Shown one piece after another: positions 1 through 53,879 of a stretch of 53,879 bases of DNA. The position numbers were made by a program, and so were the translations under genes. The first letter of the stretch is position 1. The number at the start of each line of letters is the position of its first letter. Origin of the DNA: an uncultured Clostridia bacterium (GTDB taxonomy: Bacteria > Bacillota > Clostridia > Oscillospirales > Ruminococcaceae); contig CALXBD010000040.1 of NCBI GenBank assembly GCA_944386445.1, positions 1 to 53,879 of the forward strand, in the 5' to 3' direction. The notes under the pieces are model-generated. The model saw only the letters and a list, made by a program, of their open reading frames with translations. It was not told the DNA's origin and did not search any database.

Positions 1-75
1 GTTTATGCCTTTTTTATTGGCTGAAATATTGAATTTTCAAGGTTCAACACACCGTATTGGTGTGGGAAGTTTTAG

Positions 76-666
76 TTATTTATTTGAATTAGTTATTCTG
101 CTCTGCCAGTTTTTCACTTCATCCAAAGATAACCTGGCATATCCAACCATGATGCAGTCAACTTTGTCATAATAATCATAGGCCCAGAAACAGAATGGAC
201 CTGAGAAGCTGTTCTTTTGAAAGATACTGGCAAAGTCGGTATGGCTGTTATACCGACGACTGGTGAACCGGTCAAAGGTACAAGAGTCCTTTCCGGAAAG
301 GAAAAGTTTTGATTCAGGAATATAATACCAGATATCGTAAAGCTCTGGGTGAGCAGAAGTATATATCTGCAGCCGACTCTGGATTATTTGCTTTTGTGAA
401 TAGGAAATATCGGATTCTGCGGAAAACAATTCTTCGTCATGCTGCAGCTGAGTCATGATATCGGAACAGACGGTTTCCCATTTGCTGATATCTTTTAGAA
501 TGTATGCCAATTGTTCTGCCTGCCGCACATATGTCTCTTTTTGTGCGTACCGAATGGTATAGAGTGAAAGGACTAGACAAAGAAGCGAAAAGGGTAACAT
601 AAAAATAATGCAGAAGAGACCTAACATGTTTCGAAAGGATTTGGAACCGCACTTTATTACTCGCAT
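76..666 (-). CDS. N-terminal membrane-sensor fragment (YesN/YesM-like), probably truncated
   Basis: A 196-residue protein with a basic N-terminus, one strong membrane segment at about residues 14-38 and a soluble part that would be extracytoplasmic. This is the layout of the sensor half of Firmicute AraC/YesN regulators or YesM histidine kinases, which often sit beside LplB/YtcP-type sugar transporters. Those families are usually several hundred residues long. Here the protein stops before a second membrane segment, and no HTH or kinase domain follows in any frame before the window edge. It is divergent from the ABC permease operon at 935, which fits a former local regulator. No single domain is recognised with certainty, so the family call is inference from layout and context. 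It may be a non-functional remnant. Confidence 0.5.
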   Translation of the reverse strand: MRVIKCGSKSFRNMLGLFCIIFMLPFSLLCLVLSLYTIRYAQKETYVRQAEQLAYILKDISKWETVCSDIMTQLQHDEELFSAESDISYSQKQIIQSRLQIYTSAHPELYDIWYYIPESKLFLSGKDSCTFDRFTSRRYNSHTDFASIFQKNSFSGPFCFWAYDYYDKVDCIMVGYARLSLDEVKNWQSRITNSNK

Positions 667-762
667 AAACTCCCTCCTCGCATCTTCTCAAAATCTCCAA
701 TCAAGCTCCCTAAAATAAGAGTATATTGCATCGTCATCATTTGAACATTTTATGTAAATAAA

Positions 763-791
763 AGTTTACCACAGAACCCAAATATTTTCAA
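763..791 (-). promoter_or_regulatory. Sigma-A-type promoter for the sensor fragment
   Basis: Read on the minus strand: a -35 TTGAAA (786-791), a 17-base spacer and a -10 TAAACT (763-768), about 100 bases upstream of the ATG at 666. It is divergent from the ABC operon promoter. Confidence 0.5.
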
Positions 792-804
792 GGAGAATGC
801 GATA

Positions 805-868
805 TGCACGTTTTTTATAGCTGCATATATCAAAAAAATTGAAAATGTGCAGGCGTAAAAAACGTGCA
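805..868. repeat. 13-bp perfect inverted repeat between divergent promoters
   Basis: The arm TGCACGTTTTTTA at 805-817 is matched exactly by its reverse complement at 856-868, with 38 bases between. The right arm ends two bases before the -35 of the ABC operon promoter (871-876). The position suggests an operator or activator site, or a looped pair of sites, for the divergent region. No terminator T-run follows it. The cognate protein is unknown. Confidence 0.6.
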
Positions 869-870
869 GA

Positions 871-900
871 TTGACGAATTCAGAGAGCGTATGCTTTAAT
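871..900 (+). promoter_or_regulatory. Sigma-A-type promoter for the ABC permease operon
   Basis: A -35 TTGACG (871-876), an 18-base spacer and a -10 TTTAAT (895-900), with the start codon at 935 and its ribosome site at 919-925 just downstream. The right arm of the 13-bp inverted repeat abuts the -35. Confidence 0.55.
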
Positions 901-934
901 GGGTTCAAGATCAGAAACAAGGAGGGGCTCCATT

Positions 935-1903
935 GTGAAAGTACAGGAAACTAGCCGAGCTTATTTGCAGTTCTATAAGAATCCAGCTCGGACGTGGATA
1001 AAAAAGCAGGGCCGCTACATTGGCCGCAATTACCAGTTATATATCCTGTTGACATTAATAATGGCGTATTATTTCATTTTTGCTTACCTGCCAATTTTCG
1101 GATTGCGAATGGCGTTTATGGATTTTAATCCAGTAAGCGGTTTTGCTGGCAGCAAGTGGGTGGGATTTGAGAATTTTCAACGGCTCTTTCAAGGAGCTTA
1201 TTTCTGGCCGGTCTTGCGGAATACAATTTTTATCAGCCTTTACGGACTGCTGGCGGGTTTCCCTTTTCCCATTGTATTTGCCTTGGCGGTCAACCTTCTT
1301 CAGCGGGAGCGGGTGAAGAAAGTCGTACAAACCGTTGCCTTTGCACCACACTTTATTTCTACGGTTGTGATTGTCGGGATGCTGAAGCTGTTTCTCTCTC
1401 CTTCCACAGGTATTGTCAATCTAATGCTGGAAGTGCTGGGGGCTGAACGGATCAACTTTATGGGACAAGCCAATTTATTTCCCAGTGTTTATGTCTGGTC
1501 CGGCATTTGGCAGAATACCGGCTGGAACGCAGTAATCTACATTGCGGCTCTCAGCGGCATTGATCCACAGCTGCATGAAGCAGCTACTATCGACGGTGCC
1601 AGCCGCCTGAAACGGATTTGGCATATCGACTTGCCAGGGATTATGCCAACTATAATTATTCTGACAATCATGAGCTGTGCAAACCTTTTGGGAATCGGTT
1701 TTGAAAAAATCTATCTGATGCAGAACGATTTAAATTTGTCCACTTCGGAGGTCATTTCTACCTATTCCTACAAGATTGCCTTCGATCAGGCAGACTATAG
1801 CTATTCAGCGGCTGTTTCCATGTTCAATTCCGTCGTCACATTTACACTGTTGGTTATAGTCAATGCAATTTCAAAGAAGATATCAGACACGTCGCTTTGG
1901 TAA
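935..1903 (+). CDS. Sugar ABC transporter permease, LplB type
   Basis: A 322-residue inner-membrane permease of the binding-protein-dependent sugar ABC family (LplB/polygalacturonan-rhamnogalacturonan class). It has about six hydrophobic segments, and the conserved cytoplasmic EAA loop is visible as EAATIDGASRLKRIWHIDLP. The GTG at 935 is chosen because AAGGAGG lies at 919-925, nine bases upstream; an in-frame ATG at 899 overlaps the -10 and has no ribosome site. It is followed after 11 bases by the partner permease. These permeases pair with a lipoprotein binding protein and use a shared ATPase encoded elsewhere, but no binding protein is intact here. Substrate is unknown; the family takes up oligosaccharides derived from plant or host glycans. 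Confidence 0.9.
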   Translation: MKVQETSRAYLQFYKNPARTWIKKQGRYIGRNYQLYILLTLIMAYYFIFAYLPIFGLRMAFMDFNPVSGFAGSKWVGFENFQRLFQGAYFWPVLRNTIFISLYGLLAGFPFPIVFALAVNLLQRERVKKVVQTVAFAPHFISTVVIVGMLKLFLSPSTGIVNLMLEVLGAERINFMGQANLFPSVYVWSGIWQNTGWNAVIYIAALSGIDPQLHEAATIDGASRLKRIWHIDLPGIMPTIIILTIMSCANLLGIGFEKIYLMQNDLNLSTSEVISTYSYKIAFDQADYSYSAAVSMFNSVVTFTLLVIVNAISKKISDTSLW

Positions 1904-1914
1904 GGAGGGAGAAA

Positions 1915-2616
1915 ATGGTTCACGTAAACAAGCAACATAAAATAGGAATTCCGGTTTCCGACCGGGTTTTAATGGCAGTGATCTACGTGCTGATCGGTGT
2001 AATATTTTTCATTACGCTTTATCCGGTTTACTTTGTAGTGATTGCATCTATATCCGATCCCAATGCTGTCGCGCTCGGACAAGTGCTTCTTTGGCCCAGT
2101 GGACTGCGCCTGGACTCCTATGAACGAGTGTTTCGGTACACCAGTATATGGAGGGCTTACGGTAATACGGTTCTGTACACTCTGAGCGGGACGGCTCTGC
2201 AGCTTACTTGCACCATGGTAGCAGCCTTTGTCTTTTCTAGAAAGCATTTGAAAGGTTCCCGGGTATGTATGTTGATAATCCTATTTACCATGTACTTTAA
2301 CGGCGGTCTGATCCCCACTTATCTGAACATCCGTAATTTGGGTTTGATGGATTCCATTTGGGCGCTGATTCTTCCTGGGGCGATCAACGTCTATAACCTC
2401 ATCGTTGCCCGCACTTTTATCCAGTCGACTATTCCAGACGCTTTGTCGGAGGCAGCAGAAATAGACGGATGCAGTCCTATCGGGTTCTTTTGGCGGGTAG
2501 TCGTACCGCTGTCAGGCCCCATTATCGGCGTGTTAACTCTTTACATCTGCGTTGCCCTTTGGAATTCCTATATGAGCGCCCTGATCTATGATTGCTGCTT
2601 ACCAGGCCTTTTATGA
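1915..2616 (+). CDS. Sugar ABC transporter permease, YtcP/LplC type, C-terminally truncated
   Basis: The second permease of the pair. The ATG at 1915 has AAGGAGG at 1902-1908. About five membrane segments and the EAA loop (EAAEIDGCSPIGFFWRVVVP) are present. The protein stops at 233 residues, whereas the family is usually about 290-300. Homology ends at the conserved WNSYMSALIY stretch, where a family member would continue through a last cytoplasmic loop and final membrane helix. After it come a few unrelated residues and a stop. The missing 50-60 residues are not found in the other two frames, so this looks like a deletion rather than a frameshift. Transport through this pair is probably lost or impaired. 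Confidence 0.85.
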   Translation: MVHVNKQHKIGIPVSDRVLMAVIYVLIGVIFFITLYPVYFVVIASISDPNAVALGQVLLWPSGLRLDSYERVFRYTSIWRAYGNTVLYTLSGTALQLTCTMVAAFVFSRKHLKGSRVCMLIILFTMYFNGGLIPTYLNIRNLGLMDSIWALILPGAINVYNLIVARTFIQSTIPDALSEAAEIDGCSPIGFFWRVVVPLSGPIIGVLTLYICVALWNSYMSALIYDCCLPGLL

Positions 2617-2696
2617 CCGTGTGTGCAAATGAATTTATGCCAGAGCCAAGCTTTAGCATGGTTATCAGGATTGCATAACGTTTAGGAGGAAATACC

Positions 2697-4856
2697 ATGA
2701 AACGCGAAGAAGCCCTTCAATTGCTGCGAGAGGAACCTGTTTTTTGGTCACGCTTAGGCTTTTGCTATGATCCGCCACGTGCAGGAAAGGATGGGAAACA
2801 GATCATCTTTTCTCGAAACTTTTCCCGCTACCAGAAAACTCACGATGCATTTTCCGCTATCGGAGTCAACCTACATTCTGGAATCATTCACAGCGGATGG
2901 ATAGGGGATAATCAGTATGATTATGAAGCGGCAGATACAACTATCCAAGCTGTGCTGGAAGGCCATCCCGAGCGTTGGTATATTCCCAGAGTGAAATTAA
3001 ACGTACCGGTAGATTGGTGCCGTAACCATCCGGAGGAGGTTTTTGTCTATTATGGCGGTCCGGAAACTCCGGAAGAGATTGCCGCAATGGTGGGAACCCC
3101 GCTTCATGACTGGTTTGGCGGTGACACAGGAAATGGCTATCCGGTCAACGGTGGGTACTATCAGGACGATCGTCCCAACGTCGGGGGCATGATCGGTCTG
3201 CAAAGCTTTTCCTCCCAAAAATGGCTGGAGGATGCGGGAGAAGCCTTGCGCCGCTTTTTGGAGCATATGGAAAAAGGCCCTTATGGAAAGCAAATTCTTG
3301 CCTATCATATTGCTTTTGGCTGTTGTGGAGAGACGACTCTTTGGGAAGCTTGGCGCAAAGGTGGAGAAAACCGCCGTGGGGATTATGGTATCGGGCATCG
3401 TCACCGCTTCTACCGTTGGGCGGTTGCACATTATGGCTCCGAGGCAGCCCTCCGTGCCGCATGGGGGATCCCAGATCTAACGGAGGAAAACTTCCGCCTG
3501 CCGCCGCCCAATGAACGGGAAAGCCAGGGACAGTCCCTAGAGCAAATGTTTCAAGATCAACTTCTGCCAGACTATTACGATTTCCTGTCAGAATGTTCCG
3601 CATCGGCCGTTGAATATTTTGGGCGTATTGTTCATGAGAGTTGCGATAAACCTGCCGGCGCCTTTTACGGATATCTAGTAGTTCCTCAAGCTCCGTATGC
3701 AGGTCATCTTCATTTACAGCAGATTTTGAACTCTCCCCATGTGGATTTTCTTGCCTCTCCTCGTTCCTATAAATATTGTGTTGCCGGCGAGCCCGGTGGA
3801 GAACAGGTCCCATCACAGACTTTCAACCGCAAAAAAATTTGGATGGATGAATTAGATAATTGGACCCATCTAGATATTTTAAAACGGGCGGATGCAGCAA
3901 AAAACATGGCGGAAACTCGGACGGTTCTTTGGCGTGAAGTTGCGAAAAACCTCTCATATGGCCAAAATTTCTGGTGGATGGATCTAGGTGAGGGCTGGTT
4001 TGATGACAGTGCCATTATGAAAGAATTGTCTGATCTTTATCAGTTGACAGCACGGCTTCGGAAAAGGCCACGTAAAAGTACGGCCCAAGTACTGGCGGTT
4101 GTCGATGAAGAGGGAATCCAATACAGTAAAATCAGCTATGGATTGGCTCAAGGCCTTCGGGAACGATTGCTGCGGGAACTGCGCCTTTGCGGTACAATGG
4201 TGGATCAGTACTGCCAGAAAGATCTTCTGGAGATGGACCTTTCTCAATACCGCTTTGTAGTATTTCTGACCCCCTTTGCCCAAACCTATGAGCAATGGCA
4301 GAAAATCCAGGATAAGCTTGCCGCAGGTACAACCGTTTTATGGAACTATGCAGCAGGAATCCGGGGTGGTACGTTTGATGTGGATCGTGTACGGCGGCTT
4401 ACCGGCTTTTCGGTAAAATCCCGAGATGGGGATCCCTGTTCAAAATGTTATAGTGATATTCCCTTGGACTTCCCTGCACTGTCCATTTCCCCTCAGGAAG
4501 GTGCGGAAATCCTGATGCGCGCAGAGTCTGGCGATGCTGTGTTGGCCAGAAGCCAGGACGGAAAACGATATCTTGCTTCAGAACCTGTTCTTCGGGTCCC
4601 AGAATTGCGGGAGATGATGCGACAGGCAGGAGTTCGTATGACCGCTCCCGAATACTGCACGGTTTATGAAGACAGCAGATTTACCGCTGTGTTTTCCAAG
4701 AAGGATATAGATGGAAAAATTACATTCCCCTCAGCCGGAGATTTTCGCGAATTAAGCACAGGACAAAAGATCTTAGGGGCAGAACGGACAAGTTTATCGC
4801 TTGCAGCTAAGGATTTTGTTTTTTTCGAACAGCTAACTGATACAGAAAGACTATAA
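2697..4856 (+). CDS. Glycoside hydrolase, clan GH-A, beta-galactosidase (GH42)-like
   Basis: A 719-residue protein without signal peptide, preceded by AGGAGG. It resembles the uncharacterised 'beta-galactosidase' proteins with a GH42-like TIM barrel followed by a Rossmann-like trimerisation-type domain (about residues 465-650). Candidate catalytic glutamates are Glu212 in the AFGCCGETTLWEAW stretch (acid/base strand) and Glu385 in IWMDELDNW (nucleophile strand). These assignments are by position in the barrel, not proven. It lies 80 bases after the truncated permease and was probably co-transcribed to hydrolyse the imported oligosaccharide in the cytoplasm. The exact CAZy family and substrate cannot be fixed from the sequence alone. 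Confidence 0.7.
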   Translation: MKREEALQLLREEPVFWSRLGFCYDPPRAGKDGKQIIFSRNFSRYQKTHDAFSAIGVNLHSGIIHSGWIGDNQYDYEAADTTIQAVLEGHPERWYIPRVKLNVPVDWCRNHPEEVFVYYGGPETPEEIAAMVGTPLHDWFGGDTGNGYPVNGGYYQDDRPNVGGMIGLQSFSSQKWLEDAGEALRRFLEHMEKGPYGKQILAYHIAFGCCGETTLWEAWRKGGENRRGDYGIGHRHRFYRWAVAHYGSEAALRAAWGIPDLTEENFRLPPPNERESQGQSLEQMFQDQLLPDYYDFLSECSASAVEYFGRIVHESCDKPAGAFYGYLVVPQAPYAGHLHLQQILNSPHVDFLASPRSYKYCVAGEPGGEQVPSQTFNRKKIWMDELDNWTHLDILKRADAAKNMAETRTVLWREVAKNLSYGQNFWWMDLGEGWFDDSAIMKELSDLYQLTARLRKRPRKSTAQVLAVVDEEGIQYSKISYGLAQGLRERLLRELRLCGTMVDQYCQKDLLEMDLSQYRFVVFLTPFAQTYEQWQKIQDKLAAGTTVLWNYAAGIRGGTFDVDRVRRLTGFSVKSRDGDPCSKCYSDIPLDFPALSISPQEGAEILMRAESGDAVLARSQDGKRYLASEPVLRVPELREMMRQAGVRMTAPEYCTVYEDSRFTAVFSKKDIDGKITFPSAGDFRELSTGQKILGAERTSLSLAAKDFVFFEQLTDTERL

Positions 4857-4992
4857 ATTTCTCATAAGGAACCTGACAATTCATATTACCATTTCTTTGA
4901 TCTTATACTGAATGTTTCCCTATCCAGGAAATGTGACCGTGTAGTGTGCTGAGGAACCATCGAATATTCTAAGTGAAAGGAAGAAAATAAGG

Positions 4993-5124
4993 ATGAAATA
5001 TCGAGAACTGGAATCTGAAAGGCTAATATTCAGGAAATTCAGACAGGAGGATTTTCCGATTGTATATGATTGGTTTAGCAACATTGAAAATATGAAATAT
5101 AGATCTAGTGAACCGATTAGTTGA
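4993..5124 (+). pseudogene. GNAT N-acetyltransferase, 5' fragment only
   Basis: A reading frame of 43 codons starts with ATG at 4993 behind a GAAAGGAAG ribosome site and reads MKYRELESERLIFRKF followed by RQEDFPIVYDWFSN. This is the typical N-terminus of RimJ/RimL-like GNAT acetyltransferases. It stops after about a quarter of the normal length, and no downstream GNAT motif follows before the terminator hairpin at 5139. It is a decayed gene, and the start signals are still intact. Confidence 0.7.
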
Positions 5125-5138
5125 AATGTTGTAACTAA

Positions 5139-5190
5139 AGAAAAGCGAGGAAGTTAATCAAAACTTCTCCGCTTTTCTAGTGCTTTTTTG
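5139..5190 (+). terminator. Hairpin terminator between GNAT stub and sigG
   Basis: Arms 5139-5147 (AGAAAAGCG) and 5170-5178 pair perfectly, and pairing continues through 5149-5155 with 5162-5168 around a six-base loop. A run of six T at 5185-5190 follows on the plus strand. It sits between convergent genes, so it may also end sigG transcription, although the T-run on that side is poor. Confidence 0.65.
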
Positions 5191-5208
5191 AAAGAGAAAC
5201 GGAAAATG

Positions 5209-5976
5209 TTAAATCTCCCCTTTAACCTTAGCAAGTGCTCCTTTTTCGAGTCGGGAAACCTGTGCCTGGGAGATGCCGATCTCTTTGGAAACTTCGACTT
5301 GGGTCTTGCCCTTGAAAAAACGGAGAGCAATAATCTTTTTCTCCCGATCGTTGAGCTTGGAGAGCGCTTCCCGCAGGGAGATCTCATCCACCCAGTTTCC
5401 ATCATCGGAGTGGTCAGAAACCTGATCCATGACGTAAATAGTATCTCCGCCGTCGGAGAAAACCGGCTCGTAGAGGGATACCGGATCGACGATGGCTTCC
5501 AACGCCAGCACAATACTTTCCCTGGGAAGCCCGATTTCTTTAGCAATTTCCACGACCGTTGGCTCTTGGCCTAGGGAGGTAGTGAGCCGTTCTCTGGCCT
5601 GCATGGCTCGGTAAGCAATGTCTTTAAGGGAGCGGCTCACTCGGACAGGGGAGAAGTCCCTTAAGTGCCTGCGAATCTCGCCGATCACCATGGGCACCGC
5701 ATAGGTGGAAAATTTTACCCCCTGATCGACATCAAAGTGATCGATAGCCTTCATTAGGCCGATGCACCCCACCTGAAACAGGTCGTCCAGATTCTCTCCC
5801 CGGTTGGTAAATCGCTGAACCACGCTAAGAACCAATCTTAAGTTGCCTTTTATTAACGCCTCACGAGCATTTGAATCCCCTGCGTGCATTTTTCGTAACA
5901 ATTCCATTTTTTCTTTTTCTTTCAGGACCGGCAGTTTGGCAGTATCAATTCCACAAATTTCAACTTTATTCAGCAT
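5209..5976 (-). CDS. sigG: RNA polymerase sporulation sigma factor SigG
   Basis: The late forespore-specific sigma-70-family factor that directs transcription after engulfment. The 255-residue protein opens with the SigG signature KVEICGIDTAKLPVL. It has region 2 (NLRLVLSVVQRF, DDLFQVGCIGLMKAIDHFD, KFSTYAVPMVIGEIRR) and region 3. The region 4 helix-turn-helix is GKTQVEVSKEIGISQAQVSR near the C-terminus. The ATG at 5976 is chosen because it follows a G-rich ribosome site (GGGGGG) and matches the usual SigG start; an in-frame ATG eight codons upstream is less likely. In many relatives sigG sits beside spoIIGA-sigE; here it stands alone, with a GNAT stub after it and a divergent UroD-like gene before it. 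No convincing SigF/SigG promoter was identified by eye in the 280-base upstream gap. Confidence 0.97.
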   Translation of the reverse strand: MLNKVEICGIDTAKLPVLKEKEKMELLRKMHAGDSNAREALIKGNLRLVLSVVQRFTNRGENLDDLFQVGCIGLMKAIDHFDVDQGVKFSTYAVPMVIGEIRRHLRDFSPVRVSRSLKDIAYRAMQARERLTTSLGQEPTVVEIAKEIGLPRESIVLALEAIVDPVSLYEPVFSDGGDTIYVMDQVSDHSDDGNWVDEISLREALSKLNDREKKIIALRFFKGKTQVEVSKEIGISQAQVSRLEKGALAKVKGEI

Positions 5977-6258
5977 AAAAATCCCCCCAGGCCTTTGCAA
6001 TGTTTACGCTTCTTCAGTATGGACGGACTTTTTGCAGATAATCGAATGGTAAAAAGTGTTAGATTACAAATCTTTCTGACGGAGTTGAAAGAATTACATC
6101 TTTTTCTATAAGCAATGTATTTTATAACAAATTCGGATAAGCAGGAAAAAATAAGCAAATCTGTTTTTAAAAAGAAAAAGGATTATAATGGCGGTAAGGA
6201 TAACATGAATTTTTTAGAGGGCGAATCTTAAATTTATGATTTATGCGGAGGGATTAAG

Positions 6259-7416
6259 ATGATGTATAATTATGAACAACATAATGAGGCTGTGAAGCAC
6301 CTTTTCGCGATGGAAAAGGCCGGTACCCCTGAACGCGTTCGTATGAGTATTTCCTGCAATCCCCGAATGATTTTATCCGATCCCAAACTGAATTCTGAAC
6401 AGATCACTTTTGAGCAATATATGAATGACCCTACGCTAATGTTGGAAGTACAGTGTCGGTTTCAGGAGTACAAAGCAAATAATATCTTCTATGACCAAAT
6501 TATGGGTTTTGAGAATTTGTCTGGCATCAGTGTATATGGGGACTTTCAAAATGTATTTGAAGCAAGCTATTTTGGTGGTGAGGTAGCTTATCACGGCATC
6601 AATGAACCTGGGACAAAAGTGCTTTTGTCAGAGGAGACAGCTGTCCATTTTACAGATCGTCCTTTTCCACCGATTACAAGTGGTATGTCAGGCAAAGCAC
6701 TGGAATATTATGAATACTTTCAGAATCAGAAAAAGAACGGTTATTCTTATAAAGGAAAGTCATTAACAGATGTCGGTATGGTAGGACTTGCTACTGACGG
6801 CCCGTTTACCATTGCATGTTGTTTGCTTGGCGCGACAGAAATGTGTGTAGCTCTCTATGAAGACGAAAAATTTGCCGAGGATTTTCTGAGTTATCTTACG
6901 GATGCTACAATCTATCGTATCAAAGAAACCCGAAAGTTTTATGGCCTTCCGGAAAAGAGTCCCTCGTTTTACTTTGCAGACGATAGTATCGCTATGATAT
7001 CAGATGAAGACTATATTCGACTTGTCCTCCCTTTCCATAAAAAGCTGGTTCGGGAATTGAGTACAGGCGAAGAGACAAACGGCATACATCTTTGTGGAAA
7101 TGCAACTCACCATTTTCTGACGATGCGCAATGAACTGAACGCATACAGCTTTGATACCGGATTTCCGGTTGACCATGGAAAAATGGTTCAGCTGCTTGGA
7201 CCGGATGTCGTATTTCAAGGCGGAGTACATGTGAATTTGCTGCTGAACGGAACAAAAGAAGAAATTCAAGCCGAAACGAAACGAATACTGGAGGAAGTTA
7301 AACCATATACACGCAACTTTATTATAAAAGAGGCAAATAATCTTTCTCCGGGTACTCCGCCGGAAAATCTGCTGGCTATGTATGAAGCAGTTCAAGAATT
7401 CGGTTTGTATCAGTAA
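6259..7416 (+). CDS. Uroporphyrinogen decarboxylase-family protein (MtaA/UroD-like)
   Basis: A 385-residue cytoplasmic TIM-barrel protein of the URO-D superfamily. In Clostridia this group mostly contains methyl- or corrinoid-handling enzymes rather than true haem-pathway decarboxylases. Family features are the ADDSIAMISDEDYIRLVLPFHKKLV block and the GIHLCGNATHH motif. The latter resembles the H-x-C zinc ligands of MtaA/MtbA methyltransferases, but the distal Cys of that motif is not seen in the remaining 110 residues, so zinc binding and methyltransfer are uncertain. The ribosome site GGAGGG lies just before tandem ATG codons at 6259 and 6262. It is monocistronic, ending at a strong terminator, and no corrinoid protein or MtaB-like partner lies nearby. 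Substrate is unknown. Confidence 0.8.
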   Translation: MMYNYEQHNEAVKHLFAMEKAGTPERVRMSISCNPRMILSDPKLNSEQITFEQYMNDPTLMLEVQCRFQEYKANNIFYDQIMGFENLSGISVYGDFQNVFEASYFGGEVAYHGINEPGTKVLLSEETAVHFTDRPFPPITSGMSGKALEYYEYFQNQKKNGYSYKGKSLTDVGMVGLATDGPFTIACCLLGATEMCVALYEDEKFAEDFLSYLTDATIYRIKETRKFYGLPEKSPSFYFADDSIAMISDEDYIRLVLPFHKKLVRELSTGEETNGIHLCGNATHHFLTMRNELNAYSFDTGFPVDHGKMVQLLGPDVVFQGGVHVNLLLNGTKEEIQAETKRILEEVKPYTRNFIIKEANNLSPGTPPENLLAMYEAVQEFGLYQ

Positions 7417-7454
7417 TTCATATGAAAATTTCTGTTATTCTCGGTGTCTCTTTT

Positions 7455-7500
7455 AAAGGTGTGGTTTTGGGCATCAATGCCCGGAGCCACACCTTTTTCT
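7455..7500 (+). terminator. Rho-independent terminator after the UroD-like gene
   Basis: Arms AAAGGTGTGG (7455-7464) and CCACACCTTT (7487-7496) pair perfectly. An inner GGGCA/TGCCC stem lies at 7469-7473 and 7478-7482, and T-rich sequence follows. Confidence 0.85.
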
Positions 7501-7580
7501 TTAAGCAGTATGTTTTATATATGGCAGAGTGGTCACTGCCGAAAATATGAAAAAATACTAGTGGGAAATGAATTTTTCTA

Positions 7581-7609
7581 TTGCAGAGAGTGAGAAATTT
7601 CGTTATACT
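7581..7609 (+). promoter_or_regulatory. Sigma-A-type promoter for the GH35 gene
   Basis: TTGCAG (7581-7586), a 17-base spacer and TATACT (7604-7609), 25 bases before the start codon. A small imperfect inverted repeat (GGCAG at 7523-7527 with CTGCC at 7536-7540) lies about 40 bases upstream of the -35 and could be a regulator site. Confidence 0.6.
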
Positions 7610-7633
7610 GAATTTTGAAAGGGGAGAGAGTGC

Positions 7634-9376
7634 ATGAGCAGACTTTCGTTTGACCAAAACAGTTTTTATTATGATGACCAAAAAGTGCGAATTATTTCCG
7701 GAACAATCCATTATTTCCGGGTAGTGCCGGAATATTGGGAGGACCGGCTGAAAAAGCTACGTGCCGCGGGGTTCAATGCGGTAGAAACTTATACCTGTTG
7801 GAACCTCCATGAACGTCATGAAGGTGACTTTGACTTTTCCGGACGACTGGATGTAGCCCGTTTTTGCCGGATTGCTCAGGAACTTGGGTTGTGGGTAATT
7901 CTTCGTCCCGGCCCGTATATTTGTGCAGAGTGGGAATTTGGCGGCCTTCCATCTTGGCTGCTCAATTATGAAAATATGCATCTGCGTTGCTGTGACGAGG
8001 TTTATTTGGAAAAGGTTCGTCGCTACTACAGCAGACTTTTTGCAGAATTGGAGCCTTGCTTGGCAGCAAACGGCGGCAACATTATTGCTGTACAAATAGA
8101 AAATGAATATGGCAGTTATGGAAACGACAAAGACTATTTGAGAGCTATTGCCCAAATTTACCGTGATAATGGGGTGGAAGAATTGTTATTCACCTCTGAC
8201 GGACCGACAGATTTGATGCTAAATGGCGGAACACTCCCGGAATATTTGGCAACCGCCAATTTTGGAAGTGAGGGCAGAGAGAATTTTAAAATACTTCGGA
8301 ACTTCCGCCCGAATCAGCCTGCAATGTGCATGGAGTTTTGGAACGGGTGGTTTGACCATTGGGGCGGGCCCCATCATGTTCGCGAAAGCGACGACACTGC
8401 CGCAACCATGGAGGAGATGTTAGCTGACGGTGGGTCAGTGAATCTTTATATGTTTCATGGAGGCACCAATTTGGGATTCCTGAATGGGGCAAACTGCGGA
8501 GATGAGTATCAACCAACCATCACCAGCTATGATTATGATTGTCCTGTAAACGAGTGCGGAGATTTGACACCGAAATATTATGCGGTCAAGGCAGTCGCTG
8601 AAAAATATCTGGGTAAAGCTCCGGATTTGAAGGTGGGCAATCTTCCGAAGAAGAATTACGGAACTGTTCAGTTAACAGAAGCTGCGCCAATTTTTGAAAA
8701 TCTGCCCCAGCCTGTCTGCTGCGCCCATACAAAGACCATGGAAGAATTGGGTCAGGACTTTGGATTTGTGCTGTATGAAACAGAACTCCACGGGCCTGTT
8801 TCGGAAGCACAGGTTTTGATTGAGGGACTTCATGATAGGGCCCAGATTTTTGTGGATGGGGAATTGAAGGGAATCAAAGAGCGTACCGGCCCGCGAAATG
8901 ATGAGGTTCGAATCACTCTTGCAGATGGAGAAAGCGCCCGTCTTTCCCTTTTGGTGGAGAATATGGGCCGTGTGAATTATGGGCCAAAGCTCCGGGATAA
9001 AAAGGGAATTCTTCAAGGTGTCAAGTTGGATTACCAATTCCAGTTTGGCTGGAAAATGTATTCGCTGCCCTGCGATGATTTGAGCGCTTTGCATTATTCC
9101 CCCACGAAACCCGGATGCTGTCCGGCGTTTTTGCGTGGAAAGTTTACAGCTTATGAGAAAACAGATACGTTTGTCCGGTTGGATGGATTCCATAAGGGCG
9201 TTGTCTTCATCAACGGCTTTAATTTGGGACGTTACTGGAATGATGCAGGACCTCAGAAAACTCTTTATTTGCCAGGTCCTTTGCTCAAAGAGGGCGAGAA
9301 CGAGATCGTCGTTTTGGAGCTGGAGAATTTTGATAAGCCACAAATTCTTTTGACGGACAAAATGGATTTGGGATAA
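7634..9376 (+). CDS. Beta-galactosidase, glycoside hydrolase family 35
   Basis: A 580-residue retaining exo-beta-galactosidase with no signal peptide, so cytoplasmic. The GH35 catalytic barrel covers about residues 8-320. The acid/base is Glu158 in the IENEYGSYG motif and the nucleophile is Glu234 in MCMEFWNGWFDHWG. The motif RPGPYICAEWEFGGLPSWL is diagnostic of the family. C-terminal beta-sandwich domains hold the usual jelly-roll sequence (GVVFINGFNLGRYW). A GGGGAGA ribosome site precedes the ATG. It has its own promoter and terminator. It probably releases beta-1,3- or beta-1,4-linked galactose from imported oligosaccharides; linkage preference cannot be read from sequence. Confidence 0.95.
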   Translation: MSRLSFDQNSFYYDDQKVRIISGTIHYFRVVPEYWEDRLKKLRAAGFNAVETYTCWNLHERHEGDFDFSGRLDVARFCRIAQELGLWVILRPGPYICAEWEFGGLPSWLLNYENMHLRCCDEVYLEKVRRYYSRLFAELEPCLAANGGNIIAVQIENEYGSYGNDKDYLRAIAQIYRDNGVEELLFTSDGPTDLMLNGGTLPEYLATANFGSEGRENFKILRNFRPNQPAMCMEFWNGWFDHWGGPHHVRESDDTAATMEEMLADGGSVNLYMFHGGTNLGFLNGANCGDEYQPTITSYDYDCPVNECGDLTPKYYAVKAVAEKYLGKAPDLKVGNLPKKNYGTVQLTEAAPIFENLPQPVCCAHTKTMEELGQDFGFVLYETELHGPVSEAQVLIEGLHDRAQIFVDGELKGIKERTGPRNDEVRITLADGESARLSLLVENMGRVNYGPKLRDKKGILQGVKLDYQFQFGWKMYSLPCDDLSALHYSPTKPGCCPAFLRGKFTAYEKTDTFVRLDGFHKGVVFINGFNLGRYWNDAGPQKTLYLPGPLLKEGENEIVVLELENFDKPQILLTDKMDLG

Positions 9377-9458
9377 GATCTGTCTTTGGATAGGAGAGAT
9401 CATAAAAGTCCTGAACAGGTATTCTTTTCCGATATAAATTAAATATTTTGTTGCTATG

Positions 9459-9492
9459 AGAGGCTCGGAGAATTTTTCTGAGCCTCTTTTTT
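9459..9492 (+). terminator. Rho-independent terminator after the GH35 gene
   Basis: Stem AGAGGCTC (9459-9466) with GAGCCTCT (9480-9487), extended inward by GGAGAA/TTCT pairing, followed by a T-run to 9492. It isolates the GH35 gene from the spoIIIA operon. Confidence 0.85.
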
Positions 9493-9546
9493 ATGTTCTA
9501 ACGCCTGTCCTGAAAGCATAGGAATGGAGTATCAGACAAGCAAAGG

Positions 9547-10578
9547 ATGGGGAAAATGGATGAATTTGAACAAGCGGCCTGCTGCCTGGGAGAAAGGCTA
9601 TGGACCATACTGAAACACATTTCGGCAGAAGAACAAAAGAAAATACGTGAGATACGGCTCAGGCCGGAACAACCAGTCGCATTGACCACGGCTGGGGGAG
9701 TTCGATTTTTGCTTCCGGAAGGAAACTTAAGTGCGTTTATTACTCCGCGAGTAATACGATCCTCCGGTCAGGAAATACAGGAGGCCTTCCGCAGAGCGTG
9801 CGGATATTCGGTACATAGCTGGGAGGAAGAAACGACACAGGGATTTTTGACCTTGGAGGGCGGACATAGGGTAGGGGTAGCAGGTACCGCAGTCTCAGAA
9901 GGGGGAAGGGTAACTGCCCTGAAGCAAATCGGAAGCTTGAATTTCCGGATCGCTCGCAACATAACAGGTGCATCGGGACGGATACCGGAGTTCTTGTACC
10001 GTACAAATACACCGCCGTCGGTACTGGTGGCTGGGGAGCCCGGTTCCGGAAAGACCACTTTTCTGCGGGATCTTGCAAGGCGCCTGTCTGCCGGGGAAAC
10101 AGGAAGATACTTTCGAGTGGCAATGGTGGACGAACGCAGCGAATTGAGCGGCAGTCGGGATGGACGTGCAGCTTTGGATATTGGACCATGTACGGACTTG
10201 CTGTGTGGTTATCCCAAAGGAGTCGGAATGGCACTGGCGCTGCGGACTTTGTCACCGGATATATTGGTCTGTGACGAAATCGGCGGCGAAAAGGAAGCAG
10301 AGGCGGTGGCTGACAGCCTTGATGCAGGAGTTGCCTTGCTGTGTTCTGCACACGCGGGCAGCCGGGAGCAATTGCTGCGCAGACGTCCGCTTCGGGCATT
10401 GATGGAAACGGGCGCGTTTCAATGGCTGCTCGTTTTAGGTACTCACGAAACTCCATGTGTAATTCGGGAGTTGTTTAATTTGCAGACAGGAGAGCGATGG
10501 TATGAAATGGCTGGGAATTTTATTCCTGCTGGGGGCCAGCACTCTGACCGGGTATCTGTTAGCGTCCAGGCTGGATGA
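9547..10578 (+). CDS. spoIIIAA: Stage III sporulation ATPase SpoIIIAA
   Basis: First gene of the spoIIIA operon. It is a cytoplasmic mother-cell ATPase related to secretion ATPases (type II/IV), thought to energise the SpoIIIA-SpoIIQ channel. Walker A is GEPGSGKTT at residues 163-171 and Walker B is ILVCDEIGG, with Asp243-Glu244. The length of 343 residues is somewhat longer than the roughly 307 of the Bacillus protein, and its C-terminus overlaps spoIIIAB by 77 bases. The start is uncertain: ATG 9547 and ATG 9556 are both in frame, and the GGATGGGG run fits 9556 slightly better. The gene follows a terminator directly, so the operon promoter must lie in the short gap 9493-9546. A mother-cell SigE promoter is expected but could not be assigned by eye. 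Confidence 0.95.
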   Translation: MGKMDEFEQAACCLGERLWTILKHISAEEQKKIREIRLRPEQPVALTTAGGVRFLLPEGNLSAFITPRVIRSSGQEIQEAFRRACGYSVHSWEEETTQGFLTLEGGHRVGVAGTAVSEGGRVTALKQIGSLNFRIARNITGASGRIPEFLYRTNTPPSVLVAGEPGSGKTTFLRDLARRLSAGETGRYFRVAMVDERSELSGSRDGRAALDIGPCTDLLCGYPKGVGMALALRTLSPDILVCDEIGGEKEAEAVADSLDAGVALLCSAHAGSREQLLRRRPLRALMETGAFQWLLVLGTHETPCVIRELFNLQTGERWYEMAGNFIPAGGQHSDRVSVSVQAG

Positions 10579-10999
10579 ACGGGTCAGGCTATTGCGAACC
10601 ATACAAAAGCTGATTGCCCGCTTTTGCGCGGAGCTTTCTGGAAGACGGATTTCTACCGGCCAGATGTTAAGAGAAGCTGCTGCGGATTTTGAGTTTTCGG
10701 CCTTGCCATTTTTAAAGAAGGCAGCAGAAAAATTTGATGGTACAATTCCTTTTTGTGATGTTTGGTCAGAGACGTTGTCTGAAGCCGCCCTGACAGCAGA
10801 GGAAACAGAGCTTTTGATGGAAGTAGGCCGAATTTTAGGATCTTCAGATCATGAAAGCCAGCTGCAGGCTTTGTCGCTGCTGGCCCACCGGGCCGGCGAA
10901 CTGGCTGAACAAACAGCTGCTCGGACTGCGTCGGAGGCAAAGCTTTGTCGTTCGCTAGGCATATTGGCAGGGCTATTTTTCGCTGTACTAGCATTGTGA
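10502..10999 (+). CDS. spoIIIAB: Stage III sporulation protein SpoIIIAB
   Basis: A 165-residue protein with an N-terminal membrane helix (residues 3-21), a helical cytoplasmic domain and a second hydrophobic segment at the extreme C-terminus. This layout is related to the type II secretion GspF/PilC half-domain. It is part of the channel linking mother cell and forespore. The ATG at 10502 has an AGGAGA ribosome site. The start lies 77 bases inside spoIIIAA, a long overlap that suggests translational coupling. Confidence 0.93.
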   Translation: MKWLGILFLLGASTLTGYLLASRLDERVRLLRTIQKLIARFCAELSGRRISTGQMLREAAADFEFSALPFLKKAAEKFDGTIPFCDVWSETLSEAALTAEETELLMEVGRILGSSDHESQLQALSLLAHRAGELAEQTAARTASEAKLCRSLGILAGLFFAVLAL

Positions 11000-11043
11000 A
11001 AATTCAAGGAAACAGCCTGGTGGGCTGCATGGGAGGCAAAGGA

Positions 11044-11241
11044 ATGGATGTAGATCTCATTTTCAAGATTGCTGCAATCGGAATTATCGTGGCGGTACTG
11101 AATCAGGTGCTGATCCGCTCCGGCCGGGAAGAGCAGGCGATGATGACAACTTTGGCGGGACTGATCGTCGTGCTGATGATGGTAATCACCCAAATCAGCG
11201 CGCTGTTCGAAACAATCAAGCAGTTGTTTGGCCTTTGGTGA
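11044..11241 (+). CDS. spoIIIAC: Stage III sporulation protein SpoIIIAC
   Basis: A 65-residue protein with two predicted membrane helices (about 5-22 and 34-55). The ATG at 11044 is preceded by GGGAGGC and gives the standard family length; upstream in-frame starts would add unrelated residues. SpoIIIAC is a small integral membrane component of the SpoIIIA complex, and its last codons overlap the possible GTG start of spoIIIAD. Confidence 0.93.
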   Translation: MDVDLIFKIAAIGIIVAVLNQVLIRSGREEQAMMTTLAGLIVVLMMVITQISALFETIKQLFGLW

Positions 11242-11246
11242 AGCTT

Positions 11247-11636
11247 ATGGATCTCATTGCAGTTGCGGGAATCGGATTAGTAGGGGCGGCGGCAGCAGTC
11301 CTTTTAAAACAGTACAAGCCGGAATACGCAATGTTGATTTCGCTGGCAGCCGCAGGGCTGATCTTCGGAATGCTGGTGGTTGAACTGATCCCGGCGTTTT
11401 CCACGATGCGCAGCCTTATGGAACAGGTTTCGTTTTCCGGTGAGTACATCAAAATCCTGATTAAGTGTCTGGGAATTTGCTATCTTTGCGAGCTTGCCGG
11501 ACTGATCTGTAAGGAGTCCGGCCAATTAGCGATCGCCTCCAAAATTGAACTGGCTGGAAAGGTTGCAATTCTTTTGCTTTGCCTGCCGATGTTTGAGGCT
11601 TTGTTAGGGACAGCGCTGTCTCTGATCAATTTGTAG
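11247..11636 (+). CDS. spoIIIAD: Stage III sporulation protein SpoIIIAD
   Basis: A polytopic membrane protein of about 129 residues in the SpoIIIAC/AD family, with roughly four hydrophobic segments. ATG 11247 matches the usual start (MDLIAVAGIGLVG). A GTG at 11238 in the same frame forms a GTGA overlap with the spoIIIAC stop and is an equally possible, translationally coupled start. No strong ribosome site is seen, which supports coupling. Confidence 0.92.
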   Translation: MDLIAVAGIGLVGAAAAVLLKQYKPEYAMLISLAAAGLIFGMLVVELIPAFSTMRSLMEQVSFSGEYIKILIKCLGICYLCELAGLICKESGQLAIASKIELAGKVAILLLCLPMFEALLGTALSLINL

Positions 11637-11648
11637 GGATGTGAAATT

Positions 11649-12770
11649 ATGCGTAAAATTGCGGCGCTAATGCTCTTGATTTTACTTTTTATTTTCCTCC
11701 CGGAAGCGGTGTCAGCAGAAGATATGGCAGAGGAGCAGCTAAAGGAAAGCGGAATTGAACAGCTCCTTCCTTTGATACCGGAAGAAGGGCGTGCCGCAAT
11801 TGATGAGGAGGATCTCTTATCAGGTGGGGCATCCTCCTGGACTCCTGGGGAAGTATTTGGAAAACTGTGGGAAATGATAAAGGACAAGTTTTCCGCTCCC
11901 TTGAAGCTCTTTCTGACATTGACCGGTGTTTTGCTTCTGGCTGCGCTGATGGACGCGTTCCGGGAGGGTATGGACTCCAATAATGGATGTGCAGCTGCGT
12001 TTTCAGCTGCTTCTGCTCTCGCGGTATCTGCCGTACTAATTTCTAATGTAACAGATGGGATCAGGCGTGCTGCAGAAGTAATTGATGAGCTGTCGTATTT
12101 CGTCCTAAGTTTTATCCCGGTTTTTTCCGGCGTGGCAGCTGTTGCCGGCCGTCCGGCATCAGCCGCTGTCTATCAGTCGGTGACCTTTGCAGCCGCGCAG
12201 GCTTTTTCTCAAATCGCAGCCAATGCGGTGACACCGCTACTGGGAATATTTTTGGCTGTATGCACAGTGGGTTCTGTCTCTGACGTCATTGATGTACAAG
12301 GAGTAGCACAGGGAGTCAAAAAAGTCGCAGGCTGGCTGCTGGGGCTTTGCCTGACGGTTTTTGTGGGACTCCTGACGGTGCAGAGTATGGTGACAGGGGC
12401 AGCGGATACGGTCGGCAACCGTACAATCAAATTTGTCATCAGTTCCACTGTCCCGGTGGTGGGAGGAGCACTCAGCGAAGCCTATGGCTCCCTGTTCGGC
12501 TGTCTGGGAGTCGTAAAAAGCAGTATCGGAGTTTTTGGAATCGTAGTAGTTGTGGCTACCTTGCTGGCACCGGCTATAGAACTGTCCCTGACCATGCTTG
12601 CGCTCAATTTGGCAGGAGGAATTGGGGAAATGTTGGGGCAAAAGCGGGCATCCGGTGTCTTGAAAGCATCATCATCAGCTTTATCAGTGATGTTGGGACT
12701 GATTTTTTGTTATGGGATGATGATTTTGGTGTCAGCAACAGTGCTGCTGTTGATGGGCACACCATCCTGA
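11649..12770 (+). CDS. spoIIIAE: Stage III sporulation protein SpoIIIAE
   Basis: A 373-residue polytopic membrane protein with an N-terminal signal-like sequence (LLILLFIFLPEAVSAEDMAE). A soluble acidic stretch (residues 23-75) follows, then about seven or eight hydrophobic helices. It is the putative membrane pore component of the SpoIIIA channel. It lies 12 bases after spoIIIAD with a GGGATGTG leader and is followed closely by spoIIIAF. Confidence 0.95.
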   Translation: MRKIAALMLLILLFIFLPEAVSAEDMAEEQLKESGIEQLLPLIPEEGRAAIDEEDLLSGGASSWTPGEVFGKLWEMIKDKFSAPLKLFLTLTGVLLLAALMDAFREGMDSNNGCAAAFSAASALAVSAVLISNVTDGIRRAAEVIDELSYFVLSFIPVFSGVAAVAGRPASAAVYQSVTFAAAQAFSQIAANAVTPLLGIFLAVCTVGSVSDVIDVQGVAQGVKKVAGWLLGLCLTVFVGLLTVQSMVTGAADTVGNRTIKFVISSTVPVVGGALSEAYGSLFGCLGVVKSSIGVFGIVVVVATLLAPAIELSLTMLALNLAGGIGEMLGQKRASGVLKASSSALSVMLGLIFCYGMMILVSATVLLLMGTPS

Positions 12771-12782
12771 AGGGAGCAGAAA

Positions 12783-13268
12783 ATGGAAACGATTCGGAAT
12801 ATAGCAGCAGCTTTGTGCGGTGCGCTTGTGGTAACAGCAATTTTTGCAATGCTCACCCCTTCCGCCGGAATGAATCGGTTTGTTAAACTGGCGGTTCGGC
12901 TTTTTTTTCTGCTCTGCATCGTAGCACCTTTTGCCAGAGGAGAAGTGAATCTGAATTTAGATACCAGCCGGTATTTTTCAGCAGGCGAGACCGTAAAGAC
13001 AGATTTGTCAACTTTGGCAGAAAAGCAGCTTTTGGAAGCTTTTTCGCAAAATGTAGAGACGGGGGTTTCGGGAATTCTTCAAAAACATGGCATCACAGCG
13101 GAGAAAATCCAAATTGACGCTCATATTGAGGAAGAACAGCGCATAGAGTTTACTACCATCGAAATCACACTGGAGCAGGAAAGCGGAGAGCTGGGGGATG
13201 CTCTTTCAGAAATCCGGACGTCCTATGGAGTGGAGGCATCTGTCCTCTACAACAGGGATGCAGAATAA
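12783..13268 (+). CDS. spoIIIAF: Stage III sporulation protein SpoIIIAF
   Basis: A 161-residue protein with two N-terminal membrane helices (about 5-25 and 35-52) and a C-terminal soluble ring-building-motif-type domain exposed in the intermembrane space. It starts with ATG 12783 behind AAGGGAGCAG, 12 bases after spoIIIAE. Confidence 0.93.
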   Translation: METIRNIAAALCGALVVTAIFAMLTPSAGMNRFVKLAVRLFFLLCIVAPFARGEVNLNLDTSRYFSAGETVKTDLSTLAEKQLLEAFSQNVETGVSGILQKHGITAEKIQIDAHIEEEQRIEFTTIEITLEQESGELGDALSEIRTSYGVEASVLYNRDAE

Positions 13269-13279
13269 AGGAGACCGTC

Positions 13280-13834
13280 ATGGGAGGAAAAAATGCTTTT
13301 GCAGCTCGTTTGGCAGAGTTTTTCAAGACTGGGGATCGGAAAATCAAAATTATTACGATTTTGGGACTGGCCGGGATACTGTTGATCTTTTTGTCACAGT
13401 TTGCTGTGCCACGTAAAACGGAAGACCAGTCTGCGTCACAACTTGATTCCGTCGCGTATACCGCTGCGCTGCAGGAGCAGCTCTCCGAGCTTATCGGCCG
13501 CATTGAGGGGGCGGGAAAAACCACTGTCTTCGTTACGCTGCAGAATGATTGGGAGACTCTTTACGCCAGTGAGGAAAAGACCGATCAGGATTCACAATCA
13601 TCTGACGGAGAAACCACCTCCCAACGGCTGTCCCGGGAAGAAAATTATGTCCTGGTAGACGGCAGTGACGGACGCAGTGCCCTGGTTCGCACCAGATTGG
13701 AACCGGTGGTCAAGGGGGTGGTGGTAGTCTGCGAAGGGGGGGATGATCCCCTGACCGTATCACGGATTCTGGAAGCAGTGACAACGGCGCTGGCAATCAG
13801 CTCGGCCAAAGTCTGCATCACAAAATGTGCATAG
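13280..13834 (+). CDS. spoIIIAG: Stage III sporulation protein SpoIIIAG
   Basis: A 184-residue protein with one N-terminal membrane helix (about 23-42) and a soluble domain that forms the large ring of the feeding-tube channel in Bacillus. It has a low-complexity acidic/serine insert (about residues 95-115) before the conserved C-terminal VVVVCEGGDDPLT motif. AAAGGAGACC precedes the ATG at 13280. Confidence 0.94.
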   Translation: MGGKNAFAARLAEFFKTGDRKIKIITILGLAGILLIFLSQFAVPRKTEDQSASQLDSVAYTAALQEQLSELIGRIEGAGKTTVFVTLQNDWETLYASEEKTDQDSQSSDGETTSQRLSREENYVLVDGSDGRSALVRTRLEPVVKGVVVVCEGGDDPLTVSRILEAVTTALAISSAKVCITKCA

Positions 13835-13844
13835 GAGGATCGGT

Positions 13845-14387
13845 ATGAAACTAAACATGATTTTAGGGAAAAAACAAATTGTGCTGGCAGCGCTGGTGCT
13901 GGTGCTGGGCGGGGCGATCTATCTGAATTACAGCTTTTCCAAGACAGGGGCTCCCTATGACATCACCACCGGAACTTCCACATCTTCAGAGGATGGCACC
14001 GGCGTCTATGGCGAAGCACAGCTGACAGACGCCAAAGCGGATGAATATTTTACCCAAGCACGGCTGGACCGCAAAAAGGCAAGAGACGAAGCTGTTGAGA
14101 CATTGGCTAATACCTTGAAGGACGCAGAACTGAGTGATGAAGAAAAGGATATTGCAACCGCGAAAGCATTGGAAGTCTCCAAACAGATGGAAAGCGAGGT
14201 CAATATCGAAACTTTGGTAAAAGCAAAAGGATTTGAGGACTGTCTGGCTATGGTAGATGAGGACAGCGTAAAGGTCATGGTAAAAACAGAAGGGCTCAGC
14301 GCAGAGCAGGCGGCTCAAATCAAAAATATTATTTTGGAAGAAACGGATGTCTTAGCAGAAAACGTATCTGTTAGTGAAGTACAGTAA
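13845..14387 (+). CDS. spoIIIAH: Stage III sporulation protein SpoIIIAH
   Basis: A 180-residue protein with a short cytoplasmic tail, a membrane helix (about 13-29) and a YscJ/FliF-like extracytoplasmic domain. This domain pairs with forespore SpoIIQ to join the two membranes. The ATG at 13845 is chosen for its AGGAGG site; an in-frame ATG at 13827 lies inside spoIIIAG and has no ribosome site. It is the last gene of the operon and ends just before a strong terminator. No spoIIQ-like gene is in the window. Confidence 0.94.
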   Translation: MKLNMILGKKQIVLAALVLVLGGAIYLNYSFSKTGAPYDITTGTSTSSEDGTGVYGEAQLTDAKADEYFTQARLDRKKARDEAVETLANTLKDAELSDEEKDIATAKALEVSKQMESEVNIETLVKAKGFEDCLAMVDEDSVKVMVKTEGLSAEQAAQIKNIILEETDVLAENVSVSEVQ

Positions 14388-14393
14388 TGGCTT

Positions 14394-14440
14394 CCCTCAT
14401 TCCTGATCAATTTCGTTGAGCAGGGATGAGGGGGTTTTTT
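14394..14440 (+). terminator. Rho-independent terminator of the spoIIIA operon
   Basis: A 12-base stem: CCCTCAT plus TCCTG (14394-14405) pairs with CAGGGATGAGGG (14421-14432), including one G-U pair. Six T follow at 14435-14440. Confidence 0.9.
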
Positions 14441-14532
14441 GTAAAAATTTTAAAATTATCGCTCAGAATGTATACTGAGAATGAATATGCGTTAAATTTT
14501 TCCGAAAATATTCACTTTTTGCTGGAAAATGG

Positions 14533-14560
14533 TTGTGTCTTCCGGAAAATGTGCTATAAT
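14533..14560 (+). promoter_or_regulatory. Sigma-A promoter of the asp23-nusB housekeeping run
   Basis: TTGTGT (14533-14538), a 16-base spacer and a perfect TATAAT (14555-14560), 73 bases before the asp23 start codon. Confidence 0.65.
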
Positions 14561-14632
14561 ATTTAATGTATACACAAATGTCGAAACCGCTATCCTGCTG
14601 TGCTTGTCACAGAGGAAGAAAGGACAGATCAT

Positions 14633-14989
14633 ATGGAACAGAAGAATACAGCCGCCAGCGGCAGCATTAAAATTTCTGAAGAAGTCGTAGCAACAATTGT
14701 AAAGACGGTTTTAGAGGAAATCGATGGGGTACATTCTGTGGCAACTCGTCCGGTCTCTGCTTCTGATGTCCTGCTGCGGGGGTCGATGCTGAAACCTATT
14801 TCTATCACCCTCAATGCGGATGTGGCTACAATTGATATTGTGGTGAATTTGTGCTTCGGCTGTCGGGTTAAAACAGTGGCTGAACAGATCCAGCAGCGGG
14901 TGAAGGATACTGTCCAGTCTATGACCGGCGTTACCGTAAACCGGGTAAATGTCTATATCGCCGGCATAAAAGCCCGGGAGGCTGTCTAA
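14633..14989 (+). CDS. Asp23/Gls24 family envelope stress protein (YqhY-like)
   Basis: A 118-residue soluble Asp23-family protein (SGSIKISEEVVATIVKTVLEEIDGV, then a conserved alternating beta region). ATG 14633 is chosen because GAAAGGA lies eight bases upstream. Its position directly before nusB matches YqhY of Bacillus. YqhY-type proteins are linked to envelope and fatty-acid homeostasis in that genus, but the molecular activity is not known. Confidence 0.9.
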   Translation: MEQKNTAASGSIKISEEVVATIVKTVLEEIDGVHSVATRPVSASDVLLRGSMLKPISITLNADVATIDIVVNLCFGCRVKTVAEQIQQRVKDTVQSMTGVTVNRVNVYIAGIKAREAV

Positions 14990-15010
14990 ATTTTGCCCTT
15001 GGAGGAAACT

Positions 15011-15418
15011 ATGAAAAAAATCTCCCGCCACCAGATGAGGGAAAATGCCTTCATCTTGGTTTTTGAAAAGAATTTTTCCGATGATTCCGTGGAGGATATC
15101 CTGGAATCTGCCAGAGAATGTGACGCAATTCAGGTCGATGACCAAGTGGAGGCTATGTTCCGCGGGGTCGTGCAAAACCTTCCCTTGATCGACAGTGTGA
15201 TTGCACCGAATCTGAAAAATTGGACCAAAGACAGGATTTCAAAGGTCAGCTTGGCAATTTTGCGGCTGGGTGTGTATGAGATCCTTTTCAGCAAAGATGT
15301 TGGGGATGATATTGTGGTCAGCGAATGCGTTAAGCTGGCAACTACCTTTGCATACGAGGATGATGTTTCCTTTATAAACGGTGTGCTGGGGTCTATCGTC
15401 CGCAACAAGGATCAGTAA
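15011..15418 (+). CDS. nusB: Transcription antitermination factor NusB
   Basis: A 135-residue all-helical RNA-binding protein that pairs with NusE (S10) at boxA to promote antitermination of rRNA operons. The conserved N-terminus (SRHQMRENAFILVFEK) and the C-terminal block (FINGVLGSIVRNK) are present. The start at 15011 has GGAGGAAACT directly before it. It is 21 bases after asp23 and its stop is one base before the next ATG. Confidence 0.95.
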   Translation: MKKISRHQMRENAFILVFEKNFSDDSVEDILESARECDAIQVDDQVEAMFRGVVQNLPLIDSVIAPNLKNWTKDRISKVSLAILRLGVYEILFSKDVGDDIVVSECVKLATTFAYEDDVSFINGVLGSIVRNKDQ

Positions 15419-15419
15419 C

Positions 15420-16379
15420 ATGGCATTGACTTTTGGAATCGACACCAGTAATTACACCACCTCCGCTGCCCTCTACGATGATGCGGCGGAGGTGATTGTA
15501 ATGGAAAAGCGACTTTTGCCTACTGCAGAGGGTACTCTGGGATTGCGGCAAAGCGATGCGGTTTTTGCCCATGTCAAACAACTGGGAGAAATCACCCAAA
15601 AGCTTTTTGATCGGGTAGATTGTCCGACAGAAAAGATTGAAGCTGCTGGGGTTTCTGTTTTCCCACGCAGGGAGGCAGGGTCCTATATGCCTTGCTTTTT
15701 GGTGGGGCAAACGGCAATGGAAGTTTATTCTGCAGCAAACCGGATTCCTCTTTTTCGATTTTCCCATCAGGAAGGCCACATTGCGGCAGCACTTTACAGC
15801 GCAGGAAGATTGGACCTGTTGGAACAGCAGTTTTTGGCGTTTCATCTATCAGGCGGAACGACGGACGCACTGCTGGTAACACCGGACGAAAACGGCTTTT
15901 TTAAGGTGGAGCAAGTCGGCGGATCGTTGGATTTGAAGGCAGGACAAGCGGTAGATCGTGTGGGATTGCTGCTAGGACTTCGGTTTCCGTGTGGCCCCGA
16001 ATTGACTGATCTTGCAATGAAATGGGAAAAGCCGGTTCGCGTAAGGGCAACTTTAAAAGGGACAAGCTGCTGCCTTTCCGGCGTGGAAAACCAGTGCCGC
16101 AAACTGTTGGAACAAAATCATCCAAAAGAAGAGATTGCCCGGGTCTGCTTGGAATCCATTCGCACAGCTTTGGAAGGCATGACATCCGCTCTTTTAAAAG
16201 AATACGGAAGATTGCCGCTGCTTTACGCAGGAGGAGTGATGTCCAGTACCTTGATCCGGAATCGAATGGAAGAAAATTTTGGCGGCATTTTCGCGGAACC
16301 CGCTTTTTCTTCGGATAACGCGGCAGGAATTGCTATTCTGGCTGCCAGGGCCTTTCGACGGAAAGGTGGGACAGAATGA
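15420..16379 (+). CDS. TsaD/Kae1-like (peptidase M22-type ASKHA) paralogue
   Basis: A 319-residue protein of the ASKHA fold related to TsaD, the tRNA N6-threonylcarbamoyladenosine synthase subunit. It keeps the opening FGIDTSNYTTS phosphate loop, the metal-ligand motif HQEGH (residues 116-120; HxEGH in TsaD), the SGGTT motif, AGGVMSS, and the C-terminal SDNAAGIAILAA. True TsaD proteins are about 335-345 residues and normally lie with tsaB/tsaE-type genes. This copy is inside a nusB-xseA operon, which suggests a second, divergent family member rather than the main TsaD. It overlaps xseA by four bases (ATGA). Its reaction is unknown. Confidence 0.85.
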   Translation: MALTFGIDTSNYTTSAALYDDAAEVIVMEKRLLPTAEGTLGLRQSDAVFAHVKQLGEITQKLFDRVDCPTEKIEAAGVSVFPRREAGSYMPCFLVGQTAMEVYSAANRIPLFRFSHQEGHIAAALYSAGRLDLLEQQFLAFHLSGGTTDALLVTPDENGFFKVEQVGGSLDLKAGQAVDRVGLLLGLRFPCGPELTDLAMKWEKPVRVRATLKGTSCCLSGVENQCRKLLEQNHPKEEIARVCLESIRTALEGMTSALLKEYGRLPLLYAGGVMSSTLIRNRMEENFGGIFAEPAFSSDNAAGIAILAARAFRRKGGTE

Positions 16380-17590
16380 ATCAAATTTATACGGTTTCTC
16401 AGGTTAACGGATACTTGAAACAGTTGTTGGAAGAAGATGTTCAGCTGAAAAGCATCTTTGTGCGAGGAGAAATTTCCAATTTTGTGCATCATATGAAAAG
16501 CGGCCATTTCTATTTTACGCTCAAAGATGGAAAGGCCGCCATCAAGTGTGTGATGTTTCAATGGAATGCCCGGCATCTGCGCTTTTTGCCAGCCAACGGC
16601 ATGAACATTATTGCGTTTGGAAGCGTTCAGTTTTATGATCGGGATGGTGTCTGCCAACTTTATTGCAGTGATCTTCAGCCGGATGGAGTGGGCGCACTAT
16701 ATTTAGCCTTTGAACAGCTGAAAGAGCGGTTGGGCAAAGAGGGACTTTTTGATCCTGCGCATAAACGCCCGTTGCCGTCGCTGCCCAAGCGAATTGGCGT
16801 GGTGACATCCCCAAGTGGTGCGGCTCTTCATGATATCTGCAATATCCTTGGGCGCAGGTATCCCATTGGAGAATTGGTGGTAATACCGGCGCTGGTTCAG
16901 GGAGAAGGTGCCCCCGAATCTATTTGCGGCGGGATTCAAAAGGCTCAAAGTGCCGATTTGGATCTGTTGATTGTAGGCCGCGGTGGAGGTTCTTTGGAGG
17001 ATCTTTGGGCATTTAATGATGAACGGGTCGCCAGAGCAATTTATGATTCCAAAGTTCCGGTGATTTCTGCTGTGGGCCACGAAGTGGATTATACAATTGC
17101 GGATTTTGCGGCGGATTTGCGAGCGCCTACTCCTTCTGCTGCCGCCGAATTGGCTGCACCGGATGTATCCGGCTTAAAGGAAACTGTGAAAGAACAGAGG
17201 AAAAGAATAGAAACTGCCGTTCATCGGCAAATTGAGGATCACGCCGCTCAACTGGATGCAATCAATATCAGATTGCGGGCTTGTTCCCCACAACGTTCTT
17301 TGGCAGCAGCAGCGGAACAGCTTACGGGACTTCGGGAACGGCTTACCATTCAGGGCGGACAATTGATCAGCCGCCCCGGTTCGGAGCTTCGGCGCTTGGA
17401 GACGGCGCTGGAAGCGCTGAGCCCTTTGAAGGTTTTGAAAAGAGGATACGCTATAGCGTTTTCGGATAATCGAGTGGTATCGTCTGTGTTGAATGTTAAT
17501 ATGGGCGATTCTGTAGAGATCAGGCTGTCGGATGGCTCTGTAATGGCTCAGGTTACGCAGGTCCTCCCAGTCGGAAAGGAGCAGTCATGA
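16376..17590 (+). CDS. xseA: Exonuclease VII large subunit
   Basis: A 404-residue catalytic subunit of exonuclease VII, which degrades single-stranded DNA from both ends. The N-terminal OB fold covers about residues 3-100 (YTVSQVNGYLKQLLEED, then the RGEISNF motif). The catalytic domain holds VVTSPSGAALHDI, VGRGGGSLEDLWAFNDE and ISAVGHEVDYTIADFAADLRAPTPSAAAE, split here for length. A coiled coil follows at about 265-330. Start and stop overlap neighbours by four bases on each side. Confidence 0.97.
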   Translation: MNQIYTVSQVNGYLKQLLEEDVQLKSIFVRGEISNFVHHMKSGHFYFTLKDGKAAIKCVMFQWNARHLRFLPANGMNIIAFGSVQFYDRDGVCQLYCSDLQPDGVGALYLAFEQLKERLGKEGLFDPAHKRPLPSLPKRIGVVTSPSGAALHDICNILGRRYPIGELVVIPALVQGEGAPESICGGIQKAQSADLDLLIVGRGGGSLEDLWAFNDERVARAIYDSKVPVISAVGHEVDYTIADFAADLRAPTPSAAAELAAPDVSGLKETVKEQRKRIETAVHRQIEDHAAQLDAINIRLRACSPQRSLAAAAEQLTGLRERLTIQGGQLISRPGSELRRLETALEALSPLKVLKRGYAIAFSDNRVVSSVLNVNMGDSVEIRLSDGSVMAQVTQVLPVGKEQS

Positions 17591-17820
17591 CAACTGCAAT
17601 GACTTTTGAAAAAGCGTTGGAAAAGCTTTCCGGCGTAGTAACCCAGTTGGAACAGGGAAATCTTCCTCTGGAAAAGTCTCTGAAATTGTATGAAGAAGGG
17701 ATTTCTCTATCGGCTTTCTGCGAGAAGGCTTTGAATGAAGCTCAATTGAAAATCACAAATTTGGCAACGGACTCTCCTAAGGAGGAACCTGTAAATGAAG
17801 AACTGGCTTCCAATCATTGA
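17587..17820 (+). CDS. xseB: Exonuclease VII small subunit
   Basis: A 77-residue helical-hairpin subunit that binds along the XseA coiled coil. It has the diagnostic LEQGNLPLEKSLKLYEEGI motif. It starts within the xseA stop (ATGA overlap) and overlaps ispA by 26 bases, so the three genes are translationally coupled. Confidence 0.96.
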   Translation: MTTAMTFEKALEKLSGVVTQLEQGNLPLEKSLKLYEEGISLSAFCEKALNEAQLKITNLATDSPKEEPVNEELASNH

Positions 17821-18652
17821 AAATGAGTTGAAAAAATATCTTTTCGTTCCGGATATGCCATACAGTGCTGTAGCGGAGGCAATGGCTTATAGTGCGGAAG
17901 CAGGCGGAAAACGGCTGCGTCCGGTGTTGGTCCTGGAATTTTGTGAGCTTACCGGCGGCGACCCCATGAAAGCATTGCCCTTTGCCTGCGCAATCGAGAT
18001 GATTCACACTTATTCGCTGATACACGATGATCTGCCTTGTATGGATGATGATGACCTTAGAAGGGGGCGTCCTTCCTGCCATAAGCAATTCGGGGAGGCC
18101 ACCGCTTTATTGGCTGGGGACGGACTTCTGACAAAGGCTTTCGGGGTAATGGCGGAAGCACAGTTGCCGCCGGAAATCATTGTTGAGGCAGTTCGTACGC
18201 TATCGGCTTTCGCGGGGCCGGAGGGAATGGTGGCAGGCCAGGTGATTGACCTGCAAAACGAAAAGGTACCGCCGACTGCTTCTGTGCTGGAATTGACGTA
18301 TCGATTAAAGACAGCCGCTCTTTTACAGGCCGCCTGCCGATTAGGCGTTCTAGCGGGGGGCGGTACAGAAATGCAATTGCATCAGGCCAGTGACTATGCG
18401 TATTATCTTGGAATGGCCTTCCAAATTGTTGACGATATACTGGATGTCACCGGTAATACGGCAGATCTGGGTAAGCCTGTGGGTAGTGACGAAGCAAATG
18501 GGAAAACAACCTTTATATCGCTTCAGGGATTGGAAGGGGCCCGTCAGATGGCAGCTCAATACAGCACCAAAGCCCTTCAGGCTCTTTCGGCTTTTCCGAG
18601 GAGCGAGGATTTGGCAGCTTATACAGAGCAGCTGTTAACTCGGAAAAGTTGA
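17795..18652 (+). CDS. ispA: Farnesyl diphosphate synthase (polyprenyl synthetase)
   Basis: A 285-residue cytoplasmic isoprenyl diphosphate synthase that condenses DMAPP/GPP with IPP. The first aspartate-rich motif is DDLPCMDDDD (78-87) and the second is DDILD (213-217); GGKRLRP and KTAALLQAA are also conserved. AAGGAGG precedes the ATG at 17795, inside the xseB end. With dxs close downstream it supplies the MEP-derived isoprenoid pathway used for undecaprenyl carriers and quinone tails. Confidence 0.95.
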   Translation: MKNWLPIIENELKKYLFVPDMPYSAVAEAMAYSAEAGGKRLRPVLVLEFCELTGGDPMKALPFACAIEMIHTYSLIHDDLPCMDDDDLRRGRPSCHKQFGEATALLAGDGLLTKAFGVMAEAQLPPEIIVEAVRTLSAFAGPEGMVAGQVIDLQNEKVPPTASVLELTYRLKTAALLQAACRLGVLAGGGTEMQLHQASDYAYYLGMAFQIVDDILDVTGNTADLGKPVGSDEANGKTTFISLQGLEGARQMAAQYSTKALQALSAFPRSEDLAAYTEQLLTRKS

Positions 18653-18687
18653 CCGGATGACTTGCAAGGTCGGAAAGGCGAAGCAAA

Positions 18688-19128
18688 ATGGACGATTTTT
18701 TGAAGCTTTTTGAAAACTACATTTTGGGTACTGCGCTTCTGTGTTGGGCAGTCGCGCAGATCTTAAAGGTGCTGCTGTATCTCATCAAAAACAGACGGTT
18801 CAGTTTTGAACGAGTGGTAGGAGCAGGAGGTATGCCAAGCTCTCATAGTGCCACAGTGTGCGGATTGACGACAGCGGTGGGAAGGGTTTGCGGACTAGAT
18901 TCCCCAATGTTTGCGATTGCCTTTGTACTGGCCTGCATCGTGATGTACGACGCAACCGGAGTCCGGCGCGCAGCCGGAGAACAGGCAAAGGTCCTGAACC
19001 GTCTGCTGGAGGGGCAGCAGGTGGATCCCCAGAAGGCGCTGAAGGAGTTTTTGGGCCATACGCCTCTGGAAGTTTTAGCGGGAGCAGTATTGGGAATCGT
19101 ACTGGCTGCAGTCCTCCCAATCGGTTGA
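18688..19128 (+). CDS. Divergent PAP2 family (DUF212) membrane protein, YuiD-like
   Basis: A 146-residue membrane protein with about three or four hydrophobic segments. It carries the DUF212 pattern GAGGMPSSHSATVCGL and MYDATGVRRAAGEQA. The SSHS motif resembles one of the PAP2 phosphatase motifs, but the other catalytic motifs are incomplete. It is embedded between ispA and dxs, which suggests a link to prenyl-phosphate metabolism; this is inference only. Confidence 0.9.
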   Translation: MDDFLKLFENYILGTALLCWAVAQILKVLLYLIKNRRFSFERVVGAGGMPSSHSATVCGLTTAVGRVCGLDSPMFAIAFVLACIVMYDATGVRRAAGEQAKVLNRLLEGQQVDPQKALKEFLGHTPLEVLAGAVLGIVLAAVLPIG

Positions 19129-19133
19129 GCAAT

Positions 19134-21002
19134 ATGGATGATTATCCGATTTTAAATCGAGTCAATGACCCCAAGGATATCCGTTCAATGAGCGAGGAAG
19201 AACTTGAGGCCCTCTGCGGGGAGCTGCGGGATTTTTTGATTACACATGTAGCGCGTACCGGGGGACATTTGGCATCGAATCTGGGAGTAGTAGAGTTGAC
19301 CCTGGCCCTCCACCGGGTCTTCAATACTCCCCACGACAGTCTGGTATGGGACGTAGGACATCAGTGCTACACACATAAAATTATTACGGGCCGGCGGGAC
19401 CGATTTTCAACTCTTCGGCAGCCAGGAGGATTGTCCGGCTTTCCAAAGCCGTTGGAAAGCCCTTATGACGTATTTGTAACAGGACATAGTACCACTTCTA
19501 TTTCAGCGGCTTATGCGATTGCCTGTGCAAATAAGCTAAAAGGCAGTGATGATTATGCGGTAGCAGTAATAGGAGATGGGGCGTTTACCGGTGGAATGGC
19601 CTATGAAGCGTTGAATAATGCGGGCCGCAGCAAGACAAATCTGGTAATTGTGCTTAACCACAATTCTATGTCTATCAGCAAGAATGTAGGGGCGTTTGCC
19701 CGGTATCTGGCCGTGATCCGTTCGAAACCTTCCTATCTTAGACTGAAGGAGTGGACGGAAAATGCGTTGGATCATATTCCTGTTCTCGGAGAACGTATGA
19801 AAGAGGCTTTGAGATCCTCAAAATCTTTACTGAAATTCATTCTTTACCACTCTACTTTTTTTGAAGAGTTGGGTTTTGCCTACTTTGGGCCGGTAGACGG
19901 ACATGATCTTCCGGCGTTGGAACAGGTCCTAACCCGAGCAAAGGCATTGCATCGTCCTGCTTTTGTCTATGTGGAGACGACAAAGGGAAAAGGTTATGAG
20001 TACGCGGAAAAGAATCCGGCAGTCTATCATGGAATTAGCCGTTTTGATGTGGAAACCGGGAACCCGGACGTCTCGTTGGAAGACAGTTTTTCTGCAGTGT
20101 TTGGGCAGGAACTCTGCGAATTGGCCGAAAAGGATTCCCGCATCTGCGCGATTACTGCAGCAATGAAGGCCGGTACAGGACTAACAGAATTTTCCGGCAA
20201 ATTTCGGAACCGATTTTTTGATGTCGGGATCGCAGAACAGCATGCTGTAACCTTTGCAGCTGGTCTTGCCTCTCAGAAACTGTTGCCTGTAGTCGCAATA
20301 TATTCGACCTTTCTTCAAAGGGCGTATGATCAGATTCTCCATGATGCTGCGATTTCCAGACTGCATATAGTGCTGGCCGTGGACAGGGCCGGTTTGGTAG
20401 GAGACGATGGGGAGACACATCAGGGAATTTATGATGTGGCATTTTTGGGGACGATTCCGGGAGTAACCGTGTATTCACCAGCAACAAATCGGGAGTTGAA
20501 GGCTCAACTGGAAAAGGCGCTCTATCGGACAGATGGGGTCGTCGCGATTCGGTACCCCAAAGGCAGCGATGCCGGCGAGGAAGAGTTTGGTTCCGACCCT
20601 GCTGCAGATTGGGTATTTGAACAGAATGGCGGCCGCATTGCAGCGGTTTCTTACGGACGGATCTCAAATTCTCTGCGTCGGGCAATTCAAAATATCCGCC
20701 GCCCTGTAGACTTTTTGAAATTGAACCGGATATTTCCCTTAGAAGATGCTTTGGTGCAGCAATTAATGGAATATCAGCGTATTATATTTTTTGAAGAGAC
20801 TGAAAGCGCCGGATCAGTTGCAGAACGACTGTGCTTTCAATTGAGCGTTAAAGGATTCTCTGGACGTTTTCAAGCAGTAACTTTGCCGGATGCCTTCATT
20901 TCTCAAGGAAAAGTACCGGAGCTTTTGAAAAAATATAAGCTAGATCAGGCATCAATGGAATTTATTCTGCGCGAGGAGGAAGCAGAAACGTGTCAAAAAT
21001 AA
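19134..21002 (+). CDS. dxs: 1-deoxy-D-xylulose-5-phosphate synthase
   Basis: First enzyme of the MEP isoprenoid pathway (pyruvate + glyceraldehyde-3-phosphate to DXP), thiamine-diphosphate dependent; 622 residues. The TPP-binding GDGAFTGGMAYEALNNAG motif, the VGHQCYTHKI region and the transketolase-type DRAGLVGDDGETHQG motif are present. ATG 19134 is chosen by family length and because an upstream extension would lie out of frame inside the DUF212 gene. No clear Shine-Dalgarno is seen, and the start lies six bases after the DUF212 stop, suggesting coupling. The last codons overlap tlyA. Confidence 0.97.
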   Translation: MDDYPILNRVNDPKDIRSMSEEELEALCGELRDFLITHVARTGGHLASNLGVVELTLALHRVFNTPHDSLVWDVGHQCYTHKIITGRRDRFSTLRQPGGLSGFPKPLESPYDVFVTGHSTTSISAAYAIACANKLKGSDDYAVAVIGDGAFTGGMAYEALNNAGRSKTNLVIVLNHNSMSISKNVGAFARYLAVIRSKPSYLRLKEWTENALDHIPVLGERMKEALRSSKSLLKFILYHSTFFEELGFAYFGPVDGHDLPALEQVLTRAKALHRPAFVYVETTKGKGYEYAEKNPAVYHGISRFDVETGNPDVSLEDSFSAVFGQELCELAEKDSRICAITAAMKAGTGLTEFSGKFRNRFFDVGIAEQHAVTFAAGLASQKLLPVVAIYSTFLQRAYDQILHDAAISRLHIVLAVDRAGLVGDDGETHQGIYDVAFLGTIPGVTVYSPATNRELKAQLEKALYRTDGVVAIRYPKGSDAGEEEFGSDPAADWVFEQNGGRIAAVSYGRISNSLRRAIQNIRRPVDFLKLNRIFPLEDALVQQLMEYQRIIFFEETESAGSVAERLCFQLSVKGFSGRFQAVTLPDAFISQGKVPELLKKYKLDQASMEFILREEEAETCQK

Positions 21003-21832
21003 GATTGGATTCTCTGCTGACAGAGCGGAATCTTGCTCCCAGCCGTGAGCGCGCCAAAGCGTTGATTATGGCAGGCGTGGTTTATGTGGCAGGTGTTAAA
21101 GCGGATAAGGCAGGAGATATGGTCCCGGCCGATGCGGAAGTCGAAGTTAGGGGAGAGCCGCTGCCGTTTGTAAGCAGAGGCGGGCTGAAGCTTCAAAAAG
21201 CAATCGAGGCACATTCGCTGGACTTAACAGGAAATGTCTGTGCAGATATCGGCGCTTCTACAGGAGGTTTTACGGACTGCATGCTTCAGCACGGAGCAAG
21301 TAAGGTGTATGCCATAGATGTAGGATATGGTCAGTTGGCTTGGAAACTTCGTAATGACCCTCGTGTAGTGAACTTGGAACGAACCAATATCCGATATGTT
21401 ACTGAAGAACAGATTCCGGAATTGTTGGATTTTGGTTCCGTGGATGTTTCTTTTATTTCCCTGACATTGGTGCTGCCGGTTCTGCATCGCCTGCTGCGGG
21501 ATGGGGGACAGGGCGTGTGTCTGGTCAAGCCTCAGTTTGAGGCAGGTAAGGGGAAAGTAGGCAAAAAAGGAGTTGTTCGGGAGCCAGAAATTCATTCGGA
21601 AGTTTTGCGGAAGATTTTTTCCTTCTGTAAGGAGTTAGGATTATGTGTAAAGGGGATTCACTTTTCACCGATTAAAGGTCCAGAAGGAAATATTGAATAT
21701 CTTTTTTATTTTCAAAAATCCACTGAAGATAGCACATTTACCGATGAAGATCTGGCACAATTAGTGCTTCGTTCGCATCAGGAACTGGATCGAAAGGATG
21801 ACGGAATCAATGCCTCCCACGATGCTCATTAA
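20990..21832 (+). CDS. tlyA: TlyA family rRNA 2'-O-methyltransferase / hemolysin-like
   Basis: A 280-residue protein with an N-terminal S4 RNA-binding domain (about 5-65, RLDSLLTERNLAPSRERAKA) and an FtsJ-type SAM methyltransferase domain. Visible methyltransferase motifs are DIGASTGGFTDCML, VYAIDVGYGQLAW and VCLVKPQFEAGKGKVGKKGV. The family methylates 16S and 23S rRNA in mycobacteria. It starts with GTG at 20990 behind GAGGAGGA and overlaps dxs by 13 bases. Confidence 0.93.
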   Translation: MSKIRLDSLLTERNLAPSRERAKALIMAGVVYVAGVKADKAGDMVPADAEVEVRGEPLPFVSRGGLKLQKAIEAHSLDLTGNVCADIGASTGGFTDCMLQHGASKVYAIDVGYGQLAWKLRNDPRVVNLERTNIRYVTEEQIPELLDFGSVDVSFISLTLVLPVLHRLLRDGGQGVCLVKPQFEAGKGKVGKKGVVREPEIHSEVLRKIFSFCKELGLCVKGIHFSPIKGPEGNIEYLFYFQKSTEDSTFTDEDLAQLVLRSHQELDRKDDGINASHDAH

Positions 21833-22676
21833 GCCGAATTTGACAAAAAAGAATGCAGCTGATTGTGCGCGGCGTGTTTGCGGAATCCTCCATTCAATGG
21901 GTGCACAATTGGTAATGGAAGAGTCCCTAAATACAGAATTTTTAGACTGTAAAGGAATTTGCTTTCTTCCTGCAGACGAGGCAATGAAGGCTTGTTCTGT
22001 CTGTATTGCCATCGGCGGAGATGGCACAATTATCCATGTAGCCAAGTGGGCATTGAAATTTGAAAAGCCGGTTTTGGGAATTAATCTGGGACGTCTTGGT
22101 TTTCTTGCCACGTTAGAACCGGATCAGCTGGAGGCCCTGAGGCAGCTGGCAGATGGAAATTATCAGGTGGAAGAACGGATGCTCTTGGAAGTAGAGGTTC
22201 GGAAAAGCGCTGATATTCGTCAGTATTTGGCGCTGAATGATGCGGTGCTCTCCAAGGGGCAGCTTTCCCGTATCGCGGATATCGAAGTTTCTTGCGGCGG
22301 AAGGGCAGTTAGCCGTTATCGGGCCGACGGAGTGATTGCGGCTACTCCTACCGGCTCGACCGCTTATGCGCTGTCTGCCGGAGGACCTGTCGTAGATCCT
22401 GCATTGGATTGCATTTCTTTGACGCCGATTTGTCCCCATTCGTTGGTTAGCCGTACCATCCTATTCGATGCTGCTAGTCAGCTGGAGATAAGGGCAGCGG
22501 GTTCGGATACCGGGCCATTATTTTTGACGATTGATGGGGAAGAAGGAGTTCCGATTGGTGAAGAGGATCGGCTCTTGATCCGTAAAAGTCATTCGGCAGT
22601 CCGTATCATCAATCTGGCGGGCAAAAAGTTTTACGAAGTGTTGAATGAAAAGCTCTTGGGAAGAGCTTATGAATAG
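21798..22676 (+). CDS. nadK: NAD kinase
   Basis: ATP- or polyphosphate-dependent NAD kinase (PpnK), which makes NADP. The length is up to 292 residues. The GGDGT motif is at residues 73-77. The conserved block NDAVLSKG, the motif DGVIAATPTGSTAYALSAGG and the C-terminal FLTIDGEEG are present. The start is uncertain: ATG 21798, 21810 and 21825 are in frame. The usual NadK opening (a hydrophobic strand then N-x-T-K) fits MLIKPNLTKKN at 21825 best, but none has an ideally spaced ribosome site. The 35-base overlap with tlyA for the first start favours coupled translation. Confidence 0.95.
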   Translation: MTESMPPTMLIKPNLTKKNAADCARRVCGILHSMGAQLVMEESLNTEFLDCKGICFLPADEAMKACSVCIAIGGDGTIIHVAKWALKFEKPVLGINLGRLGFLATLEPDQLEALRQLADGNYQVEERMLLEVEVRKSADIRQYLALNDAVLSKGQLSRIADIEVSCGGRAVSRYRADGVIAATPTGSTAYALSAGGPVVDPALDCISLTPICPHSLVSRTILFDAASQLEIRAAGSDTGPLFLTIDGEEGVPIGEEDRLLIRKSHSAVRIINLAGKKFYEVLNEKLLGRAYE

Positions 22677-22690
22677 ACGGAGGGATTAGA

Positions 22691-23146
22691 ATGAAAGCAC
22701 TGCGCCTTGCCAAAATCGTAGAACTGGTAGAAAAAAATGAGGTTTATACGCAAGAGGATTTGTTGCAATTACTGGCTCGGGAGGGCATTGCAACAACTCA
22801 GGCAACGATTTCACGGGATATTAAGGAACTGAATCTTGTAAAAAGCGTTACCGAGGATGGGAAGTATAAGTATACTACTAGCAGAAAAAAGCAGACGGAT
22901 ACCATGGAAAAGAAGTTTCGGTCGGTATTTATTGAGTCAGTAGTTTTGGTGGATTATGCACAGAATATTGTAGTTGTAAAATGCCATACGGGTATGGCCA
23001 ATGCCGCCTGCGCCGCGCTGGATACCATGGGGCTGGAAGGAATCGTAGGTACTTTGGCTGGCGATGATACAATTTTTATTTTGATGCGTACAGAGGAGTT
23101 AGCCCGCAATATCAGTGATGAAATCCGGGCCATGCTGGTTTCGTAA
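22691..23146 (+). CDS. argR: Arginine repressor ArgR
   Basis: A 151-residue arginine-responsive DNA-binding regulator. The N-terminal winged helix (IVELVEKNEVYTQEDLLQLL, then TQATISRDIKELNLVK) and the C-terminal hexamerisation/arginine-binding domain (GTLAGDDTIFILMRT) are both complete. GGAGGG precedes ATG 22691. The order tlyA-argR-recN is conserved in many Firmicutes. No arginine biosynthesis gene is in the window. Confidence 0.96.
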   Translation: MKALRLAKIVELVEKNEVYTQEDLLQLLAREGIATTQATISRDIKELNLVKSVTEDGKYKYTTSRKKQTDTMEKKFRSVFIESVVLVDYAQNIVVVKCHTGMANAACAALDTMGLEGIVGTLAGDDTIFILMRTEELARNISDEIRAMLVS

Positions 23147-23165
23147 GTGTGCAAAGGAGCAGATT

Positions 23166-24836
23166 ATGCTTGCAGCGCTATATATTGAAAATCTGGCTGT
23201 TATTGAAAAAGCGTATGTGGATTTGCCGGTTGGATTTACTGTTTTTACTGGAGAGACTGGCGCAGGAAAATCTATCCTGATCGATGCTATAAACGCCTGT
23301 CTGGGGCAGAGAACTTCTAGGGAAATTGTCCGTACAGGTGCGGAAAAAGCCAGTATTTCGGCAGTTTTTCGGGAGATTCCCGCTGATGTGATTCAGCTTT
23401 TAGAAAAGAATGGGTATTTTGCAGAAAATGGCGAACTGATGGTATCCCGTGACATCCATGCCGACGGCCGCAGCGCAGCCAGAATCGGTTCCCGTCCGGC
23501 GACTGTCGGGTTCCTGCGGGAAATGGGAACGCGTTTGATAAATATTCATGGTCAACATGATAACCAGATCCTTCTTTCGCCGGAACAGCACGTGGTTATT
23601 TTGGACAATTTCGGGAACCTGGTGGAGGAACGTGAACGATATCAGGAAAAATTTAAGGAATTGTCCGCGGCTATTCGAAAACTGCGTGCTGTTTCTAAAG
23701 ATGAAGCCGCTCGAAACCGCCGGGAAGAACTGTTGAAATATCAAATAGAGGAAATTACGGCTGCCAGGCTGACACCAGGTATGGAAGAGCAACTGCAGCT
23801 TAAATCACAGCGTTTTCAGAGTGTAGAGCGACTAGCACGAGCATTGAGTGCGGCATGTGATGCTTTGCAGGGTGCGGGTGAGGAAACTCCGGGTGCAGTG
23901 GACTTGTTGGCTTCGGCCCGGGACGAAATTCAGAGCCTTTCGGAGTTCCCTGAATTTTCCCAGGCGGCGGAGGGCCTGGAAGGCTTATCAATAGAAGCGG
24001 CTGATTGGGCAACTGCCCTTCACGGGCAGTTAGAGAGCTTGGAATACGATCAACAGGAAGCCGACCGGGTGGAAGCACGTCTCAGTGAAATCCACACGCT
24101 GAAACTGAAGTATGGGAATACGGTTTCTGATATTTTGGACTATCTGGAGGATGCCAAAAAAGAGCTTTCAGGGCTTCAGTCTTCCGAGGAAGAGCTGCGA
24201 AAACTCAATAGCCGCGCCCATGCGCTGAAAAAGGAAGCCGCTTCAATGGCAGCAGCTTTAACGCAACATCGCCGGGAAGCAGCGGAACGTTTTACTGCTA
24301 AAGTGGCAGAAGAAGCACGCTTTTTGGAAATGCCTAATCTCCGGTTGGAAGCCAGATTTGCTCCGGGGAAACTTAGTATCGGCGGCGATGCGTCAGTTGA
24401 ATTGCTGATTTCCGCAAATCTCGGGGAACCGCCAAAACCAATTGCAAAAATAGCGTCTGGTGGTGAACTTTCCAGAATCATGCTGGCCATAAAAAGCGCG
24501 TTGGCCGATAAGGACGATATCGGAACATTGATTTTCGATGAAATTGATACCGGAGTAAGCGGGAAGGCCGCACAAAAGATAGGCCGCAAGCTTCGGGAAG
24601 TGGCTGCGTCTCGGCAAGTACTTTGCGTGACCCATTCGGCACAGAGCGCCGCTCTGTGACAGGCTCATTGCCTGATCCGGAAGGAGACTGCCGAAGGTCG
24701 TACCCGTACCCGGGTTTTGCCGCTGGATTTGGAAGGCAGGGTGGAAGAGATCGCCCGTATCATGTCGACTGATAATGTTAGTGAATTAATGAGACAGACT
24801 GCTCGCAGTATGCTTTGCGAAGGCGGCGCCTGTTAG
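23166..24836 (+). pseudogene. recN: DNA repair protein RecN, interrupted by an in-frame TGA
   Basis: RecN is an SMC-like ATPase that acts early in double-strand break repair. ATG 23166 (AAAGGAG upstream) starts the usual MLAALYIENLAVIEK. Walker A GETGAGKS is at 29-36. Coiled-coil arms follow at about 150-350. Signature IASGGELSRIMLAIKSAL, Walker B LIFDEIDTGVSG and the H-loop CVTHSAQ are present. A TGA at 24657-24659 ends the protein at 497 residues. The same frame then continues for 58 more codons (QAHCLIRKETAEGRTRTRVL and onward) to a TAG at 24834, giving the normal family length of about 556. Other genes here use TGA as an ordinary stop, so this is not a general recoding. The truncated product keeps every ATPase motif but lacks the last strand and helices. 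It may be a nonsense mutation, a sequencing error or read-through. Confidence 0.9.
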
Positions 24837-24865
24837 CTTTTTAATCTTGAAAGGATGTATTTATT

Positions 24866-26155
24866 TTGCCTAACCCTCTTTTATATGTGGTGCTTGTGAT
24901 TCTGATTGGATGTTCCGCTTTCTTTTCCGCGACGGAAACCGCTTTTTCTACTGTCAGCCGGATCCGGCTGCGTTATCACGCAGAAAACGGAAACCATCGT
25001 GCCAGTCGCGCTCTGAAAATTATTGAACGCTTTGACGATGCCCTATCAGCAATTCTCATAGGAAATAATATCGTCAATATTTCAGCGACAGCGATCGCGA
25101 CTGTGGTCTTTACGGACCTTTTTGGAAATAGCTTGGGGCCTACTGTTTCCACTGTTGTTATGACATTGTTGGTTCTGACCTTTGGAGAAATTCTCCCTAA
25201 AAGTATCGCCAAAGAATTTTCAGAACCTATGACTTTGGGCGCAGCTGCAGTTCTGTGGGGAATTATGACGATTTTAAAGCCACTGGTGTGGTTTTTTGTC
25301 CAATTGAAACGGTTGGTCATGCGAATTTTCCCGAAGGGCAACTCTGCTCCAGCAGTAACCGAAGAAGAATTGAAGTATATGATCGAGGAGATTGGCGACG
25401 AGGGCGTTTTGGAGGAACAGGAAAGCCAATTGCTCCAATCCGCTATGGAATTTACCGACATTACGGTGGATGAGATTATCACCCATAGAGTAGACGTCGT
25501 GGCAGTAAAAAATGGTACCCCAATTGAGGAGATCAAAAATATTTTCCTGACAGAGAGGTTTACACGCCTGCCGGTCTATAACAAATCTATTGATGATATT
25601 TTAGGAATCATCAATGATAAGGACTTCTTCAGGGAGTATGTAAAGCAACCGGATTTCCCTTTGGAAAAGATACTTCAGGAAGTCCTTTTTGTCCCTCCGA
25701 AGAAGCGAATTTCTGAAATGCTGAAAGATTTTCAGCGGACGAAAACGCAAATGGCAGTCGTCACAGACCAGTTTGGAGGAACTTTGGGCATTATTACGGT
25801 GGAGGATATTGTTGAGGAACTGGTGGGGGAAATCTGGGACGAAGATGAGGAAATCGTTTCCGAATTCGTGCGTCAAGCGGATGGCAGCTGTCTGGTCAAT
25901 GGGGACATGAATGTATCAGACTTTTTTGAGGAACTGCTTCCGGGGAGCCGCATCCACGAGGAAGACACTCAGAGTGTGGGCGGCTGGGTTATGGAGGCTT
26001 TGGATAAAGTGCCTGAACCCGGAGAGGAATTTCAGGAAGGACAGGTCCGTGTGGTTATTCGTCAGGTGGAGGATCAGCGGGTTAAACAGATTCAGGCATA
26101 TCTTCTTCCGGACAACAAAGACGAAAATAGTACAGGAACGACATCAAAAGATTAA
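24866..26155 (+). CDS. Hemolysin-family CNNM/CorC-type transporter (DUF21-CBS-CorC_HlyC)
   Basis: A 429-residue membrane protein. The N-terminal DUF21/CNNM domain has about four helices (residues 1-150). A CBS pair follows (about 205-330, with TDQFGGTLGIITVEDIVEELVGE, shown here as one conserved stretch). The C-terminal CorC_HlyC domain is at about 345-425. The family is linked to magnesium or other cation efflux; older names call it hemolysin. Start: TTG at 24866 with GAAAGGA upstream; no in-frame ATG fits better. Its stop overlaps the stop of the convergent gene by bases 26152-26155. Confidence 0.92.
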   Translation: MPNPLLYVVLVILIGCSAFFSATETAFSTVSRIRLRYHAENGNHRASRALKIIERFDDALSAILIGNNIVNISATAIATVVFTDLFGNSLGPTVSTVVMTLLVLTFGEILPKSIAKEFSEPMTLGAAAVLWGIMTILKPLVWFFVQLKRLVMRIFPKGNSAPAVTEEELKYMIEEIGDEGVLEEQESQLLQSAMEFTDITVDEIITHRVDVVAVKNGTPIEEIKNIFLTERFTRLPVYNKSIDDILGIINDKDFFREYVKQPDFPLEKILQEVLFVPPKKRISEMLKDFQRTKTQMAVVTDQFGGTLGIITVEDIVEELVGEIWDEDEEIVSEFVRQADGSCLVNGDMNVSDFFEELLPGSRIHEEDTQSVGGWVMEALDKVPEPGEEFQEGQVRVVIRQVEDQRVKQIQAYLLPDNKDENSTGTTSKD

Positions 26156-26553
26156 AAACGGGCTAACATATGGTGAATTCGGTCGGATATCCAAAAAACC
26201 GGGATACATAAGAAAAACCACAGAATGGAATATAGGGGACAGATTTGCCCTAGAAGATTTCCAAAGCTGTTGGAATAATCCCAAACCTGCCAGTGCAATT
26301 TCAAGTTGACAAGACACCCTACCAGAAATTCTACTGCAGTGATAACAGCAGTTCCTCGAAGGCAGCGAAAAACCATCCGCTCCCTGGAGTGGCGCCGGTT
26401 CAGCCCATATAACAGGACAAAGCAGATCCCTCCGGTGACTGCCATCGTCCAATGGGTAAACCCCCGCCATAGAATTTCGATGAGACTGTATCCGGCTGAA
26501 CCAATTAACCAGATTACACTGTAGTCCCGTGCTTTGCGTGCCGCTGCCGACAT
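26152..26553 (-). CDS. Small membrane protein, CmpB-like putative ABC transporter permease family
   Basis: A 133-residue protein with four hydrophobic segments. The C-terminal half carries the pattern VWDYSNSFGNLLGQICPLYS followed by a tryptophan-rich helix. That is typical of the short clostridial proteins named putative ABC-transporter permease (CmpB, PF06541). The ATG at 26553 follows AAAGGCGG; an ATG two codons earlier is also possible. No ATPase partner lies nearby, and a real transport role is not established for this family. It is divergent from the araC gene and convergent with the CNNM/CorC gene. Confidence 0.75.
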   Translation of the reverse strand: MSAAARKARDYSVIWLIGSAGYSLIEILWRGFTHWTMAVTGGICFVLLYGLNRRHSRERMVFRCLRGTAVITAVEFLVGCLVNLKLHWQVWDYSNSFGNLLGQICPLYSILWFFLCIPVFWISDRIHHMLARF

Positions 26554-26685
26554 CTGCATCCCGCCTTTCGGAGTTGATATTCTTATCTTGCGCCGGAAAG
26601 GGATGGTTATAAGCGGAAACCTTTGGAAAAGACTTGGCAGCTGATGAAGATGATCTATAGAAGAAATCAATTGGAGGATGTGTGC

Positions 26686-27666
26686 ATGGACGCCAAACTT
26701 ATAGAAACGCTTCGCCAGATAACCGACGAGGAGCGAAACATTCTTGATGGGCGGGTTGGTGTGGACCAAACCTTGTACACAGCAACAAAGGAATTTACAA
26801 TCGATAGTCAAAAGATGCTTCAGCGAGGAAAACTGATTGACGTCCGTCCCCACACACGATTTGTGCATTTTCCAGAGCATAAACACAATTATATCGAAAT
26901 CATCTTTATTTGTCAGGGAATGGCTACTCATATTATTGATCGAAATCATACAGTGATTCTGGAAGCTGGGGATCTTTTGTTTTTGAATCAATATGCTAGC
27001 CATGAAATTTTGCCGGCGGGTCCGGAAGATATTGCAGTAAACTTTATTGTCCTGCCAGAATTTTTTGATACAGCGTTTCAAATGATCGGTAAAGATAATG
27101 CGATTTCCCGGTTTTTAGTCAGCACTCTCTGTCGAGATGGGGGAGAGGGCCAATTTCTGCATTTTAAAGCAGCAGGACTTTTGCCGGTACAGAACCTTGC
27201 TGAGAATATGATTTGGTCATTAGTAACCCATCAACCTGACCGTCGCCGAACCAATCAGTTTACAATGGGATTGCTGCTGCTGGAGCTTTTGAACCATATC
27301 GATACCCTGGACAGCGGCAGCAGCCAAAGCCGCAGCAGAATGGTTATGACAGCTCTTCACTATATTGAAGAGCATTATCGGGATGGCAGTCTGACAACTT
27401 TAGCAGGAGAACTCAACCAACCGGTGTACGCTTTAAGCAAACTGATTAAGTCTGAAACAGGAGTTACCTTTAAGGAGCTTCTTCAGCAGAAGAGGCTGTC
27501 CCGGGCAGCCCAGCTGATGCGAGAAACAGAACTGTCAGTTTCAGACATTATTACAGCGGTGGGATATGATAACACAAGCTTTTTCTATCGGGTATTCCGA
27601 AATGAATATGGAGTGACTCCGCGGGAATATCGGATGCAAAAAAATTCAGAGGCTGATAAGGAGTGA
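26686..27666 (+). CDS. AraC family transcriptional regulator with cupin sensor domain
   Basis: A 326-residue regulator. The N-terminal cupin-like sugar-sensing domain is at about 45-140 (FVHFPEHKHNYIEIIFICQG with LEAGDLLFLNQYASHEI). The C-terminal double helix-turn-helix is at about 220-315, ending in the AraC signature VGYDNTSFFYRVFRNEYGVTPREYR. ATG 26686 is chosen for the TTGGAGG site. Its stop overlaps the next gene region, and the three genes to 28906 are tightly packed. The ligand and targets are unknown; no sugar genes are adjacent. Confidence 0.92.
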   Translation: MDAKLIETLRQITDEERNILDGRVGVDQTLYTATKEFTIDSQKMLQRGKLIDVRPHTRFVHFPEHKHNYIEIIFICQGMATHIIDRNHTVILEAGDLLFLNQYASHEILPAGPEDIAVNFIVLPEFFDTAFQMIGKDNAISRFLVSTLCRDGGEGQFLHFKAAGLLPVQNLAENMIWSLVTHQPDRRRTNQFTMGLLLLELLNHIDTLDSGSSQSRSRMVMTALHYIEEHYRDGSLTTLAGELNQPVYALSKLIKSETGVTFKELLQQKRLSRAAQLMRETELSVSDIITAVGYDNTSFFYRVFRNEYGVTPREYRMQKNSEADKE

Positions 27667-27671
27667 TGTTT

Positions 27672-28151
27672 ATGAAGCGTCAGGATTATCTTTCTTGGGA
27701 TGAATATTTTATGGGAGTGGCGATGCTGTCTGCCCAGCGAAGCAAGGATCCTTCCACACAGGTAGGAGCCTGCATTGCCAATGCAGATCATAAGATTCTT
27801 TCGGTAGGTTATAATGGGATGCCTACGGGCTGTAATGATGATGTCATGTCCTGGAGACGGGACGGGGATCCGCTAGATACCAAATATCTCTATGTCTGCC
27901 ATGCGGAACTGAATGCGATCCTTAATAATGACGGCGGCTCTCTGAAAGGAACTACTATATACGTAACATTGTTTCCCTGTAATGAGTGTGCCAAAGCCAT
28001 TATTCAGTGCGGAATAAGGGAAGTCGTTTATTGGGACGACAAATACGCTGATACTCCGGCTGTCCAGGCTTCTAAGCGGATGTTCGAGTTGGCAGGAGTT
28101 CGCTGTCGGGCATACCAGCCCAGCGGGAAACATTTGGGGCTGAATTTCTGA
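27672..28151 (+). CDS. Deoxycytidylate (dCMP) deaminase
   Basis: A 159-residue zinc-dependent deaminase of the ComEB/dCMP deaminase family that makes dUMP for dTMP synthesis. Zinc and proton-shuttle residues are in CHAELNAI and FPCNECAKAI; the substrate-loop NGMPTGCNDD is conserved. ATG 27672 has AAGGAG eight bases upstream; GTG/ATG codons at 27663-27668 are too close to that site. The stop shares a base with the start of the ATPase gene. Confidence 0.94.
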   Translation: MKRQDYLSWDEYFMGVAMLSAQRSKDPSTQVGACIANADHKILSVGYNGMPTGCNDDVMSWRRDGDPLDTKYLYVCHAELNAILNNDGGSLKGTTIYVTLFPCNECAKAIIQCGIREVVYWDDKYADTPAVQASKRMFELAGVRCRAYQPSGKHLGLNF

Positions 28152-28906
28152 TGGCTGTCATGGACCAATATTTGCAGGAAGTCCGGCTTCGCAGGGAAAA
28201 GGTCCCTGATTTTAGAAGATATCCATTTTCGATTCCCGCTGTGCGTAATCTGGATTCTCTGCAGATGAATCCGAAAGTGACCTTTTTTGTTGGAGATAAT
28301 GGGACGGGAAAGTCCACTCTGTTGGAGGCAATCGCAGTTAACTTCGGATTTAATCCGGAGGGCGGGAGTCGAAATTTTAATTTTTCGACTTATGCGTCTC
28401 ATTCCTGTTTAAGCGAATATCTGCTTTTGGTTAAAGGAGTTCGCCGTCCCAAAGATGGGTACTTCTTCCGGGCAGAGAGTTTTTATAATGTAGCCACCAA
28501 TATCGAGCAATTGGACGCAGAGCCTGGGATAGGCGGACCCATCAGCGCCGGATATGGCGGGAATCTTCATGAACGTTCTCATGGAGAGAGTTTTTTTGCT
28601 TTGCTTAATAACCGACTGGGTGGAAACGGGCTGTATTTGTTCGACGAACCGGAAGCGGCTCTTTCCCCGTTGCGGCAAATGGCAATGTTACGCCGCTTAA
28701 AAGAATTGACAGATTGCGGATCGCAGTGTGTGATTGCCACCCATTCACCAATTTTAATGGCTTTTCCAGAAAGCACCATTTATTGCTTTTCTCAGGATGG
28801 CATCTGCCTGCAGAAATATGAGGAGACAGATCAATTCTGTGTTACACGGGACTTTTTAAACCGATATCCGCAAATGTTGGAGCAACTTTTTAACGGAAGT
28901 TTATAA
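28151..28906 (+). CDS. AAA family (ABC-like) ATPase
   Basis: A 251-residue soluble ATPase of the SMC/ABC-like AAA group. Walker A GDNGTGKST is at 48-56, a signature-like SHGES at 143-147, Walker B LYLFDEPEAA (Asp165, Glu166) and the H-loop IATHSPILMA. There is no coiled-coil insertion or nuclease domain. The family is widespread and mostly uncharacterised; relatives are annotated only as AAA ATPase. The start ATG overlaps the TGA of the deaminase gene by one base, so the two are probably translationally coupled. No partner toxin, nuclease or DUF gene is seen that would make it a defence system. Confidence 0.85.
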   Translation: MAVMDQYLQEVRLRREKVPDFRRYPFSIPAVRNLDSLQMNPKVTFFVGDNGTGKSTLLEAIAVNFGFNPEGGSRNFNFSTYASHSCLSEYLLLVKGVRRPKDGYFFRAESFYNVATNIEQLDAEPGIGGPISAGYGGNLHERSHGESFFALLNNRLGGNGLYLFDEPEAALSPLRQMAMLRRLKELTDCGSQCVIATHSPILMAFPESTIYCFSQDGICLQKYEETDQFCVTRDFLNRYPQMLEQLFNGSL

Positions 28907-29041
28907 AATATAAAACGGCCTGCCTTATAAAAGAGGAGGTCGCTTTATTTTGCCAAGAGATTTTCTCTATTTACCATCGGATGTTCAAAAAACTATCACA
29001 TAGGCATTTATAATAAAAAAGGAGAAAGGAGGAGTGTGTCC

Positions 29042-29506
29042 GTGAAAAAATTGTTAAATCGATGGAGCGGTTGGCTTGGAATTTTGGCAGCACTTCTCTG
29101 CTGTTTTCTCCTTGTAGGCGCCGGAATCGACGGACAGCTATCTTCAGATTTTTCTTTGGAATCTTCCCAATCCGAGTCAGAAAATCCTTTCGAGGGCGCA
29201 GCCGACATGCGTGTTTATCGGGAAGCCTTGGAAATCATTGGATCCACTTCCTTGGATGACTTGTCTGATGCACAAAAAGTCCAATTGGCGGCATTGGGAA
29301 TTCCAGAAGAGCAGCTGCCGGAATTTTTGAGCAATCTGGAAACCTATCTTTCTCAGAGCAATGAAAGCACAGAAGGGTACGAGCCTGTCAATTCCTGGTG
29401 GGACACAGGTTGGATCGGATTTGTCATAATGGTTCCTGTACTCTTAGCAGTAGTAATCTTTTTGCTGATTTGGTTTGGAAAGAGAAATCATCCGCGAGGC
29501 AGCTGA
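29042..29506 (+). CDS. Small membrane protein of unknown function
   Basis: A 154-residue protein not recognised as any family. It has an N-terminal membrane or signal segment (about 10-28), a Ser/Glu-rich linker, and a helical acidic middle part (about 55-110, with STSLDDLSDAQKVQLAALGI). A C-terminal membrane helix (about 122-143) is followed by a basic tail. GTG 29042 is chosen because AAAGGAGG lies nine bases upstream; GTG 29036 is too close to it. A TATAAT lies at 29009-29014. The last 63 bases overlap the end of the convergent TIGR03915-like gene. Confidence 0.65.
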   Translation: MKKLLNRWSGWLGILAALLCCFLLVGAGIDGQLSSDFSLESSQSESENPFEGAADMRVYREALEIIGSTSLDDLSDAQKVQLAALGIPEEQLPEFLSNLETYLSQSNESTEGYEPVNSWWDTGWIGFVIMVPVLLAVVIFLLIWFGKRNHPRGS

Positions 29507-30298
29507 GTTGCTCTTCGGGAGCAAAAGCGATTGTGAACTGTGTGACAGATCGCAAAATTCTGTCATGTTGTGCCAATATCGTTTGGGGCAGTGCGTCATA
29601 CGACATCGCGGATTATAACGCCCTTCAATTGCAATAGTATCGTAAAAACGTTTCCACAAGGCTTCATACTGTGCTTCTTGTTCGTCAAGAGCCGGCATAT
29701 CAATGGAATCAGCGGGAAGAATCATGCATTTGTGATTCCAATAGGTCAAAACCATGCCATGGGTGTCGTCATAGATGAGAAAGGTTTCCTCCGGGTAGCG
29801 CTGCACGAAATGCGGAGCCAATCGGGGGAGAACTTGATTTTTGGGAGAAATAATAGCTGTCAACGCACCGTTTCGCTGGGCGAATCGGATAAAACCCTTG
29901 AGCAGATGGGTTTCATTGTCCACAAATTGTACTGCTTTATGAAGGCAGAATACCGTTTCGTCTTGAAGCATCCGGGTAATCGAAGGGCCTTTTTTGTATC
30001 CCTTTCGTAGAAAATCTAAAATGACCCGTTCTTTGTTTTCCAGGCAGGAGAGAAAACCGTTTTCTACCCAGTAGAGTGCTTCTGATGAAATCTTTTTTGG
30101 AATCGAATTCCGGACTCTGGAAGCGTGGACAGAGTCCGTCGGGATATATCTTGGCGGGCAAAGGGAGGGCTGTGCAGCATTTTCAGGCAAGATATCGGCA
30201 GGGGATTCCTTTTCTGCGATGGCAGTAAAAATACAGCATAGCAAACCATCAAAGCTGCCATCATAAAGATATGCAGTTATAGTTGGCCGGTCAGACAT
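29444..30298 (-). CDS. TIGR03915-like putative DNA repair/metabolism protein (DUF4130)
   Basis: A 284-residue soluble protein that recalls the TIGR03915 family (opening YLYDGSFDGLLCCIFTA, basic FLRKGYKKGP, and the ending GRYNPRCRMTHCPKRYWHNMTEF). In many bacteria it is encoded next to a radical SAM protein (TIGR03916), as here. The family is considered part of an uncharacterised DNA repair or modification process, and in some phyla it is fused to a uracil-DNA-glycosylase domain; no such domain is present here. Its start overlaps the radical SAM gene end by 22 bases. Through the operon promoter it would be under LexA control. Confidence 0.88.
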   Translation of the reverse strand: MSDRPTITAYLYDGSFDGLLCCIFTAIAEKESPADILPENAAQPSLCPPRYIPTDSVHASRVRNSIPKKISSEALYWVENGFLSCLENKERVILDFLRKGYKKGPSITRMLQDETVFCLHKAVQFVDNETHLLKGFIRFAQRNGALTAIISPKNQVLPRLAPHFVQRYPEETFLIYDDTHGMVLTYWNHKCMILPADSIDMPALDEQEAQYEALWKRFYDTIAIEGRYNPRCRMTHCPKRYWHNMTEFCDLSHSSQSLLLPKSNSAASRMISLSKPNQQKDYYC

Positions 30299-31587
30299 TT
30301 GGCCACCTCCTCCCGCGTCAGCAGCCGGGGATCAGAGAATAAAGACAGCTGTTCACCGCGGGCTGAAGCCAGCAGGTGAGCTGCCTTATCTGACAACACC
30401 GCTTGGATCATATTGTCAGATCGAAGACGGGCACCATCAGGTTGTTTTCCATTGCATAAAATAAAATATTGGGCACGCTTTAATACAACACCGATCTTTT
30501 TCAAAGCAGCTTCGTTCAAAGAGCCCAGCCGCCGGGCAGCAATAATCCGTTTGGCTGAGCGAACACCAATACCGGGGACACGCAGCAGGGTTTCATAGGA
30601 TGCGCGGTTTACTTCTACAGGGAACTGCTCCAGATGATTGACAGCCCAGTTACATTTGGGGTCGAGAAACGGATTGAAGTTGGGATGGGCGTCATCTAAA
30701 AGTTCCCGGGCTTCGAAGCCATAGAATCGCAGCAGCCAATCTGCCTGATAAAGCCGGTGTTCCCGGAGCAGCGGCGGCTTGGTTTCCCGAGAGGGGAGAA
30801 GGGAGCTTTCCACTACTGGCATATACGCAGAAAAAAAGACTCTTTTCAAAGAATATTTACGGTACAGCGCCTCTGTAAGGTTCAGAATTTGGAGATCGCT
30901 TTCCGGCGTAGCGCCGATGATCATCTGTGTACTTTGGCCTGCCGGTGCAAAGCGGGGAGCATGACGGTATTTTATCAGGTCTGTGCAATTTTCCTCGATC
31001 CCATTTCGGATAAGGCCCATAGGCGCCAGGATTGCTGCTTTGGACTTATTGGGAGCCAAAGTGTTCAAACTTCTTTCACTGGGCAGCTCAATATTAACGC
31101 TCATTCGGTCAGCCAACAGCCCCATTTTTTGAATCAAAATCGGATCAGCGCCTGGAATCGCTTTTACATGAATATATCCATAGAACCGGTATTCATTTCG
31201 GAGAATCCTTAAAACCTCCAGCATTCTTTCGCAAGTGTAGTCAGGATTTTTAAGGATACCAGAACTTAAAAACAGCCCTTCGATATAATTTCTTCTGTAA
31301 AATTGAATGGTCAGGTCTGCCAGTTCCCGGGAGGTAAAGGTCGCTCTGGGGGTATCGTTGGTCGCACGATTGACACAGTACTGACAGTTATAGGCACAGG
31401 CGTTGGAAAGCAGCACCTTAAGAAGGGAAATACATCGTCCGTCCGCTGCAAAGCTATGGCAGATCCCGCACGCTGATGCGCTTCCAATTCCACCTGCTGC
31501 GGGAGCTTTATCCACTCCGCTAGAGGTACAGGCTGCATCATACTTTGCTGCGTCACTTAGGATCGTAAGCTTTTCCATTAAATCCAT
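30277..31587 (-). CDS. Putative DNA modification/repair radical SAM protein (TIGR03916-like)
   Basis: A 436-residue radical SAM enzyme. The [4Fe-4S]/SAM motif is CAYNCQYC (Cys64, Cys68, Cys71). A further cysteine group lies before it (CGICHSFAADGRC, residues 40-52). The C-terminal part has a helix-hairpin-helix DNA-binding motif (LLRVPGIGVRSAKRIIAARR). The combination of radical SAM with HhH is typical of TIGR03916, whose substrate is unknown. ATG 31587 is chosen for the GGAGG site in its leader. It is first in a two-gene operon with the TIGR03915-like gene and is preceded by a promoter containing a LexA box. Confidence 0.92.
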   Translation of the reverse strand: MDLMEKLTILSDAAKYDAACTSSGVDKAPAAGGIGSASACGICHSFAADGRCISLLKVLLSNACAYNCQYCVNRATNDTPRATFTSRELADLTIQFYRRNYIEGLFLSSGILKNPDYTCERMLEVLRILRNEYRFYGYIHVKAIPGADPILIQKMGLLADRMSVNIELPSERSLNTLAPNKSKAAILAPMGLIRNGIEENCTDLIKYRHAPRFAPAGQSTQMIIGATPESDLQILNLTEALYRKYSLKRVFFSAYMPVVESSLLPSRETKPPLLREHRLYQADWLLRFYGFEARELLDDAHPNFNPFLDPKCNWAVNHLEQFPVEVNRASYETLLRVPGIGVRSAKRIIAARRLGSLNEAALKKIGVVLKRAQYFILCNGKQPDGARLRSDNMIQAVLSDKAAHLLASARGEQLSLFSDPRLLTREEVAKCLTGQL

Positions 31588-31618
31588 TTTATCGTCCCTC
31601 CACAGAACATCTATTCTT

Positions 31619-31648
31619 ATTATAACATCGAACATGTGTTTTTGTAAA
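31619..31648 (-). promoter_or_regulatory. Promoter of the radical SAM repair operon with LexA (SOS) box
   Basis: On the minus strand: -35 TTTACA (31643-31648), an 18-base spacer and a perfect -10 TATAAT (31619-31624). The spacer holds AAAACACATGTTCG (31629-31642), which matches the Firmicute LexA operator CGAAC-N4-GTTCG in one half-site exactly and in the other with a two-base deviation. A bound LexA dimer would block polymerase directly. The start codon is 32 bases downstream. Confidence 0.8.
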
Positions 31649-31679
31649 GAGGGAAACGAATATTTATTCTTTTTTTACA

Positions 31680-31712
31680 AATAAAAACACCCCGGGAAGA
31701 GATCCGGGGTGT
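31680..31712 (-). terminator. Rho-independent terminator of the rpsB-tsf operon
   Basis: Perfect nine-base arms at 31687-31695 (ACACCCCGG on the plus strand) and 31704-31712, followed on the minus strand by a T-run. It lies 19 bases after the tsf stop. Confidence 0.9.
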
Positions 31713-31730
31713 GAAAGAAACATTATTAAC

Positions 31731-32636
31731 TTATTTAACCATGCTGGCAACTTCGTCTGCGAAATTGTCAACACGTTTTTCCATACCTTCGCCTTTTTCA
31801 AAGCGAACGAACTGGACAACTTCCAATTTACCGCCTAACTCTTTTGCAGTATTGGCAACATACTGCGCAACGGTCAAGTCTTCGTCCTTAACAAAGGGCT
31901 GTTCCAGCAGGCAGTTTTCCTTATAGTACTTAGAAATACGGCCCATCACCATTTTCTCAGCGATAGCCGCGGGCTTGCCCTCATTCATAGCCTGGACTTT
32001 CAGGATTTCCTTTTCTTTTTCCAGAACGTCAGCAGGAACATCTTCCTTTTTCAGATAAATAGGGGTAGCAGCCGCAATCTGCATAGCAACATCCTTGGCA
32101 CAGGCTTCATAGCCATCTTTGCCGGCACAATCGGTATCGAATTTTACCAAAACGCCAATTTTGCCGCCGCCATGGACATAAGAATAGAGATTGCCTTCCA
32201 AACGAACGAAACGACGGATATTCATATTTTCACCGATGGTGAGAATCTTATCACGCAGAGCTTCGGCTACAGTCATATCAGTGCCTTCGCAGTGGAGATC
32301 ATTGAGGGCAGCAAGATCAGCAGGATTATCCTTGATAATGGTTTTGGCAACGTTATTGACAAACTCTACAAAAGAAGCATTTTTTGCCACAAAGTCAGTT
32401 TCGGCATTGACTTCCAGAACGACGCCGACATTTCCTTCGACGATAGAAACAACCAAGCCTTCTGCAGCGATACGTCCAGCTTTCTTTTCAGCAGCAGCCA
32501 GACCTTTTTCACGAAGCAATTCAATTGCTTTTTCCATATCGCCGTCAGCTTCAGTCAGAGCCTTTTTGCAGTCCATCATGCCGCAATTGGTGCGTTCGCG
32601 CAGATTTTTAACATCAGCAGCTGTAAAAGTTGCCAT
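31731..32636 (-). CDS. tsf: Translation elongation factor Ts
   Basis: A 301-residue guanine nucleotide exchange factor for EF-Tu. It has the UBA-like N-terminus with LRERTNCGMMDCKKALTEAD and the core signature VNAETDFVAKNASFVEFV. The C-terminal half holds VVQFVRFEKGEG. GAGGAGGAAT lies before the ATG. It is co-transcribed with rpsB, as in most bacteria, with a hairpin between them. Confidence 0.98.
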   Translation of the reverse strand: MATFTAADVKNLRERTNCGMMDCKKALTEADGDMEKAIELLREKGLAAAEKKAGRIAAEGLVVSIVEGNVGVVLEVNAETDFVAKNASFVEFVNNVAKTIIKDNPADLAALNDLHCEGTDMTVAEALRDKILTIGENMNIRRFVRLEGNLYSYVHGGGKIGVLVKFDTDCAGKDGYEACAKDVAMQIAAATPIYLKKEDVPADVLEKEKEILKVQAMNEGKPAAIAEKMVMGRISKYYKENCLLEQPFVKDEDLTVAQYVANTAKELGGKLEVVQFVRFEKGEGMEKRVDNFADEVASMVK

Positions 32637-32659
32637 TTTTATTCCTCCTCGAATTCATC

Positions 32660-32691
32660 AAAATGCCCGAGGAGATTGTCTCGGGCATTTT
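32660..32691 (-). other. Intercistronic hairpin between rpsB and tsf
   Basis: Perfect 12-base arms, AAAATGCCCGAG at 32660-32671 and its complement at 32680-32691, with an eight-base loop. The T-run after it is only four bases on either strand, so it is more likely a partial terminator or RNA-processing/stability element that tunes the S2 to EF-Ts ratio. Confidence 0.7.
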
Positions 32692-32707
32692 GTCGTTTAG
32701 TGTAGAA

Positions 32708-33454
32708 TTATTCAGCAGTGGTTTCTTCAGCAGTGGCTTCTTCCTCAGCGGGAGCTTCCTCTGCTGCATCATCACCCTGTTTTCCTTCCAGAACAGCATT
32801 TGCCATAGCGCCTGCAATCAGCTTAACGGCACGAATGGCGTCGTCATTGCCGGGGATCACATAATCAACTTCATCGGGATCGCAGTTGGTGTCAACGATT
32901 GCAACGATCGGAATTCCCAATTTGCGAGCTTCAGAAACGGCAATTTTCTCCTTCTTGGGATCAACCACAAAAAGAGCAGCAGGGATCTGGCCCATATTTT
33001 TGATACCGCCGATGAATTTTTCGAGCTTTTCGATTTCCAATTTCAGCTTAATAACTTCTTTTTTAGGAAGGAGTTCGAAAGTGCCGTCCTCTTCCATCTT
33101 CCGCAACTGAGACAGGCGCTCGATACGACGACGGATAGTTTTGAAGTTAGTCAGCATACCGCCGAGCCAACGGGCATTAACGTAATGCATACCGCAGCGT
33201 TCAGCCTCTTCCTTAACGGAATCGCCGGCCTGTTTTTTGGTACCGACAAAGAGAATTTCACCGCCGTTAGCCGCGGTATCGCGGACAAACATATAAGCTT
33301 CTTCCAGCTTCTTGACGGTTTTCTGCAAGTCAATAATGTAGATGCCGTTTCTCTCGGTAAAAATGTAGGGAGCCATTTTAGGGTTCCATCTTCTGGTCTG
33401 GTGGCCGAAATGCACGCCTGCTTCCAGAAGCTGTTTCATGGATACAACTGCCAT
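32708..33454 (-). CDS. rpsB: 30S ribosomal protein S2
   Basis: A 248-residue ribosomal protein with the family blocks [34 protein letters not shown] and [20 protein letters not shown]. The tail is an Ala/Glu/Thr-rich repeat (about residues 230-248), common in Clostridia. CAGGAGG precedes the ATG. It is first in the rpsB-tsf operon. Confidence 0.98.
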
Positions 33455-33586
33455 AATAGGGGTACCTCCTGAAAAAAATTTGGTTTACAGAGTCCGTTTC
33501 CGGATTCTCCTCCGCACAGATTTCAGCGCGACTGACACGTTTCAGCACCATGCGCGAAAACATCGTGCGTGCGTAATGCGTGATAT

Positions 33587-33615
33587 ATTATAGCATAACT
33601 TGGCAATTTTCGCAA
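33587..33615 (-). promoter_or_regulatory. Sigma-A promoter of rpsB-tsf
   Basis: TTGCGA (33610-33615), a 17-base spacer and a perfect TATAAT (33587-33592) on the minus strand. It gives a leader of about 125 bases before rpsB, long enough for an autogenous S2-binding structure, although no known leader motif was recognised. Confidence 0.75.
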
Positions 33616-33631
33616 GCAGTTAACAGAAAAT

Positions 33632-34096
33632 TTACAACTGATATCGTTCTTTTAATGCGGAAACACAGGCGTCTGCAGAAGCCTCACTGACCAATATGGA
33701 AATATCCACCGTAGAAGTTGTAATCATCAGGATATCAGCGCCACAGTCTGCAATCACCTCAAAGACCCCTGCCGCGATACCGGCATATTCCGGCATCTTT
33801 TCACCATAGAGAGAAATCTTTACATTGTTGCCACTAACCAGCGGCTTGATAGTAGGATATTTTTCCCGGATACGGGCGGAGATCTCCATGATTTTGCCGA
33901 TATCCTCCCCTTTAGCAGTGAAATTCAGAGCAACCTGTGGCCCGGTCAGCGCAGTCTGGGAAATCATATCCACATTTACATCCAGCTCGGTAAGCGCCCG
34001 AAAGAGCCGGCTGACGAAATCCGGACCGGCAGGGGCCATGTTTAGCGTAACCAGAGCCACATCGGAGGTCACACTGAGATTTGTAATTACACCCAA
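33632..34096 (-). CDS. Free-standing ACT-domain protein, aspartokinase regulatory-subunit-like
   Basis: A 154-residue protein made of two ACT domains (about 1-75 and 85-154) that matches the C-terminal regulatory part of lysine-sensitive aspartokinases (FVSRLFRALTELDVNVDMIS and ADILMITTSTVDISILVSE). No kinase domain is attached. It is the last gene of the asd-dapA-dapB run, 14 bases after dapB. Its size equals that of the beta subunit made by internal initiation in Bacillus LysC. It may bind an aspartokinase encoded elsewhere to give lysine or threonine feedback; this is inference. Confidence 0.88.
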   Translation of the reverse strand: MGVITNLSVTSDVALVTLNMAPAGPDFVSRLFRALTELDVNVDMISQTALTGPQVALNFTAKGEDIGKIMEISARIREKYPTIKPLVSGNNVKISLYGEKMPEYAGIAAGVFEVIADCGADILMITTSTVDISILVSEASADACVSALKERYQL

Positions 34097-34110
34097 GATT
34101 TCCGCCTCCT

Positions 34111-34872
34111 TTATTCTGTACGGATCAAATCTGACATGTCATACAGCCCGGCTTCATGACAACCGGCCATAAAGATAGCAGCATTTAATGCACCAACCGC
34201 AAAAATTTCGCGGGACATAGCCGTGTGCGTTAAAGTAAGGATCTCGTCCCGGCCTGCAAAGATGATCTCATGTTCGCCCACGATGGTACCGCCCCGAACG
34301 GAATGAATACCGATTTCATTGGGGTCCCTTTTTTTTCGGACAGAGTGACGGTCATAGACAAAGACATCTTTATTACCAAGGGTTTCGTTGATAGTATTTG
34401 CCAACATCAGAGCCGTTCCACTGGGAGCATCCACCTTTCGGTTATGATGCTTCTCCACAATTTCAATATCGAACTGTCCGCCCAAAACGGCAGTAGCCTT
34501 TCGGGCCAATTCTGCCAGCAGATTGACTCCTAATGACATATTAAAGGTAAAAAAGATAGGAATCTGTTTAGCTGCTTCATGGATACGGCTGATCTGGGTA
34601 TCGCTGTAACCAGTGGTAGCAATGACCAGCGGAACACGCCGGGATAAACCATACTCCAGCAAAGCGTCCAGGGTACTGGGATGGGAAAAATCGATTACTG
34701 CATCCACTGCTTCTGTACATTCCAACGGGCTCTTGAACACCGGAAAATCCCGTTTGGTATCTGTATCCAAATCCACACCGGCGACGACCTGACAATCACC
34801 TCTGGTAAGGGAACATTCTTCAATAACATGGCCCATTTTCCCCTGGCAGCCGCAGAGCATAAACTTTACCAT
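34111..34872 (-). CDS. dapB: 4-hydroxy-tetrahydrodipicolinate reductase
   Basis: A 253-residue NAD(P)H-dependent enzyme of lysine/DAP synthesis. The Rossmann start is VKFMLCGCQGKMGHVI, with VIATTGYSDTQI, and the catalytic block VEKHHNRKVDAPSGTAL. The last holds the proton-donor His and the Lys. It lies 34 bases after dapA with its own ribosome site. Confidence 0.97.
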   Translation of the reverse strand: MVKFMLCGCQGKMGHVIEECSLTRGDCQVVAGVDLDTDTKRDFPVFKSPLECTEAVDAVIDFSHPSTLDALLEYGLSRRVPLVIATTGYSDTQISRIHEAAKQIPIFFTFNMSLGVNLLAELARKATAVLGGQFDIEIVEKHHNRKVDAPSGTALMLANTINETLGNKDVFVYDRHSVRKKRDPNEIGIHSVRGGTIVGEHEIIFAGRDEILTLTHTAMSREIFAVGALNAAIFMAGCHEAGLYDMSDLIRTE

Positions 34873-34906
34873 AATTTCACGATCCTTTATTTTGAAAATG
34901 CAGAAG

Positions 34907-35797
34907 TTACCGGATCAGTCCATGATTGCGCATGGCAGCCTTAAGAACTTCCAAATCTCCCTCACTCATGGGGTAGAGGGGCATCCGGCAGGGACCTGCT
35001 GCGAAGCCCATTAAATTCATTGCTTCTTTGACAGGGATGGGATTGACATCAATGAAAAGGGCATGGATCAAGTCCATGTATTCCAGCTGGAGCCGAGTGC
35101 TTTCCGCAATTTTTCCGTCAAAATAAAGCTGACAGATATCATGGGTTTCTTTGGGAGCCACATGCGACAAAACAGAAATCACACCGATACCGCCCAAAGA
35201 GAGAATTGGCAGGATCTGGTCGTCATTTCCGGAATAGAGGTCTAGGTCATCCCCACAAAGGTATTTTGTTTCCGCAATCTGGGAAATATTGCTGCTGGCC
35301 TCTTTAACCGCCACGATATTAGGATGCTTTGCCAGCTCCTTAAAGGTCTTCGGAGCGATCGTAACACCGGTTCTGCTGGGAATATGGTAGACGATCATAG
35401 GCAGGTCAGTAGCATCGGCGATGGCATTGTAATGGGCGATCAGACCTCTTTGAGAAGTCTTGTTGTAGTAGGGGGTTACGACAAGCAAGCCATCCACTCC
35501 CACCTGTTTAGACTCCTTGGCGAGATTGATAGCATAAGCCGTATCATTGGAGCCCGCTCCGGCGATAACGGGCACCCGTCCAGCAACACGATCCTTGGTA
35601 AAGCGGATCGCATTCAGATGCTCCTCATCGGTCATAGTAGAGGATTCGCCGGTTGTACCGCAGACAATGATTGCATCGGTAGAATTCTCGATCTGCCAGT
35701 CGATCAAGCGGCCGAATTCGTCCCAATTAATACTTCCGTCCGGATACATCGGGGTAATAATAGCGATGCCTGCACCGGTAAAAATTCTCTTCTTCAA
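34907..35797 (-). CDS. dapA: 4-hydroxy-tetrahydrodipicolinate synthase
   Basis: A 296-residue TIM-barrel aldolase that condenses pyruvate with aspartate semialdehyde. The Schiff-base lysine is Lys165 (IVAVKEAS) and the catalytic Tyr137 is in VYHIPSRTG. The motif CGTTGESSTMTDEEH is conserved. It is 27 bases after asd in the riboswitch-controlled operon. Confidence 0.97.
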   Translation of the reverse strand: MKKRIFTGAGIAIITPMYPDGSINWDEFGRLIDWQIENSTDAIIVCGTTGESSTMTDEEHLNAIRFTKDRVAGRVPVIAGAGSNDTAYAINLAKESKQVGVDGLLVVTPYYNKTSQRGLIAHYNAIADATDLPMIVYHIPSRTGVTIAPKTFKELAKHPNIVAVKEASSNISQIAETKYLCGDDLDLYSGNDDQILPILSLGGIGVISVLSHVAPKETHDICQLYFDGKIAESTRLQLEYMDLIHALFIDVNPIPVKEAMNLMGFAAGPCRMPLYPMSEGDLEVLKAAMRNHGLIR

Positions 35798-35824
35798 AAC
35801 GATTTCCTCCGTTCTCAGCTCAGT

Positions 35825-36907
35825 TTAGTCGAAGTAGCCCTTAGCAGCCAAAAGTTCCGCCATCAGGACAGCGCCGCCTGCCGCGCCGCGCAGGGTGTTA
35901 TGGGACAGGCACACAAATTTAATATCATATTGGGAGTCAGGGCGCAGCCGTCCGATTGAAACTGCCATGCCGCCTTCTAAATCCCGATCCAGACGGGGTT
36001 GGGGACGGTCGTTTTCCTCAAAGTAATGCAGGAACTGCTTCGGAGCTGAGGGCAGTGCCAGTTTTTGGGCTTCACCTTCGTATTCTGCCCAGATTTTTTT
36101 AATCTCTTCCAGATCCGGTTTCTTTTCAAAGGAAGCAAAAACCGCTGCCGTATGGCCATCGCTGACCGGTACCCGCAGGCATTGTGTGGTGATGGAAGGA
36201 GAGTCTGCGTTCACAATATGGCCGTTTTCCACATGCCCCCAAATTTTCAGAGGTTCCAGTTCACTTTTTTCTTCCTCACCGCCGATATAGGGAATCACAT
36301 TATCCACAATATCCGGGAAAGTCTCAAAAGTTTTGCCTGCTCCAGAAATAGCCTGATAGGTGCAGGCAAGCACACGAGTCAGTCCAAACCGATCCCGCAA
36401 GGGATGCAGGGCCGGAACATAGCTCTGCAAGGAGCAGTTTGACTTTACTGCAATAAAGCCGCGGCTGGTGCCCAGACGTTTTTTCTGTGCTTCAATTACC
36501 GCGATATGATCCGCATTGATTTCCGGCACAACCATGGGGACATCGTCCATGCCTCGATTGGCGGAGTTGTTGGAAACCACAGGGATTTCTGCTTTTGCAT
36601 AAGCTTCCTCAAGAGCTTTGGTTTCGGCCTTGCTCATATTCACGGCGCAGAAAACAAAGTCCACCAAGGGTTTCATTTTTTCAATATCTTCCTCAGCGTT
36701 CAGCAGGACCATATCCGCCATTGCTGCCGGAATCGGGGTTTTCATAACCCAGCGGCCGCCTAATGCCTCCGTATAAGTTTTTCCGGCGCTCCGTCCGGAA
36801 GCTGCCAGAGCTGTCACCCGAAACCAAGGGTGATTTTCCAGCAAGGTCGCAAACCGTTGGCCTACCATGCCGGTAGCACCAATAATACCAACTCGATACG
36901 TTTTCAT
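35825..36907 (-). CDS. asd: Aspartate-semialdehyde dehydrogenase, archaeal/fungal type
   Basis: A 360-residue NADP-dependent enzyme that makes aspartate semialdehyde. The N-terminal Rossmann motif is GIIGATGMVGQRFATLLENH and the catalytic Cys158 is in KSNCSLQ. Substrate-binding blocks are ACTYQAISGAGK and RVPVSDGHTAAV. The SNCS type and overall length place it with the archaeal/fungal-type branch rather than the classical E. coli type, a known feature of many Clostridia. AAAGGATGGG precedes the ATG. It is first in the lysine-pathway operon. Confidence 0.96.
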   Translation of the reverse strand: MKTYRVGIIGATGMVGQRFATLLENHPWFRVTALAASGRSAGKTYTEALGGRWVMKTPIPAAMADMVLLNAEEDIEKMKPLVDFVFCAVNMSKAETKALEEAYAKAEIPVVSNNSANRGMDDVPMVVPEINADHIAVIEAQKKRLGTSRGFIAVKSNCSLQSYVPALHPLRDRFGLTRVLACTYQAISGAGKTFETFPDIVDNVIPYIGGEEEKSELEPLKIWGHVENGHIVNADSPSITTQCLRVPVSDGHTAAVFASFEKKPDLEEIKKIWAEYEGEAQKLALPSAPKQFLHYFEENDRPQPRLDRDLEGGMAVSIGRLRPDSQYDIKFVCLSHNTLRGAAGGAVLMAELLAAKGYFD

Positions 36908-36998
36908 GATATACCCATCCTTTTGTTATCATTCCGGCTAACATACAGTTTCCGGATGTCTTATTTCCAGTGTATGAGGTTCTTTTGCAGGATAGTAT

Positions 36999-37023
36999 GA
37001 AAAAAACCGGTTGAAAACCGGTT
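36999..37023 (-). terminator. Riboswitch terminator upstream of asd
   Basis: Two AACCGGTT boxes (37005-37012 and 37016-37023) form a hairpin, followed on the minus strand by a run of T. It lies between the L-box aptamer and the asd start and is the likely expression platform. Confidence 0.85.
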
Positions 37024-37089
37024 CATCATGGATTATAATAGATACGTTCCCCGGAGATACCCGCAAAGAACCCTTTGGGGGAGATTCAA

Positions 37090-37262
37090 CGGTGGCAGCT
37101 CTCCATCATGACCATGATGACAACCCTGTAATTCTTCATCACAGGGTCAGGCAGGCTCGTTCCCGGCGGACCTCCTTCGGCGGTTTTCCCTTTGGGCTGT
37201 GTTCCGCGGTTTCGGGAAACCTCCGACAGCTTACTCTTTAAACCCGCTCCTCTGACCGGAAT
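37090..37262 (-). promoter_or_regulatory. Lysine riboswitch (L box) aptamer
   Basis: On the minus strand the leader of asd contains L-box landmarks in order: a P1 5' strand CCGGTCAG, then AGAGGAGCG, AAAGAGTAAGC, the GCCGAAGGAGG block and GGGTTGTCATCATGGTCATGATGG. It closes with GGAGAGCTGCC-ACCG, which can pair back with P1. These match the conserved core of the lysine riboswitch. A terminator follows at 36999-37023. Lysine binding is expected to favour termination and shut down asd-dapA-dapB-ACT. A full covariance model search would confirm the boundaries. Confidence 0.88.
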
Positions 37263-37280
37263 ATTTGATTGGCTGAATCT

Positions 37281-37309
37281 ATCATACCATTTTGCCCTAC
37301 AGGTGTCAA
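37281..37309 (-). promoter_or_regulatory. Sigma-A promoter of the lysine operon
   Basis: A perfect TTGACA (37304-37309), a 17-base spacer and TATGAT (37281-37286) on the minus strand. The predicted start site is about 12 bases before the L-box aptamer. Confidence 0.85.
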
Positions 37310-37413
37310 TCAGTTTTTCAAAAGATTCCCAAAATCCGTCCGGATTCTTGCAGAAAAGCAGGTTTAGGACAAAATAAAGGCCGTTGTTTCACGGCAGAAA
37401 CGGATGTAAAGAT

Positions 37414-38448
37414 ATGGATATGCTTAAAAAAAGTGATTATTATTTTGACCTTCCCGAGGAACTGATTGCCCAGACGCCGGTAGAACCGCGGGATGCCTCA
37501 CGACTGCTGTATCTGAATCGGGAAACCGGTGCGCTTTCTCATTGGCATTTTCGAGATCTGACAGAGTTGCTCAAACCGGGAGATTTATTGGTTGTCAATG
37601 ATTCTCGGGTGTTGCCGGCCCGGATCTATGGCATAAAAGAAGATACGGGAGCCAATATGGAGTTTCTTCTTTTGGAGCAAAAGGAACAGAATCGATGGGA
37701 AGTCATGGTAAAGCCCGGCCGTCGGGCAAAAGTGGGATCACGGTTTATTTTTGGAGACGGATTGCTGAAGGCAACGGTTCTGGAAGTCGTAGAAGGCGGA
37801 AACCGGCTGGTAGAATTTGAGTGTGAAGAAAACATTTTTACAGTATTGGATCAGATTGGGCAAATGCCGCTGCCGCCGTATATCACCCATAAGTTGGAAG
37901 ACAAAGAGCGGTATCAGACAGTATATTCCCATGAACTTGGGTCTGCCGCTGCACCTACGGCAGGGCTTCATTTTACGAAAGAATTGATGGAGCGTCTGGA
38001 AGAAATGGGGGTCAAGATTGCCCGTGTCACCCTTCATGTGGGCTTAGGAACATTCCGACCGGTCAAGGAGGAAAATATTCTGGAGCATAAAATGCATTCG
38101 GAACATTATTATCTTCCCAAAGAAACAGCGGATCTAATCAATGAAACAAAGAAAAACGGCGGCAGAGTGATTGCCGTTGGAACAACCAGTTGCCGCACTT
38201 TGGAAAGTGTAGCAACTTTCTGCGGTGAAGTTCGGGAAGCGGAAGGCTGGACCAACATTTTTATCTATCCATCTTATGAATTTAAGGTTTTGGACGGACT
38301 GATTACTAATTTCCATTTGCCGGAAAGCACCTTAATCATGTTGGTTTCTGCTTTTGCAGGATACGAACATGTAATGAATGCATACCGCATTGCAGTGGAG
38401 GAGCGATATCGGTTTTTCAGTTTTGGAGATGCCATGCTGATTCTTTAA
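37414..38448 (+). CDS. queA: S-adenosylmethionine:tRNA ribosyltransferase-isomerase
   Basis: A 344-residue enzyme that transfers the ribosyl part of SAM to preQ1 in tRNA to make epoxyqueuosine. Family blocks are [59 protein letters not shown] and [20 protein letters not shown], each cut here for length. The ATG at 37414 gives normal length; 37420 is an alternative, and the ribosome site is weak. It is monocistronic and ends in a bidirectional terminator. No tgt or yajC neighbour is seen. Confidence 0.96.
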
Positions 38449-38457
38449 TTGACATTG

Positions 38458-38503
38458 AAAAGCAGCCCTTGATCCGTTTGAATGCGGATGGAGGGCTGCT
38501 TTT
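38458..38503. terminator. Bidirectional terminator between queA and the alpha-galactosidase
   Basis: Arms AAAAGCAGCCCT (38458-38469) and AGGGCTGCTTTT (38492-38503), with an inner ATCCG/CGGAT stem. A/T flanks on both sides suit termination of both convergent genes. Confidence 0.85.
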
Positions 38504-38524
38504 CTGTCAGAAATGATTGATAAC

Positions 38525-40723
38525 TTAATTTTCAACTGCCCGGAAGCAATAAATATGGCTGTCTCCGTCTTTCCAGTGGGCAGTCAGGTTAAGGCCTGCG
38601 TTCATCAGGGTATTGCCGAAGTAGATACGCCCGGTTTCCACATCCTGATAGCGCATATTCGGATCAAGGCCTTTCATACGGACAAAGCTTGTAAAGTTCA
38701 CCCGGCAGCGGGGAACCACAAAGGTCACCAAGGCTTCCTTGCGGTCGGCGGAAACATACTCCCAGGCGCAGAAGTTCTCGTTTTCAAAGGGGCTTACCAG
38801 CCGGTACAGGTCACCGTTTTGGATTGTATCATAATAGGCGTGGTATTGGGCCACCTGTTTTCGAACCAAGGCGCGCTCCTCATCTGTCAGCTTGGTCAGG
38901 TCCAACTCGTATCCGAAAGCGCCGGCCATAGCGACATTTCCACGGGTTTCAAAGCTGGTGGAACGACCGGTCTGGTGGTTGGGGCAAGCCGATACATGGG
39001 CGCTGATGGCAGAAGCCGGATACACCATCGAAGTACCGTATTGAATCCGGCAGCGTTCGATCGCATCAGTATCGTCGCTGGTCCAGATCTGAGGAGAATA
39101 GTAAAGCATCGCAGGGTCAAACCGTCCACCGCCGCCGGAGCAGCCTTCAAAGAGGACATGAGGGAACGCAGAAGTCAGTCTGTCCAGCAGCTCACAAAGA
39201 CCCAGAACATAACGATGGAACACTTCCTGTTGCTGGGAAGCCGGCAGTAAAGCGCTGCCTGCTTCGGTAAGGTTCCGATTAAAGTCCCACTTGACATATA
39301 CAATGTTTGCCTGAGAGAGAATACCGGAAATCGTGTCAAAAAGATAATCCCGCACATCGGCACGGCTCATATCCAGAACATACTGAGTCCGGGCGATGGA
39401 CATCTCTCGTCCCGGAGCGCACAAGCACCAATCTGGATGGCTGCGGATCAGGTCAGAATCAGCGGAGATCATCTCCGGTTCAAACCAGATACCGAACTGG
39501 ACTCCCAATGCATTTACCCGATCTACCAGAGATTTAAGGCCGCCCTTCAGCTTTTGCTCATTCACAAACCAGTCCCCAAGGGAGGAATGGTCATCATTTC
39601 GTTTCCCGAACCATCCGTCGTCCATGACCAGCATCTCGATTCCCAGCTCGGCGGCATCCTTGGCGATTGCCACCAGCTTGTCATCGTCAAATGCAAAATA
39701 GGTTGCTTCCCAGTTGTTGACCAGAATGGGGCGTTTCTTCTCTTTCCACTCTCCACGGCAGAGATTATACCGATAAAGCTTATGGAATGTCCGGGACATT
39801 TCACCGATTCCGTCCTGGGAATAAACTAAAACTGCTTCCGGCGTCGCAAAGGATTCGCCAGGGTCCAGATTCCAAGAGAAATCCGTGGCGTTAATCCCCA
39901 TAACCAACCGGGTGGAATCAAGAGAATCACATTCTGTTTCAATGGCAAAATTCCCGCTGTAAATCAGGCTAAAACCATACGCTTCTCCATGATCCTCATC
40001 GGCAGAATGTGCAACCAGTGCTGCAAATGGGTTGTGATTATGACTGGACGAACCTCTTAAGCTGGATACGACCCGGATATCGTGAGAAAGGGATTCCCGG
40101 GAGATACGGCGTTCCTGCGCCCATTGCCCATAAAGGTGAATCAGGTCGTAATCCATTGTGGGGAAGTCCAAAGCGGCGCTGGCTGCTTTTTCAATGGAAA
40201 AAGCAGCTGTGCCGGTATTTTTGATAACGACAGCCCGGGTGATCACATTGGTATTCGCAAAAACTCCGTACAGCAGATGAACCTCTGCTCCGGTAAGATC
40301 ATCTTCCAAAACGATTTCCAGTGTTTCTGCCTCATCATCGGAGTTAGTATAAACCGCGGGCAGTCCGGGCAAGCTGTACTTTCCCGGGCGGATCTCACAG
40401 GAACGGTAATGGAGCGCGGTAGAAATGCATCCATTTCTACCGCGGATTGCTACTGCAGCTGTACGGAAATCGCCAGTTCCATAGGCAGGGTATTCCAGCG
40501 GCTGGTTGTCCAGAGAAAAATTGCCGAAAGGATCTCCGGGAGGATTCGGGCAAAAAGAGCTGGTGTTGAATGGAAGGGCAAGATACCCTAAATCAGAATC
40601 CGAAATTTTCGCGCCGTAATACAGGTGGAGCAAGAAACCATGAGGATCCACGCGCATTACATAACTGGAATTTCCGGCGTCGAGACGGAAAGAGCGGGTT
40701 GCAGCATCATAAAAAATCGGCAT
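38525..40723 (-). CDS. Alpha-galactosidase, glycoside hydrolase family 36
   Basis: A 732-residue retaining alpha-galactosidase without signal peptide, so cytoplasmic. It has the N-terminal beta-sandwich, the central barrel and the C-terminal domain of GH36 group I. The nucleophile is Asp480 in VYVKWDFNRNL and the acid/base is Asp550 in WTSDDTDAIER. The motifs EGCSGGGGRFDPAML and GWFGKRNDDHSSLGDW are diagnostic. ATG 40723 is chosen because AAAGGA lies nine bases upstream; the ATG three codons earlier is too close. It would hydrolyse imported raffinose- or melibiose-type sugars. It is divergent from the rhamnose operon. Confidence 0.95.
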   Translation of the reverse strand: MPIFYDAATRSFRLDAGNSSYVMRVDPHGFLLHLYYGAKISDSDLGYLALPFNTSSFCPNPPGDPFGNFSLDNQPLEYPAYGTGDFRTAAVAIRGRNGCISTALHYRSCEIRPGKYSLPGLPAVYTNSDDEAETLEIVLEDDLTGAEVHLLYGVFANTNVITRAVVIKNTGTAAFSIEKAASAALDFPTMDYDLIHLYGQWAQERRISRESLSHDIRVVSSLRGSSSHNHNPFAALVAHSADEDHGEAYGFSLIYSGNFAIETECDSLDSTRLVMGINATDFSWNLDPGESFATPEAVLVYSQDGIGEMSRTFHKLYRYNLCRGEWKEKKRPILVNNWEATYFAFDDDKLVAIAKDAAELGIEMLVMDDGWFGKRNDDHSSLGDWFVNEQKLKGGLKSLVDRVNALGVQFGIWFEPEMISADSDLIRSHPDWCLCAPGREMSIARTQYVLDMSRADVRDYLFDTISGILSQANIVYVKWDFNRNLTEAGSALLPASQQQEVFHRYVLGLCELLDRLTSAFPHVLFEGCSGGGGRFDPAMLYYSPQIWTSDDTDAIERCRIQYGTSMVYPASAISAHVSACPNHQTGRSTSFETRGNVAMAGAFGYELDLTKLTDEERALVRKQVAQYHAYYDTIQNGDLYRLVSPFENENFCAWEYVSADRKEALVTFVVPRCRVNFTSFVRMKGLDPNMRYQDVETGRIYFGNTLMNAGLNLTAHWKDGDSHIYCFRAVEN

Positions 40724-40772
40724 GACAGACATCCTTTCTGAACGCACTTTCAAAGCAGCGGTATTTGACATC

Positions 40773-40801
40773 ATTCTAGCATATTTCCGAATCAGTCGCA
40801 A
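40773..40801 (-). promoter_or_regulatory. Sigma-A promoter of the alpha-galactosidase gene
   Basis: TTGCGA (40796-40801), a 17-base spacer and TAGAAT (40773-40778) on the minus strand. Two direct copies of TCCATGTT (40818-40825 and 40838-40845, 20 bases apart) lie just upstream of the -35 and could be an AraC-type activator site. Confidence 0.65.
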
Positions 40802-40920
40802 GGGAATACAGGATTTGTCCATGTTTTTCCAGATTTCTCCATGTTGCCGCAAAAAACTTTCACGCGGAGTGATTATAACAAAGCTGCAAATGCGGTCGTT
40901 AATTTTCCCAATATCCGACC

Positions 40921-40949
40921 TTCCCAGCTGAGGTAAAATGGGTTATAAT
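40921..40949 (+). promoter_or_regulatory. Promoter of the rhamnose operon
   Basis: A perfect TATAAT at 40944-40949 with a poor -35 TTCCCA (40921-40926) at 17 bases. The weak -35 suggests that an activator is needed. The leader is only about 15 bases long. Confidence 0.5.
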
Positions 40950-40971
40950 GGGTACAGAAGGGGGAGTGCGG

Positions 40972-42399
40972 ATGGAGTATTATCTCGCCGTGGACATCGG
41001 CGCTTCCAGCGGCAGGCACATTCTGGGATGTATCCGGGATGGTCGCATTGAACTGGAAGAGGTTTATCGCTTCGATAACAATTTGTCAGAAAAAAACGGG
41101 CATCTCTGCTGGGACTTGGAGCAGCTTTTTCAGGAAATCCTCAAGGGCCTAAAGTGTTGTGGCGAGTTAGGAAAAGCACCCGCTTCTATGGGTGTAGATA
41201 CCTGGGGAGTAGATTTTGTTTTGCTGGATAAACAGGGAAACTCTCTTGGAGATGCGGTCGCTTACCGGGACGCCCGGACCGATGGAATGGACGCTGCCGT
41301 TTCGGAGCTGATTCCCCCTGAGGAGCTTTATTCCCGTACCGGGATACAAAAACAGAGCTTTAATACGATTTATCAGCTGATGGCAATCAAAAAGCAAAGC
41401 CCGGAGTTCCTTAAACAGGCAAGCCGGCTGTTGATGATACCGGAATATTTTCATTGGCGGCTCACCGGGAAGGCTGTGAGCGAATACACAAACGCAACCA
41501 CTACTCAGCTAGTCCGTGCAACTGATAAGGATTGGGATTGGGAACTCATAAAGAGACTTGGATACCCGGAGCGGTTATTCGGAAAATTAGCCTTCCCGGG
41601 AACAGAGATCGGGGAATTTTCTCCGGAGGTTTGCCGGGAAGCAGGCTTTTCCTGTAAGGTCGTGCTGCCTGGCACCCACGACACCGCTTCAGCCGTGCTG
41701 GCGGCGCCTCTTTCTGCGAAAAATGCAGTATACATCAGTTCCGGGACCTGGTCGCTGATTGGGCAGGAGCGGCTTGAACCTGATTGCTCCGAAGAAAGTC
41801 GCCTGCGGAATTTTACCAACGAAGGCGGTTACGAAGGTCGGTTCCGCTATCTGAAAAATATTATGGGACTGTGGATGGTCCAGTCGGTCCGCAGAGAACG
41901 AAAGGCCGCCGGAGAAAACTTGAGCTTTGACGACCTTTGTGAACTGGCTCAGCAGGCAGGAGATTTCCCATCACTGGTTGACGTTTCCGATGAATGCTTC
42001 CTGGCCCCCGACAGCATGGAGCAGGCAGTGGATGACTTTTGTGCCCGGACGGGCCAGCCGATCCCGGCTACCACCGGGGAGCGGATGCTCTGCATCTATC
42101 GCAGCCTGGCCTATGGCTACCGGAAAGCGGTGGAAGAGCTGGAATCCCTGACAGGAAAGGTGGTTCCTTGTATTCATATCGTAGGCGGCGGCAGCAAGGA
42201 TTGGTATTTAAATCGGCTCACCGCAGATGTCACCGGAAAAACTGTCTGTGTCGGCCCTACGGAGGCAACCGCTTTGGGAAATGTTCTGGCGCAGATGTTG
42301 GCAGCAGGTATTTTCACTTCTGTAAAGGAGGCGCGTCAGGCCGTGGCCGCTTCTTTTGCAGTGGAGACGATTGAAAGTTCGAGGGAGGAATTGGTATGA
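40972..42399 (+). CDS. rhaB: Rhamnulokinase
   Basis: A 475-residue FGGY-family sugar kinase that phosphorylates L-rhamnulose. Family features are the opening [14 protein letters not shown], the [11 protein letters not shown] and DARTDGMD substrate blocks, [11 protein letters not shown], the [10 protein letters not shown] phosphate loop and [19 protein letters not shown] near the C-terminus. ATG 40972 follows GGGGGAG. The next gene starts within its stop (ATGA overlap). It is first in rhaB-rhaA-rhaD. Confidence 0.95.
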
Positions 42400-43634
42400 A
42401 TCGTTACGAATCAGCAAAAGAACTGTATGCGGGCTTGGGAGTGGATCCCGATGAGGCAATCCGTAAGCTCGGGAATGTAAAAATTTCCATGCACTGCTGG
42501 CAGGGGGATGACGTTCTTGGTTTTGAAAACGCCGGCGCTTTGACCGGCGGGATCGCCGCTACCGGCAACTATCCCGGCCGGGCTCGCAACTTTCAAGAGC
42601 TGACCTCCGATATTGACGAGGCACTGAAGCTGATTCCGGGCCGCCATAAGCTGAACCTCCATGCCAGCTACGCCGTCACCGATCGGAAGGTGGATCGGGA
42701 TGCGCTGACCCCGTCCGATTTTAAGGCGTGGGTGGATTTTGCAAAGGAGCGGGGCCTGGGCTTGGACTTTAACCCTACCTTCTTTTCCCATCCCAAGGCG
42801 GCAGACAGCCTAACCCTTTCCAGTCCGGATCCGGAAGTGCGGCATTTCTGGGTTGAACATGGAAAGCGTTCCCGGGAGATTGCCGAATCCTTCGGTCGGG
42901 AGCTGGGGCAGGTTTCCCTTAACAATATCTGGATTCCCGATGGTTACAAGGATGTTCCGGCAGACCGTCTGGGCCCCCGGATGCGCCTGAAGGAATCTCT
43001 GGATGAGATTTTTTCTGAGAAGCTGGATGCCCGGTATCTCTGCGATTCGGTGGAGTCAAAGGTATTCGGCATCGGGCTGGAATCCTACACGGTAGGTTCC
43101 CACGAATTTTATATGGATTACGCGGCAAAAAACGGGGTTCTCTGCCTGCTGGACAACGGACACTATCACCCCACGGAAAAAGTTTCTGACAAAATTCCTT
43201 CGCTGTTGCTGTTTTCTGACCGGCTGGCTCTCCATGTGACCAGAGGAATCCGTTGGGATTCGGATCACGTGGTCACCTTTGAGGATGAGCTGCGGGAAAT
43301 CGCCAAGGAACTGGTTCGTTGTGATGCACTGGATAGGGTCTTTATCGGGCTTGATTACTTTGACGCCAGTATCAACCGGGTAGCTGCCTGGGTCATCGGG
43401 ATGCGGAATATGCAAAAGGCACTGCTGTTTGCTTTGCTGACGCCTCATGCTGCCTTGAAGAAGCTTCAGGACGAAGGAAACTTTACCGCCTTGCTGGCCA
43501 TGCAGGAAGAATTGAAAACATATCCTTATGCCGACGTTTGGGATCGATTCTGCGAGGAAAAGGGTGTGCCGGTTCGGGAAGGTTGGCTCCGGGAAGTCCA
43601 GCAATACGAAGCAGAGGTTCTCTCAAAACGCTGA
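42396..43634 (+). CDS. rhaA: L-rhamnose isomerase
   Basis: A 412-residue metal-dependent aldose-ketose isomerase converting L-rhamnose to L-rhamnulose, close to the usual 419 length. Characteristic stretches are [51 protein letters not shown] and [16 protein letters not shown]. The start overlaps rhaB by four bases, which indicates translational coupling. It is followed by an 82-base spacer with a hairpin. Confidence 0.97.
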
Positions 43635-43652
43635 TATAAAATGTCTGATTTA

Positions 43653-43682
43653 CGCCCCCTCCGGATTCCGGAGGGTTTGGCG
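43653..43682 (+). other. Intercistronic hairpin between rhaA and rhaD
   Basis: CCCTCCGG (43657-43664) and CCGGAGGG (43668-43675) form a perfect stem with a three-base loop, extended by CGCC/GGCG at the base. Only three T follow, so this is more likely an attenuator or mRNA-stability element than a full terminator. Confidence 0.65.
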
Positions 43683-43716
43683 CGTTTGAAGATATCTGCA
43701 GAAAGGAACGAAAAAA

Positions 43717-44538
43717 ATGGATATTTTAAAGTCAAAATTTATGGAAGGCTTTGTCCGGCTGACCGACGATGCCTTCAGAAAAGGCTGGCATGAGAGAAAC
43801 GGCGGAAATTATTCCTATCGGATCAAATGCGAAGAGGCGGAAATGGTAATGGATTCCTTCTCCTTTGACAGGGATTTTGCCCCCATTGGGGTGGAGGTCC
43901 CTAATTTGGCTGGGGAATTTTTCCTGGTGACCGGTTCCGGAAAATTCATGCGCAATGTAATTCTGGATCCTGCTGCCAACACCTGTGTGATCCAGGTGGA
44001 TCAGGACGGAAAGAATTATCGGATCGTCTGGGGCCTTAGGGACGGCGGCAGGCCCACCAGTGAATTGCCCACTCATCTGATGAACCATTCCATCAAGAAA
44101 GAGCTGACCGGCGGACGTCACCGGGTGATCCTCCACGCTCATACGACCAACGTCATTGCCCTGACCTTTGTGCTACCTCTCAAGGACGAGGTATTTACCC
44201 GGGAGCTTTGGGAGATGGCTACCGAATGCCCGGTGGTGTTCCCGGATGGGGTAGGAGTCGTGCCATGGATGGTTCCCGGCGGCAGGGAAATAGCTTTGGC
44301 AACTGCTGAGTTGATGAAAAAATACGACGTGGCCATCTGGGCACATCACGGGATTTTCTGCTCGGGTGAGGATTTTGATCTGACCTTCGGGCTGATGGAC
44401 ACCGTGGAGAAATCCGCTGAAATCTTAGTGAAGGTCCTTTCCATGGGCGGAAAGAAGCAAACCATAACTGCACAGGATTTCCGTGACCTGGCCAAAGACT
44501 TCCACGTCACCTTGCCTGAGAAGTTCCTTTATGAGTGA
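43717..44538 (+). CDS. rhaD: Rhamnulose-1-phosphate aldolase
   Basis: A 273-residue zinc class II aldolase that splits rhamnulose-1-phosphate to DHAP and L-lactaldehyde. Zinc ligands are in ILHAHTTNVIAL and WAHHGIFCSGEDF; the N-terminal RNGGNYSYR and FLVTGSGKFMRN bind phosphate. AAAGGAACG precedes the ATG. The length matches the E. coli enzyme (274). Confidence 0.96.
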   Translation: MDILKSKFMEGFVRLTDDAFRKGWHERNGGNYSYRIKCEEAEMVMDSFSFDRDFAPIGVEVPNLAGEFFLVTGSGKFMRNVILDPAANTCVIQVDQDGKNYRIVWGLRDGGRPTSELPTHLMNHSIKKELTGGRHRVILHAHTTNVIALTFVLPLKDEVFTRELWEMATECPVVFPDGVGVVPWMVPGGREIALATAELMKKYDVAIWAHHGIFCSGEDFDLTFGLMDTVEKSAEILVKVLSMGGKKQTITAQDFRDLAKDFHVTLPEKFLYE

Positions 44539-44610
44539 ATTGCATCCGTGAATTTTGTGTGAAATTTACAAAAATTATTTATGTAATACGATTAAACTCT
44601 CAAAAATCCC

Positions 44611-44639
44611 TTGAAAAATCTGGTAAATCAGTGTATCAT
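44611..44639 (+). promoter_or_regulatory. Sigma-A promoter of fucO
   Basis: TTGAAA (44611-44616), a 17-base spacer and TATCAT (44634-44639). It is about 75 bases before the fucO start codon, so fucO can be transcribed apart from the rha operon. Confidence 0.7.
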
Positions 44640-44656
44640 AATTAAAAGCCCCCTTA

Positions 44657-44673
44657 GAGCGACACGGTCGCTC
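44657..44673 (+). promoter_or_regulatory. Short inverted repeat in the fucO leader
   Basis: GAGCGA (44657-44662) and TCGCTC (44668-44673) separated by five bases, lying about 18 bases after the -10. It could be a repressor operator or a small RNA hairpin. No regulator is identified. Confidence 0.5.
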
Positions 44674-44713
44674 ATTAAAAATTTATACTAAGAGAAAGGA
44701 CAAGGTGATTCCA

Positions 44714-45865
44714 ATGGCAAACAGAATGATTCTCAATGAAACCTCCTATATCGGCTCCGGCGCGATTGCTTCAATCGTTGACGAAGCTAAAGGCCGTCGT
44801 TTTAAAAAGGCCTTGGTGGTTACAGATAAAGATCTGATTAAATTCGGCGTAGCGGCTAAGGTAACGAATCTGCTGGATCAGAACGGACTCGCCTACGAAA
44901 TTTTCAGCGATGTCAAGGCAAATCCTACAATCAAAAATGTTCAGGACGGCGTTGCAGCATTTAAAGCAGCTGGCGCAGATTACCTGATCGCTATCGGCGG
45001 CGGCTCGGCCATGGACACCGCTAAGGGCGTGGGGATTATTATTGCCAACCCTGAATTCGCAGATGTGGTCAGCTTGGAAGGCGCTGTGGCAACTCCAAAT
45101 AAGAGCATGCCGATTTTTGCTGTTCCTACTACTGCAGGTACCGCCGCGGAGGTAACGATCAATTATGTCATTACCGATGTGGAAAAAAGCCGCAAATTTG
45201 TCTGTGTGGATCCCCACGATATCCCTGTGGTGGCATTTATCGATGCAGATATGATGTCTTCCATGCCCAAAGGCCTTACAGCTGCTACCGGCATGGATGC
45301 TTTAACCCATGCAATTGAAGGCTATATCACCAAGGGCGCCTGGGAAATGACCGATATGATGCATCTGAAGGCAATTGAAATCATTTCCAGATCTCTGCGC
45401 GGTGCAGTCGCAGGAACCAAAGAAGGCCGTGAGGGTATGGCTTTGGGACAGTATATTGCAGGTATGGGCTTCTCTAACGTGGGCTTGGGAATTGTCCACT
45501 CTATGGCTCATCCCCTTGGTGCAGTTTATGATACGCCGCATGGTGTTGCAAATGCGATTATCCTGCCCACCGTTATGGAATACAACGCTCCTGCTACCGG
45601 TGAGAAGTATCGGGAAATTGCCCGCGCAATGGGTGTCAAAAATGTGGATTCCATGTCTCAGGAGGAATACCGCAAGGCCGCAGTTGATGCAGTCAAACAG
45701 CTTTCCAAGGATGTGGGAATTCCTTCTAACCTCAGCGAGGTAGGTGTACAAGAAAAGGATATTCCTTTCCTGGCACAATCTGCTATGGATGATGCTTGTC
45801 GTCCCGGTAACCCGAAGGATCCCACTTTGGAAGACATTATTGCACTGTATAAATCCATGCTGTAA
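44714..45865 (+). CDS. fucO: Lactaldehyde reductase (propanediol oxidoreductase)
   Basis: A 383-residue iron-dependent group III alcohol dehydrogenase that reduces L-lactaldehyde to 1,2-propanediol with NADH. The NAD-binding GGGSAMDTAKG, and the metal ligands in DALTHAIEG, VHSMAHPLGAVYDTPHG, are conserved. The ATG at 44714 gives the same length as E. coli FucO; the GTG at 44705 is less likely. It completes the rhamnose pathway by disposing of lactaldehyde and regenerating NAD under anaerobic conditions. No Rex-type site was recognised. Confidence 0.94.
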   Translation: MANRMILNETSYIGSGAIASIVDEAKGRRFKKALVVTDKDLIKFGVAAKVTNLLDQNGLAYEIFSDVKANPTIKNVQDGVAAFKAAGADYLIAIGGGSAMDTAKGVGIIIANPEFADVVSLEGAVATPNKSMPIFAVPTTAGTAAEVTINYVITDVEKSRKFVCVDPHDIPVVAFIDADMMSSMPKGLTAATGMDALTHAIEGYITKGAWEMTDMMHLKAIEIISRSLRGAVAGTKEGREGMALGQYIAGMGFSNVGLGIVHSMAHPLGAVYDTPHGVANAIILPTVMEYNAPATGEKYREIARAMGVKNVDSMSQEEYRKAAVDAVKQLSKDVGIPSNLSEVGVQEKDIPFLAQSAMDDACRPGNPKDPTLEDIIALYKSML

Positions 45866-45961
45866 GATATTGGCTGGCAAAATAGCTCTTTGTATTCAAT
45901 ATTCGTTTCGACATCGGAGGATTAGTTGGGGAATCTTCCTTATGTTCTGAAAGACGCAGAA

Positions 45962-45991
45962 AAGACGCAGTTTCAATTGAAACTGCGTCTT
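45962..45991. terminator. Perfect 30-base palindrome, bidirectional terminator
   Basis: Two exact 15-base arms meet at AATT in the centre (left arm begins AAGACGCAG). On the minus strand the stem is followed by CTTTTC-type sequence and it lies four bases after the DUF5808 stop. It separates fucO from the convergent DUF5808 gene. AAGACGCAG is also repeated directly upstream at 45951-45959. Confidence 0.75.
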
Positions 45992-45994
45992 CTA

Positions 45995-47362
45995 TCATTT
46001 GGAAAGAGCTTCATAAGCTGCCAGAGTATCAGCCGGATCTCGGGCAGTAAAAAAGATCGTACGATCCGGCAGCTTTATCATAAGACAGGGGGAACTATCT
46101 GAATAAACATAAAGTAGAGAATCTCCTGTGTCCGGAATGTAATAATGTCCCAGTCGATAGGATTCTGTGGCGGCGCCATTGGTTCTGCGGCCGTCCGGTA
46201 CACTGTCAATAAGAGAGATTTCTTCAATTTCGTCAGGTGAAAACTTTGTGGAGTACATGGCAGCAGAAATTCGGACTCCATCATCACTGACAGACAAAGT
46301 AAAGGGGATCACATCCATGCGGACAAACATAATGAACATTCCAATCAACAAAACAGCCACAACACCAATAGTTCCCCAAGCAAGGATTTTCCCCTTCACG
46401 GTCCCCAAGTTGATTGTCCAACCGATTCCCAAGCGTTTTTCGACCATAGTCCGTGGATCATAAGGGTTACAGTAGCACCCACGGCTCCAGAATTCGTCTT
46501 CTTCCGCAAGTATAGATCCACCCATTCCCTCAAGAAGGGAGTTTCGCTTTTTACGAATCGCCAACCAAGTGATGAAAATTCCTGCCAAAATCGCTGCGAT
46601 GAGAAATGTCAGCATTGTAATTGCCCAAAACCATTCTGAGGGTCCTCCGAAGCTGCAGAACCAGCTTACGGACAGACAGATTGCCGCTCCTGCTGACAGT
46701 ACAGCCCGACAGAGGGTCCAAAGTCGAATGGTAAGAGCGTGACAAGCAATATTGATTTCTGAATTGTCACAGTAGGCCGTAGAACGTCCTCGTACAGACA
46801 ACCATCGGCAAAACCAGAAAGCTCCCTGAAAAGTAAGGGGCATTAAGGCCAAAAACCAGTATTGGGAATCTGTATGCCGAATTAAAATATCACCGATTGG
46901 AATACAGGATATCACCAGTGAAGGTACCATCCACCATTTGGATACGGGCATTTTTCCTTTCAGCCTGGCAACCTCTGTGTCAATGGAAATGATCCGCGGA
47001 GCAGAAACCATCCAGCCCTTTTGTTTTTTCAGCTGCTTCAGCGCCTTTTCCCAATGTGCCAGAAGACGATCGAATGCCAATAAATAGCCGACAAACCACA
47101 TAATCTGCAGGAAGAAAAAAAGCGAAAAAGGCTTTTGGATCAAAAGCACCGGCACAGCAAGCACCGTAAATCCACCACTTAGGAAAAGAAGTTCTATGCG
47201 GTAAGAGCCCGTCATTTTTAGAACCGCCGGCTCTTTTAGATGCGAGTAGGGAAGGCTCACACCCAGCACGATTCCCCGATCCGGAGACGCAGCCGTCCAT
47301 CCGGTTGCGGTGATCGTTATCAACAATACCAAGATGACAATTCCTGAAATAATGGCTCCCAT
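45995..47362 (-). CDS. DUF5808/DUF1648-like polytopic membrane protein
   Basis: A 455-residue membrane protein with about eight or nine hydrophobic helices. The soluble DUF5808 motif is visible near residues 315-350 (CNPYDPRTMVEKRLGIGWTI). A C-terminal soluble part (about 385-455) looks like the PH-like domain seen in DUF1648 proteins. Start ATG 47362 follows GGGAGGG. It is directly downstream of a GntR (YtrA-type) regulator, the usual arrangement for this family in Firmicutes. Such proteins are cell-envelope or stress-related by association (SdpI-like membrane proteins share the DUF1648 helices), but the function is unknown. Confidence 0.82.
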   Translation of the reverse strand: MGAIISGIVILVLLITITATGWTAASPDRGIVLGVSLPYSHLKEPAVLKMTGSYRIELLFLSGGFTVLAVPVLLIQKPFSLFFFLQIMWFVGYLLAFDRLLAHWEKALKQLKKQKGWMVSAPRIISIDTEVARLKGKMPVSKWWMVPSLVISCIPIGDILIRHTDSQYWFLALMPLTFQGAFWFCRWLSVRGRSTAYCDNSEINIACHALTIRLWTLCRAVLSAGAAICLSVSWFCSFGGPSEWFWAITMLTFLIAAILAGIFITWLAIRKKRNSLLEGMGGSILAEEDEFWSRGCYCNPYDPRTMVEKRLGIGWTINLGTVKGKILAWGTIGVVAVLLIGMFIMFVRMDVIPFTLSVSDDGVRISAAMYSTKFSPDEIEEISLIDSVPDGRRTNGAATESYRLGHYYIPDTGDSLLYVYSDSSPCLMIKLPDRTIFFTARDPADTLAAYEALSK

Positions 47363-47363
47363 A

Positions 47364-47750
47364 CTAATTCCCTCCCAACATTTTGGCAGATTCAACAGCT
47401 TCAGCACAGGCTTCCATAAATTTCTCTCTGGATATTCCCCGGGCTGCAGCCTGAGCTGCCAGCAATGCAAGCTGTTCTTTCATCTCTTTGTCTATTTCTT
47501 CAGGTGTTTCCGGAATTGGGCGGATCATTGCTCCATGCCGGCGATCAATCTCAATATATCCTTCAGCTTTCAGGAGGGCATAAGCCTTGTTTACTGTCAT
47601 GGCGTTAATTCCCACCTCGGAAGCTAGCTGCCGAACAGTTGGAAGACTATCCCCGGGGTGCAGTTCTCCGCGGCCGATGCCCAGAATGATTTGGTTGCGT
47701 ATCTGGAGATAGATAGGAGTTTCTCCTGACATATCCAACTGAAGTATCAC
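47364..47750 (-). CDS. GntR family transcriptional regulator, YtrA subfamily
   Basis: A 128-residue regulator. The winged helix is at about 8-75 (PIYLQIRNQIILGIGRGEL, LPTVRQLASEVGINAMTVNK, then GYIEIDRRHG). A short helical dimerisation tail replaces the large effector domain, which defines the YtrA type. The start is GTG 47750 behind AAAGGGGGAGC. It is preceded by an inverted repeat that overlaps its own -10, so it probably represses itself and the downstream membrane protein gene. The stop lies next to the following ATG. Confidence 0.92.
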   Translation of the reverse strand: MILQLDMSGETPIYLQIRNQIILGIGRGELHPGDSLPTVRQLASEVGINAMTVNKAYALLKAEGYIEIDRRHGAMIRPIPETPEEIDKEMKEQLALLAAQAAARGISREKFMEACAEAVESAKMLGGN

Positions 47751-47765
47751 AATTGCTCCCCCTTT

Positions 47766-47810
47766 ATTATTTGTATTATTTATTGTAATACAAATAATAC
47801 ATTTTGTCAA
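47766..47810 (-). promoter_or_regulatory. Promoter and operator of the GntR regulator
   Basis: On the minus strand: perfect TTGACA (47805-47810), 17-base spacer, TACAAT (47782-47787). A 13-base perfect inverted repeat (ATTATTTGTATTA at 47766-47778 and its complement at 47786-47798, seven-base gap) straddles the -10. This is the expected layout for YtrA-type autorepression. Confidence 0.85.
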
Positions 47811-47817
47811 GGAAAAC

Positions 47818-47839
47818 GCGTCTGACTTTAGCCAGACGC
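47818..47839 (-). terminator. Terminator of the DUF1846 gene
   Basis: Arms GCGTCTG (47818-47824) and CAGACGC (47833-47839), followed on the minus strand by GTTTTCC. It lies 20 bases after the DUF1846 stop and just upstream of the GntR promoter. Confidence 0.7.
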
Positions 47840-47859
47840 ATTTTGAATAACCAACTCTC

Positions 47860-49344
47860 TTATTTATGGTACAATTTTTTTGTTTGATAAACAGGCTCGC
47901 AAGTGAGATTGACACCCAGCTTTCTGAAGACGGAGTCATCTACTTGAGAAAGAATTACCGATGAATGGGCCTCACAGCCCTTTAATTTACTGAGTTGCTG
48001 CATTGCAATCTCCGCAGCCGGGTTAGTGACAGCACTGATGGAAAGTGCGATTAAAACCTCATCGGTGTGCAGCCTGGGATTGTGGTTCCCCAGATGATTG
48101 ACTTTCAAATCCTGAATGGGCTCGATAGTAGCGGGAGAAATCAAATGAAGACGACGATCAATACCGCCCAACGCTTTAAGCGCGTTGAGGAGTGCCGCCG
48201 CTGAAGCACCTAGCAAGGAGGAAGTCTTGCCCGTTACAACTTGTCCATCCGGCAATTGAATGGCAGCTGCAGGCATACCGGTTTCTGCGGCACGTTGCAG
48301 CGCATGGCGGATAACAGGACGCCAATCGGTATCGATTTTTGCCTGCTTCATGAGGAGCTCAACCTTGTACACTGCTTCTTCTGTGCCGTGGCCCTTACGG
48401 TGATCACACAGCGTATGATAGTAACGACGGATAATTTCCTGGCAGGCGGCTTCCCGGACAGCCGCATCATCCGTAATGCAGAATCCTGCCATATTGACCC
48501 CCATATCGGTAGGAGACTTATAAGGGCTTTCACCAGCAATCTTTTCGAAAATTGCATTCAGCACCGGAAAAATTTCAACATCCCGATTATAGTTTACCGT
48601 TGTTTCGCCGTAGGCTTCCAGATGAAAGGGGTCGATCATATTGACATCATTCAGGTCTGCTGTAGCAGCCTCATAGGCCAGGTTTACCGGATGTTTCAGT
48701 GGCAGGTTCCAAATTGGGAAGGTTTCAAATTTCGCATAGCCTGCTTTAACGCCTCTCTTATACTCATGATAAAGTTGCGACAGGCAGGTAGCCATTTTAC
48801 CGCTTCCGGGACCGGGGGCAGTGACAACTACCAAAGGCCGGGTTGTTTCAATGTACTCATTTCGTCCATATCCTTCATCACTGACAATCAGCGGAATATT
48901 TCCCGGATAGCCGGCAATGGGATAATGAAGAAAACTCCGGACACCCAAAGAATCCAGTCGGTTGCGGAAGGCGTCGGCAGCAGGTTGCCCAGCATATTGA
49001 GCGATGACCACACTGCCCACATACAAACCGATGCTGCGGAAGGCATCCATCAATCGAAGCACATCTAAATCGTAGGTAATCCCCAAATCACCGCGAACCT
49101 TATTTTTCTCAATATCTGCAGCGTTAATGACGATAACGATTTCGGCGCTGTCCTTCAATTCCAAAAGCATCCGAACTTTACTGTCCGGTTCAAAACCCGG
49201 CAGCACCCGGGAAGCGTGAAAATCATCGAAAAGCTTACCGCCGAATTCCAAGTAGAGTTTGTTGTCAAACTTGGAGATTCGTTCGCGAATTTTTCGAGAT
49301 TGCAGCTCCAAGTACTTACTGTTGTCAAATCCGATCTGGTTCAT
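47860..49344 (-). CDS. DUF1846 domain-containing protein
   Basis: A 494-residue soluble protein of the DUF1846 family, recognised from the N-terminal [18 protein letters not shown] and [22 protein letters not shown]. The P-loop-like [20 protein letters not shown] and the [20 protein letters not shown] block are also diagnostic. The fold and nucleotide-like motif suggest an ATP-using metabolic enzyme, but the reaction is not known. ATG 49344 is chosen for the GAGGAGAA site. It has its own promoter at 49399-49427. Confidence 0.92.
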
Positions 49345-49398
49345 GTTTTCTCCTCTTCCCGCGGCCATTACCGCACAATCTTTTACACATACATTCCT

Positions 49399-49427
49399 AT
49401 TATAATTGCTTTTCCTCCAATTTACAA
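49399..49427 (-). promoter_or_regulatory. Sigma-A promoter of the DUF1846 gene
   Basis: TTGTAA (49422-49427), 17-base spacer, perfect TATAAT (49399-49404) on the minus strand, 55 bases before the start codon. Confidence 0.75.
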
Positions 49428-49504
49428 CGGTTCTGCAAGTTTTTTTTATTTCTGTAAAAAAATATGCTATACTAAAAGATAGATTTGTGAAAGGAGTCGG
49501 TTTT

Positions 49505-50011
49505 ATGTCACAGCCTGTTGTGCATACGCTTGGGCCGCTCTATAATTCTTATTCAAAGGTGCTGTTGTTGGGCACAATGCCTAGTCCTCGTTCTCGACAA
49601 ATGGGCCTTTACTATGGACATCCCCAGAATCGGTTCTGGAAAGTATTTTCAGCACTTTTTAGGGAGGAGTATCCTGAATCCCCCAAAGAACGGATGGAGT
49701 GGCTGGTCTGTCATGGAGTTGCTCTATGGGATGTACTCCAAAGCTGTGAAATTGATGGCGCGGATGACGGAAGTATCCGAAATCCCGTCTCCAATGATAT
49801 TGTCTGGCTCCTTGGGGAAGCGCCTATTCGCCAAATTTTCACTACCGGCTCTGCAGCTGCTCGGCTCTACAGGAAATATTGCCTGCCACAGACGAAAAAG
49901 GAGGCTTATTCGCTGCCTTCAACTAGTCCGGCAAACTGCCGTTTCTATACGTCGGAAACTTTAATTGAAGCATACCAACCGGTATTAGAGGCGTTGCAGA
50001 GTGCAAAATAA
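49505..50011 (+). CDS. DNA-deoxyinosine glycosylase (uracil-DNA glycosylase superfamily)
   Basis: A 168-residue enzyme of the Mug/UDG fold that removes deaminated bases, close to the hypoxanthine-DNA glycosylase family (TIGR04274). The first motif is [26 protein letters not shown]; the GTMPS and HPQNRFW parts line the base pocket. The second motif is seen as [11 protein letters not shown] 49505 follows AAAGGAG. A TATACT at 49468-49473 is the likely -10. It is a single-gene unit; no LexA box was seen. Confidence 0.9.
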
Positions 50012-50043
50012 GAACGTCTGTACGGATTTCGACGGGAAGCCCC

Positions 50044-50072
50044 TTGCAAAATTTTGGGAAATATACTAAAAT
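50044..50072 (+). promoter_or_regulatory. Sigma-A promoter of the topoisomerase operon
   Basis: TTGCAA (50044-50049), 17-base spacer and TAAAAT (50067-50072), 57 bases before the subunit B start codon. Confidence 0.6.
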
Positions 50073-50128
50073 AAAAGGGTTAGGTTCGGGATTTTGATTC
50101 CCAACGAAAATTTATATGGGAGGATCAC

Positions 50129-52111
50129 ATGGCAAAACGTAGTCAGGAATACGGAAACGACAGTATCTCTTCGCTGAAAGGGGCAGACCGTGTACGGAAG
50201 CGTCCTTCCGTCATTTTCGGCTCTGATGGCTTGGAAGGATGCGAGCATTCGTTTTTTGAAATTCTGTCAAACTCCATTGACGAGGCCAGAGAGGGGTTCG
50301 GTACCCGGATTCTGGTAACCCGTTGGGAAGACAATACCCTAGAAGTGCAGGACTTTGCCCGGGGAATCCCGGTGGACTGGAACAGCCGGGAACAGCGGTA
50401 TAACTGGGAACTGGTTTTCTGCGAGCTTTATGCCGGCGGAAAGTATAAGGAACGAGGAGAAAACTATGAGTTCTCTTTAGGGTTGAACGGACTTGGCTCC
50501 TGCGCGACTCAATATGCATCGGAATTTTTTGACGTAACAGTTGTCCGTGATGGCTTCCAGTACGATCTTCATTTTGAAAAAGGACACATTGTAGGGGAGA
50601 TGAAAAAGACTCCTACTACCCAGAAAAAGACCGGTTCCCGGCAGCGCTGGCGGCCAGACCTGGAAGTGTTTACCGATATTGCGATCCCGACGGAGTATTT
50701 TCTGGATGTGCTGAAAAAGCAGGCGGTCGTCAATCCCGGAGTGACTTTTGAATTTACAGATCATACCGCTGACGGAGTCAAAAAATACGAATTTTGTTAT
50801 GAAAACGGCATCACCGATTACTTGAAGGAGCTGTTGGGTCAAGAAGAAACGCTGACGGACGTTCAGTATTGGGAAGCGGAACGGGTAGGCCGGGATCGGG
50901 CGGACAAGCCGGATTATAAGGTAAAACTGTCGGTAGCGGTAGCGTTTTCCAATCGGGTGCAGGTTGCCGAATATTACCATAACTCCAGCTTTCTGGAGCA
51001 TGGTGGGTCTCCGGAGCGGGCAGTCCGTCAGGCATTTGTCTCCCAGATTGACGCCTATTTGAAGCAGCAGGGCAAGTACCTCAAAAATGAGTCCAAAATT
51101 TCTTTTGCCGATGTGGAGGACTGTCTGGCGTTGGTATCCAGTTCTTTTTCCACACAGACTTCTTATGAAAACCAGACTAAAAAGGCGATAACGAATAAGT
51201 TTATCTATGAGGCGATGACGGATTTTCTGAAGCATCAGCTGGAAATCTGGTTTTTGGAAAACCCCATAGAAGCAAATAAAATTGCCGAACAGGTACTGGT
51301 CAACAAGCGCAGCCGTGAAAATGCGGAAAAAACCCGCTTAAATCTGAAGAAAACTCTTCAGGGAACCATCGATATGACAAACCGGGTGCAGAAGTTTGTC
51401 GATTGCCGGACAAAAGATGTATCCCGTCGAGAGCTGTTTATCGTGGAGGGCGACTCGGCATTGGGGTCCTGCAAAATGTCCCGGGATGCGGAGTTTCAGG
51501 CAATTATCCCTGTACGCGGAAAAATTCTTAACTGCTTGAAAGCAGACTACGATAAGATTTTTAAAAACGAAATCATTACAGACCTGCTGAAAGTGCTGGG
51601 CTGCGGCGTGGAAGTCCGTTCCAAGGCCAATAAAGAGCTGGCCGGCTTTGATCTTTCCGCCCTGCGGTGGAACAAGGTGGTCATTTGTACCGATGCAGAT
51701 GTGGATGGATTTCAGATTCGCACTTTGATTCTTACGATGCTTTACCGGCTGACCCCAACATTGATTGAAAAAGGGTATGTGTATATTGCACAATCACCAC
51801 TTTATGAGATCACTACTAAGGAACGGACCTACTTTGCCTATAATGAGGTGGAACGTTCCCAGATTATGGAGATGATCGGCAAAGATAAATTTACGATCCA
51901 GCGTTCAAAGGGCTTGGGAGAAAATGATCCGGATATGATGTGGCTGACGACGATGAACCCGGAAACCCGCCGTGCCATCAAAATTACTCCTGAAGATGCC
52001 GAAAAAACCGCGAAGCTTTTTGATCTGCTGCTGGGCGATGATCTGCAAGGGCGGAAAGATATGATCGCGGAACATGGCCATGAATATCTGGATATGCTGG
52101 ACATTTCCTGA
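50129..52111 (+). CDS. Type IIA DNA topoisomerase subunit B (ParE/GyrB-like, divergent)
   Basis: A 660-residue ATPase subunit. The GHKL part has ILSNSIDEA and GLNGLGS; the transducer follows to about residue 400. The TOPRIM domain has IVEGDSALGS, IIPVRGKILN and CTDADVDGFQIRTL, and the C-terminus has RSKGLGENDPDMMW. Several usually invariant positions differ: the ATP-lid motif DNGRGIPVD reads DFARGIPVD, and EGDSAGGS reads EGDSALGS. With the A subunit 22 bases downstream, it is a complete two-subunit enzyme that appears to be the extra, divergent clostridial topoisomerase IV-like pair. Canonical gyrase would be elsewhere. GGGAGG precedes the ATG. Confidence 0.9.
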   Translation: MAKRSQEYGNDSISSLKGADRVRKRPSVIFGSDGLEGCEHSFFEILSNSIDEAREGFGTRILVTRWEDNTLEVQDFARGIPVDWNSREQRYNWELVFCELYAGGKYKERGENYEFSLGLNGLGSCATQYASEFFDVTVVRDGFQYDLHFEKGHIVGEMKKTPTTQKKTGSRQRWRPDLEVFTDIAIPTEYFLDVLKKQAVVNPGVTFEFTDHTADGVKKYEFCYENGITDYLKELLGQEETLTDVQYWEAERVGRDRADKPDYKVKLSVAVAFSNRVQVAEYYHNSSFLEHGGSPERAVRQAFVSQIDAYLKQQGKYLKNESKISFADVEDCLALVSSSFSTQTSYENQTKKAITNKFIYEAMTDFLKHQLEIWFLENPIEANKIAEQVLVNKRSRENAEKTRLNLKKTLQGTIDMTNRVQKFVDCRTKDVSRRELFIVEGDSALGSCKMSRDAEFQAIIPVRGKILNCLKADYDKIFKNEIITDLLKVLGCGVEVRSKANKELAGFDLSALRWNKVVICTDADVDGFQIRTLILTMLYRLTPTLIEKGYVYIAQSPLYEITTKERTYFAYNEVERSQIMEMIGKDKFTIQRSKGLGENDPDMMWLTTMNPETRRAIKITPEDAEKTAKLFDLLLGDDLQGRKDMIAEHGHEYLDMLDIS

Positions 52112-52133
52112 GAAAGCGAAATGGAGATAAACT

Positions 52134-53879
52134 ATGCCAAGAAAGACAACGGAACACAAAAAGCCGGTTTCCGGCAATGCATATATCAAAGATGCAGGGC
52201 TTGTGGTGCAGCAGCCGATTACGGAGATGCTGCAGGAAAACTATATGCCCTATGCGATGAGCGTGATTATTTCCCGAGCGTTGCCGGAGATCGACGGGTT
52301 TAAGCCGGCACACCGGAAGCTTTTATATACTATGTATGAGATGGGGCTGCTGACAGGCCCACGGACAAAATCTGCCAACGTGGTAGGGCAGACCATGCAT
52401 CTAAACCCTCACGGCGATCAGACGATTTATGAAACTATGGTGCGTCTTGCCCGGGGAAATGAAAGTTTACTTCATCCGTATGTGGATTCCAAGGGGAACT
52501 TCGGAAAAGCGTACTCCCGTGATATGGCCTATGCGGCATCCCGGTATACGGAAGTGCGTTTGGAGAAGATTTCCGCGGAACTGTTTCGGGATATCGGCAA
52601 GGATACCGTGGATTTTGTGCCGAACTATGATAATACCACTACGGAACCGGTTCTGTTTCCAACGACCTTTCCGGCTATTCTGGTTAATAATAATGTTGGT
52701 ATTGCCGTTTCTATGGCAAGCGCTATCTGTTCCTTCAATTTGGCAGAGGTCTGCGAGACGACGATCGGCCTTCTGAAGGATCCGGATTTTGACATTACCG
52801 AAACCCTAAAAGGGCCGGACTTTCCTGGAGGCGGATTTCTCATTCACGACGCCGTAGAACTGAGAAAAATTTATGAGACCGGCAGGGGAAGTCTGCGGAT
52901 TCGGGGACGTTGGCATCAGGATAAAAGCTCGGGATGCATTGAGGTCACAGAAATTCCACCGACTACAACGGTAGAAGTGATTATTGATAAAATCATTGAA
53001 CTGGTTAAAGCGGGGAAAATTCGGGAAATCGCCGATATCCGGGACGAGACAGACCTTTCCGGCCTGAAAATCGCCATAGAACTTAAGAGAGGTGCAGATG
53101 CAGAAAAGTTGATGCAGAAGCTTTTCAGGATGACACCTCTTGAGGACAGCTATTCCTGTAATTTCAATGTACTGATTGCGGGAATGCCAAAGGTGTTGGG
53201 TGCTAGGGGGATTCTGCTGGAATGGATTGATTTCCGGCGGGGCTGTGTTGCAAGACGGGTTCGCTTTGATCTGAAAAAGGCAAAGGATAAGCTGCACCTG
53301 CTGCAAGGCCTTGGAAAGATTTTGCTGGACATCGACAAGGCCATCCGGATCGTGCGGGAAACGGAAGAGGAAGATGAGGTTGTTCCGAATTTGATGATCG
53401 GGTTTGGCATCGACCAAATCCAGGCGGAGTATGTGGCGGAGATCAAGCTGCGGCATCTGAACCGTCAGTACATTTTAGACCGCCTGCAGGAAACTCAAGA
53501 ACTGGAAAAGTCCATTGCTGAGATGGAGGATATCCTCAATAGCCCCCGGAAAATCAGCCGGATCATTATGGACGAACTGCGGGATGTAGCGAAAAAATAT
53601 GGCCAGCCGCGGAAAACGCTCTTCATCTATGAAGATGAGTTGGAAGAATATCAGGAAGAGGATGAAACGCCAGATTATCCGGTTCATCTATTCGTCACCG
53701 CAGAAGGCTATTTCAAGAAAATTACGCCTCAGTCCCTGAGAATGAGCAATGTCCAGAAGTTAAAAGAGGGGGATACTGTCGTATTTCAGACGGAAACGAC
53801 AAATAAAGCAGAACTTCTCTTTTTCACCGATCATGCACAAGTTTATAAAGCAAAGGTTGCTGATTTTTCGGAAACGAAG
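52134..53879 (+). CDS. Type IIA DNA topoisomerase subunit A (ParC/GyrA-like), 3' end outside window
   Basis: The first 582 codons of the breakage-reunion subunit, open to the window edge. The ATG at 52134 follows a GGAGAT site. The winged-helix domain has IISRALPEIDGFKPAHRKLLY, shown here across two overlapping conserved parts, and the catalytic Tyr138 in AASRYTEVRL. The tower domain and long coiled coil (about 380-480) follow. The quinolone-determining region reads NPHGDQTIYETMVRLA: the residue equal to GyrA Ser83 is Gln96, and the Asp87 equivalent is Glu100. The C-terminal part seen here has begun the DNA-wrapping-like domain (about 520 on). Confidence 0.92.
   Translation, partial: MPRKTTEHKKPVSGNAYIKDAGLVVQQPITEMLQENYMPYAMSVIISRALPEIDGFKPAHRKLLYTMYEMGLLTGPRTKSANVVGQTMHLNPHGDQTIYETMVRLARGNESLLHPYVDSKGNFGKAYSRDMAYAASRYTEVRLEKISAELFRDIGKDTVDFVPNYDNTTTEPVLFPTTFPAILVNNNVGIAVSMASAICSFNLAEVCETTIGLLKDPDFDITETLKGPDFPGGGFLIHDAVELRKIYETGRGSLRIRGRWHQDKSSGCIEVTEIPPTTTVEVIIDKIIELVKAGKIREIADIRDETDLSGLKIAIELKRGADAEKLMQKLFRMTPLEDSYSCNFNVLIAGMPKVLGARGILLEWIDFRRGCVARRVRFDLKKAKDKLHLLQGLGKILLDIDKAIRIVRETEEEDEVVPNLMIGFGIDQIQAEYVAEIKLRHLNRQYILDRLQETQELEKSIAEMEDILNSPRKISRIIMDELRDVAKKYGQPRKTLFIYEDELEEYQEEDETPDYPVHLFVTAEGYFKKITPQSLRMSNVQKLKEGDTVVFQTETTNKAELLFFTDHAQVYKAKVADFSETK

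Follow-up and report, generated by a model that had tools for sequence, protein, structure and literature searches.

A TIGR03916 radical SAM enzyme and its DUF4130 partner in a clostridial genus: predicted LexA control and a putative sliding-clamp binding tail

Analysis of a 53,879-nucleotide stretch of DNA from an uncultured Clostridia bacterium (contig CALXBD010000040.1, hereafter the window) points to a radical SAM enzyme that is likely to be repressed by LexA, tethered to the sliding clamp and active on damaged DNA together with a DUF4130 partner protein. LexA would bind two operators, one between the -35 and -10 elements and one just past the -10, and thereby shut the promoter, which would open upon LexA cleavage after DNA damage. 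The unit would then yield the radical SAM enzyme and, through coupled translation, the DUF4130 partner. The QLSLF tail of the enzyme would dock on DnaN and bring radical chemistry to DNA that is damaged or post-replicative, either at the forks or behind them. A base lesion would be repaired or converted by the enzyme, and DUF4130 would help to recognise the lesion or pass it on. In Proteobacteria, where DUF4130 is joined to the uracil-DNA binding domain UdgX, the fused protein would take the same recognition role. TIGR03916 and TIGR03915 are a widespread pair for which no reaction was found in the literature searched, and the two names themselves return nothing from the open-access literature searched.

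The enzyme gene (30277..31587, minus strand) encodes 436 residues that match TIGR03916 over the full model (positions 1-415 of 415; E 1.9e-199, 663 bits against a cut-off of 343.5), the single match in the whole genome. The adjoining partner gene (29444..30298, minus strand; 284 residues) matches TIGR03915 (E 2.2e-70, 237.1 bits against a cut-off of 112.25) and also DUF4130 (E 1.9e-46). Their reading frames overlap by 22 bases (30277..30298, minus strand). The profile matches and this overlap bear out the overlapping two-gene unit of TIGR03916, with a helix-hairpin-helix, and TIGR03915 that was described in the initial annotation. The coupled complex also proposed there is accepted in part: translational coupling agrees with the overlap, but the overlap alone is no proof of a complex, which the two proteins may form. 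The arrangement was compared in the 80 relatives that score best among at least 592 confirmed stretches, mostly from Clostridia. The partner gene lies downstream of TIGR03916 in 78 of these 80 loci. Among the 74 relatives with a placed partner start, it overlaps or is at most 35 bases away in 67, and the overlap is exactly 22 bases in 33, a count biased toward this value because the starts were picked by alignment to the window's protein. With the longest frames taken as genes, no recurrent family is found for the third gene downstream (biggest cluster 3 of 45), and the upstream neighbours give a single cluster (9 of 48), located in a lexA-less clade and perhaps a spurious frame.

The radical SAM cluster motif CAYNCQYC (31375..31398, minus strand) provides C64, C68 and C71 in a CX3CX2C arrangement, invariant in all 62 rows of an enzyme alignment (61 of the 80 relatives plus the window) and in a 10-row cross-phylum alignment. 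The cysteines C20, C43 and C52 (31432..31530, minus strand) are likewise invariant in both alignments, and together with H44 they could bind metal as a possible second iron site. A helix-hairpin-helix (HHH_3) is matched at residues 323-353 (30529..30621, minus strand), barely above the Pfam cut-off (27.8 versus 27), and the general Radical_SAM model of Pfam stays below its cut-off in this protein (24.6 versus 29.5). The fold search of the enzyme returns only the general radical SAM barrel, with HydE, ThiH, lipoyl and biotin synthase, PFL-activase and viperin among the 50 best matches of 1283. We take COG4277 to be the same family as TIGR03916. That the enzyme is a relative of the spore photoproduct lyase (SplB) and reverses UV thymine dimers would agree with the association of DUF4130 with SplB-like radical SAM photolyases that is given in an excerpted account (PMC3765255). 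However, no SplB model appears among the NCBIfam or Pfam matches at E <= 0.001, no photoproduct lyase is present among the 50 best fold matches of 1283, and SplB (COG1533) and COG4277 are given as separate SOS genes in the accessible part of another study (PMC8565304). We consider the photolyase assignment very unlikely.

The structure model of the partner has a pLDDT of 86.9, and its alignment comprises the window and 62 of the 78 relatives found. The best four Foldseek matches reach TM scores of 0.30-0.40 at about 10% identity, one of them with E < 0.001. The best matches are mostly DHH family proteins; when the partner is compared by HMM with NrnA-like proteins (8 of 13 sequences, containing the letters DHH), the probability is 0.2%. 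The resemblance to a DHH fold is weak, and DUF4130 may have a degenerate version of the DHH nuclease fold. NCBIfam and Pfam find DUF4130 only, with no UDG domain in the partner, and a TIGR03914-type UDG has no match in the 86%-complete genome. With UdgX missing here, uracil repair cannot be a general role of the pair. Proteobacterial partners are annotated as UdgX family protein, uracil-DNA binding, and their similarity to the window partner is low (15-20% identity in 4 copies aligned). The enzyme might also modify DNA rather than repair it, writing a base change that is read by DUF4130/UdgX, for example to mark new post-damage DNA. The NCBI family name leaves DNA modification open and the annotation of UdgX is that of a protein binding uracil-DNA, but SOS control and the lack of a match to a TIGR03914-type UDG in the genome fit damage handling better. 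We give the modification reading a small chance and prefer that of lesion repair or conversion.

Upstream of the enzyme gene, a -35 element TTTACA (31643..31648, minus strand) and a -10 element TATAAT (31619..31624, minus strand) are separated by 18 bases. Within this spacer lies LexA-type operator 1, AAAACACATGTTCG (31629..31642, minus strand), so that promoter and operator are present just as first described. LexA-type operator 2, AGAATAGATGTTCT (31604..31617, minus strand), with the 12-base core GAATAGATGTTC (31605-31616, minus strand), lies between the -10 element and the start codon; this second operator is absent from the initial annotation, and all six congeners have a box at the same position. 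Counted in the window alone, CGAACN4GTTCG with at most two mismatches gives 11 matches against 19.5 expected, which is not above chance. In the 2.77-Mb genome, GAACANNTGTTY occurs five times, once at the TIGR03916 promoter, and the reversed pattern eight times, and there is no genome-wide enrichment; judged by eye, the other four matches lie within ORFs (three) and upstream of a glycoside-hydrolase-like ORF (one). The operator is judged to be beyond chance because of the comparative evidence, not because of the window or genome counts. With a matrix trained on congeners only, operator 1 outscores all 1442 background windows.

The comparative evidence comes from the 150-base upstream regions of the best 80 of 592 relatives and the window (81 regions), in which GAACA-N2-TGTTC is the commonest dyad. 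It is seen as AACA-N2-TGTT in 31 regions and, the same motif read differently, as GAAC-N4-GTTC in 28. Shuffling the regions 100 times gives GAAC-N4-GTTC a mean count of 0.17 and a maximum of 2, versus the 28 real cases. The scan of TIGR03916 upstream regions for the LexA motif that had been suggested finds it, with at most one mismatch, in 53 of the 81 regions, against a mean of 3.6 and a maximum of 12 after shuffling and 14 of 80 when the gene interior is scanned, and finds other operator forms in Proteobacteria. At least two separate sites are present in 25 of the 81, and no box was found within 150 bases in 28. A second, partly overlapping set of whole genomes has 14 of 30 without a box by the patterns used, two of these 14 being partial matches that lack the true start. 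Within the genus, two operator sites are present in all seven members (six of six congeners plus the window), operator 1 of congeners L107, L109 and L111 having two mismatches and being read by eye in the alignment. The alignable stretch of the genus spans the -35 element through operator 2 plus the gene start; CTTTACA is identical in all seven members, window included, and the -10 element aligns in all seven as TATAAT or TATACT.

Plasmid-borne copies were compared in 13 of 40 listed from 158 records (eight alphaproteobacteria, one betaproteobacterium, Bacteroides, Lachnospira, Gemmatirosa and Subdoligranulum). All eight alphaproteobacterial copies carry an exact GAAC-N7-GAAC within 50 bases of the start, and the single betaproteobacterial copy carries an exact CTGT-N8-ACAG. 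The Bacteroides and Subdoligranulum copies show no box of the patterns used, which are not the Bacteroidetes operator types. The three operator forms on TIGR03916 are presumably the LexA types of the three bacterial groups. That one gene bears a different operator type in each of three groups points to a functional link and not to lineage noise. The form GAACN4GTTC is reported for B. subtilis in the accessible text of an earlier study (PMC4234289).

A genome without lexA had been named as grounds for rejecting LexA control; the genome carries both lexA and recA. A matrix built from twelve sites of the six congeners, own genome excluded, finds sites at the genome's own uvrB (p 0.0007), dinB2 (p 0.0042), dinB1 (p 0.0055) and recA (p 0.024), while no good box is found upstream of lexA (p 0.14). 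Four of the five SOS genes tested thus score at an uncorrected p < 0.05, and the combined p for all five is 8e-7, or 3e-5 against an AT-rich background. The dinB2 match is in another register than TAAATATTTGTTC, seen by eye. If the operators served a different repressor whose dyad is similar, the pair would lie outside the SOS regulon. The count in the window, where a single site is no better than chance, the lack of enrichment in the genome and the missing site at its own lexA would agree with this. Against it, TIGR03916 carries three differing operators, the LexA types of three groups, and the motif learned from congeners scores at uvrB, dinB and recA. CAC3343-3344 of C. acetobutylicum were moreover assigned to LexA from computational footprint analysis and expression data, according to the excerpted account (PMC3828012). 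We regard another repressor as extremely unlikely.

An association between lexA and the box was also considered. The counts in 80 genomes are 47 with both, 9 with lexA only, 5 with the box only and 19 with neither (Fisher p 1e-7; p 6e-8 without the doubtful rows L033, L048, L066 and L069). Absence of lexA was assigned by hand where no above-cut-off TIGR00498 match extends over the N-terminal DNA-binding part; among the genomes so assigned are several incomplete MAGs, and L058, L073, L074 and L077 have no TIGR00498 match at all. One clade accounts for most of the association. In a tree built from 80 proteins (the window and 79 relatives, the truncated L040 omitted; L048, L066 and L069 omitted from the traits), there are only five supported independent pairs with no significance, and the link is not favoured. 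We set this association aside as support since it fails correction for ancestry.

LexA control of the pair is supported by the sequence comparisons, as the initial annotation proposed in calling the placement under LexA a direct functional clue to a damage-inducible activity. The clue is not new, because SOS control of the TIGR03916 family was predicted earlier in several groups and is already in print. The present comparison places this control at base resolution, with predicted operators, in a clostridial genus.

The enzyme ends in a tail with QLSLF at residues 413-417 (30337..30351, minus strand), a putative sliding-clamp binding motif; this tail has low confidence in the structure model (pLDDT near or below 50). 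The sliding-clamp consensus is given as QL(S/D)LF in the accessible part of a published account (PMC4045847). In the best 80 of 592 relatives, the relaxed form Q[LIMF]x[LMFI]F is found in 71 and the strict form QL[SD]LF in 48 of 79 C-terminal tails (L040 being too short), and the first 380 positions, used as a control (30,342 residues), contain one relaxed and no strict match. The motif shifts its position among the tails yet keeps its letters. All nine proteobacterial copies have QLxL[FIL] as their last five residues, three of them as strict QLSLF. The motif was also compared at 32 places, among them the window itself and a number of species already counted in the 80 relatives; departing variants are QPSLF (L132), QLSIT (L134), QLSLW (L141) and QLLLDF (Bacteroides L139).

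From this conservation, the QLSLF tail probably docks the enzyme on the replication clamp. The pair could instead be SOS-controlled with QLSLF binding the DUF4130 partner or some other protein. The motif is indeed encoded just ahead of the partner gene's start, and both genes mostly travel together, as the loci of the relatives show. But QLSLF fits the clamp consensus of the excerpted account (PMC4045847) while its position drifts and its letters stay, and in Proteobacteria the motif sits at the extreme C-terminus despite a partner of low similarity (15-20% identity, 4 copies). Binding to such another protein appears unlikely, though less so than the other alternatives, and the clamp is retained as the preferred target. 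If QLSLF binds DnaN, it reveals the cellular site at which the enzyme acts and offers a simple mutation. We see an even chance that TIGR03916 is replisome-coupled, riding the clamp through QLSLF under SOS like translesion polymerases and constituting with DUF4130 a lesion pathway of its own, independent of UDG. The combination of a clamp-binding motif with radical SAM was not found in the open-access literature searched, and a conserved clamp motif in the TIGR03916 tail has apparently not been described in the partly accessible literature searched.

Several known systems are close to the pair described here. For CAC3343-CAC3344 of C. acetobutylicum, LexA control was predicted in 2013 from a computational footprint analysis combined with expression data; the name given there is that of TIGR03916, family identity resting on the name and not on sequence, and the account examined does not mention the dual operator or the clamp motif (PMC3828012). 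A LexA study of C. difficile mentions neither radical SAM nor helix-hairpin nor glycosylase in its main text. In Bacteroidetes, COG1573-COG4277 is likewise a two-gene SOS operon, with predicted LexA control of the UDG version, and the accessible text also cites Verrucomicrobia and Alphaproteobacteria for this operon (PMC8565304). The Bacteroidetes operon has a uracil-DNA glycosylase protein and other operators, whereas the window pair has DUF4130 without UDG. The proteobacterial rSAM and UdgX operons (L135-L138, L186-L189) share with the window the radical SAM family, an adjoining partner, a DUF4130 part (by alignment in 4 copies), a LexA-type operator and a C-terminal clamp-type motif, but differ in that the partner is annotated UdgX and the operators are of other types. 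SOS polymerases and ImuB are also SOS-induced and tethered to DNA by a short QLxLF-type motif, as given in the accessible parts of two accounts (PMC4045847, PMC3901139), while the tethering here is predicted. They are polymerases or polymerase partners, and the window enzyme is a radical SAM protein; if the clamp-tethered reading is true, a radical SAM enzyme joins the list of clamp clients.

The promoter and two-gene unit is located on the minus strand from 31648 to 29444. It is formed by TTTACA, an 18-base spacer and TATAAT, followed by two genes overlapping by 22 bases, as correctly described in the initial annotation. The first gene encodes a complete TIGR03916 protein (E 1.9e-199, model positions 1-415 of 415) with the radical SAM cluster motif CAYNCQYC. 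Its helix-hairpin-helix match lies barely over the cut-off, and its score against the general Radical_SAM model of Pfam is below the cut-off of that model. Judged by the NCBIfam and Pfam models hit at E up to 0.001, the enzyme is not a spore photoproduct lyase SplB. The second product is a TIGR03915/DUF4130 protein (E 2.2e-70). This is the single TIGR03916 match in the genome (2.77 Mb, 154 contigs), and the UDG model TIGR03914 has no match in this 86% complete assembly. lexA is present, as the LexA control proposed in the initial annotation demands, and so is recA. Elsewhere in the window, an ORF of 514 aa judged RecN-like by eye (23115-24659, plus strand) stops right after a CVTHSAQ stretch and is possibly cut short.

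The initial annotation rested on one operator in the promoter spacer (31629-31642). Sites resembling CGAACN4GTTCG number 11 within the window versus 19.5 expected, which is not above chance, and GAACANNTGTTY occurs 5 times genome-wide versus 8 times for its backward control. Since neither count exceeds chance, this single site could be accidental. Four comparisons, with relatives, congeners, Proteobacteria and the SOS genes of the same genome, argue that it is not. On these sequence comparisons, the pair is almost certainly regulated by LexA as part of the SOS response.

For the relatives, 150 bases upstream of the gene in the best-scoring 80 of 592 relatives, from named genomes, were combined with the window into 81 regions and searched for every exact pair of 4-base halves with gaps of 0 to 12. 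The commonest dyads are AACA-N2-TGTT (31/81) and GAAC-N4-GTTC (28/81), one motif in two readings; in 100 dinucleotide shuffles the latter is found 0.17 times on average and at most twice. With up to one mismatch, the box is present in 53 of the 81 regions (shuffles: mean 3.6, maximum 12), so the motif expected in related genomes is indeed there, and 28 regions have no box within the 150 bases. Inside the gene it is found in 14 of the 80 relatives. At least two separate boxes are observed in 25 of the 81 regions, and the same comparison reveals a second operator site in the window, GAATAGATGTTC (31616-31605, minus strand). In a further 30 places, taken from whole genomes and sharing some species with the first set, the patterns used detect a box in 16; of the 14 lacking one, two are partial gene matches that do not include the true start.

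All six congeners that have the gene carry two sites, one within the spacer and one directly past the -10; in the loci L107, L109 and L111 the first site, with two mismatches, escaped the automated scan and was identified visually. The seven promoters of the genus align from the -35 across the second site and on into the gene, and the sequence ahead of the -35 does not. Nine plasmid-borne proteobacterial copies were picked by hand among 40 listed of 158 records. All eight alphaproteobacterial copies have an exact GAAC-N7-GAAC no more than 50 bases from the start, and the one betaproteobacterial copy has CTGT-N8-ACAG; we take these to be the LexA boxes of the respective groups. Among other plasmid copies, that of Lachnospira carries GAACAAATGTTT, and none of the tested operator patterns is found in those of Bacteroides and Subdoligranulum.

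A matrix derived solely from the twelve congener sites was used to scan the 150 bases preceding each of five SOS genes in the window's own genome. Relative to 1442 overlapping background windows, p is 0.0007 for uvrB, 0.0042 for dinB2, 0.0055 for dinB1 and 0.024 for recA; with 383 AT-rich windows as background it is 0.0026, 0.010, 0.016 and 0.050. The combined p for all five genes is 8e-7 or 3e-5, respectively. No significant site is found upstream of lexA (p 0.14 and 0.19), and thus lexA does not appear to repress itself via this motif. This lexA gene (contig C76) lies 3' of two genes classed by eye as TrkA-like. On contigs C29 and C7, L104 and L105 are Y-family polymerase (IMS) genes; both have TAAATATTTGTTC directly past the -10 and are likely SOS genes. 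The matrix match at dinB2 is out of register with the TAAATATTTGTTC carried by both dinB promoters.

Loss of the box along with lexA would be a natural experiment for LexA control. The box is missing in 19 of 24 genomes without a full lexA and in 9 of the 56 that have it (Fisher p 1e-7, a value that ignores kinship). Fourteen of the 24 lexA-less rows belong to a single group around Faecalibacterium, Gemmiger and Ruthenibacterium. On the tree, only five independent pairs are supported; on average, the box changes in the same direction as lexA in 1.2 of them and in the opposite direction in 1.0. The association, coming mostly from one group and lacking support in these pairs, was dropped as evidence. 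In this group, the loci L026, L027, L029, L041, L042, L056, L059, L062, L063, L072, L078 and L080 retain the pair without a full-length LexA or an operator within 150 bases, a persistence of interest in its own right.

The part that renders the job of the enzyme testable is a sliding-clamp type motif, QLSLF, at residues 413-417 (30337-30351, minus strand), absent from the initial annotation. The C-terminal tail is poorly conserved, and the pLDDT of the predicted model is near or under 50 around residues 410-416. At positions 413-417 the commonest letter accounts for 100, 81, 87, 73 and 95% of 62 rows, compared with 10-58% at the other positions of 398-436. Of 79 tails from the best-scoring 80 of 592 relatives, 48 have strict QL[SD]LF and 71 have relaxed Q[LIMF]x[LMFI]F. 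By comparison, residues 1-380 of these proteins, 30,342 in total, contain no strict match and one relaxed match, and the 16,914 residues of 63 partner proteins likewise contain none and one. A slightly wider form is present in 28 of 32 places, a set including the window and partly overlapping with the 79 tails; the remaining four comprise a truncated gene (L128) plus the variants QPSLF, QLSIT and QLSLW. In L128 and L040 (4001-5287), probably one species, a TAG lies within the gene and the rest, including QLSLF, is open behind it, reflecting a pseudogene, a sequencing error or an unusual code. The proteobacterial tails are shorter and otherwise unlike, and their final five residues read QLxL[FIL] in 9/9 (strict QLSLF in 3/9); the Bacteroides copy ends in QLLLDFGE. 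QL(S/D)LF is reported as the consensus for clamp binding by bacterial proteins (PMC4045847). The motif likely docks the enzyme on the sliding clamp. A search within a collection of open-access papers for a clamp-binding motif with radical SAM found no paper.

Besides the radical SAM triad, C20, C43 and C52 (31432-31530, minus strand), together with H44, are invariant both in the 62 aligned rows and across a 10-row cross-phylum set from Clostridia to Proteobacteria, and are candidate ligands of a second iron site. Judged from sequence, the enzyme very probably acts on DNA and, if it does, repair would be strongly favored over modification. LexA bound at the two operators would block the promoter, and its removal upon DNA damage would open it. 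The helix-hairpin-helix and the clamp would then bring the enzyme to DNA, where SAM-derived radical chemistry would be applied to a damaged base with assistance of the DUF4130 partner.

This partner (29444-30298, minus strand) lies 3' of TIGR03916 in 78 of the best-scoring 80 of 592 loci; L036 and L038 have no TIGR03915 in the DNA examined. Its start could be placed in 74 loci, of which 67 overlap or start within 35 bases, with exactly 22 bases of overlap in 33. Its predicted model (pLDDT 86.9) gives Foldseek TM values of 0.30-0.40 for the best four matches and lower further down. The leading matches are presumably DHH-family phosphoesterases (PAP phosphatase, PggH, NrnA, RecJ and Cdc45). As an HMM comparison with NrnA-like proteins gives a probability of 0.2% and the TM values are low, this likeness is kept as a lead only. 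Cdc45 is a degenerate relative of RecJ, and from the weak model resemblance the partner is maybe a degenerate DHH relative of the same kind. The Bacteroides partner is DUF4130-sized, and Pfam lists DUF4130 and no UDG family in all 63 Bacillota-dominated partners. In Proteobacteria, eight of nine partner copies bear a UdgX family annotation, the ninth record carrying no annotation, and in four aligned ones the DUF4130 part is followed by a further domain.

The accessible portions of the literature on TIGR03916/TIGR03915, DUF4130, COG4277 and LexA regulons assign no reaction and mention no clamp motif in the enzyme. The words "radical", "helix-hairpin" and "glycosylase" are absent from the main text of a C. 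difficile LexA study (PMC4234289). One radical SAM gene of unstated family is LexA-bound in Streptomyces venezuelae (PMC9380542), and another, likewise of unstated family, is part of the core Gram-positive SOS set (PMC7739468). In Acinetobacter Tol 5, a protein bearing the TIGR03916 product name increases upon desiccation (PMC13130816). LexA control of this pair is already known in kind and is not new. A Bacteroidetes UDG/COG4277 operon belongs to a predicted SOS network in a study that cites earlier SOS reports for Verrucomicrobia and Alphaproteobacteria (PMC8565304). In C. acetobutylicum, CAC3343-CAC3344, which bears the TIGR03916 product name, was placed in the LexA regulon in 2013 on the basis of computational footprint analysis combined with expression data (PMC3828012).
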